Origin: Marinobacterium lutimaris
GTDB taxonomy: Bacteria > Pseudomonadota > Gammaproteobacteria > Pseudomonadales > Balneatricaceae
Reading direction: 5' to 3'
Assembly (NCBI RefSeq): GCF_900108065.1
Contig: NZ_FNVQ01000004.1
Location: 62,001-126,000 of the forward strand
DNA length: 64,000 bases
Each line of letters opens with the position of its first letter. Position 1 is the first letter of the stretch. This document shows positions 1 through 64,000 of this stretch, one piece after another. A program made the position numbers and the translations under genes. Under the pieces are notes generated by a model. It was given only the letters and a program-made list of their open reading frames with translations, was not told the DNA's origin and searched no databases.

Positions 1-2
1 TG

Positions 3-716
3 GCCGGCGCCCTGGGTGCAGCCACCCTGCTGCTCACCCTGTCGCTGCTGCGCAGCTTGAAGCAACGCCATGAGAACCATCTGGTTGAAGAGAGCACCGG
101 CGCACTGAGCCCGCTGCAGCTGTTCCGCACCATTCTGCGTGAGCGTACCGCGTTCTGCGCCTGCCTGATCTGTTTCCTGGTCGGGGCATCCACCATGCCG
201 TTTTCAAACTGGCTCAACACTTATCTGGCCGAGCTCTCGCTGCCGCCGGCGCTGGGTGGCTACACCTGGACCATCACCGGCCTGACCGGCATGGCGGCGG
301 GTTTCCTGATCGGCAAACTGGCCGACCGTAGAGGTCACGGCCTGGCGCTGCTGATTATTTTTGCTGGATTTGCCCTGGGCCTGCTCGCCTTTGCCTACTC
401 ACCGGCACGGTTCGCTGCCGTGGCCGGGTTCTGCTACGGGCTGATGTACTTCCCGATGTGGGGCATAGTCGCAGGCTGGGTCAGCCGTCAGTACGGCTCC
501 AAGGCCACCATGCAGATCAACGGTATCGGCATGGTCACCTTCGGCCTCGGCGGCGCGCTGGGCAACCTGGTGGCGGGCTTTGTACGCGAAAGCAGCGGCA
601 GCCTGAGCGGGGTTTACGCCCTGATCACCGGGCTGGCGATTCTGCTGACGCTGGTGGCAGGATTTATCTGCGTCACCGAGCGCCAGCCGAAACCGCCGTT
701 CGAGCCGGCGTTTTAA
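3..716 (+). CDS. MFS transporter, C-terminal part (cut by left edge)
   Basis: The frame is open from the left edge to TAA at 714-716, so the start codon lies outside the window. The visible 237 residues are a series of hydrophobic helices like the second half of a major facilitator superfamily permease. A loop reading GKLADRRGHG resembles MFS motif A, which usually lies between helices 2-3 and 8-9. An in-frame TTG at 57 could be taken for a start, but the codons before it also encode a hydrophobic helix. The substrate cannot be read from this part. The gene runs tail to tail with the phnE gene ending at 761. Family assignment is good; function is open. Confidence 0.75.
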   Translation, partial: AGALGAATLLLTLSLLRSLKQRHENHLVEESTGALSPLQLFRTILRERTAFCACLICFLVGASTMPFSNWLNTYLAELSLPPALGGYTWTITGLTGMAAGFLIGKLADRRGHGLALLIIFAGFALGLLAFAYSPARFAAVAGFCYGLMYFPMWGIVAGWVSRQYGSKATMQINGIGMVTFGLGGALGNLVAGFVRESSGSLSGVYALITGLAILLTLVAGFICVTERQPKPPFEPAF

Positions 717-760
717 CAGCCTTGATCTTCACAAGCTTCACCCTTCACCCGGTGCCCAGG

Positions 761-1576
761 CTAGATAATCGCCTGGCGCACCCGGGCAGACACCCATTCA
801 GAAACCAGCACCGTGGCGAAGATCATCAGGAAAATCACACTCACCTGATTCCAGGCCAGCAGGTTGATCGAGGCATTAAGCTGTAAGCCGATGCCGCCGG
901 CCCCCACCAGACCCAGCACCGTGGATTCACGAATGTTGATATCCCAGCGGTAAACGCTGATCCCGGCGAAGGCAGGCATTACCTGGGGCAGCACGCCGTA
1001 GTTCATCACCTGCAGGCGGCTTGCGCCGGTGGCGCTGACAGCCTCAACGGGGGTCGGATGAATTTCCTCGATCGCCTCGTAGAGCAGCTTGCCGACAAAA
1101 CCGATTGAGCGCAGGCCGATGGCGATAATCCCCGCCAGCACGCCGGGCCCGAGAATCGTCACCAGCAGCATCGCCCAGATAATAGAGTTGATCGACCGGG
1201 AGGAGACAATAATCGTCAGCGCCAGGCTGCGTACCAGTGGATGAGGGGTGGTATTTCGGGCCGCCAGAAACGCCACCGGAAATGCCAGGGCGATACCCAG
1301 TGCAGTCCCCAGGGTGGCGATGTTGATCGTGTCCCACATCGGCTGCCACAGCTGGCTGGCGTATTCCCAGCGCGGAGGCGTCATACGGCTGATCAGGTCA
1401 CTACCCTGACGCCCTGCATCCTCGACAAACACCCACATGGTGTTATCGGAGATCACCTTCCAGCACAGCAGCAGAAGGCTGATACCGACCAGCCAGGCCA
1501 GAAAGATCAGCCACTGGACGCGGCTGGTGCGCCGCTGCCAGATCGGTGTTCCGTCACTTGTTGTTGAAACCGGCAT
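761..1576 (-). CDS. phnE: Phosphonate-type ABC transporter permease PhnE (second copy)
   Basis: This 271-residue inner-membrane permease has a hydrophobic N-terminal anchor at about residues 20-42 and several further helices. It carries the binding-protein-dependent transport fold, with the GAS...PQVMPAF segment that contacts the ATPase and a GLVGAGGIG motif near the C-terminus typical of PhnE. The start ATG at 1574-1576 is preceded by an AAAGGAAG ribosome site. It lies 45 bp downstream of a second PhnE-like permease and is the last gene of a phnD-phnC-phnE-phnE unit. Two different permease genes suggest a heterodimeric channel. No phosphonate-degrading enzyme is adjacent, so phosphonate, phosphite or phosphate esters are all possible substrates. 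Confidence 0.88.
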   Translation of the reverse strand: MPVSTTSDGTPIWQRRTSRVQWLIFLAWLVGISLLLLCWKVISDNTMWVFVEDAGRQGSDLISRMTPPRWEYASQLWQPMWDTINIATLGTALGIALAFPVAFLAARNTTPHPLVRSLALTIIVSSRSINSIIWAMLLVTILGPGVLAGIIAIGLRSIGFVGKLLYEAIEEIHPTPVEAVSATGASRLQVMNYGVLPQVMPAFAGISVYRWDINIRESTVLGLVGAGGIGLQLNASINLLAWNQVSVIFLMIFATVLVSEWVSARVRQAII

Positions 1577-1621
1577 AATGCTTCCTTTCGTTACTCTGAT
1601 GCACCCAGGACTTTCGGTCTG

Positions 1622-2458
1622 TTACTGCGTCCAGCGACGTACATGGCTGGAGGCGTATTCGCTCAGCAGGACAATCGCAATGATGATCAGGAGGATCGCC
1701 GCAGAGGTGCTGTACTCGTAGCGGCTTAAAGAGGTGTTCAGGGTCGCACCGATGCCGCCGGCACCGACAATACCGATCACCGATGACTCGCGGAAATTGA
1801 TATCCAGACGGTACATCGACAGTCCGATCAGACGCGGCATCACCTGAGGTTGGACGGCCTGGTTCATGGTCTGCCACCAGCCGGCGCCGGTGGCGCGGAT
1901 CGCCTCGACCTGTTTCCAGTCCAGATCCTCTATATCTTCTGCCAGCAGCTTCGCCATAAAGCCGATGGTGGCGAACGCCAGGGTAATCATGCCGGCGAAC
2001 GGCCCAAAGCCGAACATCACCACAAACAGAATCGCGATGATAATCTCCTGAAAGGTCCGCGAGATCGCGATGATCGCGCGACAGAAGATATACACCGGCA
2101 GCGGTGCCACATTGCGCGCGGCGCCAAGGCCTACAGGGATCGCCAGCAGGATGCCGATCACCGTTGAGGTCAGCGTCATGGTCAGACTTTCCAGCAGACC
2201 ATTGAGGATATCGCCCTTACGGCTGAGAAAATCCGGCTGCATAAACGCGGCAATAAAATTGAGCGCGCGCCCAGCCCCTTCAGCCACCCTTTCCCAGTTC
2301 ACCTCAACGGAGGCCAGCGCCAGCAACAGGTAAACCAGCACGCCGGCAACCAGCGCCCAGCGCAGCCGGGGATTTGCGATTAGAGGTGGACGCCGCCAGA
2401 CCCCGCGTCTGGCCTCATCCTCGCGGCGGCTATTGAGCCCTTCTGCCGACACACTCAT
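1622..2458 (-). CDS. phnE: Phosphonate-type ABC transporter permease PhnE (first copy)
   Basis: This 278-residue permease is a paralogue of the downstream one: both share the NFRES/NIRES segment, the IVGAGGIG or LVGAGGIG motif and the TGA...PQVMPRLIG cytoplasmic loop. A polar N-terminus of about 30 residues precedes the first helix. Its ATG overlaps the stop codon of phnC by 4 bases, indicating translational coupling. Together with the other PhnE it should form the membrane channel of the importer. The assignment rests on motifs and operon order. Confidence 0.88.
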
Positions 2459-3324
2459 ACGCCGCCACCGCTGATGGCCGGCTTGAGCTCGGCGAGCCGG
2501 GTACTCTCTTCGCGTTTATGCTTAACGCTCTCTGCGGCCACAACTTCGCCGCCTTCCGGTTCTGCCTGATCTGCGGCACTGTCCCAATCCTCTTCGCCGT
2601 AGATCCTCGTCAGGATCTCGTTATCGAGCTCCTGAGGCATGCCATCGAATACTATTCTGCCCGCCCGCAGGCCCACGATACGATCGGCAAACTGCCTGGC
2701 CAGCGCCACATCGTGAATATTGATAATCGCCGCCAGCTCCCGTTCGGCGCAAAGCTCGCGAATCAGACGCATGATCTGGCGTGAGGTTTTAGGGTCCAGG
2801 CTCGCGGTCGGCTCATCCACCAGCAGCAGCTTGGGGCTTTGCAACAGCGCCCGGGCGATACCAACACGCTGACGCTGGCCACCGGAAAGCGCATCCGCCC
2901 GTTTGTCGATGGCATGGGGCAGACCCACACGCTCCAGCAGACGAAAGGCTTCAGCCACATCCCGCTGTGGATAACGGCGCCAGAAACTGCGCCAGAAGCC
3001 CACATAGCCCAAACGTCCGGAAAGCACGTTTTCCATCACGCTCAGGCGATCCACCAGTGCATACTCCTGGAAGATCATACCCATACTGCGTCGTGCGCGG
3101 CGCAGCGCCCCTCCCGACAACCGGGTCAGCTCCTGATCGTCCAGACGGATACTGCCCTGAGTCGGCTCCACCAGCCGGTTAACGCAACGGATCAACGTAC
3201 TTTTACCGGCGCCCGATGGGCCGATCAGCGCCAGAACCTGACCTTTGGGTAGTGACAGTTCAATATCTGCCAACGCCTGGTCACCGGTGGGGTAGCGCTT
3301 GCCTACACCACTGAGAGTCAACAT
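2455..3324 (-). CDS. phnC: Phosphonate-type ABC transporter ATP-binding protein PhnC
   Basis: This 289-residue ATPase has a Walker A motif GPSGAGKST at about residues 35-43, signature LSGGQ at 146-150 and Walker B LLLVDE at about 166-171. The insertion [17 protein letters not shown] between Walker A and the signature is characteristic of PhnC. The last 40 or so residues form a charged tail beyond the usual domain. It powers uptake through the two PhnE permeases encoded immediately downstream, and the upstream neighbour is the binding protein PhnD. Confidence 0.92.
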
Positions 3325-3352
3325 ACACTTTTGCCTCGTTTAAATAGCATGA

Positions 3353-3378
3353 CGGCCGGGAGCGCAAACTCCCGGCCG
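3353..3378 (-). promoter_or_regulatory. Intercistronic hairpin between phnD and phnC
   Basis: The arms CGGCCGGGAG and CTCCCGGCCG form a perfect 10-bp stem around a 6-base loop. No T-run follows on the minus strand, so it is less likely to be a terminator than a structure that stabilises the phnD message or lowers expression of the downstream genes, as is known for binding-protein genes such as malE. Confidence 0.6.
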
Positions 3379-3408
3379 ATATGGCGTGAAACTGAGTGAC
3401 TGAATTGA

Positions 3409-4377
3409 TCAGTCGCAGTCGTAAGTCACACCATTGGCATCGGCAATCGTGCGGATGACCGCCCAGTTTTCCTTATAGGTCACCGGAATAAACTGAGCTT
3501 CACCGGAGTTGGCGAACTCGGCTTGCAGCGAAGTACCGGCCCAGTCGTAGCTGAAGAAGGCGTCCTGAATCTTCTGCGCCAGTTCAGGCTTCAGGTTGTG
3601 CGCCAGGCCGTAAGCGGTGGTCGGGAAAGTCTGGGAGGTGTAGATGATTTCGTAATCGCTGGACTTGATCACATCACGGGCCAGCATACGCTTGGCCACT
3701 GAGTTGGCGATCGCCGCCGCGTCGTAATCCTTGTTGATCACACCCAGGATGGAGTTGTCGTGGGATCCGGAGAAAGCGGTTTCGAAATCCTGCCCCGCTT
3801 CCATTTTGTACTCGGAACGCAGCAGCGCGGAGGGTGCACGGAAACCGGAGTTGGAGGTTTCTGACGTGAATGCGAGCTGACGCCCTTTCAGATCCTCTAC
3901 CTTGGCGATACCGCTGCCCGGGTAGGTGACGATCTCCATTTCATAACCGAAGCTGCCATCCTCGGCGGCCATCATGGTAAACGGGCGGAAACCGCCACAG
4001 TTTACGGCAACCGGCACGCCACCGGTGTTGAAACCAGCCACATGCAGACGGCCGGCACGCAGCGCTTCCTGCTGCGCCGCATTGGACTGAACCGGGAAGA
4101 ACTGCACCTTTTTACCGGTCGCCTTGCTCAGGTGTTCGAGGAAGTCAGCCCAGACATCGGCATACACCGCCGGATCCTCTACCGGTGTATAGGCAAACAC
4201 CAGGGTATCCGGATCGACCCACTGGGATTCATCCGCCGGCACATCTGCCACCAGATCGCCATCTGCATCGGTATAGCGGGAAGAGAGATCAGAAGCGGCG
4301 GCATTACCTGCCGCCAGCATCATGGCGCCAGCAAGTGCAGTACCGAGAAGCTTGCGGGAAAAAGGTAGAGTTTCCAT
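3409..4377 (-). CDS. phnD: Phosphonate/phosphite-type ABC transporter substrate-binding protein PhnD
   Basis: This 322-residue protein starts with a secretion signal (hydrophobic stretch with cleavage near residue 29, after NAAA). The mature part has the PhnD-family periplasmic fold, including the VEDPAVYADVWADF region, AGFNTGGVPVAVNCGG and SETSNSGFRAPSALL, which in the family line the anion pocket. A segment rich in D and A after the signal (TDADGDLVADVP) is an extension not found in E. coli PhnD. It captures the ligand and delivers it to PhnE. It is the first gene of the operon. The precise ligand cannot be told from sequence. Confidence 0.88.
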   Translation of the reverse strand: METLPFSRKLLGTALAGAMMLAAGNAAASDLSSRYTDADGDLVADVPADESQWVDPDTLVFAYTPVEDPAVYADVWADFLEHLSKATGKKVQFFPVQSNAAQQEALRAGRLHVAGFNTGGVPVAVNCGGFRPFTMMAAEDGSFGYEMEIVTYPGSGIAKVEDLKGRQLAFTSETSNSGFRAPSALLRSEYKMEAGQDFETAFSGSHDNSILGVINKDYDAAAIANSVAKRMLARDVIKSSDYEIIYTSQTFPTTAYGLAHNLKPELAQKIQDAFFSYDWAGTSLQAEFANSGEAQFIPVTYKENWAVIRTIADANGVTYDCD

Positions 4378-4489
4378 ACATCACCCATTCAAAGTTGTCT
4401 TTAAACATAAACGTTTGTGAGAATTATTTATGTTCTCAATGACAACCAAGCGTCGAACGGATGACCATTGAATGACAACTGTGTGAATG

Positions 4490-4503
4490 TTGATCACGAT
4501 CAA
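4490..4503. promoter_or_regulatory. Perfect FNR/ANR-type box upstream of phnD
   Basis: The 14-mer TTGATCACGATCAA matches the TTGAT-N4-ATCAA consensus at all ten defined positions. It lies about 113 bp upstream of the phnD ATG, in the gap between phnD and the stop codon of the outer-membrane factor gene. No convincing sigma-70 hexamers were found at the class II spacing, so its regulatory role is inferred only from the match. Confidence 0.5.
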
Positions 4504-4541
4504 CAGATACCAACCGGCAAGCGAATCCCATACCTCTGCCG

Positions 4542-6065
4542 TCAGACGCCGCCACCCACCGCCTTATACACCGCCACCCGCTGAATATTCAGCCTTGCCC
4601 GGCTGTCAGCCAACTGGCGCTCAATGCCGTGCAGCGCCGAGCGGGCCTGAAGTTCAGCGCTGCTATCGGTAAGACCCGCTGCCCGGTTGGCGGTGATCAG
4701 CTCCAGCTGCCGGCTCAGGCTCTGCTGCTGCTCAGTCAGCCGGTCATGACGCTCACGCTCGGCGCTGTAGCCGGTCAGGGCATCGTCGATCTCCTGCCAG
4801 GCGGTCAGCACCGTTTTGCGGTACTGGATCGCCGCCTGCTGCTGCGCGACCTCGGTCAGTTCGACCCGCTTCTGCAAACGCCCCTGATTGAACAATGGCA
4901 GGTAGAAGCCAGGGCCTATATTCCACTGGCGGCTGGTCCATTCCCCGATAGTGCTGTCGTTGTAGGTTTCGAAACCGAACCCGGCATTCAGGGTGATCCG
5001 CGGATAAAGGTCGGCACGGGCCACACCGATCTGCGCCGTGGCGGCATGCAGACGCGCCTCCGCCGCCTGGATATCGGGGCGGCGCTGGGCCAGTTCCGAG
5101 GACAGACCTAGTTTGAACGGGTTATCCAGCGGCTTATCCGCCAGTTGATCGCCCGCCTTTTCCAGCAGTGTTGCCAGAGCTCCGGGGCGCTCGCCCAGCA
5201 GTTGGGCCATAGCATTTTCAAGCGCTGCAGCCTGGCTTTTGAGTGGTGGCAGACCCGCATTCAGCTCTCGCAATTGAGTCAGCTGGCGCTCCAGCGGCAG
5301 TTCGGTGATCATTCCGGCAGCCTGCTGCGCTTGTAGCAGTTCCAGTTGTTCCTCGCCCAGGTCAATCTGCTCCTCAAGTAAGGCGATCTGCTGATCGACA
5401 GATAGAAACTGGAAGTAGGCGCGGGCCAGCTCTGCGCTCAGCGCCAGCCGTATCTCCTCAAGCTCAGCTGCACTTGCCCGCATCTCGGCCCCCGCCGCTT
5501 CTACCGAGCGGCTGATCCGGCCCCAGAAGTCCGGCTCCCAGCTGGCATCGAAGCCCGCCTGGTAAAGGGTGTAGGGCTTGGCCAGACGCTCGATCAGCTG
5601 ATCGGCGTTACCCGGCGCGGAGATCTCGGCCATGCGCATGGACGGGCTGTTCTCACTGATCCGCTGACGACCGGCGGTACCACTGGCGTTAAGGTCCACA
5701 CTCTGGGCACCGGCGATCTGCTGCTGCAGCCGGGCACGAATAAAGCTGAGTGCCGCCGTCTGCAGATCCGGGTTATTCGCCGCCATGCGGGACTGCAGCT
5801 CTTCGAGCAACGGATCGTTAAACTCACGCCACCAGAGCAGACTGGTACTGGCGTTATCCACATTGAGCTGATGAGTCGCCTGATCGCCGCTGTGCCACTG
5901 GCTCCAGGAGTCCGGCGCATCAGGCTGAGGCTTTTCAAAGTCGAGACCAAGTGCGGTGCAGCCAGCCAAGAGCGATAACAGAGCCACAGCCAATCCCAGC
6001 CGCACGACTCTGCTCTGCGGGAAGCTTTGAGGGAAACGCCTTGTTGACAGCAACGGATCAGACAT
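4542..6065 (-). CDS. Outer-membrane efflux lipoprotein, NodT family
   Basis: This 507-residue protein has a lipoprotein signal ending LLSLLAGC with Cys36 as the acylation site. The body holds two outer-membrane efflux repeats, rich in alpha-helical Q/E/A/L segments, and the family marker RRPDIQAAEARLHAATAQIGVARADLYP (read from position about 330 onward) followed by a beta-strand region. It forms the trimeric TolC-like exit duct. It is the last gene of the exporter operon and starts 40 bp after the second ABC-2 permease, so it probably serves that pump. Confidence 0.9.
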   Translation of the reverse strand: MSDPLLSTRRFPQSFPQSRVVRLGLAVALLSLLAGCTALGLDFEKPQPDAPDSWSQWHSGDQATHQLNVDNASTSLLWWREFNDPLLEELQSRMAANNPDLQTAALSFIRARLQQQIAGAQSVDLNASGTAGRQRISENSPSMRMAEISAPGNADQLIERLAKPYTLYQAGFDASWEPDFWGRISRSVEAAGAEMRASAAELEEIRLALSAELARAYFQFLSVDQQIALLEEQIDLGEEQLELLQAQQAAGMITELPLERQLTQLRELNAGLPPLKSQAAALENAMAQLLGERPGALATLLEKAGDQLADKPLDNPFKLGLSSELAQRRPDIQAAEARLHAATAQIGVARADLYPRITLNAGFGFETYNDSTIGEWTSRQWNIGPGFYLPLFNQGRLQKRVELTEVAQQQAAIQYRKTVLTAWQEIDDALTGYSAERERHDRLTEQQQSLSRQLELITANRAAGLTDSSAELQARSALHGIERQLADSRARLNIQRVAVYKAVGGGV

Positions 6066-6105
6066 TCAGCACTCCAGTTAAAGCGCTCTAATTAGAGCGC
6101 TTCAG

Positions 6106-7227
6106 TTAAATCAGGCGATGGCGGAACAGCCAGGCCGCCAGCGGTAAGGTGAAAACAGCGATCAGCATCAGCGGCACCATATCCCGCCAGACATCGCCCA
6201 GTTGCGCCCCTTCCAGATAGACTCCCCTCACCAGATGGATCGCAAAGCGCAGCGGGTTGGCGTAAGTGAGGGTCTGCAGCAGGTCCGGCATATTGGCCAC
6301 CGGCGTCGCCAATCCAGAGAGCAGCATCAGCGGCATAATCAGCACGAAGGTATAGAGCATCGCCTGGTGCATATTGGCGGAGAGTGCCGAGATCGACAGG
6401 CCCACGCCCACACTGGCGATGGTGAACATCAGCAGACCCGCGTAGAGAGTCCCCACCGATCCGGCCATGGGGATATGAAACCAGTAGCGCGCCACCACCA
6501 ACACCAGCGTGGATTGCACCAGGCCGATAATGATTGGCGGGATCGCCTTGCTGATCAGGATCTCGAACGGCGTGTGCGGCGTCACCAGCAGCTGATCGAA
6601 GGTGCCCTGCTCCCGCTCCCGCGCCACCGAGAGCGCCGACAGCATCATCGTCTGGATCATGCTCAGCGCCGCGATCATCGCCGGCATGATGATCCAGCGG
6701 GTCTCAAGATTGGGGTTAAACCAGCTGCGCGCTTCAACCTCAACAGAGACCGCTGTCTCCGGGTTCAGGCGCTGATTAAAGCCGGCAACGATGGATCGTA
6801 CATAGCCCACCGCCGAGTTACCGGTGGCGGAATTACGCCCATCCACAATCAGCTGCAGCGGCGCAGTATCACCGGAGCTCAGCCGCTCCTCGAAATCGCT
6901 GGGAAAATGCAGCGCAATCAGCGCCTCACCGTTACCGATAAAACGCTCGATCTCGGCACTGCTGTGCAGCGTCGCCACGCGATGAAACACGCCGGTACCG
7001 TCCACCCTGTCCAGCAGCGTGCGGCTTGATTCCGTACTGCTCTGATCCAGCACCACGTAGGGCACATCGGTAAGGTCGAAGTTGGCGGCGTAGCCGAACA
7101 GCAGGCTCTGCAGCAATGGCGGCACAATCAGGATCACCCGGTTGGCCGGGTCCTTGAGCACCGCGAGCATCTCCTTGTTGCAGAGGTTGATGACTCGGTA
7201 GATAAACGCGATCAGGCTGGCAGTCAT
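6106..7227 (-). CDS. ABC-2 type export permease (YbhR-like)
   Basis: This permease has an N-terminal helix, a large periplasmic domain of about 150 residues and five C-terminal helices, the usual ABC-2 layout. The marker EREQGTFDQLLVTP, just before the second helix, is typical of the YbhS/YbhR/YhhJ family. ATG at 7225-7227 (MTASLIAF) is chosen as start because it lies 4 bp after the upstream stop; an upstream in-frame ATG at 7287 would overlap the preceding gene by 56 bp. It is predicted to pair with the adjacent permease as a heterodimer driven by the fused ATPase. Confidence 0.88.
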   Translation of the reverse strand: MTASLIAFIYRVINLCNKEMLAVLKDPANRVILIVPPLLQSLLFGYAANFDLTDVPYVVLDQSSTESSRTLLDRVDGTGVFHRVATLHSSAEIERFIGNGEALIALHFPSDFEERLSSGDTAPLQLIVDGRNSATGNSAVGYVRSIVAGFNQRLNPETAVSVEVEARSWFNPNLETRWIIMPAMIAALSMIQTMMLSALSVAREREQGTFDQLLVTPHTPFEILISKAIPPIIIGLVQSTLVLVVARYWFHIPMAGSVGTLYAGLLMFTIASVGVGLSISALSANMHQAMLYTFVLIMPLMLLSGLATPVANMPDLLQTLTYANPLRFAIHLVRGVYLEGAQLGDVWRDMVPLMLIAVFTLPLAAWLFRHRLI

Positions 7228-7231
7228 CGGC

Positions 7232-8380
7232 TTAATCCAGACTCTTGCGGGTAACGAAACGCGCCAGACCCAGGAGCACCGCCGCATAGGCGGCCAGGAT
7301 CAGGCAGTCCTTGATGATCAGCGGCCAGAAGTCCCCGGCCAGGAACAGGGTGCGGATCAACTCCATGAAATAGGTGGCCGGCAGGGCATAGCAGATCACC
7401 TGCACCGCCAGCGGCAGGTTGCGGATATCGAACACAAACCCCGACAGCATCAGCGCAGGCAGAAAGCTGGCCAGCAGCGCGATCTGGCTGGCGAGAAACT
7501 GGTTGCGGGTCACCGCCGAGATCAGCAGCCCTATCCCCAGCGCTACCAGCATATACAGCGTGGAGCCGATCACCACCATCAGCGGCGCACCGACGATCGG
7601 CACATCAAACAGTACCCGTGCAGCGATGATGCAGAGGCCAAGGCCTAGCATACCGACGAAGAAGTAAGGCGTGACCTTCGCCAGCAACACCTCAGTAGGC
7701 CGCACAGGAGTCACGAACAGCGCCTCCAGCGTGCCGCGCTCCCACTCCCGCGCCATCACCATGGCGGTGAGGAATGTCCCCACCAGCGTCATGATCAGCA
7801 CGATCAGCCCCGGCACCAGGAACCAGCTGCTGGTGTTGGCCACGTTGAACCAGAGCCGGTCCACCACCTCAACCCGAGGGCCTGGCGGGCTGGACACTCC
7901 CTGGCGATCCGCCGCCTTGATGGACCACTGCCCCACCTGTTCGCTGAAGTAGTTGACGATGGAACCGGCCCGGGTGGCATCGGAGCCGGAAACAACCAGC
8001 TGTACCTGGGCCTGACCGGCGCTCAGTTCGCGGGCAAAGTCACTGCTCAGGTGAACAAAACCCTCCACCGTTCCGGCCTGCATCATCTGTTCGGCAGCCG
8101 TTACCGAATCGGCATGCACCGGATTGAAATAGCGTGACAGGGTCAGCCCGGAGACAAAGTCGGTGGCCGCCGGCGAGCGGTCATCGAGCACCAGCGCCAG
8201 ACGAATATTGCGCACATCGAGCGAAACGCCATAGCCGAAGATAAAGATCAGGATGATCGGCAGGCCGATACCGATCAGCAGGTTGCTGCGATCACGCAAA
8301 AGCTGCCGCGTTTCCTTGCGGATCAACGACAGCAGGCGGGTGAGAAAACGGCTTTGGGTCTGGGTCTGAATCTGAGTCAT
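7232..8380 (-). CDS. ABC-2 type export permease (YbhS-like)
   Basis: This 382-residue membrane protein has a first helix at about residues 28-50 (LLIGIGLPIILIFIFGYG), a periplasmic domain, and then helices beginning after the motif EWERGTLEALFVTP that defines the family. Its ATG overlaps the stop of the ATPase gene by 4 bases. It is a paralogue of the next gene. The pair corresponds to YbhS/YbhR in the E. coli YbhFSR exporter, which is linked to drug export and cation homeostasis; the substrate here is unknown. Confidence 0.88.
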   Translation of the reverse strand: MTQIQTQTQSRFLTRLLSLIRKETRQLLRDRSNLLIGIGLPIILIFIFGYGVSLDVRNIRLALVLDDRSPAATDFVSGLTLSRYFNPVHADSVTAAEQMMQAGTVEGFVHLSSDFARELSAGQAQVQLVVSGSDATRAGSIVNYFSEQVGQWSIKAADRQGVSSPPGPRVEVVDRLWFNVANTSSWFLVPGLIVLIMTLVGTFLTAMVMAREWERGTLEALFVTPVRPTEVLLAKVTPYFFVGMLGLGLCIIAARVLFDVPIVGAPLMVVIGSTLYMLVALGIGLLISAVTRNQFLASQIALLASFLPALMLSGFVFDIRNLPLAVQVICYALPATYFMELIRTLFLAGDFWPLIIKDCLILAAYAAVLLGLARFVTRKSLD

Positions 8381-10137
8381 GCCGCCCCCTTATCAGACTG
8401 GCGGTTACGCTCGACGATACCGATAAAGGTATCCTCCATGCTCATCTGGCCGCCCTCTTCATCCACCAGCTCACGCACCTGCTGCGGCGTGCCGATCGCC
8501 AAACGCTTGCCGGCATCCTGAATCAGAATACGGTCGCAGTATTCCGCCTCTTCCATAAAGTGGGTGGTGATAACGATGGTGGTGCCGCCCTCGGCCAGGG
8601 CGGTGATGCGCCGCCAGAACGCCCGCCGCGCCAGCGGATCGGCGCCGCTGGTGGGCTCATCGAGAAACAGGATCTCCGGTTCATGAATCAGCCCCGCCGC
8701 CATGGCCAGGCGCTGCTTGAATCCGCCCGGCAGCTGACCGCTGGGGGTTTTCTCCTGGCCGCGCAGATCGAACTGATCCAGCATCGCGTCGATTCGTTGC
8801 TTCAGCGCACGCCCGCGCAGACCGTAGGCGCCACCGAAAAAGCGCAGGTTTTCCAGCACCGTGAGGTTGGCGTAGAGGGAAAACTTCTGGGACACATAAC
8901 CGATCCGCTTGCGCGCCGAGGCGCTGGCGGTACGCAGGTTAACGCCAGCTACCTGCAGAGAGCCGCTGGAGGATGGCAGCAGACCGCAGAGCATCCTGAA
9001 AGTGGTGGTTTTACCGGCGCCGTTGGGGCCAAGCAGGCCAAAGATTTCACCTCGGCGGACATCGAAGCTAGTACTGGCCACGGCGGTAAAATCGCCGAAT
9101 TTGCGCACAAGATCGCGTACTTCGATCACTACCTCATCGTTTCTGCCATCGCCATCGCCTTCGAACGCTTCCGGGTTCGCCTCCACCGGGCCGAGACGGC
9201 GACGCAGCAGCACCATAAAACCATCTTCCAGATCCGGCTCCAGCGGCTGACAGTGGGCACCGCCCAGCAATGCCTGCAGCGCTGAGTTATCCACATCGCG
9301 CTGAGTAACAAAGCGCACACCGCCGCCCTGGGGCACGGCATCGACAATCTGTTCCTGGGCATCGAGCAGGCGCGCCTGGAGTTCACGGGGCGGTTTACCC
9401 TCGGCCGGCACGGCCAGAAAGGCGCAGTCATCGGCCTCGCGGCGCAGCTGATCCGGCGTGCCCTGAGCCAGCATCTCGCCGCCGTGGAGCACGTAGACCC
9501 GGTCGCAGCGGCTGGCTTCATCCAGGTAAGACGTACTGACGATCACACTGAGCTGCTCGTCATCGATCAGCTGCTGGATGATCTCCCAGAGCTCGCGACG
9601 CGACAGCGGATCGACACCCACCGTGGGTTCATCCAACAACAACAGTTCCGGCGAGCGCACCAGGGTGCAGGCCAGACCCAGCTTCTGTTTCATGCCGCCG
9701 GAGAGCTTGCCAGCAAGGCGGTCGGTGAAGCGGGCCAGATCGGTCATGTGCAGCAGACGCTGGTAGCGTTCTTGCCGCTCCGCCTGGGGCACGCCGTGGA
9801 GGTCGGCATAGAGATCCAGGTTTTCCTGCACGCTGAGGTCCTCATACAGGCCAAAGCGCTGCGGCATATAGCTGATCCGGTCCTGCACTGACTGAGGATC
9901 AGCGGAGACATCGAAACCCAATACCTGCAAAGAGCCGCTGCTAGCCTTCATCAGGCCAGCCATCAGGCGCAGCAGCGTGGTTTTGCCGGCGCCATCGGGT
10001 CCGACCAGCGCGGTCAGCGAGCCGGTGGGGATATTCAGCTCGATCGATTTCAGCGCATCGACCTGGGTGCGGGCGTTTTTATCCGCAAACGCTTTGCACA
10101 GCGCGGTGGCGCTGACACAGGCCGCCGCCTGGTTCAT
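8377..10137 (-). CDS. ABC exporter ATPase with two fused nucleotide-binding domains (YbhF-like)
   Basis: The 586 residues contain two complete ATPase domains. The first has Walker A GPDGAGKTT, signature LSGGM and Walker B LLLLDEP. The second, from about residue 330, has Walker A GPNGAGKTT, a changed signature LPGGF and Walker B ILFLDEP. Size and layout match E. coli YbhF. The weaker second signature suggests the two sites may not be equivalent. Its start overlaps the stop of the adaptor gene by 4 bases, so the whole exporter is one coupled operon. Confidence 0.9.
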   Translation of the reverse strand: MNQAAACVSATALCKAFADKNARTQVDALKSIELNIPTGSLTALVGPDGAGKTTLLRLMAGLMKASSGSLQVLGFDVSADPQSVQDRISYMPQRFGLYEDLSVQENLDLYADLHGVPQAERQERYQRLLHMTDLARFTDRLAGKLSGGMKQKLGLACTLVRSPELLLLDEPTVGVDPLSRRELWEIIQQLIDDEQLSVIVSTSYLDEASRCDRVYVLHGGEMLAQGTPDQLRREADDCAFLAVPAEGKPPRELQARLLDAQEQIVDAVPQGGGVRFVTQRDVDNSALQALLGGAHCQPLEPDLEDGFMVLLRRRLGPVEANPEAFEGDGDGRNDEVVIEVRDLVRKFGDFTAVASTSFDVRRGEIFGLLGPNGAGKTTTFRMLCGLLPSSSGSLQVAGVNLRTASASARKRIGYVSQKFSLYANLTVLENLRFFGGAYGLRGRALKQRIDAMLDQFDLRGQEKTPSGQLPGGFKQRLAMAAGLIHEPEILFLDEPTSGADPLARRAFWRRITALAEGGTTIVITTHFMEEAEYCDRILIQDAGKRLAIGTPQQVRELVDEEGGQMSMEDTFIGIVERNRQSDKGAA

Positions 10138-11156
10138 TGCGCCTGTCCGTTCTGTGTATCAGCAGAGGCGTTCAGATTGATGCGCACAGTAGCCGGCATT
10201 CCCATGCGCAGGCGGTTATCCGGATCATCCACCAACACTCGCACCTCATAGACCAGAGCGGTGCGCAGGGATTCGGTCTGAACGTTTTTCGGCGTGAACT
10301 CAGCCACCGAAGAGATATAACCTACAGTGCCTGCCACCGGCTGCTCGGGGAAGCTATCGGTGTAGATATTGGCCTGCATGCCGGGCTTGAGGTGGCCCAT
10401 ATCCGGCTCGCTGACATAGACCCGCACCCACTTGGGATCGTTCAGCGCCAGCGTGAACACCGGCCGCTGCGGCGATGCGATATCGCCGGGTTCCAGCAGA
10501 CGGGCTCTGACACGGGCATCGGTGGGGGCGATCAGGCGGGATTGATCAAGCTGGTGATTGAGCAGCGCCAGATCCGCGTTGAGGGTTTCCAGCTGGGCTT
10601 CGGCGGCGGCGATATCCTCATCGCGCGGGCCGGTCTGCGCCAGTTTAAGCGCCTCCGCCTGGACTGCCAGTTGCGCCCTGGCGGCGCGAACGCGGGTGGC
10701 GGCAGTGTCGATATCCTGGGCACTGACGCCACGGCCATCGGTGCGCCGTTTTACATCTTCCAGCCGGTTCAACTGACTCTGCGCCAGCTCCAGCTCCGCC
10801 TCGGCAGCGCTGAACTGAGCCGCCGCCTGGGCGATCTCTTCGGGCCGACTGCCGTTATGCAGCTTTGCCACCTGCTGCTATTGCGCCGCAATGGCGGCTT
10901 CGGTGCGTTTCACCTGTAGCGCCAGGGTGCGGGTATCCAGACTGGCCAACAGCTGGCCCTTTTTGACCTGGTCGCCCTCTTCGGCCAGTACCTCGTCGAT
11001 ACGCTCGCTCTGGGTAAAGGCCAGGGAGACCTGGCGGATATCCACATTGCCATAGAGCTCCAGCTCACCGACATTGCGCTCAGCCTGGCTGTAGTGCCAG
11101 CCTAAATAGCCGGCGGCCGCCAGCAGTATCAGGATCGGGAGCAGGATTTTTCGCAT
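10134..11156 (-). pseudogene. HlyD-family membrane fusion protein, interrupted by an in-frame amber codon
   Basis: The frame encodes a 340-residue periplasmic adaptor of the YbhG type: ATG at 11154-11156 with GGAG upstream, an N-terminal membrane anchor (MRKILLPILILLAAAGYLGW), a first lipoyl half, a coiled-coil hairpin, a second lipoyl half and a beta-barrel. Codon 93 (10878-10880) is TAG, while the frame stays open and family-like on both sides: AAIAAQ before it and QQVAKLHNGSRPEEIAQ after it. One C-to-T change in CAG explains it. The gene may be recently inactivated, read through by a suppressor, restarted at the GTG at 10869-10871, or carry a sequence error. It is the first gene of the exporter operon. 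Confidence 0.8.
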
Positions 11157-11217
11157 CGGGGAACTCCGTGTTACCACCTATGAATGCCATCAGCATAACG
11201 CGACATAACTATAATTC

Positions 11218-11229
11218 AAATTCGAATTT
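11218..11229. promoter_or_regulatory. Palindromic operator candidate between adaptor and tetR genes
   Basis: AAATTCGAATTT is a perfect 12-bp palindrome in AT-rich DNA between the divergent adaptor gene (start 11156) and the TetR-family regulator (start 11273). TetR proteins commonly bind such sites in shared promoter regions, so it is a candidate operator for both directions. This is inference from position and symmetry. Confidence 0.45.
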
Positions 11230-11272
11230 AAACTATTTGCCGCACCGAAAACTATCCGCTAGCATCGCCCTT

Positions 11273-11935
11273 ATGCTGAAACCGACCCGCAAGCCCGAAT
11301 CCCAGACCCGCCGCAGCCGCACCGATGGCGAGGCCACCCGCAGCCGCATCATTGAGGCCGCAGGACAGGTGTTTGCCGAGCGCGGCTATCACGACACCAC
11401 CAGTAAAGAAATCTGCAAGCGCGCCGGCGCCAACCTGGCCGCCGTGAACTATCACTTCGGCAGTCGTGATGGTCTCTACCTGGCGGTAATCAGTGAGGTG
11501 ATGAGCCATCTGCTGGAGCTGGAATATCTAAAGCAGGTGGCTGGGGGCGATGGCAGCGCAGAGGAGAAACTTGCGCAGCTGATCGACGGTCTGGTTCACA
11601 GCCTGATCGAAGAGCGCAGCTGGCACACCCGGGTCTGGGCGCGGGAGATACTGACCCCCTCACCGGTTTTACCCGCTATCACCGCCACCGAATCGACACC
11701 ACGGGTCGAGATCATCCTGCCGCTGCTGTCTGAGCTCACCGGCATCCCAGGCGATGACCCTAAACGCTTTTACGGCCTGCTCGGGCTGATGTCTCCCTGC
11801 CTGATGCTGCTGATTATCGATCCGGAACTGCCGACCCCGATCCAGCCGATCTACTCCCGCCCGGCCGAAGAGATCGCAGACCATATCAAACGCTTTGTCT
11901 TCAGCGGGCTGCGCTCGTTTGCCGCAAGCCGCTGA
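11273..11935 (+). CDS. TetR-family regulator, CecR-like
   Basis: The 220-residue protein has a TetR helix-turn-helix at about residues 25-70 (RSRIIEAAGQVFAERGY, then TSKEICKRAGANLAAVNYHFGSRDGLY). The C-terminal part, with WHTRVWAREILTPSP and PRVEIILPLLSEL, resembles the CecR/YbiH (DUF1956) ligand domain. ATG 11273 gives the normal length; the longer frame from 11168 would add 35 unmatched residues. It is divergent from an exporter operon that resembles ybhGFSR, the target of E. coli CecR, so it likely represses that pump. Its last 35 bp overlap the end of the convergent amino acid permease gene. Confidence 0.88.
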   Translation: MLKPTRKPESQTRRSRTDGEATRSRIIEAAGQVFAERGYHDTTSKEICKRAGANLAAVNYHFGSRDGLYLAVISEVMSHLLELEYLKQVAGGDGSAEEKLAQLIDGLVHSLIEERSWHTRVWAREILTPSPVLPAITATESTPRVEIILPLLSELTGIPGDDPKRFYGLLGLMSPCLMLLIIDPELPTPIQPIYSRPAEEIADHIKRFVFSGLRSFAASR

Positions 11936-13160
11936 ACCGCCCGATCAGCAGGAAGACAAACAGAATACCCAGCGCATAGAGCATCTGAGCGCCCAGCATC
12001 AGCAGCACCAACCCACAGAGCAGCGTGGCAACCAGCGCCACTATTCGGAACACGCCCGTCAGCAGCACACAACCCGCCGCCATACTGAGCAGATAAACCA
12101 GGATGAAGTTGCCGTTGGCATAACGCATCAGCTCTTCGATGCTCAGCCCCCACCACCAGCCGATCAGCGCACAGACCGCACAGGCCAGCACCACCAGGTT
12201 GAACGCCCGCGCCGGCACACCCTGACGATTGCGCTGCGCCAGCGCTGCGGGCAACTTGCCCTCATCCGCCAGGCTCCAGAGCAGACGCGCAAAGCCCTGC
12301 AGGTAGATGTTGATCGAGGCAAAACAGGCCAGGTAACCGATCAGCGCCGCCAGCCAGAGCCACTGCTCGCCCCAGAGCTGCCCCACCAGGTTAGGCAGCG
12401 ATGCCCCATTGGCCTGCTGATCGCCGAAAGTACCGAAGCTGACCACCGCCACCGAGCAGGCCCAATAGACGCCACCGGCCAGCAGCACGCCCAGCATCAG
12501 CGCCAGCGGAAAGTCACGCCGCGCATTCTTGAACTCCTCACCCAGATGGGTAAACGCCTCCAGACCGACAAAGCACCAGAACATCAGCGCCAGCGCCGGT
12601 GGCACCGCCAGCCAGTTCAGATCCGTCGTTGGCAGTACCGGCTGATCTGAAACCGGCAGGTCGCCAAACCACCAGAACGACGCCACGGTAGCGATAATCG
12701 CCACAGCGATAGCGGTTTGAATCTGGCCCGAGGCGCGCGCCGGACGCTGACCGAGTATCAGCATCAGACCCAGCGTCAGCAGCTGGATCGTCATATCCTC
12801 GCCGGGGCTGAGGTCGTAAAGCGCGTGCCAGAAACCGCTGGTCATTTTCAGCGCCGCCGGCAATCCCACCGGGATCACCGCCAGGAATAGCAGTGCCACG
12901 CTACGCTCCATCGACAGCCCAAAAGCACGGCCAATCAGCGCTGGCGCACCACCGGCATGGGGAAATTTCTGCCCGAGCCCGGCAAAGGTCAGCGCCACCG
13001 GCAACACCAGCAGCGTCAGCAATGGCCAGGCCCAGAGCGAGGCTTCACCTGCTATGGCAGCGGCCGCTGCCGGCACGATAAAAACACCGCTGCCGAGCAG
13101 CGAAGTCGCCAGCAGGCCAACGCCCTGCAGCAGGCTCAGCTCTTTGTTCAATCGACTCAT
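11901..13160 (-). CDS. yjeH: Amino acid exporter/permease, YjeH-like (APC superfamily)
   Basis: This 419-residue inner-membrane protein has about twelve helices and the APC N-terminal motif GLLATSLLGSGVFIVPAAAA (about residues 11-30). Marker segments FWCFVGLEAFTHLGEEF and the length match YjeH, an exporter of L-methionine and branched-chain amino acids in E. coli. ATG 13158-13160 is chosen; the longer upstream frame lacks family similarity. A divergent Lrp/AsnC-family regulator lies 261 bp away, a sensible partner because such regulators sense amino acids. The 3' end overlaps the tetR gene tail to tail by 35 bp. Confidence 0.85.
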   Translation of the reverse strand: MSRLNKELSLLQGVGLLATSLLGSGVFIVPAAAAAIAGEASLWAWPLLTLLVLPVALTFAGLGQKFPHAGGAPALIGRAFGLSMERSVALLFLAVIPVGLPAALKMTSGFWHALYDLSPGEDMTIQLLTLGLMLILGQRPARASGQIQTAIAVAIIATVASFWWFGDLPVSDQPVLPTTDLNWLAVPPALALMFWCFVGLEAFTHLGEEFKNARRDFPLALMLGVLLAGGVYWACSVAVVSFGTFGDQQANGASLPNLVGQLWGEQWLWLAALIGYLACFASINIYLQGFARLLWSLADEGKLPAALAQRNRQGVPARAFNLVVLACAVCALIGWWWGLSIEELMRYANGNFILVYLLSMAAGCVLLTGVFRIVALVATLLCGLVLLMLGAQMLYALGILFVFLLIGRFSGLRQTSAAR

Positions 13161-13421
13161 GCGTGTGATCCAGACAGAATGCTTAACAGAGAAGTGGGGC
13201 TCCGGGCCTTTCACGGGTGTTTGCCAGAGTGGCCGATATAAGAGCTGCTGATATAGTACGTTTCGCCCTCGCTGGAGGGAGCTGGCAGGACGCAGGCATT
13301 GAGCTGCATTTCGGCGGAAAACACCTTCATAATGCAGCCGCCGGCAAAACGCCCGAAGCGCGTGTAAAGATCGCCTCAAAAGAGACGTTCAGGGACAGAC
13401 AGAAAAAGGAAGAAAACGGAG

Positions 13422-13841
13422 TTGGACAAGTTCGATCAACAGATCCTGGCGCTATTGCGCAGTGATGCTCGCATGGCGGTTACGGCCATCGCCAAGGCCG
13501 TGAGCCTGTCACGCACCGCGGTCAGCGACCGCATCCGCCACCTTGAGCAGCGCGGCATCATCCGTGGCTACCATGCCGACGTCTCGATCGAGAGCACCCC
13601 TGCGGTGCGCGCCTACCTGGAGCTGTTTTTCAAAGAGAGCCACTACGAAGAGTACATCGTCCGCCTGCGCGCCTTTCCCGAGGTAAAAAAGTGCAGTGGC
13701 ATCAGCGGTGATACCGATATCCTGCTCTACGTGGAAGCGGAAAACATGGAACGGCTGATCGACCTGCGCAAGGCGATCGAGCAGTTCCCGAAGATGGTGC
13801 GGGTAAAAACCCATATCATCATGAAAGAGTGGGAGATGTAG
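13422..13841 (+). CDS. Lrp/AsnC-family transcriptional regulator
   Basis: The 139-residue protein has an N-terminal winged helix-turn-helix (LDKFDQQILALLRSDARMAV, then ISLS-like SLSRTAVSDRIRHLEQRGII) and a C-terminal RAM ligand-binding domain from about residue 65 (VRAYLELFFK...VKKCSGISGDTDILLYVE). The start is TTG at 13422, preceded by an A/G-rich GGAAG stretch. It probably senses an amino acid and controls the divergent yjeH-like exporter. A 7-bp hairpin (ATGTAGC, loop TGGA, GCTACAT at 13837-13854) spans its stop codon but has no T-run. Confidence 0.9.
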   Translation: MDKFDQQILALLRSDARMAVTAIAKAVSLSRTAVSDRIRHLEQRGIIRGYHADVSIESTPAVRAYLELFFKESHYEEYIVRLRAFPEVKKCSGISGDTDILLYVEAENMERLIDLRKAIEQFPKMVRVKTHIIMKEWEM

Positions 13842-13881
13842 CTGGAGCTACATCCCCCGTCTCAACCTGAGCAGCGGTCAG

Positions 13882-14898
13882 CTAAGGTCTCCAGCTATCC
13901 AACGTTTCGAGATAGTTGGCCCGCTCAAACCCCGAAGGATCCGCGGCATTACGGTAAGACACACTGCCCTTAAGCTGCAGCAGCGAGTCGTACTCGTTCA
14001 GATCCATCCACTCCAGTATCTCGGTTTCCATCTGCCGGATGACGCCCGGCCCCTGCTGCATCAGCACGCTGGCCATCTGGGTGATATCGGCGCCGCACAT
14101 CTGCGCCTTGATCACATCGGAAGCGCTATGGACACCACCGGTCACAGCGATATCGATTGCCACCTGCGCCCGCACGATGGCTATCCAGCGCAGCCGCTCA
14201 CGCAGCTCATCGGCATGTGAGAGCTCCAGCATCGGGTGCAGCTTGCGGGTTTCCAGCGTTAGCTCCGGCTGTAAAAAGCGGTTAAACATCACCACCGCGT
14301 TCACGCCGATCTGCTTCAATTGGGAGATGAAATGCACCGGGCTGGTGAACTGGGAAGAGATCTTCACCGCCAACGGCAGATCGGGCACCGATGCCCGCAC
14401 CGAGTGGACGATATCCAGGTAGCGCCGCTCCACATCCATGGAGGACTCCTCCGCATCGGCGGCGATGTAATAGACGTTCAGCTCCAGGCCATCGGCACCG
14501 GCAGCAGCCAGCTGGCGGGCATGCTCCGCCCAGCCTTTGCGGGTCACGCCGTTAAGGCTGGCGATCACCGGAATCTCCAGCGAGGCTTTCATCCGCTCCA
14601 GGTTATCCAGATAGCGCTCCTCGGCGGTGCGGAAAGTGTCCGGCACCGGCAGATAGCCGTCGGATTCGGAGTGACCCAGCTCCTGCTCATAAAGAAACTG
14701 GTGCAGCATGGCGTGATCTTTCTGGCACTCCTCCTCGAACAGGCTGTGCATAACTATCGCCGCCGCGCCAGCATCCTCCAGTTCGCGGGCGCCGTTGAAG
14801 GTTGCCGTCAGCGGCGAGGCGGAAGGCGCCAGCGGACTCTTCAGCGCCAACCCCAGGTAACGCGCTTCAAGCCGACGCGCTTCAGATTGATTAGTCAT
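13882..14898 (-). CDS. Dihydroorotate dehydrogenase-like flavoprotein linked to nifJ
   Basis: The 338-residue protein has a DHOD-like TIM barrel: N-terminal YLGLALKSPLAPSASPLT, the SLNG segment, ADGLELNVYY, VKISSQFTSP and the phosphate-binding end AVTGGVHSASDVIKAQMCGA. It starts 2 bp after the nifJ stop, so the two are co-transcribed. Genes of this subgroup commonly sit next to nifJ, where they are not thought to serve pyrimidine synthesis. An FMN-dependent electron-transfer role with PFOR is plausible but unproven. A true pyrD usually carries different catalytic loop motifs. Confidence 0.82.
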   Translation of the reverse strand: MTNQSEARRLEARYLGLALKSPLAPSASPLTATFNGARELEDAGAAAIVMHSLFEEECQKDHAMLHQFLYEQELGHSESDGYLPVPDTFRTAEERYLDNLERMKASLEIPVIASLNGVTRKGWAEHARQLAAAGADGLELNVYYIAADAEESSMDVERRYLDIVHSVRASVPDLPLAVKISSQFTSPVHFISQLKQIGVNAVVMFNRFLQPELTLETRKLHPMLELSHADELRERLRWIAIVRAQVAIDIAVTGGVHSASDVIKAQMCGADITQMASVLMQQGPGVIRQMETEILEWMDLNEYDSLLQLKGSVSYRNAADPSGFERANYLETLDSWRP

Positions 14899-14900
14899 TA

Positions 14901-18521
<3,621 letters not shown>

Positions 18522-18651
18522 GCCGACTTCTCCTTCTATCCTGCGACGACCTTTGCCGTGCGACTCAGACCGAGTATCTCAGCTGAGCGCGGGCAAGGTA
18601 CTGACACAGACCAAGGAGCTCTTTATAAAAGGAGCCCGCTATAAATGGAGC

Positions 18652-18681
18652 AACCCGAATATTGAATCAATGATTCGGGTT
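18652..18681. repeat. 30-bp near-perfect palindrome upstream of nifJ
   Basis: Arms AACCCGAAT and ATTCGGGTT enclose a second palindrome ATTGAATCAAT, with one extra G. There is no T-run on either side. It lies between the CBS gene stop (18723) and the nifJ start (18521), about 130 bp upstream of nifJ, and could be an operator or an RNA hairpin in the leader. Confidence 0.5.
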
Positions 18682-18722
18682 GGCAGCCTGCGTCAGATTC
18701 AGGATAGACAAGCGTCGGCGTA

Positions 18723-19307
18723 TTAGCCCACGTCGCGGCCGGAGGAGATCACCTCGACCAGTTCACGGAAGCTGGTGGCGCGGTGGTTAATTTCCACCGA
18801 CACATGCAGACGACGGGCGATATCGCTGGCGGAGATGATACCGCGGATACGGTGATTATCCGGATCCACCACCAGCATATGCTGCTGGCCTTCGTTCTTC
18901 AGCGTCTGCAGCAGGGAGCCGATAGTCGCCGTTTCAATCACATTGATCGGCACGCCCTTAAGCTTCGCCTTCGGGATCATCAGATCGCTGATCGCCAGGT
19001 CGCTGCGTGCCTGACCGGAGCTGGTCGCCAGGCTTAGCACCTTGCGGCTTTCCAGATCGGCCACGGTGACGATACCGCGGAATTCACCGTTGGCTACCAG
19101 CACCGAGCGAACATGGGCACGACGCATGGCAGCAATCGCCTCGTCCACACCCACGTCGGGGTTCAGCTTCAGCGGTTTGTGATAGAGAAAATCGGTTACA
19201 ACCAGACGCGCCGGGCTCTCCAGATCGAAGTGTTCGACATCTTCGGATTCAACAACAGACTGGTAATCGCTCAGGCTAACGGTTTTGAGTTCGGAATAAC
19301 GTTCCAT
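18723..19307 (-). CDS. CBS-domain pair protein
   Basis: The 194-residue soluble protein holds two CBS domains, at about residues 38-100 (VTDFLYHKPLKLNPDVGVDEA...GIVTVADLES) and 112-175 (ISDLMIPKAKLKGVPINVIE...GIISASDIARRL). Such pairs bind adenine nucleotides or S-adenosyl compounds and act as energy or redox sensors. The ATG has a strong GGAGG ribosome site 8 bases upstream. It sits upstream of nifJ on the same strand with a 201-bp gap, so it might regulate or report on PFOR activity. No catalytic domain is fused to it. Confidence 0.88.
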   Translation of the reverse strand: MERYSELKTVSLSDYQSVVESEDVEHFDLESPARLVVTDFLYHKPLKLNPDVGVDEAIAAMRRAHVRSVLVANGEFRGIVTVADLESRKVLSLATSSGQARSDLAISDLMIPKAKLKGVPINVIETATIGSLLQTLKNEGQQHMLVVDPDNHRIRGIISASDIARRLHVSVEINHRATSFRELVEVISSGRDVG

Positions 19308-19377
19308 TTTTACACTCCTCCCACGCCCCAGAGGGCGCAGTGGTTTTCAGATTCAATACGAGAAAAGTACGCTCAAA

Positions 19378-19695
19378 TCAGAAAACAACAGGGGGTGCCC
19401 GCGAAGGCGGGAGCGCACGGATTTCCGTGTATGGAATCTTTTCCCCGGACGGGGACTCCACCCTGTACCCTTCAGGAAGGGTGGGTAAGGACGAGGATGG
19501 CAGTACCGCCGAGTGATCGCCGTCACCTGAGTCTCCCAGGGAGAGATCGGTGGTGCAGCTATCAACAATAATTGCGGGAGGAACCAGTCCACTGTCACCC
19601 TTGGCTCTGGCCTCGGCCGATACCGAAGCGAACATCGCCACGAACGCACAAAGCGCCAGAGCGAGGATCGGTATGAAGCGAGACTGATGGGTCAT
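19378..19695 (-). CDS. Small secreted protein of unknown function (doubtful)
   Basis: The 105-residue frame starts at ATG 19693-19695 with AGGTG upstream and opens with a clear secretion signal (FIPILALALCAFVAMFASVSA). The mature part is short, rich in S, D, G and P, with a single cysteine. Its last 35 or so residues are translated from a cluster of four DNA palindromes (19398-19482), suggesting the true coding end was overwritten or extended by a repeat. I do not recognise it. It may be a real small periplasmic protein or a decayed gene. Confidence 0.4.
   Translation of the reverse strand: MTHQSRFIPILALALCAFVAMFASVSAEARAKGDSGLVPPAIIVDSCTTDLSLGDSGDGDHSAVLPSSSLPTLPEGYRVESPSGEKIPYTEIRALPPSRAPPVVF
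19398..19482. repeat. REP-like cluster of four consecutive short palindromes
   Basis: Four perfect hairpins follow one another: CCCGC-gaag-GCGGG (19398-19411), CACGGA-tt-TCCGTG (19416-19429), TCCCCG-ga-CGGGGA (19442-19455) and ACCCTT-cagg-AAGGGT (19467-19482). Such clusters resemble REP/BIME elements found between genes in gammaproteobacteria. This one covers the 3' part of the small secreted ORF. Confidence 0.6.
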
Positions 19696-19754
19696 TAAAA
19701 GCACCTGTATGTGAGACTGCGGGTTGGTCCTACACTATTCAATTTAGAGAAATA

Positions 19755-19768
19755 TTGATCTTAGTCAA
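19755..19768. promoter_or_regulatory. FNR/ANR-type box upstream of the CBS-nifJ region
   Basis: TTGATCTTAGTCAA matches TTGAT-N4-ATCAA at nine of ten positions. It lies 60 bp upstream of the small secreted ORF and about 460 bp upstream of the CBS gene, the first genes of a leftward stretch that continues to nifJ. Anaerobic control of a PFOR region by FNR or ANR would make sense, but a promoter between box and gene was not defined. Confidence 0.45.
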
Positions 19769-19953
19769 ATAGTGTTTCGCTATGCAGCCAATAGATTTAG
19801 AAAGTTGATGAATTTGAACAGGCCAGTGCCCTGTTTATTGTTTTTTTAAGGTATAAATTCATAGGATTATCCCCGGAAAAGGCGGCCTTCCCCCGCCCTG
19901 CCGCTTTCCAAACACAGCCTTCCAAAGACACGGCCAATGGAGAAGTTTGCCGC

Positions 19954-20592
19954 ATGACCTTACCCGCTATGATTGAGATCCCCGCCCAGGGCAACGCCGA
20001 GTACCTGTTCATCCTCGCCCACGGCGTAGGCGCCAACAAAGAGAACCTGGAACCACTGGGGCAGGCACTGAATGCCGCGTTCCCCAGCGCTGTCTGTGCC
20101 GTAATGGACGGCTTTGAACCCTTCGATGGTGGTTTTGGCGGTCGCCAGTGGTTCTCCCTGGCCAACATGAGCGCGGACGAGCGCCCCGCTCGCGTCGCCA
20201 AGGTACTGCCTGCTTTTATAGAGATGGTGGAGACCCTGCAGCAGCGCTACGGCATCGACAGCGCCCACACCGTGTTGGTCGGCTTCTCCCAGGGCACGAT
20301 CATGTCGCTGGAAGCGATCAAGGCAAAAGATGGCCTGGCCGGCCAGGTACTCGGCTTTTCCGGCCGCTACGCCAGCCTGCCGGACCATGCGCCGCAGAAA
20401 ACCGTCATTCACCTGCTACACGGTGAAGCGGACCAGGTGATTTCCGTAGACTTCGCCCACGAAGCCTGCGAAACCCTGGAAAACCTCGGCGCCACCGTGA
20501 CGCTGGATACCCAGAGAGGCGTTGGCCATGAGATCAGTCAGCTACTGCTGGAAACCGCTGTTCAGCGGTTGGGGGAAACTCTGGAGGCGTGA
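19954..20592 (+). CDS. ypfH: Alpha/beta-hydrolase esterase, YpfH-like
   Basis: The 212-residue cytoplasmic protein belongs to the phospholipase/carboxylesterase family. The nucleophile elbow GFSQG, the acid in HGEADQVI and the histidine in GVGHEI give a full catalytic triad in the expected order, and the N-terminal ILAHGVGANKENL forms the oxyanion loop. Length and motifs match E. coli YpfH, an esterase of broad in vitro activity. It stands alone: the 3' side holds an 8-bp tandem array beginning 20 bp after the stop and a structured dispersed repeat. Confidence 0.85.
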   Translation: MTLPAMIEIPAQGNAEYLFILAHGVGANKENLEPLGQALNAAFPSAVCAVMDGFEPFDGGFGGRQWFSLANMSADERPARVAKVLPAFIEMVETLQQRYGIDSAHTVLVGFSQGTIMSLEAIKAKDGLAGQVLGFSGRYASLPDHAPQKTVIHLLHGEADQVISVDFAHEACETLENLGATVTLDTQRGVGHEISQLLLETAVQRLGETLEA

Positions 20593-20611
20593 GCCGTTAG
20601 TGAAAACTCGC

Positions 20612-20675
20612 GCTTTCAGGCTTTCAGGCTTTCAGGCTTTCAGGCTTTCAGGCTTTCAGGCTTTCAGGCTTTCAG
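20612..20675. repeat. Tandem array: eight perfect copies of GCTTTCAG
   Basis: Eight uninterrupted identical 8-bp units run from 20612 to 20675, followed by a partial GC. The array lies just downstream of the ypfH-like gene. Perfect identity suggests recent slipped-strand expansion and a probable length polymorphism between strains. CTTTCAG also occurs in the stem arm CTCTTTCAG of the dispersed repeat that starts 45 bp further on. Confidence 0.95.
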
Positions 20676-20719
20676 GCGCAAACCTCAAACAGAGCGAGGT
20701 TCAGTACAACCCGTCTTAA

Positions 20720-20948
20720 CGCAGCAGGAATCCCCTTCAGCGCAGCCGAGCATCGCAGACTGAAAGAGAAACAAGGGAAGGGCTGTTTGAGGCGAAGCCG
20801 ACTGATTCTGAAAAAGTAAGCCCTTCCCGCTCTTTCAGGCGAGAAGCACAGGGTAATCGGCGCAGCCGATCAAGCTGTCGGGGCGGCTTAGGATTATCAA
20901 GGATCTTGGCCGTCCAAGATCCTTGATTCGCCAGCAGGCGAAACCTGC
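20720..20948. repeat. Structured dispersed repeat, copy 1 (229 bp)
   Basis: This intergenic element is closely similar to 61187-61403. It contains a long imperfect stem (CTGAAAGAG 20760-20768 with CTCTTTCAG 20830-20838; GGGAAGGG 20775-20782 with CCCTTCCC 20821-20828), a hairpin ATCGGC-gca-GCCGAT (20856-20870), a 14-bp perfect hairpin with loop CCGT (20896-20927), and a 3' end with overlapping hairpins CGCC-agca-GGCG and GCAGG-cgaaa-CCTGC. It occupies a tail-to-tail gene gap (ypfH-like stop at 20592, next stop at 21017). With the 8-bp array it accounts for most of the 424-bp gap; 20949-21016 shows nothing recognisable. Confidence 0.85.
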
Positions 20949-21016
20949 CTCGAAAAATAACTAATTTCTGGCCGCTGCCACCAACTTCTGGCTTTTAGCC
21001 AAGTAAATAGTTGCGA

Positions 21017-21601
21017 CTATTGCAGCCCCTCTTCGGTAAACACCGTATCCAGCGTCCCGATATAGGGTTTGACCGCCGCTCGGTCAGCCTCGGGCACCGC
21101 TGCCAGCGCCTTGGCGATCAGCAGCGCCTGCTTCAGCTGGGCGCGCTGCTTTTCCGGCAGTGCCATCAGCAGCATATCCTGCTCGGGACCGCTCTGCGCT
21201 GCCATCGCGAGGATCTGCGGGCTTTCTGCCGCTACCTTCACCGCGCCATAGGCCAGCACTACCTGATCACCGGTCTGCGCCCAGGATTCGGGGCTGGTAA
21301 AGCCATTCTTCACAACGCTGCTTTCAAGCTTGCTGTAATAAGCGGGCTCATCGCGCTTCAGTGCCGACACCGCGCGCTGATGCGGATCGAAACTCTGGCC
21401 TTCCCGCGGCATGATCTGACCGGCCAGAAACGCCTCTTTACCCTCGGCCTTCAACTCTTTACCCAGCACTCGCACCTCGTCGAGGCTGGCGATATAAGCC
21501 TGGATACGCACAGGTTCCAGTTCCGCCATCGCCAGGCTCGATGCCAGCATCAGCAGCAGCGCGGTCAGCGCCTGGTTCAGTGTTTTGCTTAACGTCTGCA
21601 T
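21017..21601 (-). CDS. Periplasmic protein of unknown function
   Basis: The 194-residue protein starts at ATG 21599-21601 and has a signal peptide (TLNQALTALLLMLASSLAMA) with cleavage near residue 27. The mature part is alpha-helical, A/L/E/Q-rich, without cysteine or obvious catalytic motif. I do not recognise a family. It stands alone between the dispersed repeat and the cyo operon. The upstream frame to 21700 lacks features and is excluded. Confidence 0.65.
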   Translation of the reverse strand: MQTLSKTLNQALTALLLMLASSLAMAELEPVRIQAYIASLDEVRVLGKELKAEGKEAFLAGQIMPREGQSFDPHQRAVSALKRDEPAYYSKLESSVVKNGFTSPESWAQTGDQVVLAYGAVKVAAESPQILAMAAQSGPEQDMLLMALPEKQRAQLKQALLIAKALAAVPEADRAAVKPYIGTLDTVFTEEGLQ

Positions 21602-21798
21602 GAATTCAATCCTTTGCCTTGAGGCGAAACCGGTTATGGAAAAGCTAATCTGATGGGCGCCGGGCCATTTTAATGCAAGGCTTGGCAATAGCACTCTCAT
21701 CTATATAGCCGCGAACGAGCTGCGCTCTGCAGTGAGCGGTACAGTTTTTTCACAGCTTATATAAGACAGCAGCATCTGAATTCCATTCCTCCAGACGC

Positions 21799-21821
21799 AA
21801 AAAACCGGCCCGAGGGCCGGT
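21799..21821 (-). terminator. Rho-independent terminator of cyoABCDE
   Basis: Arms ACCGGCCC and GGGCCGGT form an 8-bp GC-rich stem with a 2-base loop. On the minus strand it is followed by a run of six T. It lies about 83 bp beyond the cyoE stop. The rest of the 302-bp gap 21602-21903 holds no recognisable gene. Confidence 0.85.
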
Positions 21822-21903
21822 GAAAAAAAGGGTTTCGGAAAAGCTGAAAGCCGGTCTAAGAGCCTGACATGAACTTGCCCGCCAACGCTTTTCCGAATCC
21901 CCG

Positions 21904-22791
21904 TCACAGCATGGCGAGCGACGTAACCGGCTGGTGCACGTCCACGGCCATGGCAATACTTAACGCGGTGATGGTCACGATGGAAAACGCAAACACCTGC
22001 CGCGCCCAGCGTGTCTCATCGATGCCGACGCGATAGCCCCGCAGCGCCAGCACCAGCCACCAGATACTGGTGACCGCTGCAACCGCCAGGTAGGCAACGC
22101 CGACATGACCGCCGATAACCAGCGCCAGCGCCGCCGGCAGGAAAGCCAGGATATACAGCGCGATATGGCGTTTGGTCTTCATCACACCGCTAACCACCGG
22201 CAGTACCGGAATACCGGCCGCTTCGTAGTCACGGTAGCGATAAATGGCGATCGCATAGGAGTGCGGCATCTGCCAGAGGCAGAACATCAGCAGCAGAATC
22301 CCTGCCTGGGCATCGAACTGACCGCTGACGGCGCAGTAACCCACCACCGGCGGTACCGCACCGGACAGACTACCGACCAGCGTTCCGTAGACCGACTTAC
22401 GCTTCATCCACAGGCTGTAAACGCCGACGTAGATGACATAGCCAAAGGCGGCAAAGAACACGGTGATGGCATTGGTCTGCCAGGCCAGCAGCGAGAAGCC
22501 CGCCACACCGAGCACAAAACCATGCGCCAGCGCCGCCTTCACCGAGATCTCCCCGGTGACGGTGACGCGGTTGCGGGTGCGCTCCATGCGGCGATCGATA
22601 TCCCTGTCGATGCAGTTATTCACCGCACAGCCGGAGGCAACCACCAGCGATATTCCGAGTACGGTTATCGCCAGCAGCAGCCAGTCGACCTGGCCCTGGG
22701 ACGCCAGCAGGAAACCCCCGCCGGTCGCCACCAGGTTGCCGAAGATAATCCCCGGCTTGGCCACGAGTAGGTAACGTTTAAGCTTCAGCAT
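21904..22791 (-). CDS. cyoE: Protoheme IX farnesyltransferase (heme O synthase)
   Basis: The 295-residue UbiA-family enzyme adds a farnesyl group to heme B to make heme O for the bo3 oxidase. The prenyl-diphosphate motif appears as [18 protein letters not shown] at about residues 58-75, and the second aspartate-type loop is in [15 protein letters not shown]. About eight membrane helices are visible. It is the last gene of cyoABCDE, 7 bp after cyoD, and is followed by a strong terminator. Confidence 0.97.
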
Positions 22792-22798
22792 AAAATGC

Positions 22799-23122
22799 TC
22801 ACATCATCATCGCGTTGGATTCGTAGATGATCCACAGCGAGAGTCCAACCACCAGCACGATAATCAGCGCACTGAACAGGAAAGCCAGGGTGTTCGGCTT
22901 GCCTTCGTGCGTGAAGTCCAGATGCAGGAAGTACTTCAGGTGGACGATGATCTGAACCACAGCCAGGATGCTGATGGTCCAGAATTTCACGCTGGTCGAA
23001 AAATCACCTTCCATCACCATCCAGAACGGGATCACCGTCAGGATGATCGACAGTACGAAGCCTGTCAGGTAGCCCTTCACCGTACCGTGGTAAGAGCTGT
23101 GAGAGTCATGTGAATGTGCCAT
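22799..23122 (-). CDS. cyoD: Cytochrome bo3 ubiquinol oxidase subunit IV
   Basis: The 107-residue protein has three membrane helices after a histidine/serine-rich N-terminus ([19 protein letters not shown]). The segment [14 protein letters not shown] is typical of CyoD. It stabilises the oxidase complex during assembly. Its start overlaps the cyoC stop region, and cyoE follows after 7 bp. Confidence 0.95.
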
Positions 23123-23739
23123 TACAGAGCCCCCATCAGGTAAACGGTGGTGAATACGCAGATCCAGACTACGTCCAGGAAGTGCCAGAACATGCTCAGG
23201 CAGCCCAGGCGGGTCAGGGTTTTACCACCCAGACCACGCTTGGAGACTTCGATCATCATCACGATCATCCACAGCAGACCTGCAGTGACGTGCAGACCGT
23301 GCATGCCGACCAGCGAGAAGAACGCAGTCAGGAATGCGCTGCGCTGCGGGCCTGCGCCTTCAGCGATCAGGTGATGGAACTCGTTGACTTCCATACCGAT
23401 GAACACGAGACCACAGACGAAGGTCACCGCCAGCCAGAACAGCGCGCCGCCCTTACGACCGGCGTGCGCCGAGATCATCGCGAAACCGTAGGTGATACTG
23501 GAAACCAGCAGCGCGGCGGTTTCGATCGCCACGTAGTCAAGCTCAAACAGATCCTTCGGCCCCGGACCACCGTCGGTGGCGAAGTAGAGCACGCCCCAGG
23601 TAGCGAAGACGGACGCGAACAGCAGGCAGTCCGTCATCAGGTAGAGCCAGAACCCGAACAGAGTATTCTCGCCCGGATCGTGGTGCTCCTCTTCGGGCAC
23701 CGGATACGCGTTTGCGGGATAAGTTACTTGTGTCGTCAT
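23122..23739 (-). CDS. cyoC: Cytochrome bo3 ubiquinol oxidase subunit III
   Basis: The 205-residue subunit III has five membrane helices. Family markers are FGFWLYLMTDCLLFASVFATW near the start, and FHHLIAEG and GMHGLHVTAGLLWM later. It belongs to the heme-copper oxidase subunit III family and carries no redox centre. It is placed between cyoB and cyoD, with 3 bp to cyoB. Confidence 0.96.
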   Translation of the reverse strand: MTTQVTYPANAYPVPEEEHHDPGENTLFGFWLYLMTDCLLFASVFATWGVLYFATDGGPGPKDLFELDYVAIETAALLVSSITYGFAMISAHAGRKGGALFWLAVTFVCGLVFIGMEVNEFHHLIAEGAGPQRSAFLTAFFSLVGMHGLHVTAGLLWMIVMMIEVSKRGLGGKTLTRLGCLSMFWHFLDVVWICVFTTVYLMGAL

Positions 23740-23742
23740 GAT

Positions 23743-25719
23743 TTATACCTGCTCCGCCACTTTAGCGCCGGCTGCACTGCCTTCGATCCGCTCGATCTCG
23801 TCCGGCTGGACGTAGTAATCGACGTCGTTATCGTAGGCGCGTACCAGCAGAGTGACGATGGTTGCCACGAAGCTCGCCCCAGCCAGCCACCAGATATGCC
23901 AGATCAGTGCAAAGCCCATCACGGTCAGGAAGCCCGCCATCAGGATGCCTGCAGAGGTGTTGCGCGGCATGTGGATCGGCGCAAACTTCTCGGGACGCCA
24001 ACCGGCATAACCCTTCTCTTTAGCCGTGGTGTAGGCATCGATGCCTTCAACGATCGGCGTAGAAGCGAAGTTGTAGAACGGCGGCGGTGAAGTGGTGGAC
24101 CACTCCAGAGTGTGGCCATTCCAGGGATCACCTTCAGCCTTGTTCTGCTCGCGATCACGGATGCTGACGAACAGCTGTACCAGCTGGCAGACAACACCGA
24201 TCAGGATCAGGCCCGCACCGAAGGCAGCCAGGTAGAGCCAGGGCTCCCACAGCGGGTTGTCGGTGTGGTTCAGACGACGGGTCATACCCATGAAGCCGAG
24301 CACGTACAGCGGCATGAAGGCCACGTAGAAACCGATCTGCCAGAACCAGAACGCTGCTTTACCCAGACGCTCGTTCATGTGGAAACCGGTCGCTTTCGGG
24401 AACCAGAACGCAATACCGGCCAGGTAACCGAACACCGCACCACCGATGATGGTGTTGTGGAAGTGCGCGATCAGGAACAGGCTGTTATGCAGCACAAAGT
24501 CCGCGCCCGGTACCGCCAGCAGAACGCCGGTCATACCACCAATGGTGAAGGTCACCATGAAGCCCAGGGTCCAGAGCACCGGCACGGCGAAACGCAGACG
24601 GCCGCGGTAGATGGTGAACAGCCAGTTGAACAGCTTCACACCGGTCGGTATGGAGATGATCATGGTCGCCACACCGAAGAAGGCGTTGACGTTGGCGCTG
24701 GAACCCATGGTGAAGAAGTGGTGCAGCCAGACAATGAAGCCCAGGATAGAGATCGCACCGCTCGCCCATACCATGGACTTGTAGCCGAACAGACGCTTGC
24801 CGGTGAAGGTGGAGATCACCTCGGAGAAGATACCGAACGCCGGCAGAATCAGGATGTATACCTCGGGGTGACCCCAAGCCCAGAACAGGTTGATATACAT
24901 CATCGCGTTACCACCACCTTCGTTAGTGAAGAAGTGGAAGTCCAGGTAACGGTCCAGAGTCAGCATGCCGAGTACGGCAGTCAGGATCGGGAAGGATGCA
25001 ACGATCAGGATGTTGGCCCAGGTGCAGGTCCAGGTGAAGATCGGCATATCCATCAGTTTCATGCCCGGTGCGCGCATCTTGAACACGGTCACCAGGAAGT
25101 TGACGCCGGTCAGCAGCGTCCCGAGCCCCGATATCTGTAGTGCCCAGATGTAGTAATCCACACCTACGCCGGGACTGTACGAGAGCCCGGACAGCGGCGG
25201 GTAAGCCACCCAACCGGTCTTGGCGAACTCGCCCACACCCAGTGACAGGTTGATCAGCACCGCACCACCAACAGAGAGCCAGAAGCTCAGGTTGTTGAGG
25301 AACGGGAAGGCCACGTCGCGAGCACCGATCTGCAGCGGCAGAACGATGTTCATCAGACCAATCATCATTGGCATCGCCATGAAGATGATCATGATCACAC
25401 CGTGAGCGGTGAAGATCTGGTCATAGTGTTCCGGCGGCAGATAGCCTTCGGAGCCACCGGTGGCGACGGCCAGCTGCGTACGCATCATCACCGCATCGGC
25501 GAAGCCACGGATCAGCATCACCAGCGCCAGGATGATGTACATGATACCCAGACGTTTGTGGTCGACAGAGGTCAGCCATTCGCGCCAGAGGTAACCCCAT
25601 TTACCCATTTTGGTAACGGACGCCGCCACAAACAGGCCAACAAGGCCTACTACCGCGAGCGTGATAACGATAATCGGCTCATGGTAGGGAATGGCGTCCA
25701 GAGTGAGTTTTCCGAACAT
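23743..25719 (-). CDS. cyoB: Cytochrome bo3 ubiquinol oxidase subunit I
   Basis: This 658-residue catalytic subunit binds low-spin heme b, high-spin heme o3 and CuB. Visible markers are [19 protein letters not shown] (a heme-ligand histidine), [17 protein letters not shown] (CuB histidine and the cross-linked tyrosine), WLHHFFTMG (two CuB histidines) and the heme-ligand helix [17 protein letters not shown]. It reduces oxygen with electrons from ubiquinol and pumps protons. Length matches E. coli CyoB (663 residues). Confidence 0.98.
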
Positions 25720-25725
25720 ATTTTC

Positions 25726-26688
25726 TTACTCCTGCGCCAGATGCTGTTTGTCAGCGTCCGCGCTTTCCTGGCCATGCATGCTGGCCTCTTCATGCATTTC
25801 CATGCCGTGCATGCCCTCTTCTCCCTCGGAAGGCATCGTCATGTACTGCTGCAGAATGGTGGTAAAGAGGCCCGGCTCCACATCGGAGAAGGTCTCTACC
25901 GGGTGGTTGATAGAACGCTCGGCCAGCTGCTCGTAACGCGCCTGGTTCAGCGGCTCGCTACCTGCACGTACCTGTTCAACCCAGGCGTCAAAGTCCGCTT
26001 CGCTTGCCAGCGCATCGGTCTTGAAGTTCATGCCGGTAAAGCCGCCGCCACTGTAGTTGGCGGAGAAACCGTCATAGGTACCGGGTTCATCGGCGATCAG
26101 GTGAAGCTTGGTTTCCATGCCGGCCATGGAGTAGATCTGGCTACCGAGCTGCGGGATGAAGAATGAGTTCATCACGGAGTCGGAAGTGATCTTGAAGGCC
26201 ACTTGACGATGAGCAGGAATCACCAGCTTGTTGACGGTGGCGATATGCTGTTCCGGGTAGATGAAGAGCCATTTCCAGTCCAGTGACACCACTTCCACGG
26301 TCAGCGGATCCTCTTCACCGGCAACGCCTTTCAGCGGCTGGTAAGGATCAAGCTCGTGGGTACTGCGCCAGGTCAGGGTGCCAAGCACGATAATGATCAG
26401 GCAGGGAACCAACCAGACCACTAGTTCGATCTTGGTGGAATGCGCCCATTTAGGCGTGTATGTAGCTTTGGTGTTGCTGGCACGATATTTCCAGGCAAAC
26501 ACCAGTGTCAGGACAATAACGGGGATAACGACGATCAGCATCAGCAGGGTAGCTGTGATAATCAGCGATTTAACATCCGCCGCGACCTGTCCCTTGGGAT
26601 CAAGAACACCGTCCTTGCAACCGGCCATAACGACCGTCAGCAACAGCAATATCCCGCCCCGGACAAGAGAGGAGGCTCTGTCTTTCAT
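25726..26688 (-). CDS. cyoA: Cytochrome bo3 ubiquinol oxidase subunit II
   Basis: The 320-residue lipoprotein has the lipobox VVMAGC, two membrane helices and a periplasmic cupredoxin-like domain that lacks the CuA ligands, as expected for quinol oxidases. Markers are SLDWKWLFIYPEQHIATVN and SFFIPQLGSQIYSMAGM. The C-terminal tail is unusually rich in H, M and E (MTMPSEGEEGMHGMEMHEEASMHG), which might bind metal. It is the first gene of the cyo operon; the 614-bp upstream gap probably holds its promoter. Confidence 0.96.
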   Translation of the reverse strand: MKDRASSLVRGGILLLLTVVMAGCKDGVLDPKGQVAADVKSLIITATLLMLIVVIPVIVLTLVFAWKYRASNTKATYTPKWAHSTKIELVVWLVPCLIIIVLGTLTWRSTHELDPYQPLKGVAGEEDPLTVEVVSLDWKWLFIYPEQHIATVNKLVIPAHRQVAFKITSDSVMNSFFIPQLGSQIYSMAGMETKLHLIADEPGTYDGFSANYSGGGFTGMNFKTDALASEADFDAWVEQVRAGSEPLNQARYEQLAERSINHPVETFSDVEPGLFTTILQQYMTMPSEGEEGMHGMEMHEEASMHGQESADADKQHLAQE

Positions 26689-26723
26689 CTTACAACCTTC
26701 GGTATGAAAGTGGCTAAGTGGGT

Positions 26724-26798
26724 CGCGGGACGTTCAACGCGGCCCTGGGATACCGAGTGGAACCAAGGCATTGCTGGAGACACGTTGAACGACTCGCG
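26724..26798. repeat. Inverted repeat in the cyo upstream region
   Basis: CGCGGGACGTTCAACG (26724-26739) and CGTTGAACGACTCGCG (26783-26798) can pair over 13 of 16 positions across a 43-base loop. It is within the 614-bp gap between cyoA and gabD and could fold in a long cyo leader. Apart from this, an FNR-like box at 26971, a TACAGCTGTA dyad near 27170 and the gabD terminator, I see no genes in 26689-27302. Confidence 0.4.
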
Positions 26799-26970
26799 AA
26801 GGGTCATGGAACGACCGCGCTGTGAAATGAAACATTGCCAACGGATTCCCCGGTCCCTGGGTTAAGCACCTGATCGAAGCCGATACGCGGAACGGGGAGA
26901 TGAAGTTTCCCGCGGGAACGGCCTCACAGAGACACTCTTGGCGATAAGATGAAATCCGAAGTTGTGAACA

Positions 26971-26984
26971 ATGATTCAGATCAA
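26971..26984. promoter_or_regulatory. FNR/ANR-type box upstream of cyoA
   Basis: ATGATTCAGATCAA matches TTGAT-N4-ATCAA at nine of ten positions. It is about 283 bp upstream of cyoA. A weak minus-strand -10-like TCTTAT lies at 26949-26944. Control of cyo by ANR is known in pseudomonads, so the site is plausible, but position relative to the true start of transcription is unknown. Confidence 0.4.
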
Positions 26985-27248
26985 CAGCGCGTGCAATCTA
27001 ACGCCGAAGGCCTCTTGACCTCAAAGGAACGGACCATTGCAAAAAACAACCTAATAAGACCTTAGTCGAACTGCGTTATTACAAATCAATGACTTAAAGC
27101 AGTACGACCAAAATTCATACAGATGACTAACAGACAATCCCAAAAATGGAACAATTACAGATCTGGCTTTACAGCTGTATAAGCGGCGAACAAAGACCAC
27201 AAGCATACTGTTCCATTAGAGCTGCTTTTCAGAGGGTCCAGACAAAGA

Positions 27249-27275
27249 AAAACCCGGCTGTTTGGGCCGGGTTTT
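27249..27275 (-). terminator. Rho-independent terminator of gabD
   Basis: Arms AAAACCCGGC and GCCGGGTTTT form a 10-bp stem around a 7-base loop. On the minus strand a T-rich tract follows. It lies 28 bp past the gabD stop codon. Confidence 0.85.
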
Positions 27276-27302
27276 CGATCATTTAATCAACACCTGGAGG
27301 GT

Positions 27303-28751
27303 TCAGATACCGCCCATGCAGAGGTATTTGATCTCCAGATAATCGTCGAGTCCATGCTTGGAACCTTCGCGGCCGAGACCCGACTCTTTGACGCCGCCAA
27401 AAGGCGCCACCTCGTTGGAGATAATGCCTTCGTTGATACCGACCATGCCGTATTCCAGCCCCTCACCGACGCGCCAGCAGCGGCCGATATCACGGGAATA
27501 GAAGTAAGCCGCCAGTCCGAACGGAGTGGCATTGGCGCGCTCGATCACATCCTCTTCATCGTCGAAGACAAACAGCGTAGAGATCGGACCAAACAGTTCC
27601 TGGTTAGCAATCGCCATCTGCTCGGTGACGCCGCTGAGCAGCGTCGGCTCATAGAACAGCTCGCCAGCCGCGGAACGCTTACCGCCGAGCACCAGCTCCG
27701 CGCCCTCACCTACCGCGTCTTTGACCACCTGATCGACGCGATCGATCGCTTTCTTGTTGATCAGCGGGCCGATTTCAACGCCATCCTGGTCACCAGCGCC
27801 CACCTTCAGTTCGCTGACCGCCGCCTTGAACTTCTCAACGAAGGGGCCGACCACCGAGCGCTGCACGTAAACACGGTTGGTGCAGACACAGGTCTGACCG
27901 GCGTTGCGGTACTTGGAGATCAGCAGACCTTTGACCGCCGCATCCAGGTCCGCGTCTTCAAACACGATAAACGGCGCATTGCCGCCCAGCTCCAGAGAGA
28001 CCTTTTTCACCGTGTCCGCCGCCTGATGCAGGATATGCTTGCCTACCGGGGTAGAACCGGTGAAGGAGACCTTGCTCACCAACGGGTGAGAGGTCAGGGT
28101 ATCGCCCACGGCAATCGGGTCAGCCGTAGTGACAATGTTGATAACGCCCGCCGGGAAGCCGGCCTCTTCCGCCAGTGCCGCCAGTTCCAGTGCAGACAAC
28201 GGCGTATCTTCGGCGGGCTTGAGCACCACGGTGCAACCCGCGGCCAGGGCCGGTGCGATCTTGCGGGTAATCATCGCGAGCGGGAAGTTCCAGGGCGTAA
28301 TCGCCGCTACTACGCCAATCGGCTGACGGATGGTGACGATGCGCGAGGTCGGCGACGGTGACGGGATGTGCTCGCCATAGGCGCGCTTGCCCTCTTCCGC
28401 GAACCACTCGGCAAAGGAGGCGCCGTAGGCCACTTCGCCGCGGGCTTCGGCCAGCGGCTTGCCCTGCTCTGCGGTCATCAGTCGCGCCAGGCGCTCCTGA
28501 TTGTCCATGATCAGCTCATACCAACGACGCAGCATCTGGGCACGCGCTTTTGCGGTGGTCTTTTTCCAGCTGGCGAACGCCTTGTGCGCCGCTTCTACCG
28601 CAGCGCTGGCTTCCTCGGCGCTCATGTCCGGCACATCAGCCAGATGCTCACCGTTGGCAGGATTCAGGACCGCCAGGGTTTTACCGGAGGCGCTCGAGAC
28701 CCACTGTCCATCGACATAGGCCTGGGTCTTGGTAATCAGTGTGCTTGTCAT
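27303..28751 (-). CDS. gabD: Succinate-semialdehyde dehydrogenase
   Basis: The 482-residue aldehyde dehydrogenase oxidises succinate semialdehyde (and often glutarate semialdehyde) to the acid with NAD(P). The general base is Glu254 in SLELGGNAP and the nucleophile is Cys288 in NAGQTCVC, with a second cysteine at 290 as in E. coli GabD, where the pair forms a redox switch. It follows lhgO after 169 bp and so belongs to the glutarate/GABA catabolic group, but a separate promoter is possible because the gap contains a duplicated 14-bp motif. Confidence 0.94.
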   Translation of the reverse strand: MTSTLITKTQAYVDGQWVSSASGKTLAVLNPANGEHLADVPDMSAEEASAAVEAAHKAFASWKKTTAKARAQMLRRWYELIMDNQERLARLMTAEQGKPLAEARGEVAYGASFAEWFAEEGKRAYGEHIPSPSPTSRIVTIRQPIGVVAAITPWNFPLAMITRKIAPALAAGCTVVLKPAEDTPLSALELAALAEEAGFPAGVINIVTTADPIAVGDTLTSHPLVSKVSFTGSTPVGKHILHQAADTVKKVSLELGGNAPFIVFEDADLDAAVKGLLISKYRNAGQTCVCTNRVYVQRSVVGPFVEKFKAAVSELKVGAGDQDGVEIGPLINKKAIDRVDQVVKDAVGEGAELVLGGKRSAAGELFYEPTLLSGVTEQMAIANQELFGPISTLFVFDDEEDVIERANATPFGLAAYFYSRDIGRCWRVGEGLEYGMVGINEGIISNEVAPFGGVKESGLGREGSKHGLDDYLEIKYLCMGGI

Positions 28752-28842
28752 AGTCGTTTCCAGAACTCGTTGGGTGATGCTGGGATACTAACACCGGCAT
28801 TTAAGTGCCGGTTGATTGCCTGTAAACGTTCAGTTTCATCAC

Positions 28843-28870
28843 TCTCAAACAATCATTCTCAAACAATCAA
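28843..28870. repeat. Two tandem 14-bp motifs upstream of gabD
   Basis: TCTCAAACAATCAT (28843-28856) is directly followed by TCTCAAACAATCAA (28857-28870). The pair lies about 90-120 bp upstream of the gabD ATG and could be a regulator-binding direct repeat or a simple duplication. Confidence 0.6.
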
Positions 28871-28920
28871 TATCAGTGTGCCCTGTCCGACGCATCCCCC
28901 GCTATTCAGGCGCTGCGACC

Positions 28921-30117
28921 TCAGAGATCAAATTGACTGCTCGCCTCGGCGATGATGTAACGACCGATCGGCAGCGCCGAGGTCGCCGCCGGCGAAGGCG
29001 CGTTGCAAACGTTGATGGTGCGTGGGGTTTTCACGAACAGGAAGTCATCCACCAGCTTGCCATCGCGGGAAACCGCTTGGGCCCGCACGCCTGCAGGGTA
29101 GAAAGTGAGGTCGGACTTTTCCACCATCGGGCAGTATTTCTGCACCTCTTTCAGGTAACCGCCCTTGAACAGGGAGTTTTTCATCTCGATCAGGCCAGGC
29201 TTGAAGTTCTTCTGCAGCACCTTGCGGATTCCCGGGTAGCTTAGGGTTTCAAAACTGTCGGCCAGCGAGATATCGGTCTTGCGGTAACCTTCGCGCATCC
29301 ACGCCAGCACCGCATTGGGGCCAACGGTGACGGTGCCATCGATCATGCGGGTGAGATGCACCCCCAGGAACGGCATCGATGGGTCGGGGATCGGGTAGAT
29401 CAGATGATTGACGATCCGGTTATGTTTTTCCGGCAGCAGGTAGTATTCGCCACGGAAGGGACAGATACGGAATTCAGGCTCCATACCCAGCATCCGCACG
29501 ACCCGGTCGGCCATCAGGCCGGAGCAGGAGATCAGGTAACGGCCGCTGAAGCTGCCCTGGGTGGTACTGGCACGCACCTCGCTGGCCGACTCGCTGAGCC
29601 CGGTCACCTCGGCGCTGTAGCGGATCTCGCCACCTTTCTCGACAAACCGGCGCGCCATCGCTTCGGTGACCTGCTTGTAATTGACGATACCGCTGGAGGG
29701 TACAAAGATACCGCCGATACCGGTGATGTTGGGCTCGCGCTCGCGCAGCTCGCCGGCATTGAGCCAGTAGCGCTCCAGACCGTTGGCCTCGGTTCGCTCC
29801 CAGAGCGCCTTCATCCGCTCCATCTCCAGCTCGTTGGTGGCTACCAGCAGCTTGCCGCACTCTTCGTATTTGATTCCGTTTTCCTGGCAGAACACCTTGG
29901 TATCGCGATTACCCTCCAGGCAGAACTTCGCCTTCAGGCTGCCCGGGGTGTAGTAGACGCCGGCATGGATAACACCGGAGTTATGGCCGGTCTGATGCTC
30001 CGCGGGGCCGCCCTCCTTCTCCAGTACCAGTACCTTTTTATCCGGGTAACGACCCAGCAGCTGCATCGCCGTGGACATGCCGACGATACCACCGCCGATA
30101 ATCAGAAAATCGTACAT
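28921..30117 (-). CDS. lhgO: L-2-hydroxyglutarate oxidase/dehydrogenase
   Basis: The 398-residue FAD enzyme converts L-2-hydroxyglutarate to 2-oxoglutarate and passes electrons to the quinone pool. The N-terminal dinucleotide motif is FLIIGGGIVGMSTA at about residues 4-17, and GHNSGVIHAGVYYTPGSLKA is a strong LhgO/YgaF signature. ATG 30115-30117 is chosen because GAGGAAAGAG precedes it, while in-frame upstream ATGs lack a site. It acts directly on the product of GlaH, whose gene lies 133 bp upstream on the same strand. Confidence 0.95.
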   Translation of the reverse strand: MYDFLIIGGGIVGMSTAMQLLGRYPDKKVLVLEKEGGPAEHQTGHNSGVIHAGVYYTPGSLKAKFCLEGNRDTKVFCQENGIKYEECGKLLVATNELEMERMKALWERTEANGLERYWLNAGELREREPNITGIGGIFVPSSGIVNYKQVTEAMARRFVEKGGEIRYSAEVTGLSESASEVRASTTQGSFSGRYLISCSGLMADRVVRMLGMEPEFRICPFRGEYYLLPEKHNRIVNHLIYPIPDPSMPFLGVHLTRMIDGTVTVGPNAVLAWMREGYRKTDISLADSFETLSYPGIRKVLQKNFKPGLIEMKNSLFKGGYLKEVQKYCPMVEKSDLTFYPAGVRAQAVSRDGKLVDDFLFVKTPRTINVCNAPSPAATSALPIGRYIIAEASSQFDL

Positions 30118-30186
30118 CTCTTTCCTCATATAAGGGGTTCTTAGCAAGAGTTCTTAAAAAGGTTTCTCACGAAGAGCGCCGAACTG

Positions 30187-30212
30187 AAAACCACCGGTCG
30201 CACTGCCGGTGG
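30187..30212 (-). terminator. Attenuator-like hairpin between glaH and lhgO
   Basis: CCACCGG and CCGGTGG form a 7-bp stem with an 8-base loop. On the minus strand the stem is followed by TTTT. It may reduce read-through from glaH into lhgO or stabilise the glaH message. Confidence 0.5.
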
Positions 30213-30250
30213 CCTTTGATCTTAGCGTTTTTGGTTTGGCCGTCACCAGA

Positions 30251-31216
30251 TTACTGGTTGGGATTGCGTAAGGTTTTGGCTCGAGTGAAATAACCGCGCT
30301 GCCGCATCAGTTCACGACGCAGCCCCGGGTTAGCGGTGAACTTGTCGCGGCCATGCAGCCAGAAATGGTTGTTGATCAGGAGGAAGCTACCGGTAGGTAC
30401 AGGCACGGACAGGATCGACCGGCTGCCCTCCAGCGACTCGGACAGATCGGTCAGCCAGTTGCCTTCGATATCGTCTTTGGGCTGCACGAACTGGTCGATA
30501 TAGGACATGATCGGGCGCCCGGAGCGGTCCAGATCGAAAACCGGATGGAAGACGTCTTTCGCCGTGTTTTTGCTCGGCGGCGCGGCCCAGCGCATTTCGC
30601 GACTGCCCAGCTCGTCGCCGCTGAATCTGTCCAGGTCTTCCCAGTCGTCCAGGTGCAGCAGCAGCGAGTTGCCGCCCTCCATGTTCTGCTCGTCGATCTT
30701 CAGCATCAGTACATAGTCGGTGTCCTGCTCAACGTAGGTGCCATCGTTATGCAGCTCCATAACGCGGTGCGCCTGGCGCAGGTAACTGTCGGAGTTATCC
30801 TCGTTCTTCACCACGAAGCGGGCGTAGTACTGACCGCTCATCGCATCGAAGTTGGAACGACCAAACAGGTGCGCCACGGCGGTGGTGAACTTGACCATCT
30901 CCTCGGCCTGCTCCACCTGGTCCAGCCCTTCAGGCGTGATGATCAGTGCCCCGGTATTGCGATCCACCAGCGTATCAACCAGCAGCGGCTGCAGCTCGTT
31001 ATTACACAGCTCATCCAGAATCCGGGCGACACGAAAACGCAGCATCGACTTGTATTCCAGCGCCTGAACAGGCCAGTGCGCCACCGCCTGCAGAAAAGCT
31101 TCGACCAGCCGCGCATCAAAACGCAGCTCCAGCAGGCGCGGGCTGTGGGTGGAGGGTTCCAGGGTAAAACCGGCTGCACTTCCAGCTTCAGTTGAGACCG
31201 TAGCGGCTAGGGACAT
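30251..31216 (-). CDS. glaH: Glutarate 2-hydroxylase (CsiD/GlaH)
   Basis: The 321-residue Fe(II)/2-oxoglutarate dioxygenase hydroxylates glutarate to L-2-hydroxyglutarate. The iron ligands are His156 and Asp158 in [10 protein letters not shown] and His288 in WLHGRDKF; a following Arg in GLRREL should bind 2-oxoglutarate. Length and motifs match E. coli CsiD. ATG 31214-31216 has GAGGTAG upstream; an upstream in-frame ATG at 31294 would add 26 residues without similarity. It is the first gene of glaH-lhgO-gabD, divergent from the GntR regulator. Confidence 0.95.
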
Positions 31217-31279
31217 GGGGCTACCTCGATAATTTTTATGTTGGCATTGGTATGGAGATGGATCGTTTAGCGGTGCGCC

Positions 31280-31295
31280 TGTGCTGGGGTACACA
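31280..31295. promoter_or_regulatory. CRP/Vfr-like site between glaH and glaR
   Basis: TGTGC-N6-ACACA has the half-site symmetry of the CRP consensus TGTGA-N6-TCACA, with both inner bases changed. It lies 64 bp upstream of the glaH ATG. E. coli csiD depends on cAMP-CRP, which makes the site plausible. It remains a motif match only. Confidence 0.35.
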
Positions 31296-31307
31296 GAATC
31301 AATATTT

Positions 31308-31337
31308 ACGTTTTGTAAAAATATCTACATTTTGTAA
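31308..31337. promoter_or_regulatory. GlaR operator candidate: direct repeat
   Basis: ACGTTTTGTAA (31308-31318) and ACATTTTGTAA (31327-31337) differ at one base and start 19 bp apart, close to two helical turns. They lie between the divergent glaH and glaR genes and are good candidates for binding by the GntR-family regulator. The minus strand also shows ATGT-N5-TTTT, a form reported for E. coli CsiR sites. Confidence 0.5.
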
Positions 31338-31359
31338 TTTCGTCAACAAAACACACCTT

Positions 31360-31389
31360 TTGCTGCATTCTTATCCCTGTCGCTATAAT
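31360..31389 (+). promoter_or_regulatory. Sigma-70 promoter of glaR
   Basis: TTGCTG (31360-31365) and a perfect TATAAT (31384-31389) are separated by 18 bp. The ATG of the regulator follows at 31423. The operator-like repeats lie just upstream. Confidence 0.6.
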
Positions 31390-31422
31390 CCGCCCATCAT
31401 CAGAGCTGATACCGGACACCCC

Positions 31423-32112
31423 ATGGCCGTACCCGAAGAGAAGAACAACCTGGCAAATCTCGCCTATGCCGCCCTGAAACGGGATATCACCGAAGGCGCG
31501 TTCCAGCCCGGGGACAAGCTGTTGATGAGTGGCCTCAAGGAGCGCTATGAAATTGGCGCAGGCCCGATGCGTGAGGCGCTGTCACGGCTGATGGCCGAAC
31601 GGCTGGTGACCGCAATCAGCCAACGCGGCTTTCGCGTCGCCGCCATGTCGATTGAAGAACTCAAAGATATCTACTTCGCCCGCGCTCAGCTGGAAGCGAT
31701 GATCACCGTGTTGGCGGTCCAGCGCGGTGGCGATGAGTGGGAAGCGGGTGTCATCGCCACCGCCCATACCCTGTCGCGAGTCAAAGAGGTGCAGAACACC
31801 GATGAGATGCTGGGAGTCTGGGACAACCGTCACAAGGCGTTCCACTATGCGATCGCCAGTGGCTGCGGCTCAGCGAAGCTGATGGAGCTGCGTGAAACCA
31901 TGCTTGATCAGGCCGAGCGTTATCGACAGTTCTGGCTCAGGGAGATGGTATTTTCAGGCGAGGCGCTGAAGTCCAAGCAGGAGGAGCATCGGGAGCTGAT
32001 CGACGTATTGATGTCCGGCGACGCCCAGGCCGCCCGCCAGCTGATGTTCGAGCACATGATGAACCCGATTCCGATCATCACCCGGATTCTTGAGGCGCGC
32101 GGGCTGGCCTAG
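31423..32112 (+). CDS. glaR: GntR-family regulator GlaR/CsiR
   Basis: The 229-residue protein has an N-terminal winged helix (ANLAYAALKRDITEGAFQPG...GAGPMREALSRLMAERLV, about residues 10-68) and a C-terminal FCD ligand domain with the conserved histidines in HKAFHYAIASGC and EEHRELIDVL. CsiR/GlaR represses csiD-lhgO-gab and is released by glutarate or 2-hydroxyglutarate. ATG 31423 fits the promoter and family length. It is divergent from glaH, as in E. coli relatives where regulation is local. Confidence 0.92.
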   Translation: MAVPEEKNNLANLAYAALKRDITEGAFQPGDKLLMSGLKERYEIGAGPMREALSRLMAERLVTAISQRGFRVAAMSIEELKDIYFARAQLEAMITVLAVQRGGDEWEAGVIATAHTLSRVKEVQNTDEMLGVWDNRHKAFHYAIASGCGSAKLMELRETMLDQAERYRQFWLREMVFSGEALKSKQEEHRELIDVLMSGDAQAARQLMFEHMMNPIPIITRILEARGLA

Positions 32113-32127
32113 CCGGTGCTCCGCAAC

Positions 32128-32160
32128 AAAAAAGCCGGCGCTTCAGATTGAAGGGCCGGC
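32128..32160 (-). terminator. Rho-independent terminator of the omega-transaminase gene
   Basis: GCCGGC (32134-32139) and GCCGGC (32155-32160), together with the inner pair CTTCA/TGAAG, form a hairpin. On the minus strand it is followed by six T. It lies 83 bp beyond the stop of the transaminase gene. Confidence 0.8.
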
Positions 32161-32242
32161 AATAGCAACATGCGGCTTTCCGTTAAGGAATCCACACCAG
32201 GGTGTGCTTAGGAGCGGCGGGGAACCCCGCCGCTGTTGAGGT

Positions 32243-33556
32243 TCAGGCAAACATTTCCCGCGCGATGGAGCCGAGGGTATCGACGATCTGGTCGATATGC
32301 TCTTTCTCGATGATCAGCGGCGGAGAGAAGGCGATGATGTCGCCCACGGCGCGCACCGACAGACCTTTCTCGTAGCAGCGCTGCATGATCTTCGGCCCGA
32401 CCAGTGAGCCATCCGGCGCCGCGTACTGAACCGCCGCCACCAGGCCGCAGTTACGCACATCGACGATGCCCGGCTCGCCCTTCAGGCTGTGCAGTGCCGC
32501 CTCGAAGTACTCGCCGATCTCACCGCTGGCACGCTCCAGCAGGCCTTCGCTTGCGTAGATATCCAGGGTAGCCAGACCCGCAGCACAGGAAACCGGGTGC
32601 GCGGAGTAGGTGTAACCGTGGAAGAACTCGATGGTGCCTTCCGGCGCCGCGTTAACCACGGTGTCGTAGATCTCGTCACGGACAAAGACTGCACCCATCG
32701 GCGCTACACCGTTGGTAATACCCTTGGCTGAGGTGATCATGTCCGGCTCGACATCAAACTTCTGCGAGGCGAACGGCGCGCCCAGGCGTCCCCAGCCGGT
32801 GATCACTTCATCAAAGATCAGCAGGATGTCGTGACGGGTGCAGATCTCGCGCAGCTTCTTCAGGTAACCGATCGGCGGCAGTACCACACCACCAGCACCG
32901 GATACCGGCTCGACGATCACGGCAGCGATAGTTTCAGCACCGTGGAACTGGACCAGGTTTTCCAGCTCCAGCGCTTTTTCAATGCCGTGTTCCGGCAGGC
33001 CTTTACTAAACGCATTGCGGCTCAGGTCCAGGGTGTGCGGCAGATGATCCACCGGCAGCAGCGGACCAAAGCCCTTGCGGTTAGGCGTCAGACCACCCAC
33101 AGAGATACCGCCGAAGTTAACGCCGTGATACGCCTTTTCGCGGCCGATAAAGCGGTATTTGCCGCCTTTACCGCGGGCGTTCTGGTAGGCCAGAGCGATC
33201 TTCAGGGCACTTTCCACCGCTTCGGAGCCGGAGTTGGCAAAGAAGACACGGTTCAGGTTTTCCGGGGTGTACTTCACCAGGCGCTCGGCAAACTCAAAAC
33301 CGATATCGTGGCCCAGGTTGAACGGCGAGGTGTAATCCAGCTTCATCGCCTGCTGGCCCATCGCTTCAGCGATCTGGCGGCGGCCGTGACCGGCGTTGAC
33401 ACACCAGAGACCGGCGGTAGCATCCAGGATCTTGTCGCCACGATCGTTATGCAGCCAAACACCTTCCGCCCGTTCGATAATCCTTGGCGCGTTCTTGAAA
33501 GCCCTGTTCGCGGTGAACGGCATCCAGAAGTGATCCATGCTCTGATAGTTTTTCAT
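32243..33556 (-). CDS. bauA: Omega-amino acid (beta-alanine):pyruvate transaminase
   Basis: The 437-residue class III aminotransferase opens with SMDHFWMPFTANRAFK, a signature of the beta-alanine/omega-amino acid:pyruvate group. The pyridoxal-phosphate lysine is in MITSAKGITNG at about residue 278, the phosphate loop is NSGSEAVESA, and the cofactor aspartate is in LLIFDEVITGWG. Substrates likely include beta-alanine, with GABA or 5-aminovalerate possible. It has its own terminator and a divergent LysR gene, so it forms a separate unit from the gla operon. Confidence 0.9.
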   Translation of the reverse strand: MKNYQSMDHFWMPFTANRAFKNAPRIIERAEGVWLHNDRGDKILDATAGLWCVNAGHGRRQIAEAMGQQAMKLDYTSPFNLGHDIGFEFAERLVKYTPENLNRVFFANSGSEAVESALKIALAYQNARGKGGKYRFIGREKAYHGVNFGGISVGGLTPNRKGFGPLLPVDHLPHTLDLSRNAFSKGLPEHGIEKALELENLVQFHGAETIAAVIVEPVSGAGGVVLPPIGYLKKLREICTRHDILLIFDEVITGWGRLGAPFASQKFDVEPDMITSAKGITNGVAPMGAVFVRDEIYDTVVNAAPEGTIEFFHGYTYSAHPVSCAAGLATLDIYASEGLLERASGEIGEYFEAALHSLKGEPGIVDVRNCGLVAAVQYAAPDGSLVGPKIMQRCYEKGLSVRAVGDIIAFSPPLIIEKEHIDQIVDTLGSIAREMFA

Positions 33557-33820
33557 CGTGCTAACCTTGTTTGGCGTCTTGGGGGCCGGTCGTTGCCGGG
33601 CCGGTTAAATGACCATAGCAGCAGTTTAGGCCCGACAGCCTGACAGGAAAAAGGTTGGCCGATAAAAGCCCAGTTTTATCCGCATCAAACTTTGCACCAC
33701 ACTTCTCATCAAGCTTTTACGCCGCCCACAGCAAAACCCTCAGTCCAGAAAACAGGCTATTGGGTAGTCGGCCGGCTTTGACTAAGATGCGCTATTCCGC
33801 TTTTTCAGGATCCAGATGGC

Positions 33821-34768
33821 ATGAGTTCACGCAAATACTGGCTAGGCCAGGTCGGCGACTTCGAAATAAAACAGCTTCGCGTCTTCACCACGGTGGTGCA
33901 GTGCGGCGGTTTTTCCGCGGCTGAGGCGGAGCTCAACATCACCCGCTCGACGATCAGCATCCATATCGCCAACCTGGAAGCGCGACTCAATCTGAAACTC
34001 TGCCATCGCGGCCGTTCCGGTTTTTCGCTCACCGACGAGGGCAAGATCATCTACGAGTCGGCGCAGAACCTGTTTGGCACCCTGGAAGAGTTTCGCGCCA
34101 CGGTAAACAACCTTAACGCCACCCTGTCGGGGGATCTGCGACTGATCTTTTCCGATACGGTCAGCGGCGACTCACGCCTGGGCCTGTCGGAGCTGATCAG
34201 CCAGGTTAACGAGCGGGCGCCGGACGTTTACATCACGGTAGATGTCGCTTCCATGGCCGAGATCGAACAGATGGTGATCAACGAGGAAGCCGAAGTGGGC
34301 TTTATCCCCAGGCACCGCAGCATCGAAGGCCTGGACTACCTGCACCTGTTCACCGATACCTGCCGCATCTATTGCCACAGCAGCCACCCGCTGTACGAGC
34401 TGCCGGATGAGCAGATCACCGATGAGTTGATCGAGAGCTACCCGTTCATCCAGGCTGGCCTTAAACCCCACGAGGGCGCCGCCAGCCTGATCGAACACAA
34501 GGAACTGCGCGCCACCGCCTACTATTATGAAACCCGGCTGGCCCTGATCCGCTCCGGACGCTACCTGGGCTTTCTGCCGGAATATTACGTGGCCAGCGAG
34601 ACCAGGCCCGGCGAACTGCGGGCCCTGAACCCCACAACCAGCCGTTACGACCTGGATCTATGCGCCATCGTGCGTAAGTCGTCCCGCGCCAACAAGGCCA
34701 GGGACCTGTTCATCCAACTCCTGCAGGAGAAAATGCTGCGGCTGCACGGGGGCGGTAATAATCGCTGA
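33821..34768 (+). CDS. LysR-family transcriptional regulator
   Basis: The 315-residue protein has an N-terminal helix-turn-helix (IKQLRVFTTVVQCGGFSAAE, then LNITRSTISIHIANLEARL) at about residues 16-75, followed by a LysR substrate-binding domain. It is divergent from the omega-amino acid transaminase across 264 bp, the standard arrangement for a LysR activator and its target. The gap itself shows no clear T-N11-A palindrome that I can single out. The inducer is unknown; an omega-amino acid is a reasonable guess. Confidence 0.9.
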   Translation: MSSRKYWLGQVGDFEIKQLRVFTTVVQCGGFSAAEAELNITRSTISIHIANLEARLNLKLCHRGRSGFSLTDEGKIIYESAQNLFGTLEEFRATVNNLNATLSGDLRLIFSDTVSGDSRLGLSELISQVNERAPDVYITVDVASMAEIEQMVINEEAEVGFIPRHRSIEGLDYLHLFTDTCRIYCHSSHPLYELPDEQITDELIESYPFIQAGLKPHEGAASLIEHKELRATAYYYETRLALIRSGRYLGFLPEYYVASETRPGELRALNPTTSRYDLDLCAIVRKSSRANKARDLFIQLLQEKMLRLHGGGNNR

Positions 34769-34896
34769 TTTAACGCGATTTTTACTGAAAACCTGCCTGT
34801 ACCGACAAAAATCTTCTGTGTAATATCGACTTCATAACAGTCAACCATTGAACGATCCGTCACCGGGTCAAAGAAAAATGGACAGAGGGGAGAAAC

Positions 34897-36018
34897 ATGG
34901 CGATTACGATGAAAGGCTTCAGCAAAACGCTGCTGGCAACCGCCGCGGCGCTGGCTATCGCAGGGACCGCGCAGGCGGAAACACTGAAGATCGCGCTGGC
35001 AGGACCTGCTACCGGTCCGGTGGCCCAGTATGGCGATATGCAGAAGATCGGCGTGGAAGCGGCGATCGACTACTTCAACGCTAACGGCGGCATCAACGGC
35101 ATGGAAGTGGAAGGCGTGATCTACGATGACGCCTGCGACCCGAAACAGGCCGTGGCCGTGGCCAACAAGATCGTCAACGATGGCATCACCCACGTGGTGG
35201 GCCACCTCTGCTCCAGCTCTACCGAGCCCGCAGCGGATATCTACTACGAAGAAGGCATCCTGATGATCACGGCGGCCTCCACTTCGCCGAGCATCACCGA
35301 GAAGGGCTACGACTCCATCTTCCGTACCATCGGCCTGGACAGCCTGCAGGGCACCCTGGCGGCCGACTATATCTCCGGTACCGTCAAGCCTGAGCGCGTT
35401 GCCGTCATTCACGACAAGCAGCAGTACGGCGAAGGCCTGGCCACCACCGTGCGTGACGCCCTGGTAGGAGCCGGTATCGAGCCGGTGATGTTTGAAGGTG
35501 TCACCGCCGGTGACAAGGACTTCTCCGCGCTGATCGCCAAACTGCAGAAAGCCGATGTGGACTTCGTTTACTACGGCGGTTACCACCCTGAGCTGGGCCT
35601 GATCCTGCGTCAAAGCAAAGAGAAAGGCTTTGAAGCCCAGTTCATGGGCCCTGAAGGCATCGTCAACTCTGATCTTGCGAAGATCGCCGGCGACGCCACC
35701 GAAGGCGTTCTCGCTACTGCACCGAAGAGCTTCGACCAGAACCCGGAAAACGCCCTGCGCGTAGCGGCCATCGAAGAGAAAGGCCTGGACCCGACCGGCC
35801 CGTTCGTCTTCCCGGCTTACGCTGCGGTACAGATCATGGCCTCTACCATCGAAGCGATCGACAGCACCGACCCGATGGCCATGGCTGAGTACATCAGCGC
35901 CAACGAGTTCGATACCGCTATCGGTCACGTCAAGTATGACGACAAGGGCGACCTGACCGAATCCACCTTCCTGGTGTACGAACTGCACGCCGACGGATCC
36001 AAAACCGCGGCCGAGTAA
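34897..36018 (+). CDS. livK: Branched-chain amino acid ABC transporter substrate-binding protein
   Basis: The 373-residue protein has a signal peptide (LLATAAALAIAGTAQA, cleavage near residue 27) and a type I periplasmic binding fold. Family markers are KIALAGPATGPVAQYGDMQK, YDDACDPKQAVAVANKIV, the cysteine pair DACDP / HLCSSST that forms the LivJ/LivK disulfide, and YGEGLATTVRDAL. The start ATG has GGGAGAAAC upstream. It binds leucine, isoleucine or valine in the periplasm and delivers them to LivHMGF, encoded next. Confidence 0.94.
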   Translation: MAITMKGFSKTLLATAAALAIAGTAQAETLKIALAGPATGPVAQYGDMQKIGVEAAIDYFNANGGINGMEVEGVIYDDACDPKQAVAVANKIVNDGITHVVGHLCSSSTEPAADIYYEEGILMITAASTSPSITEKGYDSIFRTIGLDSLQGTLAADYISGTVKPERVAVIHDKQQYGEGLATTVRDALVGAGIEPVMFEGVTAGDKDFSALIAKLQKADVDFVYYGGYHPELGLILRQSKEKGFEAQFMGPEGIVNSDLAKIAGDATEGVLATAPKSFDQNPENALRVAAIEEKGLDPTGPFVFPAYAAVQIMASTIEAIDSTDPMAMAEYISANEFDTAIGHVKYDDKGDLTESTFLVYELHADGSKTAAE

Positions 36019-36042
36019 TCGAACCGCCTTCCACTGAACCCA

Positions 36043-36071
36043 ATACCCCTGTGCCCTTCGGCCAGGGGTAT
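36043..36071 (+). terminator. Intercistronic hairpin between livK and livH
   Basis: ATACCCCTG and CAGGGGTAT form a 9-bp stem with an 11-base loop, followed by CTGTTTT. It likely acts as a partial terminator or 3' stabiliser so that livK is expressed above the membrane genes. Confidence 0.65.
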
Positions 36072-36092
36072 CTGTTTTACTGGTAAGCCTCG

Positions 36093-37021
<929 letters not shown>

Positions 37022-37022
<1 letters not shown>

Positions 37023-38272
37023 TGCGCGGATCTTTGTATAACGCTATTTTCGCGGCGGGCATCACCTTCGTGCTGACCTGCCTGATGCTCGGTGTACAGC
37101 TGGGTGCCGACGGCACCACGCTGACCGTCACCGGCGCCGACGCCACCCGCTGGACCTGGATAGGTATAGGCATCGCGGCGGTGTTCTTCGTACAGCTGTT
37201 CTCCGAACAGGTCGACGCCTTTTTCGGCCGCATCCCCAAGCCGAACCTGGCGGCGCTGAAACCGGAAGAAACCAAGTGGCGCCGCATCAAGCCCTGGGTG
37301 CTGGCGGCACTGGTTGTGGTGATGCTGGTCTGGCCGTTCATGGCCTCCCGCGGGGCCGTGGACCTGGCCACGCTGACGCTGATCTACATCATGCTGGGGC
37401 TTGGCCTCAACATCGTCGTCGGTCTCGCCGGCCTGCTCGACCTGGGTTATGTGGCGTTTTACGCCGTGGGTGCCTACACCTATGCCCTGCTGTCGGAATA
37501 TTTCGGTTTCTCCTTCTGGGCCTGCCTGCCGATCGCAGCCCTGCTGGCGGCCACTTTCGGCTTTCTGCTCGGCTTCCCGGTGCTGCGTCTGCGCGGTGAC
37601 TACCTGGCGATCGTGACCCTGGGTTTCGGTGAGATCATCCGTATCCTGTTGAACAACTGGACCGATCTGACCGGCGGCCCCAACGGTATCTCCGGTATCG
37701 AAAAGCCGACCCTATTCGGCCTGGAGTTCAGCCGTCGCGCCAGCGAAGGCACCCAGACCTTCCACGAGTTTTTCGGCATCGATTACGACAGCTCACACCG
37801 GGTGATCTTCCTCTACCTGATCGCCGTGGTGCTGGTCTGCATCGTGCTTTACCTGATCAACCGCCTGATGCGGATGCCGATAGGCCGTGCCTGGGAAGCG
37901 CTGCGTGAGGATGAGATCGCCTGCCGTTCACTTGGCCTTAACCGCACCGTGATCAAGCTGTCCGCGTTTACGCTCGGCGCCTCCACTGCGGGTTTTGCCG
38001 GCTGCTTCTTCGCCGCACGCCAGGGCTTTATCAGCCCGGAGTCGTTCATATTCATCGAGTCGGCGATCATCTTGGCGATCGTGGTGTTGGGTGGTATGGG
38101 CTCCCAGGTTGGCGTGATCTGTGCGGCCATCGTGATGACGATTCTGCCGGAACTGGCCCGTGAGTTCTCCGAGTACCGCATGCTGATGTTCGGCCTGCTG
38201 ATGGTGCTGATGATGCGCTGGCGCCCACAGGGTCTGGTGCCGATGAAGCGTCCCCACCTGGAGTTGAAATAA
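37022..38272 (+). CDS. livM: Branched-chain amino acid ABC transporter permease LivM
   Basis: The 416-residue permease carries an N-terminal extension of about 90 residues with two helices, as in high-affinity LivM, before the conserved permease domain ([33 protein letters not shown] region). The ATPase-contact loop is [23 protein letters not shown], followed by [13 protein letters not shown]. It partners LivH. livG follows after 2 bp. Confidence 0.95.
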
Positions 38273-38274
38273 CG

Positions 38275-39042
38275 ATGAGTCAGTTACTGCTTGATGTTAA
38301 CGAGCTGACCATGCGCTTCGGTGGTCTGCTGGCGGTCAACAACGTCAATCTGAAGGTGAAGAACCGCCAGATTGTCTCCATCATAGGCCCCAACGGGGCC
38401 GGTAAAACCACGGTATTCAACTGTCTGTCCGGGTTTTATATCCCCACCGACGGCAGCGTACTGTTCAACGGCCACCAGCTGGCCGGGCTGAAGGATTTCC
38501 AGATCTCCCGCAAGGGGCTGGTGCGCACTTTCCAGCATGTCCGCCTGTTCAAACGGATGACCGTGATCGAGAACATGCTGGTGGCCCAGCATCGTCATCT
38601 GAACACCAACCTGTTCTCAGGCATGTTCAAGACGCCGGCCTACCGCCGCCTTGAAAAGGAAGCGATGGATCGGGCGATCTACTGGCTGGAGGAGGTCAAC
38701 CTGCTCGAGCACGCCAACCGCGAGGCGGGTTACCTGGCCTACGGTCAACAGCGCAAGCTGGAGATCGCCCGCTGCATGTCGACCCAGCCGGAGCTGCTAC
38801 TGCTCGATGAACCGGCGGCTGGTCTAAACCCGAAAGAGACCAAGGAGCTGGATGAGCTGATCATCCGCCTGCGCGACGAGCACGAAATTTCGGTGCTGCT
38901 GATCGAGCACGATATGGGTCTGGTGATGGGGATCTCGGACCATATCTACGTGATCGCCCAGGGCACCCCGCTGGCCGATGGTTCTGCCGCCGAGATCAAG
39001 AGCAACCCCGACGTCATCAAAGCCTACCTGGGGGAAAGCTGA
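38275..39042 (+). CDS. livG: Branched-chain amino acid ABC transporter ATPase LivG
   Basis: The 255-residue ATPase has Walker A GPNGAGKTT at about residues 38-46, a LivG-type signature LAYGQQRKLEIARCM, and Walker B LLLLDEPAAGLNP. It pairs with LivF as the heterodimeric motor of the importer. Spacing of 2 bp on both sides shows a compact operon. Confidence 0.96.
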   Translation: MSQLLLDVNELTMRFGGLLAVNNVNLKVKNRQIVSIIGPNGAGKTTVFNCLSGFYIPTDGSVLFNGHQLAGLKDFQISRKGLVRTFQHVRLFKRMTVIENMLVAQHRHLNTNLFSGMFKTPAYRRLEKEAMDRAIYWLEEVNLLEHANREAGYLAYGQQRKLEIARCMSTQPELLLLDEPAAGLNPKETKELDELIIRLRDEHEISVLLIEHDMGLVMGISDHIYVIAQGTPLADGSAAEIKSNPDVIKAYLGES

Positions 39043-39044
39043 GC

Positions 39045-39746
39045 ATGCTGACACTGCGAAATGTAAACACTCACTACGGCCAGATCCAGGCGTTGCACGA
39101 TGTATCCATCGAGGTAAATCAGGGTGAGATCGTTACCCTGATCGGCGCCAACGGCGCCGGCAAAACCACGCTGATGATGACCGTCTGCGGCTCGCCCCAG
39201 GCCTCCTCCGGCAGCATCGACTTCGAGGGCGAAGCGATCGAGAAACTGCCCACCTCGGTGATCATGCGCAAGGGGCTGGCGGTCGTGCCGGAAGGACGCC
39301 GCATTTTCCCTGGTCTTACCGTGGCGGAAAACCTGCACATGGGCGCCTACTTCAGCGACAAGGCCAGCTACGAAGCGCAGCGCGACCATGTACTGGAACT
39401 CTTTCCCCGCCTGAAGGAGCGTTACCAACAGCGCGGCGGCACCATGTCCGGCGGCGAGCAGCAGATGCTGGCGATCGGCCGTGCGCTGATGAGCCATCCG
39501 CGTCTGTTGCTGCTCGACGAACCCTCGCTGGGGCTGGCACCGATCATCATCCAGCAGATATTCGAGATTATCGAACGTCTGCGCGACGAAGGGGTCACCA
39601 TCTTTCTGGTGGAACAGAACGCCCACCAGGCACTGAAAATCGCCGACCGTGGTTACGTTCTGGAGAACGGCCGGGTCGTTATGAGCGATACGGGGGCTGC
39701 GCTGTTGCAGGATGATGCTGTCAGCAAGGCTTATCTGGGCGGCTGA
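39045..39746 (+). CDS. livF: Branched-chain amino acid ABC transporter ATPase LivF
   Basis: The 233-residue ATPase has Walker A GANGAGKTT, signature MSGGEQQMLAIGRAL and Walker B LLLLDEPSLGLAP. The VPEGRRIFPGLTVAENL segment is typical of LivF. It closes the livKHMGF operon and is followed by a compound hairpin. Confidence 0.96.
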   Translation: MLTLRNVNTHYGQIQALHDVSIEVNQGEIVTLIGANGAGKTTLMMTVCGSPQASSGSIDFEGEAIEKLPTSVIMRKGLAVVPEGRRIFPGLTVAENLHMGAYFSDKASYEAQRDHVLELFPRLKERYQQRGGTMSGGEQQMLAIGRALMSHPRLLLLDEPSLGLAPIIIQQIFEIIERLRDEGVTIFLVEQNAHQALKIADRGYVLENGRVVMSDTGAALLQDDAVSKAYLGG

Positions 39747-39756
39747 TCTCTGAGGG

Positions 39757-39814
39757 CCGGTGCCGGGGTGTAAATACATGAGCTGAGATACAAGAGCTCA
39801 GCTCCCAGCACCGG
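39757..39814 (+). terminator. Compound hairpin after livF
   Basis: CCGGTGCCGGG (39757-39767) can pair with CCCAGCACCGG (39804-39814) with one mismatch, enclosing an inner 8-bp stem GAGCTGAG/CTCAGCTC (39780-39787, 39797-39804). No T-run follows at once, so it may stabilise the 3' end or need Rho. Confidence 0.45.
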
Positions 39815-40019
39815 TCTGTTGCCCGGCTTTTGCCCCATCGGGCGTATTCGCACTTTTAACGACAGACCAAGTTGCTAGACTAGGAGACGAAGAGCCGGCG
39901 TCGATACAAGAGGCATCGGTTCAGCTATCTACTGATATAGCGTCCCTATTCTCGATTTTGTTGGACACCGGCCTGGCATTCGGCGCGCCGGAGATTTGCT
40001 GTATGGATGGAGTCAAATC

Positions 40020-41579
40020 GTGCGACTGATCATTATCTCCCTGTCGGCCCTTTTCCTCAGCCTGGCGCTGGTGATTGGCGGCAACGCCTACCTGCTCACC
40101 TACCTGGGTGTCCGTCTCGGCGCCGAGGGCATACCCCCGACCCAGGTCGGTTTCGTCATGGTGTGCTACTCAATCGGTTTCGCCATCGGCTCCCACTACG
40201 CTACCCACCTGGTCGCCAAGGTGGGGCATATCCGTACCTTTGCCGCCATGGCTGCGCTCACAGCCATGGCCTCGATCAGTTATCCACTGCTCGATTCCGT
40301 CTATTTCTGGGCGCTGCTGCGCTTTGTCGGCGGTATTACCGCGGCCGCCCTGTACGTCATCATTGAAAGCTGGTTCAGCGCCGTGGCCAGCAATAACAAC
40401 CGCGGTACCCTGTTCGCCCTGTATCAGGTGGCGGCCTACGGTTCTTCCACCCTGGCGCAGTTGACCGTGGGCTACAGTGAACCGCTCAGCCCCGTGCCTT
40501 TCACCGGCGCGGCGCTGCTGTTGCTGGCGGCGATCATTCCCCTCTCTCTGTCACGCATGCAGTCACCGCGTATAGAGCCAGGGCCGAAAATGTCACTCAT
40601 CAAGCTCTATCGGGAGGCGCCGCTGGGGCTCACCTGTGCTTTCACCGGCGGTATTCTGCTGGGCGCCTACTATTCGCTGGTGCCGCTGTTCGGCAGCCTG
40701 ACCGGCATGAGTATCCGCGAAGTGTCACAGCTGATGACCGCTTCGGTATTGCTGGCCTTGGTGCTCGCCTGGCCGGTGGGCTGGATCTGCGACCGCGTTC
40801 AGCGCAGCAAGGTCATGCTGGTGATCACCCTGACCGCCACCTTCCTCAGCCTGGCCGTGGCGCTCACGGTGGACCTGCCGTTCCTGGCCCGTATCGTTCC
40901 GGCCGCCGTGCTACTCGGCATGCTGACACTGGTGAACTCGGTGGCGGTGGCACTCACCCACGACCGCATCGACGCCAGCGCCAGGGTTGCGGCCAGTTCC
41001 GCGCTGATGCTCTGCTACGGCGTCGGCAGCATCATCGGCCCGGTCGCTGGCTCAATGCTCATGGAGGCGTTCGCACCAGAAGCGATGTTTATCGGCTTCG
41101 CCTCCCTCGCCGTGCTGCTCGCCAGCTATGTACGCTACCGCCAGAAGCGGATGCCACCACTGCCGATTACCGCCCAGGAGCACTATGTAGCGACCATGCC
41201 GGAAACCCAGCTTTCCACCGAGTTCGACCCTCGTTATGAGACCGAGGAAGAGAACGAAACCTCCGTGGAAGACATTTTCCCGGACGAGTGGGTCGAAGCC
41301 TGGGGCGATGACGCCAGTGAGGAGAAAGCCTCCGAGCCTGAACCCTCCGCCACCAGCGAAGAGATCGAAGTGGGCGGCGAGATGATCGGCATGGAAGAGC
41401 ACGATGCCGAGTACTGGGAGGAGAAGCGCAAGGCCGGGGAAAGCGTGACCGAAGCCGCGGATGCCCAGGATGAAACCGCCCCCGCAGCAGATAAAACCGA
41501 GGCGAGCCCGGCGCAGTCAGAGCCCGCTCCGGACGAAAAACACGACTCCGAAGAGAGCAAGGGCAGAAAGCCGGACTAA
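40020..41579 (+). CDS. MFS transporter with long acidic C-terminal tail
   Basis: The 519-residue protein has twelve predicted helices in its first 375 or so residues, in the YcaD/sugar-efflux style (GFAIGSHYATHLVAKVGHIR resembles motif A). GTG at 40020 is chosen because GGAG lies 8 bases upstream; an in-frame TTG at 39996 has no such site. From about residue 380 the chain is a roughly 140-residue cytoplasmic tail very rich in E, D, S, A and P, probably disordered. The tail is unusual for this family. Substrate unknown. It stands alone and ends at a strong terminator. Confidence 0.85.
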   Translation: MRLIIISLSALFLSLALVIGGNAYLLTYLGVRLGAEGIPPTQVGFVMVCYSIGFAIGSHYATHLVAKVGHIRTFAAMAALTAMASISYPLLDSVYFWALLRFVGGITAAALYVIIESWFSAVASNNNRGTLFALYQVAAYGSSTLAQLTVGYSEPLSPVPFTGAALLLLAAIIPLSLSRMQSPRIEPGPKMSLIKLYREAPLGLTCAFTGGILLGAYYSLVPLFGSLTGMSIREVSQLMTASVLLALVLAWPVGWICDRVQRSKVMLVITLTATFLSLAVALTVDLPFLARIVPAAVLLGMLTLVNSVAVALTHDRIDASARVAASSALMLCYGVGSIIGPVAGSMLMEAFAPEAMFIGFASLAVLLASYVRYRQKRMPPLPITAQEHYVATMPETQLSTEFDPRYETEEENETSVEDIFPDEWVEAWGDDASEEKASEPEPSATSEEIEVGGEMIGMEEHDAEYWEEKRKAGESVTEAADAQDETAPAADKTEASPAQSEPAPDEKHDSEESKGRKPD

Positions 41580-41596
41580 TCCGGCTGGTTAAAATG

Positions 41597-41619
41597 AGGC
41601 GCCGGCGGGCGCCTTTTTT
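41597..41619 (+). terminator. Rho-independent terminator of the MFS gene
   Basis: AGGCGC and GCGCCT form a GC-rich stem around a 6-base loop, followed directly by six T. It lies 18 bp after the stop codon. The rest of the 360-bp gap to 41939 shows a small GCTCTC/GAGAGC hairpin near 41693 but no gene. Confidence 0.85.
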
Positions 41620-41939
41620 CATCTGCTCGCTTCTCGAGATCGATGAGGCATCAGCCGATGCTATACCCCGGCGCGGGCACCACAAACAGGCAGCTCTCAC
41701 CAGAGAGCAGCAGAATTCTCCCTCGCAATCGGCAGTGCTCCGCTATCGATTGTCCGTCGCTTAGCTGTCACTTCCTTCCCGCCATCAATCAAAGCAACCG
41801 GGATTCAAACCCTTAGTCTATTTTTTATACATCCGGTACGTTTAATCGCATCAACTCCTGGCACCAATGCCAGTCGCGGCATAACAATTGCTCAATCTCT
41901 GTTAACAGCTGTAGCCAATTAACCAAGCGGGAGCGCGCC

Positions 41940-42761
41940 ATGATAAGCCAGCTGCTTGAGCCCTCACGTCCCCTGGACGATATCGCCCCGCTGGGACGCA
42001 TCGGTCTGGTGGCGCTGTCCACCGACTTCAACAGCGAGCAGGACCTGCGCCGCTTCTACCCCGAAGGGGTCGAGGTGTTTACCAGCCGTGTGGCCAATCA
42101 CAATCCAATGACACTGGCCAACCTGCGCGCCATGGCGCCAGGCATCACCGGTGCAGCGGAGCTGATTCTACCCGGCATCAAACTGGACGTGATGGTCTAC
42201 GGCTGTACCGCCGGCACCCTGGCCATTGGAGAGGACAGAATAGCGGACCTGATCAGGCTGGCGCGCCCGGGCGTACCGGTCACCAACCCACTGCTGGCAG
42301 GCATCAAGGGCTGCCGCGCACTCGGCGCCAGCCGCATCTCCCTGCTGACGCCCTACACCGAGGATGTAAACCTGGAACTGGCACAACAGTTCATGGCGCG
42401 CGGCTTCGAGGTACTCAGCGTGGCCGGTCTTGGCTTTACCGACGACCGCCTGGTCACCGGCGTCTCCCCTCTGGATATTGCCGATGCGGCCGTCGCTGCC
42501 TGCGATCCGCTGGCGGACCTGCTGTTTATCTCCTGCACCGCTCTGCGCGCCTCCCTGGCGATCGAAGCGATCGAGACCCGGCTCGGCAAACCGGTGGTCA
42601 GCAGCAACCAGGCGATTGCCTGGCACAGTCTGCGCCTGCTTGGCTATAACGGCAGGATCGAGCATTTCGGCCAGCTGTTCGAACAGCCTTGCGAAAGCGT
42701 CAGCGCGAGCCTCGCGCACCTGCTCAACCTGCCGCCGGATCCGGGCGCCTCACCGGCATAA
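41940..42761 (+). CDS. Asp/Glu racemase superfamily protein (maleate isomerase / EutA-like)
   Basis: The 273-residue protein has the two-cysteine active-site plan of the Asp/Glu racemase, arylmalonate decarboxylase and maleate isomerase group: Cys89 in VYGCTAGTL and Cys199 in FISCTALRA. VPVTNPLLAGIKGCRALGA and SRISLLTPYTEDVN are further family segments. Ectoine-utilisation protein EutA is one member of this type, but no ectoine catabolic genes are nearby, so the substrate is not assigned. It is followed after 189 bp by the buf operon. Confidence 0.8.
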   Translation: MISQLLEPSRPLDDIAPLGRIGLVALSTDFNSEQDLRRFYPEGVEVFTSRVANHNPMTLANLRAMAPGITGAAELILPGIKLDVMVYGCTAGTLAIGEDRIADLIRLARPGVPVTNPLLAGIKGCRALGASRISLLTPYTEDVNLELAQQFMARGFEVLSVAGLGFTDDRLVTGVSPLDIADAAVAACDPLADLLFISCTALRASLAIEAIETRLGKPVVSSNQAIAWHSLRLLGYNGRIEHFGQLFEQPCESVSASLAHLLNLPPDPGASPA

Positions 42762-42880
42762 GCCCCTGATGGCAGAGCGCTGGCATACTGCCCGGCCTCC
42801 TCAGAAACAAGCCTCGAAAGTTTTTTGCGTTTTCCGTGTAAGGAATGCGTTTGGCCGTCGACTATCGCAACAGGAAGGGA

Positions 42881-42915
42881 AGCAGCTGTTTCTCTTCTCG
42901 ATGGAAACGGCTGCT
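42881..42915 (+). promoter_or_regulatory. 12-bp hairpin in the bufA leader
   Basis: AGCAGCTGTTTC (42881-42892) pairs with GAAACGGCTGCT (42904-42915) over 12 positions with a single G-T wobble, around an 11-base loop. It ends 35 bases before the bufA ATG and has no T-run. It may be a regulatory element or RNA stabiliser in the leader. Confidence 0.5.
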
Positions 42916-42950
42916 TCAGCCAACGCACCCCAAAAAACCGGAGAACAATC

Positions 42951-43244
42951 ATGTCTATCAAGACTACCACTGCTACGACGCTTGCACTGGCCCTGGGTAC
43001 CGCGGTCAGCCTCACCTCCCTGCCGGCAACGGCGGCCGATATGGAGAAATGCTTTGGCGTCTCTCTGAAAGGTCAGAACGACTGCAAGGCAGGCCCCGGC
43101 ACGACCTGCGCCGGCACCGCGAAAAAGGACCATCAGGGCAACGCCTTCAAGATGGTTCCGGCAGGCACCTGCACCGAGATGGAATCCACTACCTCACCCA
43201 CAGGTATGGGGCAGCTCGAAGCGTTCGAAGAGAAGATGTCCTAA
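42951..43244 (+). CDS. bufA: Bufferin precursor (DUF2282, BufA1-type)
   Basis: The 97-residue protein has a signal peptide (cleavage near residue 29 after TAA). The mature chain is small and has exactly four cysteines, Cys34, 45, 53 and 74, in the order EKC, NDC, TTCAG and GTC that defines DUF2282. These proteins are RiPP precursors (bufferins) whose central cysteines are modified by an MNIO enzyme and which protect against copper stress from the periplasm. ATG 42951 is chosen because GGAG lies 10 bases upstream and the signal peptide starts there. bufB, bufC and a DoxX gene follow on the same strand. Confidence 0.9.
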
Positions 43245-43279
43245 GGAGCCGGCTTTAGCGCCAGCGGGAGGTGTTCAAC

Positions 43280-44170
43280 ATGAGCAACAGACAACCAAGC
43301 CCATTCCAGCCTCCCGCCGGTTTGCCTGCAGCTGCCGGCATAGGGCTTAAACCGGAACATTTCCAGCCGCTGCTGGAGAGCCAACCGAAGCTGGGATTTG
43401 TCGAGGTGCATGCCGAGAATTACATGGTGGCCGGCGGCCCCATGCATCACTACCTGCACCGGGTACACGAACAGTATGCGCTGTCGCTTCATGGCGTAGG
43501 ACTTTCCATCGGCGGCAGCGAGCCGCTTGATGAAACCCATCTGGAGCGACTTAAAACACTGATTGAGCGCCATCGGCCTGAACGCTTTTCCGAGCATCTT
43601 GCCTGGTCCAGCCATAACGGCCACTTCATGAATGATCTACTGCCGCTACCCTACACCGGCGAGCGCCTGCAAAAGGTCTGCGATCATGTGGACAGAGTTC
43701 AGGAGAGGCTGGGAATACAGATGCTGCTGGAAAACCCGGCAACCTATGTTCAGTTCCGCGCATCCAGCTACTCGGAGCCTGAATTTATTGGCGAAGTCAT
43801 TCGTCGCACCGGCTGCGGCCTGTTGCTGGATGTGAATAACGTCTATGTCAGCGCCATCAACCACGGCTTCAGCAGCCATGACTATATCGACGCCCTGCCC
43901 TGCGACCAGGTTGGCGAAATCCATCTGGCGGGTTTTGCGCTCGACAGGAACAGTAACAGCGATGCCCAGGGAGCTCCGCTGCTGATCGATAGCCATGATG
44001 CACCGGTGGCCGATGCGGTATGGACATTATATGACTTCGCCCTGAAACGGACCGGCCCAGTGGCTACGCTGATCGAGCGCGACGCGAACCTGCCGCCGCT
44101 ACCGATCCTGGTCGCCGAGGCTCAGCAGGCCGCTGCCCGACTCCGAAGCCTGGCGCTGGAGGTAGCCTGA
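43280..44170 (+). CDS. bufB: MNIO-family modification enzyme BufB (DUF692)
   Basis: The 296-residue protein belongs to the multinuclear non-heme iron oxidases related to MbnB. Expected metal ligands appear in order: EVHAENYM, SLHGVGLS, FSEHLAW, LLENPATY, LLLDVNNVYVSAINHG, GEIHLAGF, IDSHDAPV and LIERDANLP. These enzymes oxidise cysteines of their RiPP precursor to heterocycles. ATG 43280 has GGGAGG 8 bases upstream; a GTG at 43271 is less likely. It starts 35 bp after bufA and its stop overlaps the bufC start by one base. Confidence 0.93.
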   Translation: MSNRQPSPFQPPAGLPAAAGIGLKPEHFQPLLESQPKLGFVEVHAENYMVAGGPMHHYLHRVHEQYALSLHGVGLSIGGSEPLDETHLERLKTLIERHRPERFSEHLAWSSHNGHFMNDLLPLPYTGERLQKVCDHVDRVQERLGIQMLLENPATYVQFRASSYSEPEFIGEVIRRTGCGLLLDVNNVYVSAINHGFSSHDYIDALPCDQVGEIHLAGFALDRNSNSDAQGAPLLIDSHDAPVADAVWTLYDFALKRTGPVATLIERDANLPPLPILVAEAQQAAARLRSLALEVA

Positions 44171-44931
44171 TGAATACCTACCTCAGCAGTGAAGCGGAAT
44201 TTCAGCAGGCACTGCTCGACCCGGAACTGCCACCACCTGCGGGTATCACCGCCTGGAATGGCGATGCCGGCCGCTTCGATGTCTATCGCAACAACCTGAT
44301 CGTGTCGCTGATCGACGCCCTGGCCAGCAGTTTCGACGTGGTCCAGCAGCTGGTCGGTGAGCCCTTTTTTCGCGCCATGGCGCGGGAGTTTCTGCGCGAT
44401 CCTGCCAACCAGCCCACTTCGCCGGTGCTAGCCCATTACGGCGAGAAGTTTCCCGCCTTTATCGCAGCATTCGAGCCCGCCGCATCGCTGCCTTTTCTCG
44501 GTGAAGTCGCACGGCTGGAATGGTTGCGGCTCCAGGCACTGCACTCGGCTGACGCCACGCCCGGCGAGAGTGAGTACTTATCCACAATGCTTAAGAACCC
44601 GCGCTCTCCTGCCGCACACATAGTGTTGTTTCACCCCTCGGCGAGCCTGTTCCGCAGCCGTTACGCGGCGGTATCTATCTGGGCGGCACACCAGGGAGTG
44701 TTGAAGCTGGCCGACGTGAAACCAGACCAGGCGGAACAAAGCCTGATACTCAGGCCGGCACTGGAGGTAGAGCTCATACCGCTGACAGCTGAAAACGCCC
44801 GGCTGATCGCGCAGCTGATGGCCGGCGAAACGCTGCAGTCCCTGCATGGAGACGCGCCGTTAGAGCCGACACTTGAGCTGCTGATCTACCACGGAGCGAT
44901 CACCGGTCTTACCGAGCTGCAGGAGGAGTAA
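44170..44931 (+). CDS. bufC: Bufferin partner protein BufC (DUF2063)
   Basis: The 253-residue protein has the N-terminal DUF2063 domain (FQQALLDPELPPPAGI...RFDVYRNNLIVSLIDALASSFDVVQQLVG, about residues 8-65) and a C-terminal domain, as in MbnC-like partners that bring the precursor to the DUF692 oxidase. Translation is coupled to bufB through a TGATG overlap. The DoxX gene begins 3 bp after its stop. Confidence 0.92.
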   Translation: MNTYLSSEAEFQQALLDPELPPPAGITAWNGDAGRFDVYRNNLIVSLIDALASSFDVVQQLVGEPFFRAMAREFLRDPANQPTSPVLAHYGEKFPAFIAAFEPAASLPFLGEVARLEWLRLQALHSADATPGESEYLSTMLKNPRSPAAHIVLFHPSASLFRSRYAAVSIWAAHQGVLKLADVKPDQAEQSLILRPALEVELIPLTAENARLIAQLMAGETLQSLHGDAPLEPTLELLIYHGAITGLTELQEE

Positions 44932-44934
44932 ACG

Positions 44935-45435
44935 ATGAACGGTTCAACATCCAGCTCATTTACCGGCCTGATCTGCAAGGCCAACGCCCTGCTGGGGCGG
45001 ATCCCGGAAAACCTGGTGCAACTGCTGGCCCGTTTCTCCCTGGCTGCGATCTTCTGGATTTCGGGGCAAACCAAGATCGAGGGCTTCGCGCTGAATATTA
45101 TCGATGGCACCTTTGAATTCGGCTGGCCCCGCTTCGCCGGCTCAACTCTCTACCTGTTTCGCGAGGAGTACGCCCTGCCGCTAATCCCCGTGGAACTCGC
45201 CGCAACCCTGGCCACCACCGCAGAACATCTGTTCCCGGTACTGCTCCTGCTGGGGCTGGCGACCCGCTTCTCTGCTCTGGCGTTGCTGGTCATGACGCTG
45301 ACAATTCAACTGTTCGTTTATCCCGGCGCCTATCCAACCCACGGTATCTGGGCTACCGGCCTGCTGTTCCTGATGATGCGTGGTGCTGGTACCCTGTCTG
45401 TTGATTACTGGCTAAAACGTCGTTGCGGTGGATAG
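44935..45435 (+). CDS. DoxX-family membrane protein of the buf operon
   Basis: The 166-residue protein has four membrane helices. [21 protein letters not shown] is the typical DoxX start and [22 protein letters not shown] a conserved helix. DoxX proteins often accompany DUF692/DUF2063 genes; a redox or quinone-linked role has been suggested but is not settled. It is the last gene of the operon. Confidence 0.9.
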
Positions 45436-45482
45436 CCTCAGGCGATAGCACGCCAGCTCCACTACACTGATCGCTCGAAGGG

Positions 45483-45506
45483 CCGCATTGTGGATGCGGT
45501 CTTTCT
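45483..45506 (+). terminator. Weak terminator after the buf operon
   Basis: CCGCAT and ATGCGG form a 6-bp stem around a 5-base loop, followed by TCTTTCT. It separates the buf operon from the EamA transporter gene. Confidence 0.5.
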
Positions 45507-45536
45507 GTGTCTGCGTTAACCGGAAAGGATACCCCG

Positions 45537-46433
45537 TTGCTGATACCCGCCGCTTACCTCACCGTGGTCGTGATCTGGTCGACTTCCCCGCTCACCATTG
45601 CCTGGAGCGGCGAAACCGTGGACCCGATCATCGCGGCCGGACTGAGAATGGCGCTGGCGGCCGCCGCCGGTCTTCTCCTGCTGGCGGCGCGACGAGAGCC
45701 TCTGCCACTAAACGGAAAGGCGCTGCGCTCCTATCTCTGCGCCACACTTGGCGTGTATGGCGCCATGTGCAGTGTCTATCTGGCGGCGCGCTACGTGCCC
45801 TCAGGCCTGATCTCGGTGCTGTTTGGCCTGGCGCCGATCCTCTCGGCCCTGTTTGCCCGGGTGCTGTTCCGCAGTGAGCATTTTCCCTTCTATCGCTGGC
45901 TCGCCTGTGCGCTGGCGCTGGCCGGCCTTGCCGTAATCTTCATGGACGACGTAGCGCTAGGCCCCGGCAGTCTGCCCGGCGTTCTGCTGCTCAGCCTTGG
46001 CGTCAGCCTGTTCAGCCTCAGCGGCGTGCTGGTCAAACAGCAGCGCGCCCAGCTCGACCCGCTGGCACAGACCGTGGGCGCTCTTATACTTTCAATCCCC
46101 TGCTACCTGGTCACCTGGCTGCTGATCGGCGGTGATTGGCAGCCACTGGATCCCACCTCGCGCTCCTTCTGGTCGATCATCTACCTGGCGCTGATCGGCT
46201 CGCTGCTGGGGTTCGTCTCCTACTACTTCGTGCTGAAACACCTGAGCGCCAGCACCGTAGCGCTGGTAACCTTGATTACGCCGGTGTTCGCACTGCTGCT
46301 CGGCCACCTGTTTAACGATGAGCCTCTGAGCGAACAACTCTATCTAGGTTCGGCACTGGTTCTGGCGGGGCTTGGCCTGTTTTTCTTCGGCGGCTCGCTG
46401 ACCTCTCTGCGCCGACTGGGCTCGACACGCTGA
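45537..46433 (+). CDS. DMT-superfamily transporter (EamA)
   Basis: The 298-residue membrane protein has ten helices formed by two EamA repeats; the second begins near LLLSLGVSLFSLSGVLVKQQ. IWSTSPLTIAWSG and LMSL-like LVTLITPVFALLLGHLFNDEPLS are family-type segments. TTG at 45537 is preferred because AGGA lies 7 bases upstream; GTG at 45507 in the same frame would add ten residues. Such proteins export metabolites, often amino acids; the substrate here is unknown. Confidence 0.85.
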   Translation: MLIPAAYLTVVVIWSTSPLTIAWSGETVDPIIAAGLRMALAAAAGLLLLAARREPLPLNGKALRSYLCATLGVYGAMCSVYLAARYVPSGLISVLFGLAPILSALFARVLFRSEHFPFYRWLACALALAGLAVIFMDDVALGPGSLPGVLLLSLGVSLFSLSGVLVKQQRAQLDPLAQTVGALILSIPCYLVTWLLIGGDWQPLDPTSRSFWSIIYLALIGSLLGFVSYYFVLKHLSASTVALVTLITPVFALLLGHLFNDEPLSEQLYLGSALVLAGLGLFFFGGSLTSLRRLGSTR

Positions 46434-46492
46434 ATTGCCTTTCAGCGCATCGAGGTCAATACTGCATTAGGTTTCCTTCCGGGAGCACCCGC

Positions 46493-46987
46493 ATGAAACA
46501 GCTGACCCTGATCCGCCACGCCAAATCGAGCTGGGACAACCCGCAGCTTTCCGATTTCGAACGACCGCTGAATGCCCGCGGTCTTCGTGACCTCCCCACC
46601 ATGGCGGAACGGGTGCGGGCGAAGGAGCTGATCCCAGACCACCTGCTCTACAGCAGCGCCCTTAGGACCTCGCTGACTGCGCGGGAGCTGGCGGCTGCAC
46701 TCGATCTGCCCGAGTCACACTGCCTGGCCGTGCCGGAGATGTATGAAGCCTGCTGGGAGACGCTGCTCAACCTGCTGCAGGGACAGCCGGATAGCCGCAC
46801 CCACCTGATGCTGGTGGGACATAACCCGGGTATCGCAGAATTAGCCGCCTGCCTGTGCGGAACCGCGCCGCAGCACTTTCCCACCTCCTGCGTACAGCAC
46901 CTGATCCTGAATGTACTGAGCTGGAGTGAGCTGGCGGAGAGCTGCGGTACCAGCCAGTGGTTCGACTATCCCAAGCTACATAAATGA
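46493..46987 (+). CDS. sixA: Phosphohistidine phosphatase SixA
   Basis: The 164-residue protein is a histidine phosphatase with the catalytic LIRHAKSSW motif at residues 6-14 and the second histidine in LVGHNPGIAEL. SixA removes phosphate from histidine of signalling or PTS proteins in the cytoplasm. The final codons CTA CAT AAA TGA form the first unit of a 16-bp tandem repeat that continues past the stop. Confidence 0.92.
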   Translation: MKQLTLIRHAKSSWDNPQLSDFERPLNARGLRDLPTMAERVRAKELIPDHLLYSSALRTSLTARELAAALDLPESHCLAVPEMYEACWETLLNLLQGQPDSRTHLMLVGHNPGIAELAACLCGTAPQHFPTSCVQHLILNVLSWSELAESCGTSQWFDYPKLHK

Positions 46988-47039
46988 ACAGCTGCATAGA
47001 TGAACAGCTACATAAATGAACAGCCACATCGATGAAAAG
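46976..47039. repeat. 16-bp tandem repeat spanning the sixA stop codon (four units)
   Basis: Units CTACATAAATGAACAG, CTGCATAGATGAACAG, CTACATAAATGAACAG and CCACATCGATGAAAAG run head to tail from 46976 to 47039; units 1 and 3 are identical. The first unit contains the last three codons and TGA of sixA, so the array is an expansion of the gene end. Confidence 0.9.
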
Positions 47040-47186
47040 TAGCATCGACAGAAGACCCAACCGATAAGCAACAATGCAGCGCCAAGTCGCTGTCGGTTGA
47101 TCGCGCTGTTGCCAAGTGCAGACTGATAAGAGAGAGCCGATTCGGGTACACTTATTACCCCTCTCTCTGCTTCTAAGGGATTAGCG

Positions 47187-48143
47187 TTGGAACTCTACCT
47201 CCAGACTCTCGCCTTCACCGGCAATATCGTCGCGCCCATCTTCCTGATCATGTTCATCGGTTATTTACTGGTCAGGGTAGGAGTATTCAACGAAAACTTC
47301 GTGAATGTGGGTTCCCGCTTCGTTTTCACCGTCACTCTGCCGACGCTGGTGTTTCTCTCCATTGCACGGATGGATTACCACGCCACGTTCAACCCGGCGA
47401 TGCTGCTGTTTGTCTTTATCACCACACTGATCTCTTTCGGCCTGATCTGGTGGCTGGGAAAACGCTGGATCGACTCGCCGGAGGACCTTGCCTCGTTCAT
47501 TCAGGGCGCGTTTCGCAGTAACTACGGCATTCTCGGGCTGGCGATCAGCTTCAACCTGTTTGGCCAGGCGGGGCTTGCGGAGGGTTCGCTGATCCTGGCG
47601 CTGGTGATCCCTATGTATAACGTGCTGGCGATCATCTGCCTGACCGTACCGCTGCAGAAAAGCGGCGGTCTGGATGTGATGAAAACCGCCTACCAGATTA
47701 TCCGCAACCCGCTGATTATCGCGGTAATCATCGCCCTGCCCTTCTCCTATTTCGGCCTGGAACTGCCGCACATCGCTGAACGCACTGCACGTTATTTTGC
47801 CGATATCACCCTGCCGCTGGCGCTGCTGACCATCGGTGGCTCACTCAATATGAAGAGTCTGAAAAGCACCTCGGGATCAGCCTTCTGGGCAACCCTGACC
47901 AAGCTGGTGCTGCTGCCACTGGTGCTGGTGCCCCTTGCCTGGCTGTTCGGCTTCTCCGGTCAGGACATGGTGATGCTGATGGTGCTGTTCGGATGCCCGA
48001 GCGCCGCCGCCGGCTTCGTCATGGCCAAGGCGATGGGCGCCAACGCCCAGCTCGCCGCCAATATCATCCTGACCACCACGCTGGGTTCGGTGGTGACGCT
48101 GAGCACCGGCATCTTCATCGTGCGCTTTATCGGCATTATCTGA
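47187..48143 (+). CDS. AEC-family transporter (auxin efflux carrier-like)
   Basis: The 318-residue membrane protein has ten helices with the AEC pattern: IVAPIFLIMFIGYLLVRVGVF at the start, FRSNYGILGLAISFNLFGQAG (the conserved N-Y-G-I/L region), and GCPSAAAGFVMAKAMGANAQLAA near the end. These carriers export organic acids or amino acids. The start is TTG 47187 with AAGGGA 6 bases upstream. The ankyrin-like gene begins 24 bp downstream. Confidence 0.9.
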   Translation: MELYLQTLAFTGNIVAPIFLIMFIGYLLVRVGVFNENFVNVGSRFVFTVTLPTLVFLSIARMDYHATFNPAMLLFVFITTLISFGLIWWLGKRWIDSPEDLASFIQGAFRSNYGILGLAISFNLFGQAGLAEGSLILALVIPMYNVLAIICLTVPLQKSGGLDVMKTAYQIIRNPLIIAVIIALPFSYFGLELPHIAERTARYFADITLPLALLTIGGSLNMKSLKSTSGSAFWATLTKLVLLPLVLVPLAWLFGFSGQDMVMLMVLFGCPSAAAGFVMAKAMGANAQLAANIILTTTLGSVVTLSTGIFIVRFIGII

Positions 48144-48167
48144 TCGCCGAGAAACAGGGGCTGAGAC

Positions 48168-48779
48168 ATGCTGAAGATTTTTAAAGATGCACGGACTGCC
48201 AAACTGGTAAATGCGCTGCGCAGCGGCAACAGGGAAGCGCTGAACAAACTGGCCGGCAAGTTCACGCCAGAACAACTGACCGAGCCGCTGGCCGATAACT
48301 TCAATGCACTGGAGCTCGCGTTACAAGCGGGACAGGCAGCATCGCTGCGCTGGGTAATGGAGCAACTGCCGCAGCATGCCCAGCGGGACGCTGATGACAC
48401 GCCCTACCTGCTGCACGCGCTGCAACATCCGGACGAGAGCCTGGCCCTGATCACTGCACTGCTGCAATCCGGGTTTGATGCCAATATCAGCCACGAAGAG
48501 CGCAGCCTGCTGGAGTGGTGTTTCGAGCACTGCGAGCAGCAGACACTGATGCTGCACCTGAGCCGGCTGACCCAGCACGGCGCAACACTGGAGCAGGCCG
48601 AGGTGCTGGTGATCCGTTCCATGGAGCGGGAAGACCAGGCCACCCTCAACTTTCTGATCAGCTCCGGTGCACCGCTGCCGCAGCGGCTGGAAGAGATCGA
48701 GTGTAGCGAAGAACTGCGCGGCTACGCCCGTCGCTGCGCCGATGACAAGAAAATCCGTGAAATGATGCTGGGGCGTTAA
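48168..48779 (+). CDS. Ankyrin-like helical protein of unknown function
   Basis: The 203-residue soluble protein consists of helix pairs spaced about 33 residues apart (FNALELALQAGQAASLRWVMEQ, TPYLLHALQHPDESLALITALL, SLLEWCFEHCEQQTLMLHL, AEVLVIRSMEREDQATLNFLI), which resemble degenerate ankyrin repeats. There is no signal peptide or catalytic motif. It follows the AEC transporter after 24 bp and is probably co-transcribed. A protein-protein interaction role is likely from the repeat form only. Confidence 0.7.
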   Translation: MLKIFKDARTAKLVNALRSGNREALNKLAGKFTPEQLTEPLADNFNALELALQAGQAASLRWVMEQLPQHAQRDADDTPYLLHALQHPDESLALITALLQSGFDANISHEERSLLEWCFEHCEQQTLMLHLSRLTQHGATLEQAEVLVIRSMEREDQATLNFLISSGAPLPQRLEEIECSEELRGYARRCADDKKIREMMLGR

Positions 48780-48836
48780 GCCCCAGCGTTCAGAACTGCC
48801 CTGCTTCGCGTCCCGGCCTGCGGCCGCTTAGCTATA

Positions 48837-48878
48837 CCCTTTTACCAATCCCCTTTTACCATTCCCCTTTTACCAATA
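48837..48878. repeat. 14-bp tandem repeat at the 3' end of the DASS gene (three units)
   Basis: CCCTTTTACCAATC (48837-48850), CCCTTTTACCATTC (48851-48864) and CCCTTTTACCAATA (48865-48878) run head to tail. The rightmost unit contains the TAA stop (48870-48872, minus strand) and the last two codons of the anion transporter gene. Confidence 0.9.
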
Positions 48879-50348
48879 ACCCAGCAGCTTCCACCAGAAA
48901 ATCCCCACCACAGCCCAGACCAACAGGTTAACCAGGCTCATTACGAAGCCTGCGCGCCACCATTCGCCCAATGTCAGGTAGCCGGAGCCGAAAATCACCG
49001 GCGAAGTGCCGGTGGCGTAGTGAGTGAGGGTCATCATGATTGAGGAGGCCGCCGCCATCATCAGCACAAACGGCATGGCTGGTATTCCAAGGCTCAGCCC
49101 CACGGTAAGGAAGGCGCCCATCATCGCGGTGATATGCGCCGTGGTGCTGGCAAAGAAGTAGTGGGAATAAAGGAAGATCGACACAATCAGCACACTGGCC
49201 AGGGGCCAGCCCATACCGGTATCGGTGATCCACTGCTGTACGCTGTGAGAGAACCAGTCGATCACGCCCAGTTTGTTCAACTGGGTCGCCATCATCACCA
49301 GTGCACCAAACCAGATCAGCGTATCCCAGGCGTTCTTTTCCTCGAGGATATCCTTCCAGTGCAGCACACCGGTCACCAGCAGCATCGATAGCCCCAGGAA
49401 TGCAGTGGTGGTGGCGTTGAGCTTGAAGCTCTCACCCAGCAACCAGGCGGGCAGATCGGCCCAGAACACCAGCAGCATCAGGAACACAGCCAGCATCAGT
49501 TTTTCGTCGCGGCTGACCGGCCCCAGCTCGGCCAGTTTTTCCCTGGCGAAGCGTCTCGCATCCGGGGTTTTGCGCACCTCCGGTGGGTACAGCCAGTAAA
49601 GCACCAGCGGCATCAGCGCGATCGCAGCCAGGCCCGGCAGCAGCATCGCCAGCGCCCAGGTGGTCCAGGTCAGATTGATATTGGCGCCGGTGGCATCGGC
49701 CACCAGCTGCACGGTCAGCGGGTTGGGCGCAGTGGCAGTAACAAACATCGCCGAGGTGATCGGGTTACTGTGGTAGTTCACCAGCGCCAGGTATTTGCCG
49801 ATCTTGCCCTCGGTTCCCTCTGCCGGAGAGGAGCCGAAACCTTTCGAGATCGAGCGCATGATCGGGTGCATGATACCGCCGCCACGGGCGGTGTTGCTCG
49901 GCGTTACCGGCGCCAGCGTCAGTTCCGACAGCGCCAGGCCATAGCCTATGCCCAGCGTGCTGCGCCCGGTCAGGGCGATAAAGTAATAGCCGATACGCGC
50001 ACCGAGGCCGCTATTGATAAGGCCGCGGGAGATCATCACCGCGATAGCGATCAACCAGATCAACGGGCTGGAGAAGCTGCTCAGCGCATCTTTGATGGCA
50101 GCGCCTGGGTTATCGCTGGTTACACCGCTGGCAGCCACCAGGGCGATCGCCAGGATAGAGATCGCACCAATCGACATCGCCTTGCCGATAATGGCAGCGA
50201 TGGTGCCGATAAAGATCGCCAGCATCAGCCAGCCCTGATCGCTGACCATCTCGGGTTGAGGAAGAAAATAGACGAGAGTACCCAGCCCCACCGCTACCAG
50301 CGCAGGAACGAGCCGGAGGTCGGAAGAACTCTTATTGGAGGGAGGCAT
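48870..50348 (-). CDS. DASS/SLC13-family anion transporter (dicarboxylate or citrate type)
   Basis: The 492-residue membrane protein has the two substrate motifs of the DASS family, PVTPSNTARGGGIMHP in the first half and YATGTSPVIFGSGYL in the second, with about eleven helices. It probably carries C4-dicarboxylate, tricarboxylate or sulfate-like anions, sodium-coupled or by exchange. ATG 50346-50348 is preferred (AGGA 6 bases upstream) to the in-frame ATG six codons earlier. It is the end of a leftward group that starts with its own promoter region after the CoA-binding gene. Confidence 0.88.
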   Translation of the reverse strand: MPPSNKSSSDLRLVPALVAVGLGTLVYFLPQPEMVSDQGWLMLAIFIGTIAAIIGKAMSIGAISILAIALVAASGVTSDNPGAAIKDALSSFSSPLIWLIAIAVMISRGLINSGLGARIGYYFIALTGRSTLGIGYGLALSELTLAPVTPSNTARGGGIMHPIMRSISKGFGSSPAEGTEGKIGKYLALVNYHSNPITSAMFVTATAPNPLTVQLVADATGANINLTWTTWALAMLLPGLAAIALMPLVLYWLYPPEVRKTPDARRFAREKLAELGPVSRDEKLMLAVFLMLLVFWADLPAWLLGESFKLNATTTAFLGLSMLLVTGVLHWKDILEEKNAWDTLIWFGALVMMATQLNKLGVIDWFSHSVQQWITDTGMGWPLASVLIVSIFLYSHYFFASTTAHITAMMGAFLTVGLSLGIPAMPFVLMMAAASSIMMTLTHYATGTSPVIFGSGYLTLGEWWRAGFVMSLVNLLVWAVVGIFWWKLLGYW

Positions 50349-50425
50349 GAAAGATCCTTTTTCCACAACAGGATTTATCCGGCACTCAATCGCCGGAACT
50401 GCTAATCACTTAAAACCGGCGTGAA

Positions 50426-50827
50426 TCAGTGCCACTCGATCGCCGGGCAGCGATCCATCACCACATCCAGGCCTGCCGTTCGCGCGCGCTCCGCGGCCGC
50501 TTCATTGATCACACCGAGCTGTAACCAGACGGACTTGGCGCCCACGGCGATCGCTTCATCGACCACCGCGCCAGCATCCTCGGAGTTACGAAAGATATCG
50601 ACCATATCGATGGTGCCGGCAATATCGGCAAGGCTCGCCACCACCGGACAGCCGAGCAGGTTCTGCCCAGCCAGTTTCGGGTTGACCGGCACCACGCTGT
50701 AGCCGTGGCGCAGCAGAAACTCCATGACGCGATGGCTGGCCCGGTGTGGTTTCTCGCTGGCGCCTACCAGAGCGATCATACGGACTTCATGTTGCAGTCT
50801 ATCGATCAGTGCTTTGTCATTACTCAT
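50426..50827 (-). CDS. CoA-binding protein, YccU-like
   Basis: The 133-residue protein has a Rossmann-type CoA-binding domain: [59 protein letters not shown] and the conserved C-terminal [11 protein letters not shown]. Related E. coli YccU is of unknown physiological role. ATG 50825-50827 gives the family length; the longer frame to 50932 is not supported. It lies 31 bp after moeB on the same strand and is probably read from the hemA operon. Confidence 0.88.
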
Positions 50828-50858
50828 GATCGCGCTCCCACCTCGGTTATAAACCCAT

Positions 50859-51632
50859 CTATTTTGCACTGCAGACCGGACAGGCCGGATCGGCCCGAAG
50901 CTTGAGGCTACGCCACTCCATGCGGCGGGCATCCAGCATCAGCAGTTTACCCACCAGCGGTTCACCGATTCCAGCCAGCACCTTCAGCGCTTCTGCAGCC
51001 TGTGTACTTCCCACTATACCCACCAGCGGAGCAAAAACGCCTGATTCTGAACAACTTAACGCCTCATCTTCACCCTCGGCGTAGAGACACTGATAGCAGG
51101 GTGCTCCCGGTACGCGGGAATCGAACACGCTGATCTGGCCATCGAAACGGATCGCCGCGCCGGACACCAGCGGTGTACCGGTAGCCACGCAGGCGCGATT
51201 CAAGGCAAAGCGGGTGGTGAAGTTATCGGAGCAGTCGAGCACCAGATCCGCCGCCTCAACCTGCTCGATCAGCGCCTCGCCCTCCAGCCTGGAGGCCAGG
51301 GTATCGATACGAATGTCCGGGTTCAGCGCCGCCAGCGTCTGTTTTGCCGACTCAACCTTGGGCTCGCCGACGCGGTCACTGGTATGTACGATCTGGCGCT
51401 GCAGGTTGGTCAGGTCCACCTGATCGTCATCCACCAGCACCAGGTGGCCGACGCCGGCTGACGCCAGGTAGATAGCCGCAGGGCTACCCAGTCCGCCGAG
51501 ACCGACGATCAGCACCCGACTGTTGAGCCAGGCTTCCTGTCCGTCGATCTCCACTTCCGGCAGCATGATCTGGCGGCTGTATCTCAGCAGTTGTTCATCG
51601 GATAACACCTGTTCACTCCTGTCCTGTTTCAA
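50859..51632 (-). CDS. moeB: Molybdopterin-synthase adenylyltransferase MoeB (ThiF/HesA family)
   Basis: The 257-residue enzyme has the nucleotide motif [19 protein letters not shown], the metal-binding [13 protein letters not shown], catalytic-loop [12 protein letters not shown] and zinc cysteines in PCYQC and ACPVC. It adenylates the C-terminal glycine of MoaD (or ThiS). Its position in hemA-prfA-prmC-moeB is the classical gammaproteobacterial one, which favours MoeB over ThiF. Confidence 0.92.
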
Positions 51633-51678
51633 GCGAATCTGTTTCAGCCTGCTTCAAGCGTTGGCCGCGGGGCGCGGT

Positions 51679-52527
51679 TCAGCCTGGCCAGCGGGCTTGT
51701 GTCACCCGCGGCTGGCCGGCGAGGTCCCGGATCAGCTCAATATCGATGTAACCGCTCTGGGCCAGCAACTGCGCCACCGCCTCTGCCTGATTGTAGCCGT
51801 GTTCCAGCAACAACCAGCCAGCGGGTTTCAGCCGCGAACGGCACTGTTCGGCGATCAAGCGGATATCGGCAAGCCCAGACTCCCCGGCCACCAGTGCGGA
51901 CAGCGGCTCATAGCGCACATCGCCCTGGCTCAGATGAGGGTCATCGGCCTCGATATAGGGAGGGTTGGAGACGATCATCTCGAACTCGCCGTGCAGTGGT
52001 TCGCACCAGCTGCCGGTAAGGATCTCCACGTTGGGTATAGCATTCCGCGCCTGGTTACGCCGCGCCAGCTCGGCGGCGGCTTCCACCCGATCACAGGCCA
52101 GCACCTGCCAGTTCGGCCGTTCGCTGGCCAGGGCCAGGGCGATAGCGCCGGTGCCCGTACCCAGATCGGCCACCCGGAAGGGGCCATCCGGCAGCAACGC
52201 CAGCGCCGCCTCCACCAGGGTTTCGGTATCCCCCCGGGGGATCAGCGTATCGGCGCTAACTTCCAGCGTCAGGGTCCAGAAATCGCGCAGGCCGGTCAGG
52301 TGCGCCACCGGCTCGCCAGCCACCCGACGCTCCAGCAGCACGAGAAACTCGTCGCGCTGCGCGGCGGTCAGTTCCTTTTCCGGCCAGGTGAAGAGGTAGC
52401 TGCGCGGTTTATCGAGCAGATGACAGAGCAGCAGCTCGGTATCGAGCCGGGCGGTATCGGAATGGATGCTTGCAGCGCCCAGCGCGAGCGCCGCTTCGAT
52501 AGAAAGAGGTAATGCCGGTTCGCTCAT
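51679..52527 (-). CDS. prmC: Release factor glutamine methyltransferase PrmC
   Basis: The 282-residue enzyme methylates the glutamine of the GGQ motif in RF1 and RF2. The SAM-binding motif is DLGTGTGAIA at 121-130 and the catalytic NPPY is at 188-191. The N-terminal helical domain (about residues 1-85) docks the release factor. It lies 2 bp after prfA, its substrate gene. Confidence 0.96.
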   Translation of the reverse strand: MSEPALPLSIEAALALGAASIHSDTARLDTELLLCHLLDKPRSYLFTWPEKELTAAQRDEFLVLLERRVAGEPVAHLTGLRDFWTLTLEVSADTLIPRGDTETLVEAALALLPDGPFRVADLGTGTGAIALALASERPNWQVLACDRVEAAAELARRNQARNAIPNVEILTGSWCEPLHGEFEMIVSNPPYIEADDPHLSQGDVRYEPLSALVAGESGLADIRLIAEQCRSRLKPAGWLLLEHGYNQAEAVAQLLAQSGYIDIELIRDLAGQPRVTQARWPG

Positions 52528-52529
52528 GA

Positions 52530-53618
52530 TCAGCCCTCGGCCGAGAGTTCACCCAGCTGTTCCGCCTGATGCTCCTGCAGCAGCGGTCCGATCACTGAAT
52601 CCAGATCGCCCTGCATCACTTCACTGAGCTTGTAGATAGTCAGGTTGATGCGGTGGTCGGTGACTCGCCCCTGGGGGAAGTTGTAGGTACGGATGCGCTC
52701 GGAACGGTCGCCGGAGCCCACCAGGCTCTTGCGGGTGCTCGCCTGGGCGGCGTTGTGCCTGTCCATTTCCGCCTGTTGCAGGCGCGACGCCAGCAGCCCC
52801 ATCGCCTTGGCGCGGTTCTTATGCTGGGAGCGCTCTTCCTGACACTCCACCACCACGCCGGTAGGGATGTGCGTAATACGGATCGCGGAGTCGGTCTTGT
52901 TGACGTGCTGACCACCGGCACCGGAGGCGCGGAAGGTATCCACACGCAGGTCCGCTTTGTTGATCTCGATGGCGGCCGCCTCATCCATTTCCGGCATCAC
53001 CGCGACGGTGCAGGCGGAGGTGTGGATACGTCCCTGGGATTCGGTCTCCGGCACGCGTTGTACGCGGTGTGCACCGGATTCAAACTTGAGACGCGAGTAG
53101 ACCGCGTCGCCAGCGACACGGGTAATAATCTCTTTATAGCCGCCGTGTTCGCCTTCACTGGCGCTGATCACTTCAACGCGCCAGCCACGCTGTTCGGCGT
53201 AACGTGAATACATACGGAACAGGTCGCCGGCAAAGATCGCCGCCTCGTCACCGCCGGTGCCGGCTCGAACTTCCAGAAAGACGTTGCGACCGTCATTGGG
53301 ATCTTTCGGCAGCAACAGAATCTCAAGCTCACCTTCCAGTGCCTCGATCTGCTCCTTCGCCGCGTCGATCTCCTCCTTCGCCATTTCACGAAGATCGGGG
53401 TCGGAATCCTCCAGCATCAGCTGTGCTTCAGCGAGGTTTTCCTGCGCCTGGTTCCAGTCGCCGAACGCCTGTACGACAGGTTCAATCTCTGAATATTCGC
53501 GGGAGTAATCACGGAAGCGGTTCTGATCGTTAATTACCTCGGGCTCGCTGAGCAGGGCAGCAAGTTCCTCGTAACGATCGCTAAGCTTCTCGAGCTTGGT
53601 CTGAATCGAGTCTTTCAT
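52530..53618 (-). CDS. prfA: Peptide chain release factor 1
   Basis: The 362-residue RF1 reads UAA and UAG. The codon-recognition tripeptide is PET at 190-192, of the PxT form that defines RF1, and the hydrolysis motif GGQ is at 235-237 within [11 protein letters not shown]. It starts 13 bp after hemA. It is relevant to the amber codon found in the HlyD-like gene, since RF1 is present and intact. Confidence 0.97.
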
Positions 53619-53631
53619 CTAACGGAGCCTG

Positions 53632-54903
53632 TCAGTTATCGCGCTCGGCGGGCGGACTGAGCTGGTACAGTTCCTGAACCAGCCCCGCCAGATCGGTGCG
53701 CCCCTCAGCGGAGGCCTTGCGCAGCTGCACCGTGGGCTGGTGCAGCATCTTGTTGGTAATTCCACGGGCCAGCTGCTGCAGCACCTGTTCGGGGTCGCGC
53801 CCCTGTCCCAGCTGCTTCATCGCCTTTTCCAGCTCGCCATCACAGATCGCCTGGCCCTGCTCACGCAGTGCCGTAAGCGTGTCCACCGCTTCCAGCTCGC
53901 GCAGGCGGCTGAGAAACGCATGGGCGCCGGCTTCGATAATCGCTTCTGCATCAGCGGCGGCACTCTCGCGGCTGCGCTGGTTCTCCTCGATCACCTCGGT
54001 CAGGTCATCGACGGTATAGAGGTAGACATCATCGAGGTCCGCCACCTGGGGTTCGATATCGCGGGGGACGGCAATATCGACCATAAACATGGGGCGGTGT
54101 TTGCGCTTCTTCAGCGCCGTTTCCACCGCGCCCTTGCCCAGAATCGGCAGCTGGCTGGCGGTGGAGGAGATCAGAATATCGGCCTTGGGCAGCGCCTCCG
54201 GCATTGCCGAAAGCTCGATCGCCTCGCCATTTACCTCGTCGGCCAGGGCATGAGCGCGCGCCAGGGTACGGTTGGCCACGGTAATCGAGCGCACCCCCGC
54301 CTGTTTCAGGTGGCGAGCCACCAGCTCGATGGTTTCACCCGCGCCAATCAGCAGTGCATGGCTATCGCCCAGATCTGCAAAAATATGTTCCGCCAGGCTC
54401 ACCGCCGCATAAGCCACAGACACAGGGTTCTGGCCGATGGCGGTTTCGGTACGAACCTGCTTGGCGATGGAGAAGGTGTGCTGGAACAGACGTCCCAGCT
54501 CAGCGCCGACCATGCCGGCCTGCTGGGAGACGCTGAAGGCGCTTTTCAGCTGACCAAGAATCTGCGGCTCGCCCAGCACCAGCGAATCCAGCCCGCTGGC
54601 CACGCGCATCATGTGGCGTACGGCTTCCTCATCGCGATAGATATAGCTGCACTTTTCCAGCTCGGCGGGATCAAGACCGTGGTAACGGCCGATCCACTCC
54701 AGCACCAGGCGGATATCGGTGAGATCGGTAGCGCAGTAGAGTTCGGTGCGGTTGCAGGTGGACAGAATCGCCACTTCCTGCAGGCTGGCGTGATCACGGG
54801 CAGCACTCATCGCCTCGCCGAGCTGCTCGGGAGCGAAAGACACGCGCTCCCGCACCTCGACCGGAGCCGTCTTGTGATTGATCCCGAATGCCAGCAACGC
54901 CAT
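53632..54903 (-). CDS. hemA: Glutamyl-tRNA reductase
   Basis: The 423-residue enzyme makes glutamate-1-semialdehyde, the first step of C5 heme synthesis. The catalytic Cys50 is in [12 protein letters not shown] and the NADPH domain carries [16 protein letters not shown]. It heads the leftward operon hemA-prfA-prmC-moeB. The divergent TPR lipoprotein starts 209 bp away; no clear promoter hexamers could be fixed in that gap. Confidence 0.97.
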
Positions 54904-55112
54904 AGACTGAGGTTCACACTACCCTACTTGTACAAGCGCGACATCATACACCTTTCAACGCCACGGATTAAGCCATCGTCGTTAGACGTCAACCGGGGCG
55001 ATATCAAGAAAAAGGGTTTTCTTTCTCTCCACCCCCGCAACTTCCCTTCGCCCTTTGCTGTCCTCTATAGTGCACCTTTGGACTCAAGATCAGACTCAGG
55101 ATCAGAGCAGCG

Positions 55113-56822
55113 ATGAGAACAACCGGGATCACACTACTGATCGGCACTCTGCTACTCGGCGGCTGTGCCAGCGTAACGCCTCCCCAGCAGAGCGGCATCG
55201 ATACCGACTATCAGCCGGGGCAGCCCGTCTACACCCCAGGCGAGCTGAACCGGGAGTCCCTCTATGAGCTGATGGCTGCCGAGATCGCAGGCCAGCAGCG
55301 AGACTTCGACACCGCGCTGGATTTCTACCTGAGCCAGGTGAAGAAATCCCGTGATCCCGCCGTGGCCGAGCGCGCCACCCGCATAGCCCAGTTCATGCGT
55401 AACCCCGATGCGGTGCTCGAAGCGGCAACGATCTGGTCGGAAGCATCGCCGGACAATCCTGAACCGGATCATATCCGCGCTACCATCCTGATCAGCGAAG
55501 AACGTTTCGACGAGGCGCTGCCGGTACTGGAGCGCATACTCGACGACGGCAGCTCCGAGGCAGTACTGATTCTTGGCAGTAAAAGCCAGGAACTGTCGGT
55601 AGAATCCGCCAAGCGCTATGACGAACTGCTGGCCCGCTACTCCGCCGACGAGCCTGAACGCCTCGATCTGCTGCTGACCCGCGCCCTGCTGAAGCGCCGT
55701 GCCGGCGACGATGACGGCGCGCTGGCGCTGCTCGATCAGGGCCTGACCATCGAACCAGGCCAGACCGATCTGCTGCTGCAGAAGGTCGATATTCTGCGCA
55801 CCCGCGGCCAACAGAAGGCGGCACTTTCCCTGATCGACCAGGGGCTCGACGCCAGCCCGGAGCAGAGTCAGTTGCGTGTACAGAAGGCGCAGTTGCTGAT
55901 CGCCACCGATCCCGAAGCAGCGGTAGCGCTGATCGACGACATCATTGCGGAGCAGCCGGATGAGCGCCAGCTGCATTATTACTTCGCCCTGCTGACCCTG
56001 GAGCATGAACAGTACGCCGCCAGCCGTCGCATCCTCGAGCAGATGGCGCTGCAGGATCCGCACAACAGCAACCTGAACTTTTACCTCGGCATCATCGATG
56101 AAACGGAGGGCGATACCGAAAGCGCCCTGCAACATTTCCTCTCGGTGAGCTCCGGTCCCAACCTGCCCCAGGCTTACAGCCATGCGGTTGAACTGTTCGA
56201 CAGCGCGGAAGACCGCGCCCAGGTGGCGGAGATTATCGACCAGGGCATCAAACGCCACCCCGGCCTTGCGACCCGGCTGCGCCTGACCGAAGCCAACTGG
56301 CTGCAGAGCCGAGGCCTGGAAACCGAAGCCCTGACGCTGCTGGAAAGCGCTCTCAAGCGCGACCCCGCCGATGTGAGCCTGCTATATACCTATGCACTGC
56401 TGATTGAACCCCAGGATCCACAGAAGATGCTCTCCAACCTGGAGCGCGCCATCGAACTGGACCCGCAGAACGGTATGCTGCAGAACGCCCTCGGCTATTC
56501 GCTGACACTCTATACCGAAGACTACGAACGCGCCCACGACCTGATCTCCAAGGCTCTGGAGCAGCACCCGGACGATGCCGCCGTGCTCGACTCCATGGGT
56601 TGGGTGCTGTTCAAACTAGGCCGCGCTCAGGAGGCACTCAACTTCCTGCAGCGCGCCTATGACGCCTCCGAAGATCCCGAAGTGGCCAGCCACCTGGTCG
56701 AAGTACTCTGGCAACTCGACCGTACCGAAGAGGCTCAGCGCCTGTTGCAGGAAAACCTGGAGAAGTCGCCGGACGATAAACACCTACTGGAGATCGAACA
56801 GCAGTTGGGAGTCACTCAGTGA
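55113..56822 (+). CDS. Tetratricopeptide-repeat lipoprotein
   Basis: The 569-residue protein has a lipoprotein signal (LLIGTLLLGGC, Cys18) and then a chain of TPR helix pairs to the C-terminus, the clearest being AVLDSMGWVLFKLGRAQEAL near the end. Such proteins occur next to lolB in many gammaproteobacteria and are thought to be envelope scaffolds. Its stop overlaps the lolB GTG start (GTGA), so the pair is translationally coupled. Confidence 0.88.
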   Translation: MRTTGITLLIGTLLLGGCASVTPPQQSGIDTDYQPGQPVYTPGELNRESLYELMAAEIAGQQRDFDTALDFYLSQVKKSRDPAVAERATRIAQFMRNPDAVLEAATIWSEASPDNPEPDHIRATILISEERFDEALPVLERILDDGSSEAVLILGSKSQELSVESAKRYDELLARYSADEPERLDLLLTRALLKRRAGDDDGALALLDQGLTIEPGQTDLLLQKVDILRTRGQQKAALSLIDQGLDASPEQSQLRVQKAQLLIATDPEAAVALIDDIIAEQPDERQLHYYFALLTLEHEQYAASRRILEQMALQDPHNSNLNFYLGIIDETEGDTESALQHFLSVSSGPNLPQAYSHAVELFDSAEDRAQVAEIIDQGIKRHPGLATRLRLTEANWLQSRGLETEALTLLESALKRDPADVSLLYTYALLIEPQDPQKMLSNLERAIELDPQNGMLQNALGYSLTLYTEDYERAHDLISKALEQHPDDAAVLDSMGWVLFKLGRAQEALNFLQRAYDASEDPEVASHLVEVLWQLDRTEEAQRLLQENLEKSPDDKHLLEIEQQLGVTQ

Positions 56823-57382
56823 CACGGATACTGCTACTTTCTATTGCCCTGCTGCTGAGCGCCTGTTCCTCGATCCAGTCTCCGCCCACGGCTCCCGATG
56901 CCAACCTCCAGGGCAAACTGGACAACGACTGGCAGTTCAGCGGCAAGGCTGGCATTCGCCAGGGCAACAGCGCCGACTCCGCCAATATCGACTGGCATCA
57001 GCAGGATCAAGCCTACGAAGTCCGCCTCAGCGGCCCCCTGGGCCAGGGCGGTGCAGTGATCAGCGGCGACAGCAACAGCGTCGAGATGCAGGTCTCCGGT
57101 GAAAGCGAGACTTACCGCGGTCGCACCCCCGAAGAGGTGATGTACCAGGCGCTGGGCTGGTATCTGCCGGTGAGCCAGGCACGCTACTGGGTGCAGGGAC
57201 TGCCCGACCCCGCCTACCCATCCACACCGCTAAGTGATGCCAGCGGCTTCGAACAACTCGGTTGGCGTGTGGAAATCCAGCGTCTAACCGAGGTAAATCC
57301 CGACCTGATCCTGCCCGGCAGACTGGAGTTCACCTACCAGGATCTGCGTCTGAGGCTGGTGATTCGGGACTGGCAGCCGTAA
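56819..57382 (+). CDS. lolB: Outer-membrane lipoprotein receptor LolB
   Basis: The 187-residue lipoprotein has the lipobox LLLSAC and the LolB fold: WQFSGKAGIRQGNSADSANIDWHQQ, YEVRLSGPLGQGG and the C-terminal LILPGRLEFTYQDLRLRLVIRDW. It accepts lipoproteins from LolA and inserts them into the outer membrane. The usual next gene, ispE, is absent: only 93 bp separate lolB from tRNA-Gln. Confidence 0.94.
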   Translation: MTRILLLSIALLLSACSSIQSPPTAPDANLQGKLDNDWQFSGKAGIRQGNSADSANIDWHQQDQAYEVRLSGPLGQGGAVISGDSNSVEMQVSGESETYRGRTPEEVMYQALGWYLPVSQARYWVQGLPDPAYPSTPLSDASGFEQLGWRVEIQRLTEVNPDLILPGRLEFTYQDLRLRLVIRDWQP

Positions 57383-57407
57383 TTAATCCCAATTTCCCCA
57401 TCAGGGG

Positions 57408-57436
57408 TTGATTTTCCCGACCTGTTTACCGAAAAT
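57408..57436 (+). promoter_or_regulatory. Promoter candidate for tRNA-Gln
   Basis: TTGATT (57408-57413) and GAAAAT (57431-57436) are 17 bp apart and are followed by a GC-rich stretch ACGCGCC, the discriminator type typical of stable RNA promoters. The tRNA begins 39 bp further on. Confidence 0.5.
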
Positions 57437-57475
57437 ACGCGCCTTCTTGGATTGGCGGTTAGCCGCCATGAATAC

Positions 57476-57550
57476 AGGGGTATCGCCAAGCGGTAAGGCA
57501 CTGGATTCTGATTCCAGCATGCGCAGGTTCGAATCCTGCTACCCCTGCCA
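57476..57550 (+). tRNA. tRNA-Gln (anticodon CTG)
   Basis: The 75-nt sequence folds as a cloverleaf with acceptor AGGGGTA/TACCCCT and encoded GCCA end. The anticodon stem is CTGGA/TCCAG with loop TTCTGAT, giving anticodon CTG for CAG codons. It lies between lolB and prs, and is identical to the copy at 62691-62765. Confidence 0.97.
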
Positions 57551-57626
57551 AATTAAGTTATCGATGACTGACTCCCTTTCAGCGACTTCGTCCGCCAACC
57601 CAGACTCAATCAAAAAGGTACGCGCC

Positions 57627-58568
57627 GTGTCTAAAATGATGGTTTTCACCGGCAACGCTAACCCTGCGCTGGCGCAGAAAGTGGTCGAGCGGCTGGACAT
57701 CCCGCTGGGCAAGGCTAACGTCACCCGCTTCAGCGATGGCGAAGTCAGCGTCGAAATCCAGGAGAACGTGCGTGGTAAGGATGTTTTCATCATCCAGTCC
57801 ACCTGTGCTCCGACCAACGACAACCTGATGGAACTGATCGTGTTCGCTGACGCCATCCGCCGTGCATCGGCGACCCGTGTCACCGCGGTCATCCCGTACT
57901 TCGGTTACGCCCGTCAGGATCGTCGTCCGCGTTCGGCCCGTGTACCGATCAGCGCCAAGGTCGTTGCCAGCATGATCTCCAACGTCGGCATCGACCGCGT
58001 TATGACTGTCGATCTGCACGCCGACCAGATTCAGGGCTTCTTCGATATCCCTGTGGACAACGTTTACGGCTCCCCGGTACTGCTCGATGACATTCTCGAC
58101 CAGACCTACGACTACCCGATCGTTGTATCCCCGGACGTGGGCGGTGTAGTCCGTGCCCGCGCTGTCGCCAAGCAGCTCGACTGCGACCTGGCGATCATCG
58201 ACAAGCGTCGTGAGAAAGCGAACGAAGCCCAGGTAATGAACATCATTGGTGATGTCTCCGGCCGTACCTGCATCCTCGTCGATGACATGTGCGACACCGC
58301 CGGCACCCTGTGCAAAGCGGCCAAAGCCCTGAAAGACAAAGGCGCATCCCGCGTGGTTTCCTACGTGACCCACCCGGTACTGTCTGGCCCGGCCATCAAC
58401 AACATCACCAATTCCGAGCTGGATGAACTGGTCGTCACCGACACCATCCCGCTTTCAGATGCAGCTGTTAAATGTGACAAGATCCGCCAGCTGACTCTGG
58501 CTCCCATGCTTGCCGAAGCGGTACGCCGCGTCTGCAACGAGGAGTCTATCAGCGCCATGTTTCGCTAA
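57627..58568 (+). CDS. prs: Ribose-phosphate pyrophosphokinase
   Basis: The 313-residue enzyme makes PRPP from ribose 5-phosphate and ATP. Markers are [33 protein letters not shown] (ATP loop), [17 protein letters not shown] and the PRPP-binding [17 protein letters not shown] 57627 gives [13 protein letters not shown], the family start; AAGG lies 8 bases upstream. The open frame extends left through the tRNA, and ATG 57564 is an alternative that would add 21 residues. The gene is followed by a terminator-like hairpin. Confidence 0.95.
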
Positions 58569-58585
58569 GCGATTCAGGCCTGAAC

Positions 58586-58605
58586 GTACCGGCTACGTCC
58601 GGTAC
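58586..58605 (+). promoter_or_regulatory. Small hairpin downstream of prs
   Basis: GTACCGG and CCGGTAC form a perfect 7-bp stem with a 6-base loop, 17 bp after the prs stop and upstream of the terminator-like hairpin. It may be part of the prs 3' end or the rplY leader. Confidence 0.4.
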
Positions 58606-58631
58606 ATACGCACCCGCAAGGGTTAAGAAAT

Positions 58632-58668
58632 ACTGCACGCTTCTGGTCGCGGAAGCCTGCAGTTTTTA
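58632..58668 (+). terminator. Terminator or attenuator between prs and rplY
   Basis: ACTGCA-C-GCTTC pairs with GAAGC-C-TGCAGT (11 pairs with one C-C mismatch), followed by TTTTTA. It ends 22 bp before the rplY ATG, so it either ends prs transcription or modulates rplY. Confidence 0.7.
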
Positions 58669-58689
58669 TCTATTTAAAGGTAAATAAAA

Positions 58690-59274
58690 ATGTCTACGAT
58701 TGTACTGAACTCTCAGACCCGTAACGATCAGGGCAAAGGTGCGAGCCGCCGCCTGCGTCGCGAAGGTCAGATCCCGGGCATCCTGTACGGAAGCGGTGAG
58801 CCGGTAAACCTGTCCGTTAACGCTAACGAACTGTACAAAGCTGAGCTGGTAGAAGGCTTCTTCTCCTCCAAGCTGGCTCTGAACGTCGATGGCCAGGAAA
58901 CTACCGTCATCATCAAAGACCTGCAGCGTCACCCGTTCAAGCCGCTGATCCTGCACGCTGACTTCCAGCGCGTTGACGACAGCAAGAAGATCAAGATCCA
59001 GGTTCCGCTGAACTTCGTTAACTTCGGTCGTTCTGCAGCTGCTAAAGCATCTGCCAAGTTCGCCGTTGAAGCTCAGACTGTTGAAATCCTGTGTCTGCCG
59101 ACTGCTCTGCCGGAAGCTCTGGACGTTGATCTGACCAACATCGAACTGGGCCAGATCGCTCACCTTTCCGACATCACTCTGCCGGAAGGTGTTGAGATCG
59201 TTGCTCTGCGTCGCGGCGAAGACCACGACCAGGGTATCGGTTACTGCTACTCTCCGCGCGGCGCGAAGAAGTAA
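58690..59274 (+). CDS. rplY: Ribosomal protein L25 (TL5/Ctc type)
   Basis: The 194-residue protein is the long L25 form, with a 5S rRNA-binding N-terminal domain (RNDQGKGASRRLRREGQIPG, LQRHPFKPLILHADFQRVD) and a C-terminal beta domain (VEILCLPTALPEALDVDLT). Codon use shifts towards GCT, GTT and CTG, unlike the neighbouring genes, as expected for a highly expressed ribosomal gene. pth follows after 21 bp. Confidence 0.96.
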   Translation: MSTIVLNSQTRNDQGKGASRRLRREGQIPGILYGSGEPVNLSVNANELYKAELVEGFFSSKLALNVDGQETTVIIKDLQRHPFKPLILHADFQRVDDSKKIKIQVPLNFVNFGRSAAAKASAKFAVEAQTVEILCLPTALPEALDVDLTNIELGQIAHLSDITLPEGVEIVALRRGEDHDQGIGYCYSPRGAKK

Positions 59275-59295
59275 TTGTAGCTTGATCGTATCGGC

Positions 59296-59889
59296 ATGAA
59301 TGACACTATCTCTCTGATCGTCGGGCTGGGTAATCCTGGCCCCCAATATGAGCAGACCCGTCATAATGCCGGTGCTGAGCTGGTGGAGCAGCTTGCTGCC
59401 CACCAGCACACTACCCTGCAGCCCGAAAGCAAATACAAGGGGCTGTACGGCAAGATTCTGATTGAAGGTCAGCCGGTACACCTACTGATACCCACTACCT
59501 TCATGAACCTGAGCGGACAATCCGTCGCCGCCCTCGCCAACTTTTTCAAGATCCCGGTCAGCGCCATTCTGGTAGCTCACGACGAACTCGATATCGCCCC
59601 TGGCACCGCACGCCTGAAAAAAGGTGGTGGTCATGGCGGCCATAACGGCCTGCGCAGCATCATCAGCCAGATGGGCAACAATCGTGACTTCTACCGCTTG
59701 CGTTTAGGTATCGGTCACCCGGGACATGCCAGCCAGGTCTCCAACTTCGTACTCAGCAAAGCACCGCAGCAGGAGCGCGAACTGACCCAGGCGGCCATTG
59801 ACGAGGCGCTGCGCCAGTTACCGCTGGCTATCAAGGGCGATTGGTCCCGCGCCATGAACCATCTGCATAGCTTTAGTGCAAAAGCCTAA
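59296..59889 (+). CDS. pth: Peptidyl-tRNA hydrolase
   Basis: The 197-residue enzyme frees tRNA from prematurely released peptidyl-tRNA. The start [17 protein letters not shown] contains the catalytic His23; [18 protein letters not shown] and [15 protein letters not shown] are further family motifs. It lies between rplY and ychF, the conserved order. Confidence 0.97.
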
Positions 59890-59938
59890 ACGTTTTAACG
59901 CGAGCGCCTGACCCCAGGCCCTAAACAGGATTTTCATC

Positions 59939-61030
59939 ATGGGATTCAAATGCGGCATCGTAGGCCTGCCCAACGTCGGTAAGTCCACACTGTTCAACGC
60001 CCTGACCAAGTCTGGCATCGCGGCGGAAAACTTCCCGTTCTGCACCATCGAGCCCAACTCAGGCATCGTTCCCATGCCCGATCCGCGTCTCGATGCGCTG
60101 TCTGCCATCGTCAAGCCAGAGCGCGTTGTACCGACCACCATGGAATTCGTTGATATCGCGGGCCTCGTGGCCGGCGCATCCAAGGGTGAAGGCCTGGGTA
60201 ACAAGTTCCTGGCCAACATCCGCGAGACAGACGCCATCGCTCACGTTGTGCGCTGCTTCGAAGATGACAACGTTATCCACGTGGCTAACCGCATCCACCC
60301 GCTGGAAGATATCGAGACTATCAACCTGGAGCTGGCACTGGCGGACCTGGAGTCCTGCGAGAAGCAGCTGCAGCGCGTTCAGCGCAGCGCCAAGGGTGGT
60401 GACAAGGAATCGGTTGCCGCCAAGGCCGTGCTTGAAAAACTGATCCCGCACCTGGAAGAGGGCCAGCCGGTCCGCTCGCTGGAACTCTCCGAAGAGGACC
60501 AGAAGCTGCTGCCGAGCTTCCACCTGCTGACCACCAAGCCGACAATGTACATCGCCAACGTGGCCGAAGACGGTTTCGAGAACAACCCCTGGCTGGACCA
60601 GGTACGTGAACTCGCAGCCGCCGAAAACGCCAGCGTCGTGCCGGTCTGCAACAAGCTGGAAGCGGAAATCGCCGAACTGGAAGATGACGAAAAGAGCATG
60701 TTCCTGGAAGAGATGGGCATGGAAGAACCAGGCCTGGACCGTGTTATCCGCGCCGGTTACTCACTGCTCGGCCTGCAGACCTACTTCACCGCTGGCGTTA
60801 AGGAAGTACGCGCCTGGACCGTACGCGTCGGCGCTACCGCCCCGCAGGCGGCCGGAGTTATCCACACCGACTTCGAAAAAGGCTTCATCCGCGCTGAAGT
60901 GGTCGGCTACGACGACTTTATCGAGTACAAGGGTGAACAGGGCGCGAAAGACGCCGGTAAATGGCGCCTGGAAGGCAAGGAATACATCGTCAAAGACGGC
61001 GACGTGGTCCACTTCCGCTTTAACGTCTGA
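59939..61030 (+). CDS. ychF: Ribosome-binding ATPase YchF/EngD
   Basis: The 363-residue Obg-like protein has the P-loop GLPNVGKST at about residues 9-17, the switch region [18 protein letters not shown] and a C-terminal TGS domain from about residue 277. The family prefers ATP over GTP and is linked to oxidative-stress response and ribosome quality. It ends the rplY-pth-ychF group and is followed by a strong terminator. Confidence 0.97.
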
Positions 61031-61048
61031 TCCGCTATATCGTTGATT

Positions 61049-61078
61049 AAAAAAGCCAGCCAGAGTGCTGGCTTTTTT
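61049..61078. terminator. Bidirectional rho-independent terminator after ychF
   Basis: GCCAGC and GCTGGC form a stem with a 6-base loop, preceded by a run of A and followed by six T (61073-61078). It can stop ychF transcription and, less strongly, reading from the right. Confidence 0.9.
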
Positions 61079-61186
61079 GTTGTTGCTCTTAAACCACCTC
61101 CTATGGAGGTAGTGATCGTCGAATCGCGGCTAGGCCTTTCTCGTGCTTTCGCGAAGACGGGGCTCGATATCTCATGACTGCCTGAG

Positions 61187-61403
61187 CGCAGCAATCCATC
61201 CCCTTTGGCGTAGCCGAGCATCGCAGGCTGAAAGAGAAATAAGGGAAGGGCTGTTTGAGCAGCTATGCTGCGAGTTTCCCTTCCCGCTCTTTCAGACGAG
61301 AAGCACAGGGAAGTCGGCATAGCCGACCTAGCCACAGGGGCGGCTTGGGATTATCAAGGGGGTTGCCGCCAACCCCCTTGATTCGCCAGCAGGCGAAACC
61401 TGC
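61187..61403. repeat. Structured dispersed repeat, copy 2 (217 bp)
   Basis: This is the second copy of the element at 20720-20948, same orientation. It has the long stem (CTGAAAGAG 61228-61236 with CTCTTTCAG 61287-61295; GGGAAGGG 61243-61250 with CCCTTCCC 61278-61285) capped by GCAGC-tat-GCTGC, a hairpin GTCGGC-ata-GCCGAC (61313-61327), a 13-bp perfect hairpin with loop CCGC (61353-61382) and the shared 3' end. It sits between convergent ychF and the Sel1 gene, 5 bp from the latter's stop. 61079-61186 shows only a small ACCTCC/GGAGGT hairpin. Confidence 0.85.
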
Positions 61404-61408
61404 ACCTC

Positions 61409-62209
61409 CTACCGCATCTCCCGCAGGGCACGCTTGGCGGACACATGCCCCTGGGCAGCGGCCTGCTTGAGCCAGTGCTTGGCCTGATCGCTATCCTTGT
61501 CCAGCCCGACACCAGTCATCAGCATAACGCCCAATGCGTATTGCGAGCCGGCATCGCCCAGCTGCGCCGCCTGCAGAAACAGTTCGGCGGCGCGGCCAAG
61601 ATCCTTTTCGACATGCACGCCCGATTCGTAGATCCAGGCCAGTCGATTCATCGCTGCCGCATCGCCCTGCTCCGTAAGCTGCGTCAATACCGCCACGGCC
61701 TGGTCCGATTCGCCATCAAGCAACAGCGCTTCGGCTTTTTGCATTCCATCATCCTGCGTTGAGTGTTCATTCATTCCCTGGAGCAACGCTGCCGCATCGG
61801 TATCTCCCGCCAATGCAGCCCTGTATAGCCAGTACCTGGCCTCATCGATGTCAGTCGCCATACGCGGATCCCGCAGATAAAGAAGTCCCAATCGATAGGA
61901 AGCCGAGCGGCTGCCCGCCAGTGCGGCTTCACGGTAATAGGCCAGCGCCTGCTCCAGGTCTGCCTCCACGCCCAAACCGTCGTCATAGAGGATTCCCAGA
62001 TTGAATCGCGCCTCGGCCCGCGCGCTGCCATCGATGCTCATCCACATCCGCTGCGCCGTGTCGTAATTGGCCATCTTGAACTCTGCGTACGCCTTGAACA
62101 GCTGCACCGAAGGCTGGGCAGAGTAAAAATCGTCCGGCAGCTCGTTAACATCTGTCGCCTGCGCAAAGGGAATGCAAAAAATGGCCATCAACGGCCAGCT
62201 CCGCAACAT
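61409..62209 (-). CDS. Secreted Sel1-repeat protein
   Basis: The 266-residue protein has a signal peptide (PLMAIFCIPFAQA) and several Sel1-like repeats, for example ARFNLGILYDDGLGVEADLEQALAYY (read from about residue 68), SASYRLGLLYLRD and GSQYALGVMLMTGVGLDKDSDQA. Sel1 proteins are periplasmic or secreted scaffolds; no enzyme motif is visible. AAGGAG precedes the ATG. It stands alone upstream of the tRNA cluster, on the opposite strand. Confidence 0.85.
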   Translation of the reverse strand: MLRSWPLMAIFCIPFAQATDVNELPDDFYSAQPSVQLFKAYAEFKMANYDTAQRMWMSIDGSARAEARFNLGILYDDGLGVEADLEQALAYYREAALAGSRSASYRLGLLYLRDPRMATDIDEARYWLYRAALAGDTDAAALLQGMNEHSTQDDGMQKAEALLLDGESDQAVAVLTQLTEQGDAAAMNRLAWIYESGVHVEKDLGRAAELFLQAAQLGDAGSQYALGVMLMTGVGLDKDSDQAKHWLKQAAAQGHVSAKRALREMR

Positions 62210-62368
62210 GGCAAAACTCCTTGTTATTTTTATTTTCAGGTTGCTCAGAGCATTGAAGTCCGCAAGCTTGCAGCGGGCAATACCACCTTGGTATCCCCTG
62301 CCCTGGCGAGGGTTTAAAGGAATGACTCAAGTCTATAAAAACAACCAGTTTTTTGTCGGCATTGAGTG

Positions 62369-62397
62369 TTGACAGGCAATCAGAAAAAGAGAATAAT
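62369..62397 (+). promoter_or_regulatory. Promoter of the tRNA cluster
   Basis: A consensus TTGACA (62369-62374) and AATAAT (62392-62397) are 17 bp apart, followed by a GC-rich discriminator TCGCGCC. This is typical of strong, stringently controlled stable RNA promoters. The first tRNA starts 17 bp further on. Confidence 0.8.
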
Positions 62398-62414
62398 TCG
62401 CGCCTCTAAAGCGT

Positions 62415-62491
62415 GGCAATATAGCTCAGTTGGTTAGAGCAACGCATTCATAATGCGTGGGTCGCAGGTTCGAGTCCCGCTATTGCCACCA
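62415..62491 (+). tRNA. tRNA-Met (anticodon CAT), elongator type, copy 1
   Basis: The 77-nt gene has acceptor GGCAATA/TATTGCC with encoded ACCA, anticodon stem CGCAT/ATGCG and loop TCATAAT with anticodon CAT. The paired first base indicates elongator rather than initiator tRNA; a lysidine-modified tRNA-Ile (CAT) is the only alternative. Confidence 0.93.
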
Positions 62492-62509
62492 TTTAGAATT
62501 GACAGGTGT

Positions 62510-62584
62510 AGGGGTATCGCCAAGCGGTAAGGCAACGGGTTTTGATCCCGTCATGCGCAGGTTCGAATCCTGCTACCCCTGCCA
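62510..62584 (+). tRNA. tRNA-Gln (anticodon TTG)
   Basis: The 75-nt gene has acceptor AGGGGTA/TACCCCT with GCCA end and anticodon stem ACGGG/CCCGT with loop TTTTGAT, giving anticodon TTG for CAA codons. Outside the anticodon arm it matches the Gln (CTG) genes. Confidence 0.97.
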
Positions 62585-62596
62585 CGTTTTGATAGT

Positions 62597-62673
62597 GGCA
62601 ATATAGCTCAGTTGGTTAGAGCAACGCATTCATAATGCGTGGGTCGCAGGTTCGAGTCCCGCTATTGCCACCA
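62597..62673 (+). tRNA. tRNA-Met (anticodon CAT), copy 2
   Basis: The sequence is identical to the tRNA-Met at 62415-62491 over its full length including the encoded CCA. It lies 12 bp after tRNA-Gln (TTG) in one transcript. Confidence 0.93.
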
Positions 62674-62690
62674 TTGAAACACCACATTGT

Positions 62691-62765
62691 AGGGGTATCG
62701 CCAAGCGGTAAGGCACTGGATTCTGATTCCAGCATGCGCAGGTTCGAATCCTGCTACCCCTGCCA
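62691..62765 (+). tRNA. tRNA-Gln (anticodon CTG), copy 2
   Basis: The 75-nt gene is identical to the tRNA-Gln at 57476-57550, about 5.2 kb away. It ends the Met-Gln-Met-Gln cluster. No clear rho-independent terminator is visible in the 178 bp before the next gene. Confidence 0.97.
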
Positions 62766-62943
62766 CCTCCCGTGACACAATTCCGTTACAACCTCCCGCT
62801 TTAGTCTCCGTTAAAACACCTTAGCTGTAATATCCTGCTCAACTTTAGCCTTAGCTTCTGTCCGGATATGTATTACTGCGCTGACAGTCGAGTTCACTCA
62901 GGCTAGTATGTAATTCGCATCCACCCTAACAGTCAGCCAGGTT

Positions 62944-64000
62944 ATGACAGCCCTATCAGAATCCAGTTACAGCATTCTCGACAAGCTTTCTTCCGGGTCC
63001 AGACAGCACCGGTCCGTTAATCTGCTCTTTGTTGGCTTTCCAAGCGAGCAAGTAGACCCTCTGCTATCCCTGGTTCGCACCGGCCGCATGGCGCCACGAG
63101 GGCGTCACGTAAATACCCGCGAGGAGCTTTCACAGGCTCTGAGCGAGCGTTCCTGGGACCTGCTGCTATGTACAGGCAACGCCAATGATCCGCATCTGCC
63201 TTACAACGTGGTCCACCAGCTTACCCAGCATGACCGAGATATCCCCGTCATCGAGCTGAGTGCGGATTCTTCCCCCGCGGCCCAGCTGCGCTCCTGGAAA
63301 GATGGTATTCAGGCACTGCTGCCCGAAAACCCCGGCGAACTGCTGCTGCACGTTATGCGCCACCTGATCAGCGAGCTGGATATCCGCCGCCGCCTGCGCC
63401 AGACCGAGGCGATGCTGGAAGTAGCCGAGCGTCATTACCACCAGCAAGTACTGAACTCGGCCGACGCCATCGGCTACCTGAACGAAGGCGGATTCGTTTT
63501 CGCCAACGACAGCCTGGTCACCCTGCTTGGGTTCGACAACGCGCGCCAGCTGGTCGGTCACTCCCTGTCGGAACTGCTGCCACCCGCGGACCAGGAACTG
63601 CTGAACGAATCGCTCTCTCGCCTGTTTGAGAAACATGAGCCGGTAGACACCACCCTGGATCTGTCGCTGCAGCGCGCCGATAACACCACAATCAGCGTCA
63701 ATGCCGAACTCCAGACCAATCGCTACGAGGGCCAGCTCTGCCTGACCCTGACGGCGAAATCGGATTATGATCTGGCACTGGCGCTGGGCCGACATGACGA
63801 AGATCCTCTCACCGGCCTCAAGAACGGGACTTTCCTGACCCAGAAGCTGGATGAAACCGCCCAGAAGGCTCTGAGTGGTGGCCACGATGCCCACCTGATC
63901 TATCTGCGCCTTAATCAGTTTCGCGATATCAACGATACCCAGGGCCAGGAAGCGGGCGAAACCCTGCTTACCGCGATTGCAGAGCGGCTGGCCAAGGCGT
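62944..64000 (+). CDS. PAS-GGDEF signalling protein with degenerate receiver domain (cut by right edge)
   Basis: The frame opens at ATG 62944 and runs off the window after 352 codons. Residues about 22-110 look like a response-regulator receiver fold (VNLLFVGFPSE, WDLLLCTGN, DIPVIELSAD), but the acid pair and the phospho-accepting aspartate are missing. A coiled-coil-like linker (about 135-160) and a PAS domain follow (VLNSADAIGYLNEGGFVFAND, to about residue 278). DEDPLTGLKNGTFL at about 286 starts a GGDEF domain. The plan recalls FimX-type proteins, which continue into an EAL domain; this part lies outside the window. It likely acts in cyclic-di-GMP signalling. Confidence 0.82.
   Translation, partial: MTALSESSYSILDKLSSGSRQHRSVNLLFVGFPSEQVDPLLSLVRTGRMAPRGRHVNTREELSQALSERSWDLLLCTGNANDPHLPYNVVHQLTQHDRDIPVIELSADSSPAAQLRSWKDGIQALLPENPGELLLHVMRHLISELDIRRRLRQTEAMLEVAERHYHQQVLNSADAIGYLNEGGFVFANDSLVTLLGFDNARQLVGHSLSELLPPADQELLNESLSRLFEKHEPVDTTLDLSLQRADNTTISVNAELQTNRYEGQLCLTLTAKSDYDLALALGRHDEDPLTGLKNGTFLTQKLDETAQKALSGGHDAHLIYLRLNQFRDINDTQGQEAGETLLTAIAERLAKA

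Follow-up and report, generated by a model that had tools for sequence, protein, structure and literature searches.

A DUF2282 bufferin operon of Marinobacterium lutimaris preceded by a predicted RpoE2-type ECF sigma promoter

Within the window (the 64,000-nt stretch of Marinobacterium lutimaris DNA analyzed here), an original prediction had named a complete bufferin operon, bufA-bufB-bufC-doxX, with neither a sigma/anti-sigma pair nor a copper regulator next to it, and had suggested that its regulation may differ from that of described systems. Buf1 (DUF2282) core clusters comprise a precursor, an MNIO enzyme, a DUF2063 protein, and a DoxX protein, and the Caulobacter Buf1 peptide carries cysteine-derived thiooxazoles, binds both Cu(I) and Cu(II), and aids growth under excess copper (PMC12452194). 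We consider it likely that the window holds a Buf1 bufferin operon belonging to a trans-acting, RpoE2-type envelope-stress regulon, with BufA modified as in Caulobacter.

The four genes occupy nt. 42951–45435 on the forward strand, and all predicted coordinates hold. The first, bufA (42951..43244), encodes a 97-a.a. Buf1 (DUF2282) bufferin precursor with four cysteines, Cys34, Cys45, Cys53, and Cys74 (PF10048, 84.4 bits; cut-off 22.4), as had been proposed. It is followed by bufB (43280..44170), which encodes a 296-a.a. MNIO bufferin maturase (PF05114, MbnB_TglH_ChrH, 354.3 bits; cut-off 25), bufC (44170..44931), which encodes a 253-a.a. DUF2063 (PME type 1) partner (PF09836, 79.8 bits; cut-off 27.2), and doxX (44935..45435), which encodes a 166-a.a. 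DoxX-family membrane protein (PF07681, 58.7 bits; cut-off 23.6). Every one of the four proteins is above its Pfam cut-off in the profile search suggested as a check. The predicted spacing is also exact, with the bufB frame (ATG at 43280, TGA at 44168–44170) sharing one base with the bufC start codon (ATG at 44170), and doxX starting 3 bp past the end of bufC. The precursor, MNIO enzyme, DUF2063 partner, and DoxX protein are those of the published core, and calling the operon complete was fair (PMC12452194). No intrinsic terminator was found 3′ of doxX by scan; a hairpin near 45480, noted by eye, falls below the rule of that scan.

The maturase also exceeds the cut-off of the NCBIfam bufferin-maturase model NF050167 (381.4 vs. 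310 bits), and the window bufC and doxX products match only Hvf-type NCBIfam models, both below cut-off. A BufA2 identity for bufA was rejected, its score against the NCBIfam BufA2 model being 24.2 bits (cut-off 60). Among named records, the closest BufB proteins are those of Marinobacterium lacunae (71% identity) and M. zhoushanense (74%), and another genome of the same genus encodes a BufB 84% identical to that of the window. Compared with solved structures, BufB is most similar to 3bww (E 1.1e-45), with weaker matches to TglH and MbnB chains, and blocks such as SEH, LEN, DVNN, HLAG, DSH, and ERD are the same or nearly so in the alignment; we take these blocks to be the sites of the MNIO iron ligands. 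Sequence searches of solved structures with BufA and BufC gave no match at the thresholds used. Judged from its genes, the window operon is a standard Buf1 (DUF2282) bufferin cluster of the published family, agreeing with it in every feature that can be fully tested, with the signal peptide judged by eye.

By this inspection, the N-terminus of BufA displays a lysine, a hydrophobic stretch, and an ATA-A site ahead of Cys34, resembling a Sec signal peptide. In the proposed pathway, BufA would carry a Sec-type signal peptide; BufB (an iron MNIO) and BufC would most likely turn Cys45 and Cys53 into 5-thiooxazoles in the cytoplasm; Cys34 and Cys74 would be joined by a disulfide; and the mature periplasmic peptide would bind copper. 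We infer these chemical steps by analogy with Caulobacter Buf1, in which the two central cysteines are modified and the outer two are disulfide-bonded (PMC12452194). It is very improbable that the precursor is instead exported unmodified as a plain four-cysteine copper protein, with BufB and BufC acting elsewhere, given the close packing of bufA, bufB, and bufC, their published gene order, and a BufB score above the bufferin-maturase cut-off.

Turning to regulation, the contig of the window (C11) carries none of the genome's 24 Sigma70_r4_2 matches, bearing out the predicted lack of an adjacent sigma/anti-sigma pair. The five scanned neighbors (an MFS transporter, an EutA-like protein, an EamA transporter, a histidine phosphatase of the His_Phos_1 family, and a Mem_trans protein) include neither a sigma factor nor a copper regulator, again as predicted. 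In Caulobacter, sigF and its partner NrsF control two DUF2282 operons and MsrP via the promoter GTAACC-N16-CGAA, and one of these buf operons (CC2907-2905) is run by sigF from a distance (PMC3511200). Searches for NrsF and for the sigma factor described below covered 40 of the 80 fetched BufB loci (38 genomes); NrsF was found in 12 of the 38 genomes with BufB relatives and was without a match in 26. The lack of an adjacent pair is therefore not unusual, both because most of these genomes have no NrsF match and because sigF already drives a buf operon from afar. NrsF-type control of the window operon was rejected, given that NrsF had no match in the M. lutimaris genome at E 0.001 (the Caulobacter control being positive) and GTAACC-N16-CGAA does not occur upstream of the window bufA (locus L096), even with one mismatch allowed.

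The claim of a single precursor gene stands for the operon and fails for the genome, which has DUF2282, MNIO, and DUF2063 genes in two copies each. The second set lies on contig C18 (locus L003) in the order YHS-domain protein, thioredoxin, bufA, doxX, an opposite-strand AraC-type regulator (assigned by eye), bufB, and bufC. This is a departure, given the strict conservation of bufABC order stated in PMC12452194. The C18 BufB is 42% identical to that of the window, and its NF050167 score (302.6) is slightly below the bufferin cut-off of 310. A DoxX-like gene, as called by a crude rule, directly follows bufA in four of the 28 family loci with a script-found bufA (L001, L225, L234, and L247).

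Upstream of the window bufA lies a predicted ECF promoter, TGTAAGG-N15-CGACT (−35 and −10; 42837..42863, forward strand), 87 bp 5′ of the gene. The element is present in all six aligned bufA upstream regions (those of the genus genomes with a DUF2282 gene), in which the surrounding DNA is less conserved; a short CA-GAAG stretch 3′ of the element is also kept. When spacings of 13–17 were allowed, the M. lutimaris genome contained only two exact copies, both with a spacing of 15, one before bufA and the other 72 bp before a gene encoding MsrP (482.9 bits; cut-off 207). A reversed control pattern searched with the same spacing latitude gave one match, and the element is missing before the C18 bufA. 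The suggestion that regulation may differ from described systems is hence partly upheld: there is neither an adjacent pair nor NrsF, but an ECF-type promoter is present and a candidate sigma/anti-sigma pair is encoded on another contig.

The genes that follow the element across the host's family indicate what such a regulon may contain. Here, the exact pattern occurs in 73 copies in 36 of 116 genomes. With one copy dropped as a duplicate context and the DNA downstream of all copies scanned by script, 72 distinct copies remain, of which 50 stand ahead of a gene from one of nine classes and 22 precede something else or nothing clear. Genes were assigned to classes by sequence pattern, and for most classes one or two members were compared with NCBIfam models. 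The classes are ArsS (11 copies), MsrP (10), EGKCG/HvfA-type precursors (nine copies, eight genes), bufA (seven), the sigma gene (four), MTAP (three), MsrBA or MsrA (three), Buf2 precursors (two), and a Met-rich repeat peptide without an NCBIfam match (one). ArsS is the arsenosugar radical SAM protein and MTAP is methylthioadenosine phosphorylase. When pooled, 18 copies precede MNIO-type RiPP precursors (seven DUF2282, nine EGKCG, and two Buf2) and 13 precede Msr genes. Six of the seven bufA copies had themselves defined the motif; with all seven removed, 43 of 65 copies are classified.

Bases outside the search pattern show a similar tendency. W-W-T follows TGTAAGG in 32 of the 50 classified copies vs. 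three of the 22 others (p 7e-5), and the strict Neisseria form, W-T-T, in 16 of 50 vs. two of 22 (p 0.03). Past CGACT, the next base is A in 34 of the 50 classified copies and the one after it is A in 30, which matches Neisseria; these bases were counted in classified copies only. Among the 31 family DUF2282 entries (from 30 loci), seven have the exact element, one carries a single-mismatch form, and one a form with two mismatches; bufA was recognized by pattern in 30 of 31 family loci, the other being dropped, and these loci represent part of the DUF2282 matches.

A candidate for the cognate sigma factor came from one motif copy that precedes an ECF sigma gene (L123), relatives of which were sought in the 116 family genomes. 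At a threshold of 1e-30, matches were found in 37 of these, including the M. lutimaris genome (C20:254758-255312), where the protein is a member of TIGR02943 (218.3 bits; cut-off 162.2). We apply the RpoE2/SigE-type label to this protein, the one for which TIGR02943 membership was scored. Its gene is preceded by TGTAAGG-N15-CGACA, one mismatch from the element, and is directly followed, with stop and start codons overlapping, by a gene encoding a 66-a.a. zf-HC2 protein (30.1 bits; cut-off 22.2) that fits the ZAS anti-sigma pattern (C-X25-H-X3-C-X2-C). A ZAS protein (C-X23-26-H-X3-C-X2-C) accompanies the sigma in all 30 loci read, out of 38 matches in all. Other ECF genes, with RseA, FecR, ChrR-like, or anti-sigma-K-like partners, were considered and set aside as the sigma, based on inspection by eye of nine of the 24 Sigma70_r4_2 loci.

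The sigma and the element tend to occur together. The sigma is present in 26 of the 36 motif genomes vs. 11 of the 80 others (Fisher p 1e-9, uncorrected for relatedness); for the reversed control pattern, no association was seen (p 0.96). The association has exceptions on both sides, with 10 of the 36 motif genomes lacking a sigma match at 1e-30 and 11 of the 37 sigma genomes lacking an exact motif copy; in the motif genomes without such a match, six of 12 copies still precede msrP, arsS, or bufA (G006, G047, G051, G071, and G082). In the wider sample of BufB loci, the six genomes with the element at one mismatch or fewer all match the M. lutimaris sigma vs. 17 of 38 overall (chance 0.004), and one of the six (L027, Rhodocyclaceae) has NrsF as well. 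None of the 11 Pseudomonas genomes tested matches the sigma, and one of the 11 has NrsF. From these patterns we infer that the element is used by a TIGR02943-family sigma.

The link between this sigma and DUF2282 bufferins, as read from gene and motif co-occurrence, is firm within the genus and not general across the family, given that, among the 18 family genomes that carry a DUF2282 gene along with a match to the sigma, the exact element stands before bufA in only six, all of them from this genus. Among the loci read, one more (L237) has a single-mismatch form of the element before bufA and another (L233) a form with two mismatches. Other genera seem to use this sigma for EGKCG or Buf2 precursors.

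Under the reading we prefer, transcription of bufA would begin from TGTAAGG-N15-CGACT, read by the TIGR02943-family (RpoE2/SigE-type) ECF sigma, whose gene lies on a different contig and which the zinc-binding ZAS anti-sigma would hold in check. MsrP, a methionine sulfoxide reductase, would be induced by this sigma as well; BufA is therefore probably produced when the envelope is under oxidative or thiol-type stress, in parallel with protein repair, and not in response to copper alone. The likely inducer would be an oxidant, acting with or in place of copper.

That the operon instead answers to a metal sensor or a housekeeping promoter, with TGTAAGG-N15-CGACT secondary or fortuitous, seems unlikely to us. 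Such control has a precedent in the related Legionella gig operon, which responds to copper and gold (PMC5413113), and would fit the patchy distribution of the element. Of the 80 named BufB loci, 74 have a recognized bufA; the exact element precedes four of these (two in Marinobacterium and two in Rhodocyclaceae), one-mismatch forms precede two, a two-mismatch form precedes one, and the other 67 have none, as is also true of most family genomes in which a DUF2282 gene and the sigma are found together. Given that the element is missing from most bufA loci even with two mismatches allowed, other controls of bufA exist. On the other hand, the element persists in the genus although much upstream DNA has changed, and genes with linked functions are repeatedly found behind it. 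No sigma-70-like promoter was found in 42700–45560, a weak test in which shuffles average only 0.8.

The predicted regulon partners (MsrP, MsrBA/MsrA, and, in one genome, the Met-rich repeat peptide) also bear on what the peptide does. If its main task were to scavenge hypochlorite-type oxidants in the periplasm through its sulfur, and copper binding came second, its association with methionine sulfoxide reductases would be explained, and HOCl does induce the Haemophilus doxX operon in an RpoE2-dependent manner (PMC7907618). We regard this as improbable, given that Caulobacter Buf1 binds copper and helps growth when copper is in excess (PMC12452194) and that oxidants leave the Caulobacter sigF genes uninduced (PMC3511200).

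We lean toward a broader view of Marinobacterium and its relatives in which a single RpoE2-type sigma, paired with a zinc-binding ZAS protein, runs a dispersed regulon linking each of the three large MNIO copper-peptide families (DUF2282, Buf2, and EGKCG, in different genomes) to methionine sulfoxide repair, ArsS, and MTAP, the ancestral role of the peptides being defense against oxidative damage to the envelope, with copper one source of that damage. The pairing of bufferins with Msr by two ECF systems, sigF/NrsF and RpoE2/ZAS, would suggest this role. Taken alone, the operon adds a further bufferin to those known; most informative are its promoter and the partner genes across the genome, which lie outside the originally reported coordinates. 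They offer a compact sequence signature by which captophorin operons and associated genes can be found, place a DUF2282 bufferin in a Haemophilus/Neisseria-type regulon, and make the response of a bufferin to copper, oxidants, or both testable. They also bring ArsS and MTAP into the same predicted response, a link not met in the literature passages covered. Among the titles and abstract openings covered, a scope outside which most subscription papers lie, none placed a DUF2282 bufferin under an RpoE2-type sigma, and the motif letters were not found together with an ECF sigma.

Among described systems, the closest in gene content is that of Caulobacter vibrioides, where CC3254-3257 has the same DUF2282-DUF692-DUF2063-DoxX order and shares ECF control with MsrP (YedY, CC2748), with sigF-nrsF adjoining the operon and GTAACC-N16-CGAA as the promoter (PMC3511200). 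In M. lutimaris, by contrast, NrsF was not found, the element is TGTAAGG-N15-CGACT, and the candidate regulators are a TIGR02943 sigma and a ZAS protein. The second comparison is with the doxX operon of Haemophilus influenzae, which we take to be the hvf operon. There, after hypochlorite, RpoE2, paired with the small 67-a.a. ZAS anti-sigma HrsE, controls both msrAB and this operon, which encodes DoxX together with a periplasmic protein and members of COG3220 and DUF2063 (PMC7907618). The likeness thus covers an ECF sigma with a small ZAS partner, a methionine sulfoxide reductase target, and the make-up of the operon; the Haemophilus precursor, however, is an EGKCG oxazolin (PMC12452194), whereas the window encodes a DUF2282 bufferin, with MsrP as the reductase concerned.

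In Neisseria meningitidis, SigE reads GTMAGBWTT and CGTCTAAH across a spacer of 12–13 bp, has its ZAS anti-sigma, MseR, encoded directly after it, and controls msrA/msrB as well as the NMB2140-2145 operon (PMC2893595). The GTAAGG −35 with its AT-rich continuation, the equivalent spacing, and a ZAS anti-sigma gene directly after an autoregulated sigma gene are all echoed in Marinobacterium, where the element before the sigma's own gene has one mismatch. The −10 sequences differ by one base (CGTCT in Neisseria vs. CGACT in the Marinobacterium element), and the Neisseria sigma lies in one operon with NMB2140-2143, whereas here it is encoded on another contig. Finally, DUF2282 products have been grouped with other thiooxazole peptides as captophorins, MNIO-PME1 thiooxazole metallophores in which DUF2282 is one of three named precursor groups (PMC13097082), and no gene-level difference from these was seen for the window operon and its predicted product. 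The Marinobacterium operon thus appears to combine a Caulobacter-like DUF2282 precursor with a promoter and candidate sigma of the Neisseria/Haemophilus type.

The predicted ECF-type promoter element (TGTAAGG-N15-CGACT) also precedes genes other than bufA. In the Marinobacterium family, 11 copies spread over four genera lie upstream of arsS (loci L124, L136, L144, L146, L150, L193, L201, L205, L208, L213, and L215), which encodes an arsenosugar radical SAM protein (checked against TIGR04167 on L124 only). The element likewise precedes the methylthioadenosine phosphorylase gene in three genomes of the same genus (L189, L193, and L136), with an arsS copy of the element lying close by in two of the three. 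A further copy was noted upstream of a gene encoding a Met-rich repeat peptide (L206, 507–869), a secreted-looking product that is built of MMHKADDMKK units, lacks cysteine, and displayed no match in NCBIfam; it may represent a sacrificial methionine peptide.

The M. lutimaris genome carries a second buf1 locus on contig C18 (L003, 8844–13379) with an unusual gene order, comprising a YHS protein, a thioredoxin, bufA, doxX, an AraC-type gene on the opposite strand, bufB, and bufC. The region upstream of this second bufA contains no TGTAAGG element. Also on C18, inspection by eye revealed a FecI-like sigma gene (L103, near 1113764). It adjoins an outer-membrane efflux-like gene and one encoding a His/Met-rich secreted protein, with a FecR-like gene lying opposite, and the locus may respond to metal.

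The element is not confined to the Marinobacterium family, given that exact copies precede the bufA genes of two Rhodocyclaceae (L010 and L027).
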